NCBI GenBank assembly: GCA_017652545.1
Contig: JAGCAV010000099.1
Location: 1 to 14,299, forward strand
Direction: 5' to 3'
Length of the DNA stretch: 14,299 nt
From: Lachnospiraceae bacterium
GTDB taxonomy: Bacteria > Bacillota_A > Clostridia > Lachnospirales > Lachnospiraceae
Shown one piece after another: positions 1 through 14,299 of this stretch; positions within the stretch are counted from its first letter, which is position 1, and every line of letters begins with the position of its first letter. The notes beneath the pieces are model-generated. The model did no database searches. It was not told the DNA's origin and was given only the letters and a program-made list of their open reading frames with translations. Made by a program: the position numbers and the translations under genes.

Positions 1-106
1 AAATATAGAGCTTCACGAACTCACCGTTCGCGCTGCTCATGTATTTGTCAATAAATGAATTGTCAATCAGCGTTACAGAATTGTCAGACTGCATATGCAG
101 CTTCAT
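1..106 (-). CDS. DnaD-domain replication initiation protein (5' end only, runs off left edge)
   Basis: Only the first 35 codons are inside the window. The reading begins at an ATG (104-106, minus strand), preceded by a strong GGAGG site (116-120) at 9-nt spacing, which fixes the start. The N-terminus reads MKLHMQSDNSVTLIDNSFID and continues with a KYMSSANGEFVKLYI segment. The 'FIDxYMxxANGEFVKxY' pattern is characteristic of the winged-helix N-terminal part of clostridial DnaD/DnaB-like primosomal proteins, which help load the replicative helicase. In relatives such genes often sit next to a DnaC-like helicase loader, but what follows here lies outside the window. murC is upstream on the same strand, and an extended -10 promoter and a DnaA-box-like cluster occupy the gap. 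Family assignment rests on this short segment alone but the motif is distinctive. Confidence 0.82.
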   Translation of the reverse strand, partial: MKLHMQSDNSVTLIDNSFIDKYMSSANGEFVKLYI

Positions 107-140
107 AGCTTATTGCCTCCGTTCCCCTCGAACGAGAATG

Positions 141-169
141 AGTATACCATACCGCATGAGAAAAAAGAA
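141..169 (-). promoter_or_regulatory. Candidate extended -10 promoter for the DnaD-domain gene
   Basis: On the minus strand an extended -10 element TGG-TATACT (TATACT at 141-146) lies 34 nt upstream of the DnaD-gene start codon. The -35 position at 17-bp spacing holds only a weak TTCTTT (164-169). The extended TGn motif could compensate. Seen in sequence; promoter activity is inferred. Confidence 0.45.
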
Positions 170-175
170 CAAGGC

Positions 176-239
176 TTATCAACAAATACATCCACAGCTT
201 ATCCACATCGGACAGAGTGGATAGTGTGGATGTTGTTAA
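176..239. promoter_or_regulatory. DnaA-box-like cluster arranged as a dyad
   Basis: One perfect DnaA box TTATCCACA (199-207) lies among degenerate relatives: TTATCAACA (176-184), ACATCCACA (188-196), and on the opposite strand GTGGATA (217-223), TGTGGATG (225-232) and TGTTGTTAA (231-239). The left and right halves mirror each other: CATCCACA pairs with TGTGGATG, TATCCAC with GTGGATA, and TTATCAACA with TGTTGTTAA (one mismatch). The element sits in the gap upstream of the DnaD-domain gene, just beyond its candidate promoter. DnaA binding and a role in replication control or autoregulation are inferred. The same dyad could instead act as a terminator hairpin behind murC, although the T-rich stretch is not immediately next to the stem. 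Confidence 0.6.
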
Positions 240-258
240 CAGTTATGAAAGAAGATGC

Positions 259-1677
<1,419 letters not shown>

Positions 1678-1709
1678 AGATGGTTATCATCTCCTTTTGG
1701 AATACTAAT

Positions 1710-1738
1710 ACTGTACCATGTCCGGTCCTCAAATACAA
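1710..1738 (-). promoter_or_regulatory. Sigma-A-type promoter for murC
   Basis: On the minus strand, TTGTAT (1733-1738) is separated by exactly 17 bp from TACAGT (1710-1715), with a TG dinucleotide giving an extended -10 (TGG-TACAGT). Transcription would start near 1703, leaving a leader of about 25 nt before the murC ATG. Sequence match is direct; function is inferred. Confidence 0.65.
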
Positions 1739-1758
1739 TCAGAAATCCCGCTCGCTTC

Positions 1759-1787
1759 TTGAACAATTTAAGATCATAAGGTATGAT
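1759..1787 (+). promoter_or_regulatory. Sigma-A-type promoter for the transglutaminase/pilus-like operon
   Basis: TTGAAC (1759-1764), a 17-bp spacer and TATGAT (1782-1787) form a good vegetative promoter, back to back with the murC promoter. A perfect inverted repeat ATCATA-AGG-TATGAT (1773-1787) includes the -10 hexamer, so a repressor bound there could block it. Predicted start is near 1794, giving a leader of about 110 nt before the first ATG. Confidence 0.65.
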
Positions 1788-1816
1788 AAGACCCATCGGA
1801 GAACCATATTCAAAAG

Positions 1817-1887
1817 ACCCCGGTCCGGCCCCCGGGCAGCGCAGATGCGTGTATGATCAGATATGCTTTCGGGGGCCGCGCCGGGGT
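1817..1887 (+). other. GC-rich hairpin in the leader of the transglutaminase gene
   Basis: ACCCCGG (1817-1823) pairs with CCGGGGT (1881-1887), and GGCCCCCG (1827-1834) pairs with CGGGGGCC (1870-1877). The two stems are separated by a 3x3 internal loop (TCC against GCG) and enclose a 35-nt apical loop. The structure ends 17 nt before the ATG at 1905. No T-run follows, so it is not a simple intrinsic terminator. A regulatory or mRNA-stabilising role is inferred. Confidence 0.45.
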
Positions 1888-1904
1888 GAAGCGGACGAAA
1901 CAAA

Positions 1905-2768
1905 ATGCGACAGTACCAGAACAGATGCTTCCTTCTGCAGCCTGTGACGGGACCGGACCGGAAACGGACCGGAGGAGCGCTTTTTCTGCTGGGATGCCTG
2001 GTCATCCTGACAGTATTTTCATTCAGGGCGGAATGGCCCCTGTGGCCGTCAGCCCCTGCAGTCAGTGTGCTGGAAGACGGTGCGCTGCATGTGGATGCGA
2101 GCAACCTGTCAGATGGGTATTTTACAGCCCGGTCGCTGGAAAACAGTGAGCACAGGCTGAAAATGCGTGTGGAAAAGGAAGAGACAACCCTGACTTATGA
2201 CCTGGGAGGCGCGGGCGAGGAGGAGACGTTCCCCCTTCAGCTTGGCGACGGAGAGTACCAGGTGACCATGTATGAAAATGTGGGCGGCAAAAAGTATGCA
2301 CAGGCAGGCCATGTCAGCCTGACGGTGCAGCTTTCCGATTCCCTTTCTCCATATCTTTACACAAACCAGTATGTGAATTACGGGCCGGATTCCCCTGTGA
2401 TGGAAGCCGCCGCGCAGCTGTCAGGCGCTGCGGCCGGCAGGGAGCTGTACGATGCGGTCTGTGACTTTTTAAGATCGGGATTCGCTTATGATTACGTTCG
2501 GGCGATCACCGTGGAAGCCGGGGCGCTGCCGGATATTGACAACTGCTACATGACGAAAGCCGGCATCTGCCAGGACCTTTCCGCGGTGGCGGTCTGCCTG
2601 CTTCGTTCCGGCGGTGTTCCCGCCAAGCTGGTGATCGGCTACGCAGATGACAACTACCATGCATGGGTCCTCGCATACCCGGAAGGAGAGGAACAGTTCT
2701 TTGATCCGACAGCGGAGCTGGATGCCATAGCGCACCCCGGAGATTACGCTGTGGAGAGGTGGTACTGA
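1905..2768 (+). CDS. Membrane-anchored transglutaminase-like (papain-fold) protein
   Basis: A 287-aa protein with a short basic N-terminus, one membrane segment (about residues 23-40, GGALFLLGCLVILTVFSF) and an extracytoplasmic region. The C-terminal part carries the transglutaminase-like triad: Cys222 in KAGICQDLSA, His252 in NYHAWV and Asp267 in FFDPTAE. Members of this family act as proteases or amide-exchanging enzymes; the substrate cannot be read from the sequence. Residues about 52-145 look like a beta-rich domain of unknown type. The start is the only plausible ATG, because an in-frame stop lies at 1887-1889, yet the ribosome site is weak (GGTGAAG about 13 nt away), just after a strong leader hairpin. 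It leads the pilus-like gene cluster with a 32-nt gap to the next gene. A role in processing or cross-linking exported proteins is inference. Confidence 0.85.
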   Translation: MRQYQNRCFLLQPVTGPDRKRTGGALFLLGCLVILTVFSFRAEWPLWPSAPAVSVLEDGALHVDASNLSDGYFTARSLENSEHRLKMRVEKEETTLTYDLGGAGEEETFPLQLGDGEYQVTMYENVGGKKYAQAGHVSLTVQLSDSLSPYLYTNQYVNYGPDSPVMEAAAQLSGAAAGRELYDAVCDFLRSGFAYDYVRAITVEAGALPDIDNCYMTKAGICQDLSAVAVCLLRSGGVPAKLVIGYADDNYHAWVLAYPEGEEQFFDPTAELDAIAHPGDYAVERWY

Positions 2769-2800
2769 ATACAGTGTGAAGTTTGGAGAGTTGAGAGTGG

Positions 2801-3868
2801 GTGTATACAGTTATGAAGAACCGAGGAAAAGTAAAGAAAATAGATCACAGCGAGCTGAGCAGCTTCTGTGGCCAGACCGCACTCGTTCTGGAAGCCGGGC
2901 TGCCCCTGTTTGACGGTCTTGAGACACTGGCCCTGACGAACAGGGAAAGTCCGTACGCGGATATGTATGAGGCTGTCGCCAAAACCGTAACAGCCGGAGG
3001 CTCCCTCTATGAAGCGCTGGGGGAGGATGAGCGCTGGCCGTCCTACATGAGGGAAATGGTCGGGATCGGTGAAAGAACCGGACAGCTGGAACATGTTCTC
3101 AGAGGACTTGAGACTTATTTTGACAGAGAGGAAAGGATACGCGCATCCGTAAAGAGCGCAGTCACCTATCCGCTGACACTGGGTATCATGCTTGCCGTGA
3201 TCGTGCTGATCATGCTCTGGAAGGTACTGCCTGTTTTCCGGGATGTACTGGCCGGCATGGGAATGGCGGCTGATGGAGCCGGCGGGTTTATGCTCCGGCT
3301 TGGAACAGTCGTCGGATGGACGGTGCTTGTCCTTGTCGCGCTTGCGCTTGCCTGCGCGCTGGTGACAGCCGGCCTGATGCAGACCAGGCACGCTCCGGCA
3401 GTCCGGGAAGTTCTGATGAAGGTCTTTACACCGATCCGTAAGCTGGAGGCGGCTCTTGGCGCATCCCGGGTAGCCAGCGTTCTGTCCATGATGCTTTCAG
3501 GCGGCTTTTCCGTCCGGGAAGCGCTGGAGCGGACGGAAAGCGTTGTCGAATCCGATCCGGCTACCTGCGCGAAGGTGAAGGGAATCATGGACCGGATGGA
3601 TGAGGGTGAGTCCTTTGCGGATGCGCTTGAGGCGTCAGAGATCTTCAGCCCCATGCACAACCGGATGATCCGGATGGGTGCCGCCGCCGCAAGGGAGGAT
3701 CAGGTATTCGCGAAGATCGCGGATATCTGCGAAGAACAGGTACAGAAGGATGTCGGGACACTGGTCTCCGTCATTGAGCCTTCGCTTGTAGGCCTGCTGA
3801 CGGTCGTGATCGGCGCTGTTCTCCTATCGGTCATGCTGCCTATGGCAGGAATGCTTTCAACGCTTTAA
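2801..3868 (+). CDS. PilC/GspF-like platform protein of a type IV pilus/type II secretion system
   Basis: A 355-aa inner-membrane protein with the duplicated T2SSF (GspF/PilC) architecture. Domain 1 is about residues 18-120 (LSSFCGQTALVLEAGLPLFD, then IGERTGQLEHVL at 89-100), membrane segments lie at about 122-146 and 168-192, domain 2 at about 215-325 (LSMMLSGGFSVREALE, FSPMHNRMIRMG), and a final membrane segment at about 327-350. PilC-type proteins form the cytoplasmic-membrane platform on which pilins are assembled and with which the motor ATPase interacts. The protein is shorter than the usual roughly 400 aa of PilC, closer to ComGB size. A GTG start (2801) is taken because GGAGAG (2785-2790) lies 10 nt upstream; an in-frame ATG at 2813 is the alternative. 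The T4P-like genes follow immediately. Confidence 0.9.
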   Translation: MYTVMKNRGKVKKIDHSELSSFCGQTALVLEAGLPLFDGLETLALTNRESPYADMYEAVAKTVTAGGSLYEALGEDERWPSYMREMVGIGERTGQLEHVLRGLETYFDREERIRASVKSAVTYPLTLGIMLAVIVLIMLWKVLPVFRDVLAGMGMAADGAGGFMLRLGTVVGWTVLVLVALALACALVTAGLMQTRHAPAVREVLMKVFTPIRKLEAALGASRVASVLSMMLSGGFSVREALERTESVVESDPATCAKVKGIMDRMDEGESFADALEASEIFSPMHNRMIRMGAAAAREDQVFAKIADICEEQVQKDVGTLVSVIEPSLVGLLTVVIGAVLLSVMLPMAGMLSTL

Positions 3869-3870
3869 CA

Positions 3871-4179
3871 GTGAAAAACATGATTAGAAAAGACGCAGTA
3901 AAACTATTCATATTTCTGACGGTGATCGCGGCGTTCTATCTGATCACGATGCGGATGGGATCCGTCCAGAAACGGGAGGAAAGCGCGCTTGTTGAGGAGG
4001 CGGTCCGTTCCGCAACCTGCGTATGCTATGCCGTGGAAGGCTCATACCCGCCGGATATCGATTATCTGAAAGACAACTATCACCTGATGTATAACGAGAA
4101 GAAATACCGGATCACATACCGGGCCTTCGCGTCCAATGTGATGCCGGATATCTATGTGGTTGAGAGGGGAGACGGATGA
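3871..4179 (+). CDS. Small single-membrane-segment protein of the pilus-like cluster (unknown)
   Basis: A 102-aa protein with a charged N-terminus (MKNMIRKDAVK), one hydrophobic segment at about residues 12-26 (LFIFLTVIAAFYLIT), then a soluble part of about 75 residues with an EGSYPPDIDYL...YRITYRAF pattern. The shape (short basic head, one helix, small globular tail) resembles a pilin, but no prepilin peptidase motif (Gly followed by hydrophobic residues and Glu at +5) is present. I do not recognise a named family. The GTG at 3871 begins 2 nt after the upstream stop, so translation is probably coupled; an ATG at 3880 is the other choice and neither has a good ribosome site. It overlaps the next gene by ATGA. 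A structural or accessory role in the machine is inferred from context. Confidence 0.75.
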   Translation: MKNMIRKDAVKLFIFLTVIAAFYLITMRMGSVQKREESALVEEAVRSATCVCYAVEGSYPPDIDYLKDNYHLMYNEKKYRITYRAFASNVMPDIYVVERGDG

Positions 4180-4661
4180 CAAACGCACCGAATCATAACG
4201 GGATCTCATCGCTCTTTGCCTTCCTGCTGCTTGGAATGTTTGCGCTGTCATGTGTCTTTCTGACTGTTCTGGGGGCACGTGCATACCGAAGCGGCAACGC
4301 TGCCTGTACGGACCATAATACGGACAGGATCCTTTCTTCCTACATCCGGAGCATGGTCCGGACAATGGATGAGGCGGGTGTGATCAGCACGGAAAACATT
4401 GACGGCATGGAGACGCTGACCCTTACGGAAACATATGACGGGGAAGCGTATGTGACCCGTCTGTACTGCAGCGGGGGGAAACTCAGAGAGTGGTTTTCCT
4501 CGGCAGCCTATCCGTTCGAACCGGAAAACGGGACGCCGGTCTGCGACGCAGTGGACATGAAGATCAGCCTGGCCGGTGATCTGATCACCGCAAAGCTGCA
4601 GGAGACCGCGGAAAGAGAGCCGCTTCACGTGGCTGTGAAGGTGTTCTGCAGCGGGACATGA
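4176..4661 (+). CDS. DUF4860-like membrane protein of the pilus-like cluster
   Basis: A 161-aa protein that starts with a GAGAGGGGAG ribosome site and overlaps the upstream stop in an ATGA arrangement, which suggests translational coupling. A short hydrophilic head (NAPNHNGISS) precedes one membrane helix (about residues 11-34, ending LGARAYR), followed by an extracytoplasmic region of about 125 residues with a YVTRLYCSGGKLREWF segment. This layout matches what I recall as DUF4860, a family of unknown function in clostridia, but I could not check the profile. No prepilin signal is visible. It probably works with the PilC-like and PilT-like neighbours as a minor pilin-like component; that is inference. 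Confidence 0.75.
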   Translation: MTNAPNHNGISSLFAFLLLGMFALSCVFLTVLGARAYRSGNAACTDHNTDRILSSYIRSMVRTMDEAGVISTENIDGMETLTLTETYDGEAYVTRLYCSGGKLREWFSSAAYPFEPENGTPVCDAVDMKISLAGDLITAKLQETAEREPLHVAVKVFCSGT

Positions 4662-4689
4662 CCGGCTGACAAAAGAAAAATCACGAATA

Positions 4690-4731
4690 GTTACACAAGT
4701 AACCGACTGCGTAACCTGAGGCTGCTACAAT
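4690..4731 (+). promoter_or_regulatory. Internal extended -10 promoter with an upstream GTTAC inverted repeat
   Basis: In the largest gap of the cluster (4662-4797), TGC-TACAAT (TACAAT at 4726-4731) makes a good extended -10, while the -35 region is poor. Just upstream, GTTAC-ACAA-GTAAC (4690-4703) is a perfect inverted repeat, and a further GTAAC follows at 4711-4715, overlapping the region RNA polymerase would cover. A poor -35 plus such repeats is the pattern expected of an activated or repressed promoter; this is inferred. Confidence 0.45.
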
Positions 4732-4797
4732 ACAGTTATCCGAAGCGGCCGGAAGTATGCAGGCGGGCTCTGAAATGCGGATGAAGGGAACGTGTAT

Positions 4798-5187
4798 ATG
4801 CAGGGCTCAAAAAGAGGAAATATTCTGCTGCTGGAACTGCTGATCGTGATCGCGTTCTTTATGCTGGGAGCCGCGATCCTGATGCAGATGTTCGGAAAGG
4901 CCCGGGTCCTGACGATGCGCTCGGATGCGCTGACAAGGTCTGTGGGACGCGCCGCCAGCCTGGCGGATATCCTGATGTCAGAGGAAGACAGGTCTGTTAT
5001 GCTCAGCGAACTCGGCGCAGAGCCGACGCAGGACGGATACAGACTGGAAGAGGATGATATCACCTATATCATAACTTTTGAGGAACCGGAGGGAACGCTT
5101 CCGGTTCGGGAAGGCCAGGTGAAAGCCTGGTGGGGCGAAGAGGAACTGCTGACACTTCCTCTTGTGCAGGTGCCGGAGGCGGAGTAG
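4798..5187 (+). CDS. Pilin-like protein with an off-register prepilin signal
   Basis: A 129-aa protein. The ATG at 4798 is preferred over an upstream GTG at 4792 because AAGGGA (4784-4789) is 8 nt from the ATG but only 2 nt from the GTG. The N-terminus MQGSKRGNILLLELLIVIAF strongly recalls the class III prepilin signal (basic head, Gly, hydrophobic helix with an early Glu, then LLIVI), and is followed by a typical pilin helix to about residue 32. However, Glu13 is at +6 relative to Gly7 rather than the canonical +5. The soluble tail is short and acidic (about 95 residues). Its own promoter may lie in the preceding gap. It is the closest thing to a pilin or pseudopilin in the cluster. Whether a prepilin peptidase processes it is unknown. 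Confidence 0.82.
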   Translation: MQGSKRGNILLLELLIVIAFFMLGAAILMQMFGKARVLTMRSDALTRSVGRAASLADILMSEEDRSVMLSELGAEPTQDGYRLEEDDITYIITFEEPEGTLPVREGQVKAWWGEEELLTLPLVQVPEAE

Positions 5188-5190
5188 AGG

Positions 5191-5682
5191 ATGAGCAGAT
5201 CGAAGGAAGTGCAAAAAGGAGCCGGACTGATCCGCATGGGACCCGGCGCGGCATCGCTGATCCTGATCTTTGTCATGCTGGCGCTGAGTATCCTGGCAAT
5301 GCTGACGCTGGTGAATGCGAAAAATGATGAGCAGATCAGCGTGCGCAGTGCAAGAGTCACGGAAGCGGTCTATGATCTGGAGGCGCAGGCGCAGCGGATC
5401 TACGGAAAGATCCTGTACCTGTGCCGGGAAGCGGATGAGGAGATCCGGCAGGATACGGCCCGGCTGAGCCGTGAGGTGGCAGCGCGTGTGAACGAAGAGG
5501 CGGGGGATGGCATGCCGCTGCTGAACGCGCAGGAAGATACGATCTCATGGACAGTCACAGATGGTGTAAGAAGTTTTGAATGTACGGTCCGGCTGACCGG
5601 AGAAGACAGGAAACAGGCGGAATGGATCCTGCACCGGATGAACATGGACGGGATATGGACGGAGGACGAATGGAACTTTTAG
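5191..5682 (+). CDS. Minor pseudopilin-like (GspK/PilX-style) membrane protein
   Basis: A 163-aa protein starting 3 nt after the previous stop, with GGAG (5181-5184) at 6-nt spacing. A basic, glycine-containing head (about residues 1-19) leads into one hydrophobic helix (about 20-42, AASLILIFVMLALSILAMLT), followed by a charged, probably helical region (DLEAQAQRIYGKILYL) and a small C-terminal beta-like part. The GAAxLIL...LALSILAM pattern resembles minor pseudopilins of the PilX/GspK type, which in known systems may also lack Glu at +5. Detailed homology cannot be shown by eye. Its 3' end overlaps the pilT start by 13 nt, binding the two genes into one transcript. Confidence 0.75.
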   Translation: MSRSKEVQKGAGLIRMGPGAASLILIFVMLALSILAMLTLVNAKNDEQISVRSARVTEAVYDLEAQAQRIYGKILYLCREADEEIRQDTARLSREVAARVNEEAGDGMPLLNAQEDTISWTVTDGVRSFECTVRLTGEDRKQAEWILHRMNMDGIWTEDEWNF

Positions 5683-6728
5683 ATATCTTGAGCAAAGCAG
5701 TGGAGATGGACGGGGCGGACATTTTTATCATTCCCGGCGCACCGGTCAAGGTTAAGGTGAACACTGATTTCAGGAGCCTGACGGATGACCGGATGCTTCC
5801 GGAAGATACCGAGCGGCTGATCAGGGAGATGTACGCACTGGCCCGCCGGGACATCTCGCGTCTGGCTTCCGGCGGTGATGATGATTTTTCATTCGCCGTA
5901 CGGGATATGAGCAGGTTCAGGTGCAACACCTACTATCAGCGCGGATCGCTTGCCGCGGTCTGCAGGGTCGTGAAAGCCCAGCTGCCGGATCCGGAGATGT
6001 TTCATATTCCGCAGGCAGTGATGGATCTGACAGAAGCACACAACGGCATGATCCTTGTGACCGGACCGGCCGGCAGCGGAAAAAGTACAACGCTGGCCTG
6101 CATGGTGGACCGGATCAACCGGACCCGGAGCGGACATATTGTGACCATTGAGGACCCGATCGAACACCTTCACCGGCATCAGCAGTCCCTGGTGACGCAG
6201 CGGGAGATCCCTTCAGATGCTGCGACCTTTCCCAGTGCACTCAGGGCAGCGCTCCGGGAGGCGCCGGATGTGATCATGCTCGGAGAGATGCGTGATCTGG
6301 ATACCATCCGGACAGCGATCACGGCAGCGGAGACGGGACACCTGCTTCTGTCCTCGCTTCATACGAGCGGAGCGGCCAAGACGATCGACAGGATCGTGGA
6401 CACCTTTCCGGCAGCGCAGCAGGCGCAGGTCAGGATGCAGCTGTCGACAGCGCTCAGAGCGGTCGTATCCCAGAAACTCGTACCCACGACGGATCAGAGA
6501 AGGATTGCGGTATTTGAGGTCATGCGGGCAACACCGGCGATCCAGAACCTGATCAGGGACGGAAAGACATATCAGATCGACAACGCGATCTACGCAGGCG
6601 GCGGACAGGGAATGATCTCAATGGACGCCCAGCTGATGCGGCTGAAGCAGGAGGGAACCATTACCGCCGGTACGGCGGTGACATATGCCATGAATGCGGA
6701 ACTGATGCAGAGGAGACTGAACCTGTAA
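5670..6728 (+). CDS. pilT: PilT-type ATPase (type IV pilus retraction motor family)
   Basis: A 352-aa secretion-superfamily ATPase. The ATG at 5670 follows GGAGG (5661-5665); a longer in-frame opening from 5580 would run through the previous gene and adds no family-like sequence. Motifs are complete: Walker A GPAGSGKST (132-140), Asp box IEDPIEH (160-166), Walker B VIMLGEMRD (201-209, Glu206) and His box HLLLSSLHTSGAAKTIDRIV (224-243). GEMRD (PilB/GspE usually have GEIRD), the AAKTIDRIVDTFPAAQQAQV stretch and the C-terminal AIQNLIRDGKTYQI segment (290-303; AIRNLIRE in known PilT) all place it with PilT rather than an assembly ATPase. It would form a cytoplasmic hexamer docked on the PilC-like protein. 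It is the only ATPase of the cluster in view, so it may drive assembly or secretion here rather than retraction alone (inference). Confidence 0.93.
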   Translation: MELLDILSKAVEMDGADIFIIPGAPVKVKVNTDFRSLTDDRMLPEDTERLIREMYALARRDISRLASGGDDDFSFAVRDMSRFRCNTYYQRGSLAAVCRVVKAQLPDPEMFHIPQAVMDLTEAHNGMILVTGPAGSGKSTTLACMVDRINRTRSGHIVTIEDPIEHLHRHQQSLVTQREIPSDAATFPSALRAALREAPDVIMLGEMRDLDTIRTAITAAETGHLLLSSLHTSGAAKTIDRIVDTFPAAQQAQVRMQLSTALRAVVSQKLVPTTDQRRIAVFEVMRATPAIQNLIRDGKTYQIDNAIYAGGGQGMISMDAQLMRLKQEGTITAGTAVTYAMNAELMQRRLNL

Positions 6729-6798
6729 AAGTGCGGAGATACATCCGTTCGGGCAGGACTGCCGGCAGGATTTGGATATGAACAGGGGGAGAACGAAG

Positions 6799-9681
6799 AT
6801 GAACAGAACAGTAAAATGGAGAATGGCAGTGATAGTGCTGATCGCCATGGCTGTCATGGGAATGAGTGCATCGGCTGCTTCGATCAGCGTCAGGGTCCTT
6901 AATCTCCGTGTTGGGGACAGCTACAAGCTCAAGGTGAAGGGGGCCGGAAAAAAGAAGGTCACCTGGAAGACCAGCAGCAAAAAAACGGCGACTGTGTCCA
7001 AAAAGGGGATCGTTAAGGCAAAAGCTGCCGGAAACGCAAAGATCACCGCGAAAGTCGGCAAGAAAAAATATACCTGCAATGTGACGGTCAGGACTGCCGT
7101 CAGGGAAGCCAACGGTGGCGGTGCCGCCGGCGGAAGTACAGGCAGCGGAAACAGGACCGGTTCCGGAACAGGATCGGGATCGGGATCCGGCTCCGGTTCG
7201 GGGATCGGGACACCGGCAAGCACGGGTTCGCCGGCCTCCTCGTCGGGCTCTGCTGTTCAGAATAAGAACCAGAACCCGGATCCGATCAATTCAAGCGGTC
7301 TTTCCGGAGAGGAACTGGCCTGCTACAACACCCTGGTAGGTTTCAAGGCGACCCATCCGGAGGGGATGATCTATACCAATGCGGATTACTATGCATGGAA
7401 GGGCGGCATCTACAGGGGCGGCTACGGCTGCGCGGGATTTGCCTTCATGCTCAGCGACGCGTATTTCGGGACAAGAGCCGCTCAGATGAAACCCCTCCCT
7501 GATTACACAGACAACATCCGGGTAGGAGATGTCCTCCGGCTGGATTACAATACGCATTCGGTCATCGTGCTTCGTGCCTACAGCACCCATGTGATCGTGG
7601 CTGAAGCGAACTATAACAGGTCCGTTCACTGGGGAAGAAAGATCACCAAATCCGAGATCAGGACCACAGGGACCCATGTGCTGACCAGATATGGCGGCGA
7701 AACCCGCACGATGGGCCAGATCCGGGCCATGTGGGAAGTGCTGCCTGATCTTGACGGAGAGGGCATTTCCGGAGAGGAAGGCGGGCAGGAAAGCACGCCG
7801 GAGGCAGCCGCAGCGGAAGTACAGAGCGCTACTGCAGAGGAGACGCATCAGGCACCGGCGCCGGAACCGGAGACAAAGGAAAGCCATGAACCGGCTGTGA
7901 AGGAGCCTGCACCGGCAGCACCTGCCCCGGCAGAACCTGCTCCGCAGCCTCATCAGGAGCCGGCCCCCGCACCTGAACCGGAAAAGAGTGAACCTGCTCC
8001 GCAGCCGGAAAAAAGTGAACCTGCTCCGGAACCTGAAAAACCGGCTGCAGAACAGCCTGTGATTAATGAGCCTGCTGCTCCGGCCGCAGGGCAGGAGCCG
8101 TCCTCTGAACCGGCTGCCGCAGAGGAAAATGCTGCCGGTGGCGCGGATGAACAGAAAGAGACGCCTTCATCCGAAACTGCGCCGGCGGGAGAAGAGATGA
8201 CGGAAGAAGCCGGCGGCGGAAAGGATGGAGAAGATCCCGAGGCTGCGGAAACCGAAACAGAAACCGAAATGTACGGCGAGGACGGGCTCGGCGCCGAAGA
8301 GGAGATGGATACCCTGAAGCAGGCTGAAGAGGCTGCCCAGATGGAAGCTGAGCACCAGGCCGGAGAAGAGGACGGGGATCCTGAGGAAAAAGACAAAGAG
8401 ACAGCCGATGAGAAGGGTGACGAAGAGGATGAGGCATATCTGAATGAAACCTTTACGGCGACGCTTCAGATCACCTGGGATGACCAGGACGGAGCGCTGG
8501 ATACCAGGCCGGGCGGTGTGGAAGCGGCTCTGGTCGGAAGCGGATGCCCGATCTCACCCGGAGATTTCCTGAACGACCTGGCGATCAGCTACGCGGTGGG
8601 CGGCGTGAAAATGCTCAATGAGAGCAACGGCTGGACAGCTGTGTGCGAAGGCCTGCCCGCGTATCAGAGAAACGAAGATGACACACTGAAGAAAGAGGAT
8701 GGAAAACCTGTTCCGGAGACATACACCTGGCTGATCGAGAATGTTGTCGGCTATGATGCCATCGGATACGGACCGGCTGTCGGAGGGGTATCCGCAGACA
8801 GCCCGAACTGTGCCATTACACTGGCACTGGCAACCGGAACCGCCAATCTGACCAGTCAGACGGTGACCTTCATCTGGGAGGATGAAGACAACGCGGAGGG
8901 CTATCGCCCCGCGTCAGCCACAGTGACGCTCTCAGACGGACAGACCGTTTCCCTTTCAGCGGACAACAGCTGGACAGGTACGATCGGAAATCTTCCGCTG
9001 TATCAGGATGGGGAACGCATCAACTACAGCTGGGTCACCGACGGGATTCCCTACTATTACGTGAGAGAGGTCCTCATTGAAGGAACGCTCACGACCTTTA
9101 CCCTGACGCTGACACCGCCCTCTGAGGTTGAGAAGCACACCCTTACGATCAGATATTACGTCAAGAATGCAAAGGGTAAGAACAAAAGGGCCTTCCCCGA
9201 TTTTGTGGGTATCTATGAGACCGGTGAAGCATACAATGTCAAATCTCCTTCCATGACCGGATATACACCGACTGAAAAGCGGGTGAAGGGGACGATCACG
9301 GCTGATACCAGGGTGAATGTTTACTATAAAGCCAATGAGTATACAGTCCGGGTCCGTTATCTGTATGAGAACGGCCAGGAGGCAGCCGGCGCCTATGAAA
9401 CGACCCTGAAAGCGGACAGCAGCTATCAGGTGGCATCCCCGGAACTGGCAGGCTATTCAGCCTCCATGACGAATGTCAGCGGCAAGGTCGAAGGCAGGGA
9501 TATTGAAGTGACCGTTTACTACACAGCCATACCGGCACCGGCTCCGCAGAGCCCGGAAGGGACACAGGCTCCGCAGGAAAGCACGCAGCAGGCAGAGCCC
9601 GCTCCGGTCATTATTGATGATTACAAGACACCGCTGGGACTCGGGGCTCTGATCCTGAATGCGGGTGACTGCTTTGAATGA
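6799..9681 (+). CDS. Large secreted multidomain surface protein (BIG2, Cys-peptidase-like, Cna_B-like, MucBP-like)
   Basis: A 960-aa exported protein. The ATG at 6799 is chosen because AGGGGGAG (6784-6791) lies 7 nt upstream; TTG 6772 and ATG 6778 are alternatives. In order: signal peptide (1-26, ending SASA); BIG2-like domain (about 28-97, VGDSYKLKV...VTWKTSSKKTATVSKKGIVK); Gly/Ser linker (about 105-150); a Cys-peptidase-like domain resembling NlpC/CHAP folds (about 165-318) with Cys211 in GYGCAGFAF, His253 in THSVIVL and Asn271 as candidate catalytic residues; a long Pro/Ala/Glu-rich, very acidic stalk (about 330-548); two Cna_B-like domains (about 551-680 and 686-774); two MucBP-like repeats (about 779-843 and 846-908); a Pro-rich linker and a compact tail (about 938-960). 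There is no LPXTG motif and no terminal membrane helix. It sits directly after pilT. Domain calls are by pattern; substrate and role are unknown. Confidence 0.85.
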   Translation: MNRTVKWRMAVIVLIAMAVMGMSASAASISVRVLNLRVGDSYKLKVKGAGKKKVTWKTSSKKTATVSKKGIVKAKAAGNAKITAKVGKKKYTCNVTVRTAVREANGGGAAGGSTGSGNRTGSGTGSGSGSGSGSGIGTPASTGSPASSSGSAVQNKNQNPDPINSSGLSGEELACYNTLVGFKATHPEGMIYTNADYYAWKGGIYRGGYGCAGFAFMLSDAYFGTRAAQMKPLPDYTDNIRVGDVLRLDYNTHSVIVLRAYSTHVIVAEANYNRSVHWGRKITKSEIRTTGTHVLTRYGGETRTMGQIRAMWEVLPDLDGEGISGEEGGQESTPEAAAAEVQSATAEETHQAPAPEPETKESHEPAVKEPAPAAPAPAEPAPQPHQEPAPAPEPEKSEPAPQPEKSEPAPEPEKPAAEQPVINEPAAPAAGQEPSSEPAAAEENAAGGADEQKETPSSETAPAGEEMTEEAGGGKDGEDPEAAETETETEMYGEDGLGAEEEMDTLKQAEEAAQMEAEHQAGEEDGDPEEKDKETADEKGDEEDEAYLNETFTATLQITWDDQDGALDTRPGGVEAALVGSGCPISPGDFLNDLAISYAVGGVKMLNESNGWTAVCEGLPAYQRNEDDTLKKEDGKPVPETYTWLIENVVGYDAIGYGPAVGGVSADSPNCAITLALATGTANLTSQTVTFIWEDEDNAEGYRPASATVTLSDGQTVSLSADNSWTGTIGNLPLYQDGERINYSWVTDGIPYYYVREVLIEGTLTTFTLTLTPPSEVEKHTLTIRYYVKNAKGKNKRAFPDFVGIYETGEAYNVKSPSMTGYTPTEKRVKGTITADTRVNVYYKANEYTVRVRYLYENGQEAAGAYETTLKADSSYQVASPELAGYSASMTNVSGKVEGRDIEVTVYYTAIPAPAPQSPEGTQAPQESTQQAEPAPVIIDDYKTPLGLGALILNAGDCFE
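7159..7209 (+). repeat. Gly-Ser microrepeat linker in the surface protein
   Basis: Seventeen codons of mostly alternating Gly and Ser (residues 121-137), written with varied codons (tcg, tcc, tct-type Ser mixed). The codon variation suggests the linker is maintained at protein level rather than being a fresh slippage tract. Confidence 0.75.
7978..8031 (+). repeat. Tandem 27-bp repeat encoding PEKSEPAP(Q/E) in the acidic stalk
   Basis: Residues 394-402 and 403-411 are two near-identical nonapeptides, PEKSEPAPQ and PEKSEPAPE, with closely matching DNA. A degenerate third copy (PEKPAAEQP) follows. They lie within a broader EPAP-rich region, a likely site of length variation between strains. Confidence 0.75.
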
Positions 9682-9702
9682 TCAGTGTAAGGGGGAGAAA
9701 CG

Positions 9703-11637
9703 ATGAAGATCAGATGTTTAATCAGAACCGCATTGACAGCCGCTCTCGGCGCAGCGCTCCTGGGCTCCTTTGCATTTGCTGCGGACATCCCGGAAGTCGG
9801 GGTTGCCGCGGAAACATCGGAAGCATCCGGCGAAGAGACCGGACAGAAAAAGGATTATGAACAGCTCACGGTGGGCAGCACAACAGCGCTCACCGGCGCC
9901 TTCTTTACGGACATGTGGGGGAACGGCGCAGCGGATCTGGATGTCAGGACGCTGCTGCACGGCTATGACCTGATCCGCTGGAACGCCGCGGACGGCATTT
10001 TTGAGGCGGATCCCTCCGTGATCAGCGGTGTCGTTGCCACGGAAGATTCCTCCGGCAACCGGACCTTTACGATTTCCCTGTACTCGGATATGAAGTACAG
10101 CGACGGCACGCAGATCGGCGCGGCGGATTACGCGTTTGCCATCCTGCTGACGGCTTCTCCCGAGGTGGAACAGATCGGGGGCAGGATCGGGAAGTCCTCC
10201 TTCATCCTCGGATACGATGCCTACCTCAGCGGGGAGAAGAAAGCCTTTGAGGGTGTCAGGATCCTCGGGGAAAGAGAACTGGCTGTGACCATCCGCGCGG
10301 ATTATCTGCCATACTTTTATGAGCTGGGGCTGTTGAATTTCTCACCGGCTCCCATCTCTGTGATCGCTCCCGGATGCACAGTGAAGGACGACGGAGAAGG
10401 CGCCTATATCAGCAGCGAAGGAGCGGCGGAACCGTTCAGCGCGCAGCTGCTTCAGAAAACGATCCTGGATGGCCAGATCGGCTATCTTTCCCATCCGTCC
10501 GTCGTCAGCGGTCCGTATGTGCTGACTTCTTTTGACGGATCAGAAGCTTCCTTTGAGATCAATCCCATGTACAAGGGCGATTCAAAAGGCAACAGGCCGT
10601 CCATTGAGAAGATCAGGTATGTCCTTGCAGATAATGAGACCATGATGGATGAGCTTCAAAGCGGAAGGATCGGGCTGTTGAACAGGGTATCTGCGGCAGG
10701 ATCCGTACAGCAGGGCATCGCGCTGGTCAACGGCAAGGACGGCGGATTTGCCATGAGCTCTTATCCCAGGTCCGGAATGAGCTTTATCTCTTTCTGCGGT
10801 GAGACAGCTGCAGGGGGATCCAATCCGGTCAGGCAGGCTGTTGCGTACTGCCTGGACAGGGAGGAAGTGACAAAAGGCTACGAGGGAACGCTCGGCGTGG
10901 CCATGAACTGCTACAGCGGACTTGGACAGTGGATGTATCAGGCAGATCCGGAGGAGTACGGGCAGAGCCTGGAAGGCATCAGGACATACGGCGCAGACGA
11001 GGACATGGAAGAGAACATCAGCGCCGCGGCAAAGCTTCTGGAAGCGGACGGATGGACGCTGAACGAGGCGGGAGACGCGTTTGATGCCGCCGCTGATCCG
11101 GTCAGGTACAAAAAAACGGATGCAGGCCTTGTGAGATTATCCATGACGCTGCTGTATCCGGAAGGAAGCCGGATCGGTGAACTGCTGGGGGAGCATCTGG
11201 CTGATCATGCCGCTCAGGCAGGCATGGAGATCATTCTTCAGGGTGAAGACATGGGAAGCCTTCTTGCCCGGTATTACGGAAGGGAAGAACGGACCTGTGA
11301 CATGATGTACCTGGCAACGAACTTTGATATGGTATTTGATCCGGCAGAAGACTTCACGGAAGAGAACGGACAGATGTGCTGGAAGAATACGCATATTCCG
11401 GCGGATGAGCTGGAAAAACTGGCTGTGGACATGCGCAGGACCAGGCCGGGCGATCTGGAGTCCTACTACGGAAAATGGGTGGCTTTCCAGGAAGCTTTCA
11501 CCACCATTCTGCCGATGATTCCTGTTTATTCCAATGTCTATTTTGACTTCTACACGGATGCCCTGAAAGGGTATGAACCTTCTGAAAATATCACCTGGCC
11601 GATGGGGATCACCGGGGCGGCTCTGTCAGACGGATAA
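9703..11637 (+). CDS. Extracellular solute-binding protein, family 5 (oligopeptide-binding type), without lipobox
   Basis: A 644-aa protein preceded by GGGGGAG with good spacing and only 21 nt after the surface-protein stop, so probably cotranscribed. The N-terminus (MKIRCLIRTALTAALGAALL, then GSFAFA) is a Sec signal peptide likely cut near residue 26-27; Cys5 lies before the hydrophobic core and cannot be a lipobox. The body follows the SBP_bac_5 pattern of peptide/nickel-binding proteins: LTVGSTTALTGAFFTDMWGN at about 55-74, LHGYDLIRWN at about 85-94, SDMKYSDGTQIGAADYAFAI in the first lobe, SGPYVL before the hinge, and a conserved-looking VRQAVAYCLDREEV segment. No permease or ABC ATPase gene is nearby. 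Most Gram-positive binding proteins are lipoproteins, so this one may be released or held by another route. The ligand is unknown. Confidence 0.88.
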   Translation: MKIRCLIRTALTAALGAALLGSFAFAADIPEVGVAAETSEASGEETGQKKDYEQLTVGSTTALTGAFFTDMWGNGAADLDVRTLLHGYDLIRWNAADGIFEADPSVISGVVATEDSSGNRTFTISLYSDMKYSDGTQIGAADYAFAILLTASPEVEQIGGRIGKSSFILGYDAYLSGEKKAFEGVRILGERELAVTIRADYLPYFYELGLLNFSPAPISVIAPGCTVKDDGEGAYISSEGAAEPFSAQLLQKTILDGQIGYLSHPSVVSGPYVLTSFDGSEASFEINPMYKGDSKGNRPSIEKIRYVLADNETMMDELQSGRIGLLNRVSAAGSVQQGIALVNGKDGGFAMSSYPRSGMSFISFCGETAAGGSNPVRQAVAYCLDREEVTKGYEGTLGVAMNCYSGLGQWMYQADPEEYGQSLEGIRTYGADEDMEENISAAAKLLEADGWTLNEAGDAFDAAADPVRYKKTDAGLVRLSMTLLYPEGSRIGELLGEHLADHAAQAGMEIILQGEDMGSLLARYYGREERTCDMMYLATNFDMVFDPAEDFTEENGQMCWKNTHIPADELEKLAVDMRRTRPGDLESYYGKWVAFQEAFTTILPMIPVYSNVYFDFYTDALKGYEPSENITWPMGITGAALSDG

Positions 11638-11662
11638 AGACCTGGCCTGCGTGTAAAAAGCA

Positions 11663-11691
11663 TTCACAAAGTCAAAGGGCTATGCTATAAT
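11663..11691 (+). promoter_or_regulatory. Near-consensus sigma-A promoter for glgC-glgD
   Basis: TTCACA (11663-11668), a 17-bp spacer and a perfect TATAAT (11686-11691) with an extended TGC just before it. Predicted transcription start near 11698, about 32 nt before the glgC ATG. It is the strongest promoter match in the window and marks a new transcription unit. Confidence 0.8.
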
Positions 11692-11729
11692 CAAAAGGCG
11701 ACAGAATTGTGTGATAAGGAGTGGCAGCC

Positions 11730-13010
11730 ATGGTAAAGAAAGATATGATCGCCATGCTCCTGGCAGGCGGTCAGGGCAGCCGGCTGGGGGTGCTTACAGA
11801 AAGAGTGGCCAAGCCTGCCGTGTCTTTTGGAGGTAAGTTCAGGATCATCGACTTCCCGCTCAGCAACTGCATCAATTCCGGGATCGACACCGTAGGTGTC
11901 CTGACACAGTACCAGCCCCTGCGGCTGAACACGCACATCGGGATCGGGATTCCCTGGGACCTTGACAAGAACATCGGCGGTGTTACACTGCTTCCCCCTT
12001 ATGAAAAGGCCGGCAAAAGCGAATGGTATACCGGTACGGCGAATGCCGTTTACCAGAACCTGTCCTATATGGAAAGCTTTCATCCGGACTATGTTCTGAT
12101 CTTATCCGGTGATCATATCTATAAAATGGATTATGAGACCATGCTGGACTATCATAAGGCGAAAAAGGCCGATCTGACCATTGCTGTCATGCCGGTGCCC
12201 CAGGAGGAAGCCGGGAGATTCGGCATCATTGTGTCGGATGAGAACGGGCGCGTGAAAGAATTTCAGGAAAAGCCCGCTCAGCCGAGAAGCAACCTGGCCT
12301 CCATGGGAATCTACATATTCAGCTGGGATGTTCTGAAGGAAGCGCTGCTTACGCTGGCGGAACAGCCGGCCTGTGATTTCGGAAAACATATCATCCCATA
12401 CTGCTTTGACAAAGGCCGGACAATCGTTTCCTATGAATTTAACGGATACTGGAAAGATGTCGGTACGCTGGGCGCCTACTGGGAAGCCAATATGGAACTG
12501 ATCGACATCATACCGGATTTCAACCTGTATGAAGAATTCTGGAAGGTCTACACCAAAAATGATGTGATTCCGCCCCAGTACATTTCGGGGAATTCCTACA
12601 TAACCAGAGCGCTGATCGGTGACGGAACAGAAGTTTTCGGAAATGTGGAAAATTCCATCATCGGAGATGACGTCCGGATCGAAGAGGGTGCTGTTGTGCG
12701 GGATTCGATCGTCATGGACGGCTGCGTGATCGGAAAAGGGGTGCTTCTGGACAAGGCGATCATTGCCGAGAATGTGAAGATCGGGGACAACGCGGTGATT
12801 GGCACCGGGGAGTATATCCCCAACAGGATTAAACCGGACGTCTATACCTATGGACTGGCTGTGATCGGAGAGGATTCCGTGATCCCGGCAGGTGTCCGGA
12901 TCGGAAGAAATACGGCTGTCACCGGAAAGACAGCACCGGAAGACTATCCGGAAGGCATTCTCCGGAGCGGTGAGATACTCAACAAGGAAGAACCGTTCCC
13001 ACAGACATGA
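11730..13010 (+). CDS. glgC: Glucose-1-phosphate adenylyltransferase, catalytic subunit GlgC
   Basis: A 426-aa ADP-glucose pyrophosphorylase, full length for the family. It makes ADP-glucose from ATP and glucose-1-phosphate, the committed step of bacterial glycogen synthesis in the cytoplasm. The ATG at 11730 has AAGGAG (11716-11721) at 8 nt; a GTG at 11721 overlaps that ribosome site and is rejected. The nucleotidyltransferase domain shows LAGGQGSRL (11-19), [20 protein letters not shown] (27-46) with the conserved Lys28, [13 protein letters not shown] (98-110), and [10 protein letters not shown] (126-135) with the catalytic Asp128. Further on are FQEKP (178-182), SMGIYIF (191-197) and YWKDVGT (240-246). 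A C-terminal left-handed beta-helix of hexapeptide repeats spans about 290-400 (IGDDVRI, IGKGVLL, IGDNAVI). glgD follows 59 nt later. Confidence 0.97.
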
Positions 13011-13069
13011 AGCAGGGAAAGGAAACACCCTTCTTGGCGGTATAAGCGGCAGGGTGCAGGTGTGATCGA

Positions 13070-14188
13070 ATGAGAGCAGTCGGTATCATCTTGGCGGGCG
13101 GCAACAGCTACCGTATGCGGGAGCTTTCTGACAAACGGGCGATCGCGGCCATGCCTATAGCAGGCAGCTACAGAAGCATTGATTTTTCATTGAGCAGCAT
13201 GTCCAACTCCAGGATTCAGAAGGTTGCAGTGCTGACCCAGTATAATTCGCGTTCCCTGAACGAGCATCTGAGCTCATCGAAATGGTGGGATTTCGGACGC
13301 AAGCAGGGAGGGCTTTTTGTGTTTCCGCCGATGCAGACACCGGACAACTCTTTCTGGTACCGGGGTACGGCAGACGCCCTTCATCAGAACCTTGACTGGC
13401 TGAAACGCTGCCATGAGCCCTATGTCGTGATTGCCGCCGGCGACGGCGTCTATAAACTGGATTTCAACAGGGTGCTGGAATACCACATCGCGAAGAAGGC
13501 AGACATCACAGTTGTGTGCAGGAATCTTCCGGAGGGTGATGACGCCACCAGGTTTGGCATCATCCGCATGGATGAAGACGGAAGGATCGTGATGTTTGAA
13601 GAAAAGCCGATGGCTGCCAGCTCAGACATTATCTCCTGCGGCATCTATGTGATCAGAAGGAGACAGCTGATCGAACTGATCGAGCGGGCAGGCTCCGAAG
13701 GCAGGTTCGACTTTGTCAAGGATATCCTGATCCGTTACAAGGATGTCAGGCAGATCTACGGATATAAAATGGATTCATACTGGAGCAATATCGCCAGTGT
13801 GGAATCCTACTATAAGACCAATATGGACTTTCTCAAGCCTGAAGTCCGGTCATGGTTTTTCAGGGAATATCCGGATGTGTACTCCAAAGCTGACGATCTT
13901 CCCCCCGCCAAGTATAATCCGGGCTGCGATGTCAGAAATTCGCTTGTCTCTTCCGGATGTATCATAAACGGCAAGGTTGAAAACTCTCTCCTTTTCAAGG
14001 ATGTGTTTGTCGGAGAGAACTGTGTGATCAGAAATTCGATCATACTCGCCGGAGTCTATATAGGCGATAACGTGCATATGGAAAACTGTATTGTGGAGAG
14101 CCACAACACGATCAGACCGGGGATGAACTATGATGGTAAAGACGGAATCCGGATCGTGATCGAATCAAATGAGAGGTATGTGTTATAG
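13070..14188 (+). CDS. glgD: Glucose-1-phosphate adenylyltransferase subunit GlgD (probably regulatory)
   Basis: A 372-aa GlgD paralogue of GlgC. It keeps the fold: LAGG (8-11), YRSIDFSLSSMSNSR (34-48), FWYRGTADALHQN (95-107), RFGII (161-165), FEEKP (176-180), SYWSNIASVESYY (236-248), and a hexapeptide-repeat beta-helix near 285-345. Active-site positions have changed relative to GlgC: the AKPA lysine (Lys28) aligns with Ile25, the GQGSRL loop reads GNSYRM, and SGDHIYK reads AGDGVYK, although the Asp remains. In Geobacillus, GlgD has little activity alone but raises that of GlgC in a mixed tetramer, and the same is inferred here. The ribosome site is weak (an AGG-type match about 9 nt before the ATG). 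A small hairpin (CACCCT 13026-13031 with AGGGTG 13051-13056) sits just upstream, possibly tuning the GlgC:GlgD ratio. Confidence 0.95.
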   Translation: MRAVGIILAGGNSYRMRELSDKRAIAAMPIAGSYRSIDFSLSSMSNSRIQKVAVLTQYNSRSLNEHLSSSKWWDFGRKQGGLFVFPPMQTPDNSFWYRGTADALHQNLDWLKRCHEPYVVIAAGDGVYKLDFNRVLEYHIAKKADITVVCRNLPEGDDATRFGIIRMDEDGRIVMFEEKPMAASSDIISCGIYVIRRRQLIELIERAGSEGRFDFVKDILIRYKDVRQIYGYKMDSYWSNIASVESYYKTNMDFLKPEVRSWFFREYPDVYSKADDLPPAKYNPGCDVRNSLVSSGCIINGKVENSLLFKDVFVGENCVIRNSIILAGVYIGDNVHMENCIVESHNTIRPGMNYDGKDGIRIVIESNERYVL

Positions 14189-14213
14189 CTGACATATATT
14201 ATCATACATCAGA

Positions 14214-14274
14214 CCTGTGATCCTTTCGGCTTCTCTGCGGTCCCCCAACCGACAGGAGCCAAAAGGATTACAGG
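14214..14274. other. Long near-perfect hairpin downstream of glgD
   Basis: The arm 14214-14231 (CCTGTGATCCTTTCGGCT) pairs with 14257-14274 (AGCCAAAAGGATTACAGG) over 18 positions, with one C/A mismatch and one G-U. Inside, CTG-CGGT (14235-14241) pairs with ACCG-A-CAG (14248-14255), closing a CCCCCA loop. No T-run follows on either strand, so this is not a standard intrinsic terminator. It could be a structured leader or riboswitch-like element for a gene beyond the right edge, a small RNA, or a mobile palindromic element. I could not match it to a known RNA class. Confidence 0.6.
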
Positions 14275-14299
14275 GCTGCCTCTGACACCTCAGAAGATA

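Follow-up and report, generated by a model that had tools for sequence, protein, structure and literature searches.

What kind of machine is encoded by a set of type IV filament genes which comprises a PilT-class ATPase, and neither an extension ATPase nor a prepilin peptidase? In type IV filaments these two parts are regarded as universal (PMC10790768). The question is raised by seven genes at positions 1905-6728 of a contig from a Lachnospiraceae bacterium. The whole analysed stretch of 14,299 nucleotides is referred to as the window.

Gene content of the seven-gene unit

All seven ORFs are encoded on the forward strand in the order TG, F, p3, p4, p5, p6 and T. The first gene, TG (1905-2768), encodes a putative secreted or membrane-anchored transglutaminase-like cysteine enzyme (Transglut_core, PF01841, 1.1e-10) and is followed by F (2801-3868), a PilC/GspF-type platform protein with two T2SSF stretches (PF00482, 3.9e-41). 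The small protein p3 (3871-4179) has a predicted pilin fold, no canonical prepilin signal and no Pfam family over the cut-off, while p4 (4176-4661) is a DUF4860 protein (PF16152, 1.3e-19). The product of p5 (4792-5187; the alternative start ATG at 4798 may be used) is read as a derived prepilin which has kept Glu+5 and lost Gly-1; no Pfam family passes the cut-off here either. The one-helix protein p6 (5191-5682) again matches no Pfam family over the cut-off, and the last gene, T (5670-6728), encodes the PilT-class ATPase. From TG to p6 the ORFs are separated by 32, 2, -4, 130 and 3 bases, and p6 and T overlap. T probably starts with the ATG at 5670 rather than 5580, within the end of p6 and with GGAGG just upstream. 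The first-pass annotation, which had listed a transglutaminase, a PilC/GspF platform, four one-helix proteins and a PilT ATPase at this place, thus proved accurate. It had also reported that PilB, a prepilin peptidase, PilM and a secretin are missing from the locus, and indeed profile searches detected none of them in the ten window ORFs scanned. The Rfam search of the window gave no match, and the scans for promoters and terminators returned 14 and 18 sites, compared to shuffled means of 8.2 and 11.0.

The residues Cys222, His252 and Asp267 of TG are invariant in all 84 aligned sequences. By its sequence the protein thus carries the Cys-His-Asp triad of the transglutaminase-like superfamily, its crosslinking activity being putative; its best hydrophobic stretch of 19 residues is located at residue 22. 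F matches the Myxococcus PilC in the PDB (3.7e-29), T2SSF matches are present in all 50 genomes of relatives, and the profile evidence identifies F as the platform protein of a type IV filament system.

The ATPase is of the PilT class

The protein T scores 403 bits against the PilT profile TIGR01420 (cut-off 319), compared to 121 bits for PilB, 123 for GspE and 140 for ComGA. It matches a PilT structure, which we take to be that of Aquifex, with 313 bits and PilB structures with about 90 bits. The Walker B motif GEMRD is found in all 100 unit T proteins, the His-box and Asp-box patterns in 95 each and our Walker A pattern in 79; an AIRNLIRE-like motif, mostly with Gln replacing Arg, is present in 91. 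Judged by profile score and catalytic motifs, T is assigned to the PilT subfamily TIGR01420, which agrees with the retraction-class motor proposed earlier.

A quick tree, which covers 28 of the 81 loci of the first set, groups the nine canonical PilT proteins together with support 100, while 46 of 48 unit rows form a second branch (support 94). The T protein of locus L125, on a long branch, and the distant PilT of genome G192 fall outside the unit group without firm placement. As the place of L125 is not fixed by the tree, the order of losses discussed below is based on gene content and prepilin motifs.

Conservation of the unit among relatives

For the first set of loci PilT was the only query; it gave 286 places, of which the best 80 were kept and combined with the window. 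The seven genes occur in identical order in 73 of these 81 loci, and the window p3 shares 25-51% identity with its 80 relatives. For a second set, DUF4860 served as the only query against 398 genomes drawn separately. Matches were found in 14 of these genomes (13 over the cut-off), and in all 14 the genes F-p3-p4-p5-p6 adjoin, so that DUF4860 marks the unit throughout this draw. The genome at the centre of the draw (G048) was already part of the first set, and the wider-draw counts given below use the other 13. No T adjoins the unit in G192, and G366 comprises neither TG nor any PF00437 match. The recurrence of the unit in one order is not due to chance, and the gene order as a whole, which the first-pass annotation had wished to see examined, is conserved as a unit. 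Judging from the record titles of matches and the 398-genome draw, its range extends beyond the Lachnospiraceae; a probable cultured carrier is Clostridium sp. D33t1_170424_F3. Its likely counterpart among the genomes analysed, G428 (99% match), gave no PilB match, but one A24 peptidase match and, on one contig, a further PF00437 ATPase. No description of the unit, and no paper naming the DUF4860 family, was found in the literature searched.

Neighbour tests were also applied to BTAD, GGDEF, Hpt and sortase genes. As their seeds were taken from beside the unit and kinship was ignored, they are regarded as leads only.

Extension ATPase, prepilin peptidase and PilM in the host genomes

Genome-wide absence was assessed in relatives, namely in the 50 genomes of the first set and the 13 of the wider draw. 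According to their record titles these are mostly metagenome bins, for which no completeness figures are given. In most of the 50 genomes, only 31 of the first-look candidates were scored in the PilB/PF00437 search. Among the candidates scored, PilB was found in eight genomes and as a contig-edge fragment in a ninth (G011), which leaves 42 genomes without a PilB match, or 41 if the fragment is counted. Peptidase A24 was detected in 14 of the 50 genomes and gave no match in the other 36, the canonical prepilin motif (N_methyl) was detected in ten, and 35 genomes gave no match for PilB, peptidase A24 or canonical prepilin. In 14 known genomes used as controls the A24 search was positive in 12 and the N_methyl search in 8, so a few true cases may be missed. 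The yardstick gene ComEC was however found in 45 of the 50 genomes, and genome incompleteness therefore cannot account for 42 missing PilB proteins.

Among the candidates scored, 36 of the 50 genomes have no PF00437 match above 35 bits other than T of the unit. The other 14 contain a further PF00437 ATPase of at least 80 bits; these are the eight with PilB, G011 with its fragment, and G002-G004, G021 and G050, whose additional ATPases we read as Tad-like. The eight PilB genomes possess a canonical type IV pilus locus, and pieces of such a locus, among them the PilB fragment, are seen in G011. The first-pass annotation would have been refuted by a canonical locus elsewhere which clearly uses the genes of the unit; all eight loci carry their own PilB, PilT and PilC, and their PilT proteins belong to a branch of the tree different from that of the unit.

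PilM (PF11104) scored over the cut-off in 26 of the 50 genomes, but only nine, namely the eight PilB genomes and G011, have matches that are strong or cover almost the full length, in frames of 338-352 residues. None of the matches is located within the unit. The remaining ones are short and partial and lie mostly in frames of 390-435 residues which we read as FtsA, those of G005 and G050 being doubtful.

Outside the clade of the window the picture is different, with a prepilin peptidase in 10 and PilB in 6 of the 13 wider-draw genomes. Independence of these parts can therefore be claimed only for part of the family. A peptidase adjoins the unit only in G257 among the 63 genomes, a search which does not comprise the nine genomes of loci L154-L162. 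The expectation that PilB and PilD are missing from the genome as a whole is thus borne out in most relatives (42 and 36 of 50), and fails for the eight genomes with PilB and the 14 with a peptidase. Similarly, the view of the unit as an envelope machine of clostridia that is divergent and has hardly been described fits the clade of the window well and is weaker outside of it.

Small proteins as candidate derived pilins

Glutamate at position +5 is a residue used in pilin assembly. In the would-be mature p5 it is encoded by the forward-strand codon 4834-4836, and it is present in all 100 unit p5 sequences. The codon at 4819-4821 (forward strand) specifies Asn at position -1, where canonical prepilins carry Gly. 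Gly-1 is kept in one of the 100 p5 sequences, and Asn occupies this position in 72 of 78 sequences of the first set and in 72 of 100 over all. Gly-1 is missing from p5 even where the genome has a peptidase, e.g. in G436 and G192.

The structure comparison gives the filament pilin PilA4 as the best match for the predicted pilin-like fold of p3, whereas Foldseek returned no match at E <= 0.001 with p3 or p6 and the p3 profile found none among PDB sequences. No weight is put on the VIA-align list for p6, as it contains both pilins and unrelated folds. A glycine precedes the helix in 100 of 101 p6 and in 56 of 99 p4 sequences, which speaks against taking these two as uncleaved with any certainty. 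By its position and in our reading p6 is possibly a GspK/ComGG-like minor pilin; the pilin status of p4 and p6 is suggested by descent, position or weak structure alone.

A link to prepilins is provided by locus L125 of genome G257, which shows the order T-F-p3-p4-p5-p6-PilD-TG with both PilD domains present. Its prepilin motifs are GYTLVE and GFTLVE. The p5 protein carries the canonical GFTLVE (N_methyl 3.7e-6, over the cut-off), and in the p4 homologue DUF4860 (1.3e-14) is joined to KGYTLVELL with a weak N_methyl match of 0.0086, under the cut-off. No PilB-strength match was found in G257, which encodes four other PF00437 ATPases of 94-181 bits. From these motifs, the class III signal peptide of type IV pilins appears to be present in L125 and absent from the unit. 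L125 may thus be regarded as a divergent relative and an intermediate between the unit and prepilins, and compared to the main clade it looks like the state before a loss and the other like the state after it. Part of the small proteins, at the least, are thus derived from type IV pilins: for p5 the sequences show descent from canonical prepilins, and p4 very probably shares it.

Comparison with known systems

The small proteins are perhaps comparable to the GspH-I-J-K tip of type II secretion. The pseudopilus of that system (GspF, G-K) resembles the unit in its platform and small pilin-like proteins, but the unit lacks GspE and GspO, and the scanned ORFs include no further component of type II secretion. 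The Com pilus of Firmicutes (ComGA-GG and ComC) likewise consists of a platform, a handful of small pilins and one ATPase, and it has eight parts in total, with all five pilins cleaved by ComC (PMC10790768). It uses however the extension ATPase ComGA and the peptidase ComC, while the unit has a PilT-class ATPase and in addition TG, and most host genomes in the clade of the window show no peptidase. With 140 bits for T against a ComGA cut-off of 300, and with no peptidase match in 36 of 50 genomes, the unit seems to comprise neither ComGA nor ComC. The proposed similarity to a comG operon therefore holds for size, and not for the motor and the missing peptidase.

With the type IVa pilus (PilA/B/C/D/M/N/O/T) the unit shares the PilC-type platform, the PilT-class ATPase and pilin-like subunits, but judged by the profiles PilB, PilD and PilM are lacking, and its T is placed outside the canonical PilT branch of the same genomes. 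As in the Tad or type IVc pilus, the whole machine depends on one ATPase. In the Tad system, however, this ATPase is of the CpaF type and is accompanied by two platform proteins and by TadV (PMC6916266), whereas the unit has one platform and a PilT-class motor. Taken together, the profile searches point to a unit of the type IV filament superfamily with neither a prepilin peptidase nor an extension ATPase of the PilB, GspE or ComGA type.

Alternative explanations

An ordinary type IV pilus operon with PilB and PilD encoded elsewhere would agree with the eight canonical loci, the pieces in G011 and the peptidase in 10 of the 13 wider-draw genomes. It is very improbable, given the 35 genomes that lack all three canonical parts, a p5 without Gly-1 beside a genomic peptidase, and canonical loci equipped with their own PilT and PilC; it was rejected, as most genomes of the clade show no such remote PilB and PilD. 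That the locus is a decaying remnant under no selection, as the two missing core parts might suggest, is scarcely credible in view of seven ORFs kept in one order across wide divergence, the TG triad and the Walker B motif, and this candidate was rejected on the same grounds. The unit also persists beside a canonical pilus locus in eight genomes and is therefore no remnant of such a locus. A real filament might still be built if the PilT-class ATPase drove both extension and retraction and the subunits polymerised uncleaved or were trimmed by another protease. The conserved catalytic motifs of T, Glu+5 of p5 and the similarity of p3 to PilA4 would fit, a PilT-class motor alone is compatible with filament growth, and a single ATPase performing both jobs is reported for the Caulobacter Tad system (PMC6668835). 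We nevertheless consider such a filament unlikely, because leader cleavage is required in the type IV filaments studied, 99 of 100 p5 sequences have lost Gly-1 and 36 of 50 genomes show no peptidase match. The Com prepilins are also cleaved by ComC (PMC10790768).

A pseudopilus for DNA uptake is suggested by the comG-like size and make-up, by ComEC in 45 of 50 genomes, and by single loci. In L080 comEC precedes TG by about 1.4 kb, and in L079 it follows T at a distance of about 7 kb. In G192, moreover, the PilT-class gene nearest to the unit has neighbours which we take to be YifB-like and DprA-like. However, ComEC and the unit share a contig in only 2 of 45 genomes, for which reason a general comEC link was rejected. 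The phmmer comparison of ComEC at the loci was not used for counting, since two true ComEC proteins barely match each other and the method is thus too insensitive. In our reading 26 of the 50 genomes contain a short ComEA-like frame (below 300 residues), which passes the cut-off in nine, and all eight PilB-bearing genomes are without one; the other ComEA-like matches are in frames of 497-840 residues or, weakly, of more than 1,400. A role in competence is therefore quite improbable.

Proposed machine and its implications

It is highly likely that the unit has a type-IV-derived and cleavage-independent architecture with a PilT-class motor. For the more specific reading, a membrane-locked short pseudopilus which is cycled by this motor and works together with the extracellular TG, we would put the probability at roughly one half; its function we infer. 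Such an envelope machine would have originated from the type IV filament superfamily. Of the four parts universal there, namely platform protein, pilins with class III signal peptide, prepilin peptidase and extension ATPase, it would have dropped the last two. The four pilin-like proteins would stay uncleaved, as the loss of Gly-1 seen for p5 suggests and as is presumed for p3, p4 and p6, and would consequently be anchored in the membrane with their heads outside. On the platform they may form a short pseudopilus or a tip-like complex, without a long filament being extruded. The ATPase would turn or pull the platform and thereby cause a retraction-type stroke of the complex, which could move, pull in or hold an extracellular substrate that TG cuts or crosslinks.

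Our doubts slightly outweigh our confidence in the most far-reaching version, a pull-only and non-filamentous engine with a PilT-class motor alone, leader-retaining membrane-anchored pilins and an extracellular TG. This engine would be widespread in gut Clostridia and would have been reached stepwise, with PilB absent and then the cleavage site and PilD lost, these steps being visible in living relatives.

A conserved system that has retained platform, pilin-like proteins and PilT-class motor while lacking extension ATPase and peptidase would indicate which parts of type IV machines are separable. The unit would be a natural test for a fixed direction of PilT and for the ability of pilins to function with their leader uncleaved, and the unnamed DUF4860 family as well as a recurrent gut operon would become testable.

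Gene content of the window

The ORFs and domains of the window bear out the gene list of the first-pass annotation; only the start of the ATPase gene had to be shifted, from 5580 to about 5670. MurC (259-1677, minus strand; TIGR01082, 463 bits) precedes the seven-gene unit TG-F-p3-p4-p5-p6-T, encoded in this order on the plus strand (1905-6728). TG is a transglutaminase-like enzyme, F a PilC/GspF platform and T a PilT-class ATPase. The four small one-helix proteins between them include p4, a DUF4860 protein, and p5, which descends from prepilins. A large surface protein with Big_2, Cna_B and MucBP domains (6772-9681) and a family 5 solute-binding protein (9703-11637) follow on the plus strand, and the last two plus-strand ORFs are presumably GlgC and GlgD.

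The gap between p4 and p5 (4662-4791) comprises 130 bases, which exceeds that of most relatives, and contains the hairpin GTTAC-ACAA-GTAAC. The surface protein 3' of the unit ends in ...DDYKTPLGLGALILNAGDCFE. A similar motif is found at protein C-termini in loci L003, L015 and L054 and in looser form in L011, and is possibly a sorting or processing signal.

Conservation of the unit

Species genomes were scanned with T, and the best 80 of 286 places were taken together with the window. Profiles built from the seven window proteins matched in these 81 loci as follows: TG 73, F 76, p3 76, p4 77, p5 78, p6 79 and T 81. That the genes are conserved as a unit, a point which the first-pass annotation had marked for checking, is borne out by 73 of the 81 loci. 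The order is exact in 66 and kept in seven more in which an ORF was called too long or in pieces; within the 73, TG lies upstream of F at 1.8 kb in L003 and 1.1 kb in L022. Contig ends truncate the unit in six loci (L009, L010, L018, L032, L041, L055), TG is missing from L063, and L049 has T only although 5 kb upstream are present. No neighbour cluster beyond the unit is common to more than 22 of the 81 loci, and TG and T are therefore its borders. Four records titled Flexilinea or Chloroflexi (L002, L004, L005, L048) have a T 66-67% identical to that of the window, like Clostridia-titled records, and represent either mislabelled bins or transfer.

For a second test, 398 genomes sampled across the phylum of genome G048 were searched for DUF4860. 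Fourteen genomes matched (13 above the cut-off), G048 among them, and F-p3-p4-p5-p6 are adjacent in all 14. In wider stretches TG and T adjoin these genes in most of the 13 other genomes. TG of G436 lies about 3 kb away on the opposite strand, the contig of G376 starts within F, and the gene order differs in G257. In G366 (L126) F-p3-p4-p5-p6 have neither TG nor T alongside, and the genome gave no match to PF00437; this may be a more strongly reduced variant of the unit or reflect an incomplete bin. No T adjoins the unit in G192 (L115, L149). Its contig carries a PilT-class gene at a distance of about 37 kb, next to genes we take to be DprA- and YifB-like. In the class of G257, DUF4860 occurs in 13 of 46 genomes; the nine new ones comprise six whole units and three cut at contig edges (L155, L158, L161), L158 also lacking TG. 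The p4 of L120 (G428) has a 99% identical counterpart in Clostridium sp. D33t1_170424_F3, which is probably a cultured carrier of the unit.

The motor protein T

Homologues of pilT occur in many pil operons, according to the excerpted text of PMC3244431. T scores 313 bits against solved PilT and about 90 against solved PilB. A quick tree separates a branch of the nine canonical PilT rows (support 100) from one that holds 46 of the 48 unit T rows (support 94); the T of L125, the divergent locus of G257, and the distant G192 gene fall outside both without firm position. The Walker B motif GEMRD is invariant in 100 unit T proteins, pattern searches recover the His box and the Asp box in 95 each, and a narrow pattern recovers Walker A in 79. 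An AIRNLIRE-like motif, mostly with Gln replacing Arg, is present in 91 of 100, vs AIRNLIRN in all eight canonical PilTs inspected, of nine.

Missing pilus components

The 80 loci led to 50 genomes, which we searched for PF00437, Peptidase_A24, N_methyl, PilM and ComEC. PF00437 recovered the unit T in all 50, and in 36 no PF00437 match other than T exceeds 35 bits. The remaining 14 comprise eight genomes with a match of PilB size and strength (428-438 bits, frames of 585-645 residues), G011 with a PilB fragment at a contig edge, and G002-G004, G021 and G050, whose further ATPases we read as Tad-like. Strong PilM matches coincide with the eight PilB genomes and G011, and the canonical pilus of those eight carries its own PilB, PilT and PilC. 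Peptidase_A24 matched in 14 genomes, always above the cut-off, and N_methyl in ten. At least one of PilB, A24 and N_methyl is found in 15 of 50 genomes, and profile matches to all three are absent from 35. ComEC, our completeness yardstick, is present in 45. In control searches of 14 known genomes PF00437 matched 14, A24 12 and N_methyl eight.

The first-pass annotation had described a machine without PilB or PilD. This holds for those 35 relatives and less well for the 13 wider-draw genomes, where PilB occurs in six, A24 in ten and N_methyl in eight. The association with peptidase-free genomes is strong in the clade of the window and weaker outside it.

Genomic neighbourhood

Matches within 3 kb of the unit make up 41/43 for a BTAD regulator, 46/47 for GGDEF, 26/31 for Hpt and 17/20 for sortase, vs 0.47 expected by length, in a test that took its seeds from beside the unit and ignored kinship. 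Pfam confirms four sortases and one BTAD regulator, and a further neighbour check confirms a BTAD protein, an Hpt protein and three GGDEF proteins, of which one also has EAL. We regard these neighbours as leads to the setting of the unit. Sortase genes (PF04203) adjoin it in L116, L118, L154 and L157, and similar genes occur in L114, L121, L156 and L160. A comEC gene lies near the unit in L080 (2-2194) and L079 (17937-20054).

Possible function and relation to known systems

Cys222, His252 and Asp267 of TG are present in all 84 aligned sequences. By eye, the N terminus is lipobox-like or signal-peptide-like in some relatives, which suggests that TG probably works outside the membrane. A loose pattern finds an acidic residue right before the hydrophobic helix of p3 in 65 of 98 sequences. 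In the sequences inspected, this residue lies near position 5 of the uncut chain, and it may stand in for Glu+5.

Uncleaved pilins of the studied systems are not extruded into a filament, and for this reason p3-p6, presumably uncleaved, would probably form a short anchored complex on F. The minor-pilin complex of Com pili likewise has four members (PMC10790768, excerpt). T would drive F in the pulling direction, and TG would act on the heads of p3-p6, a surface protein or the wall. A tentative alternative is that the unit could be a DNA-uptake machine.

Pilins, prepilin peptidase, extension ATPase and platform are given as the universal core of type IV filaments in the excerpted PMC10790768, and MSH loci are without a peptidase, but their host genomes have one (PMC6668835, excerpt). 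The unit is type-IV-filament-derived yet not a strict member of that class, because defining features for which it was tested are lacking. The literature searched yielded no mention of DUF4860 and, as far as it shows, the unit is a type-IV-filament variant not previously described.
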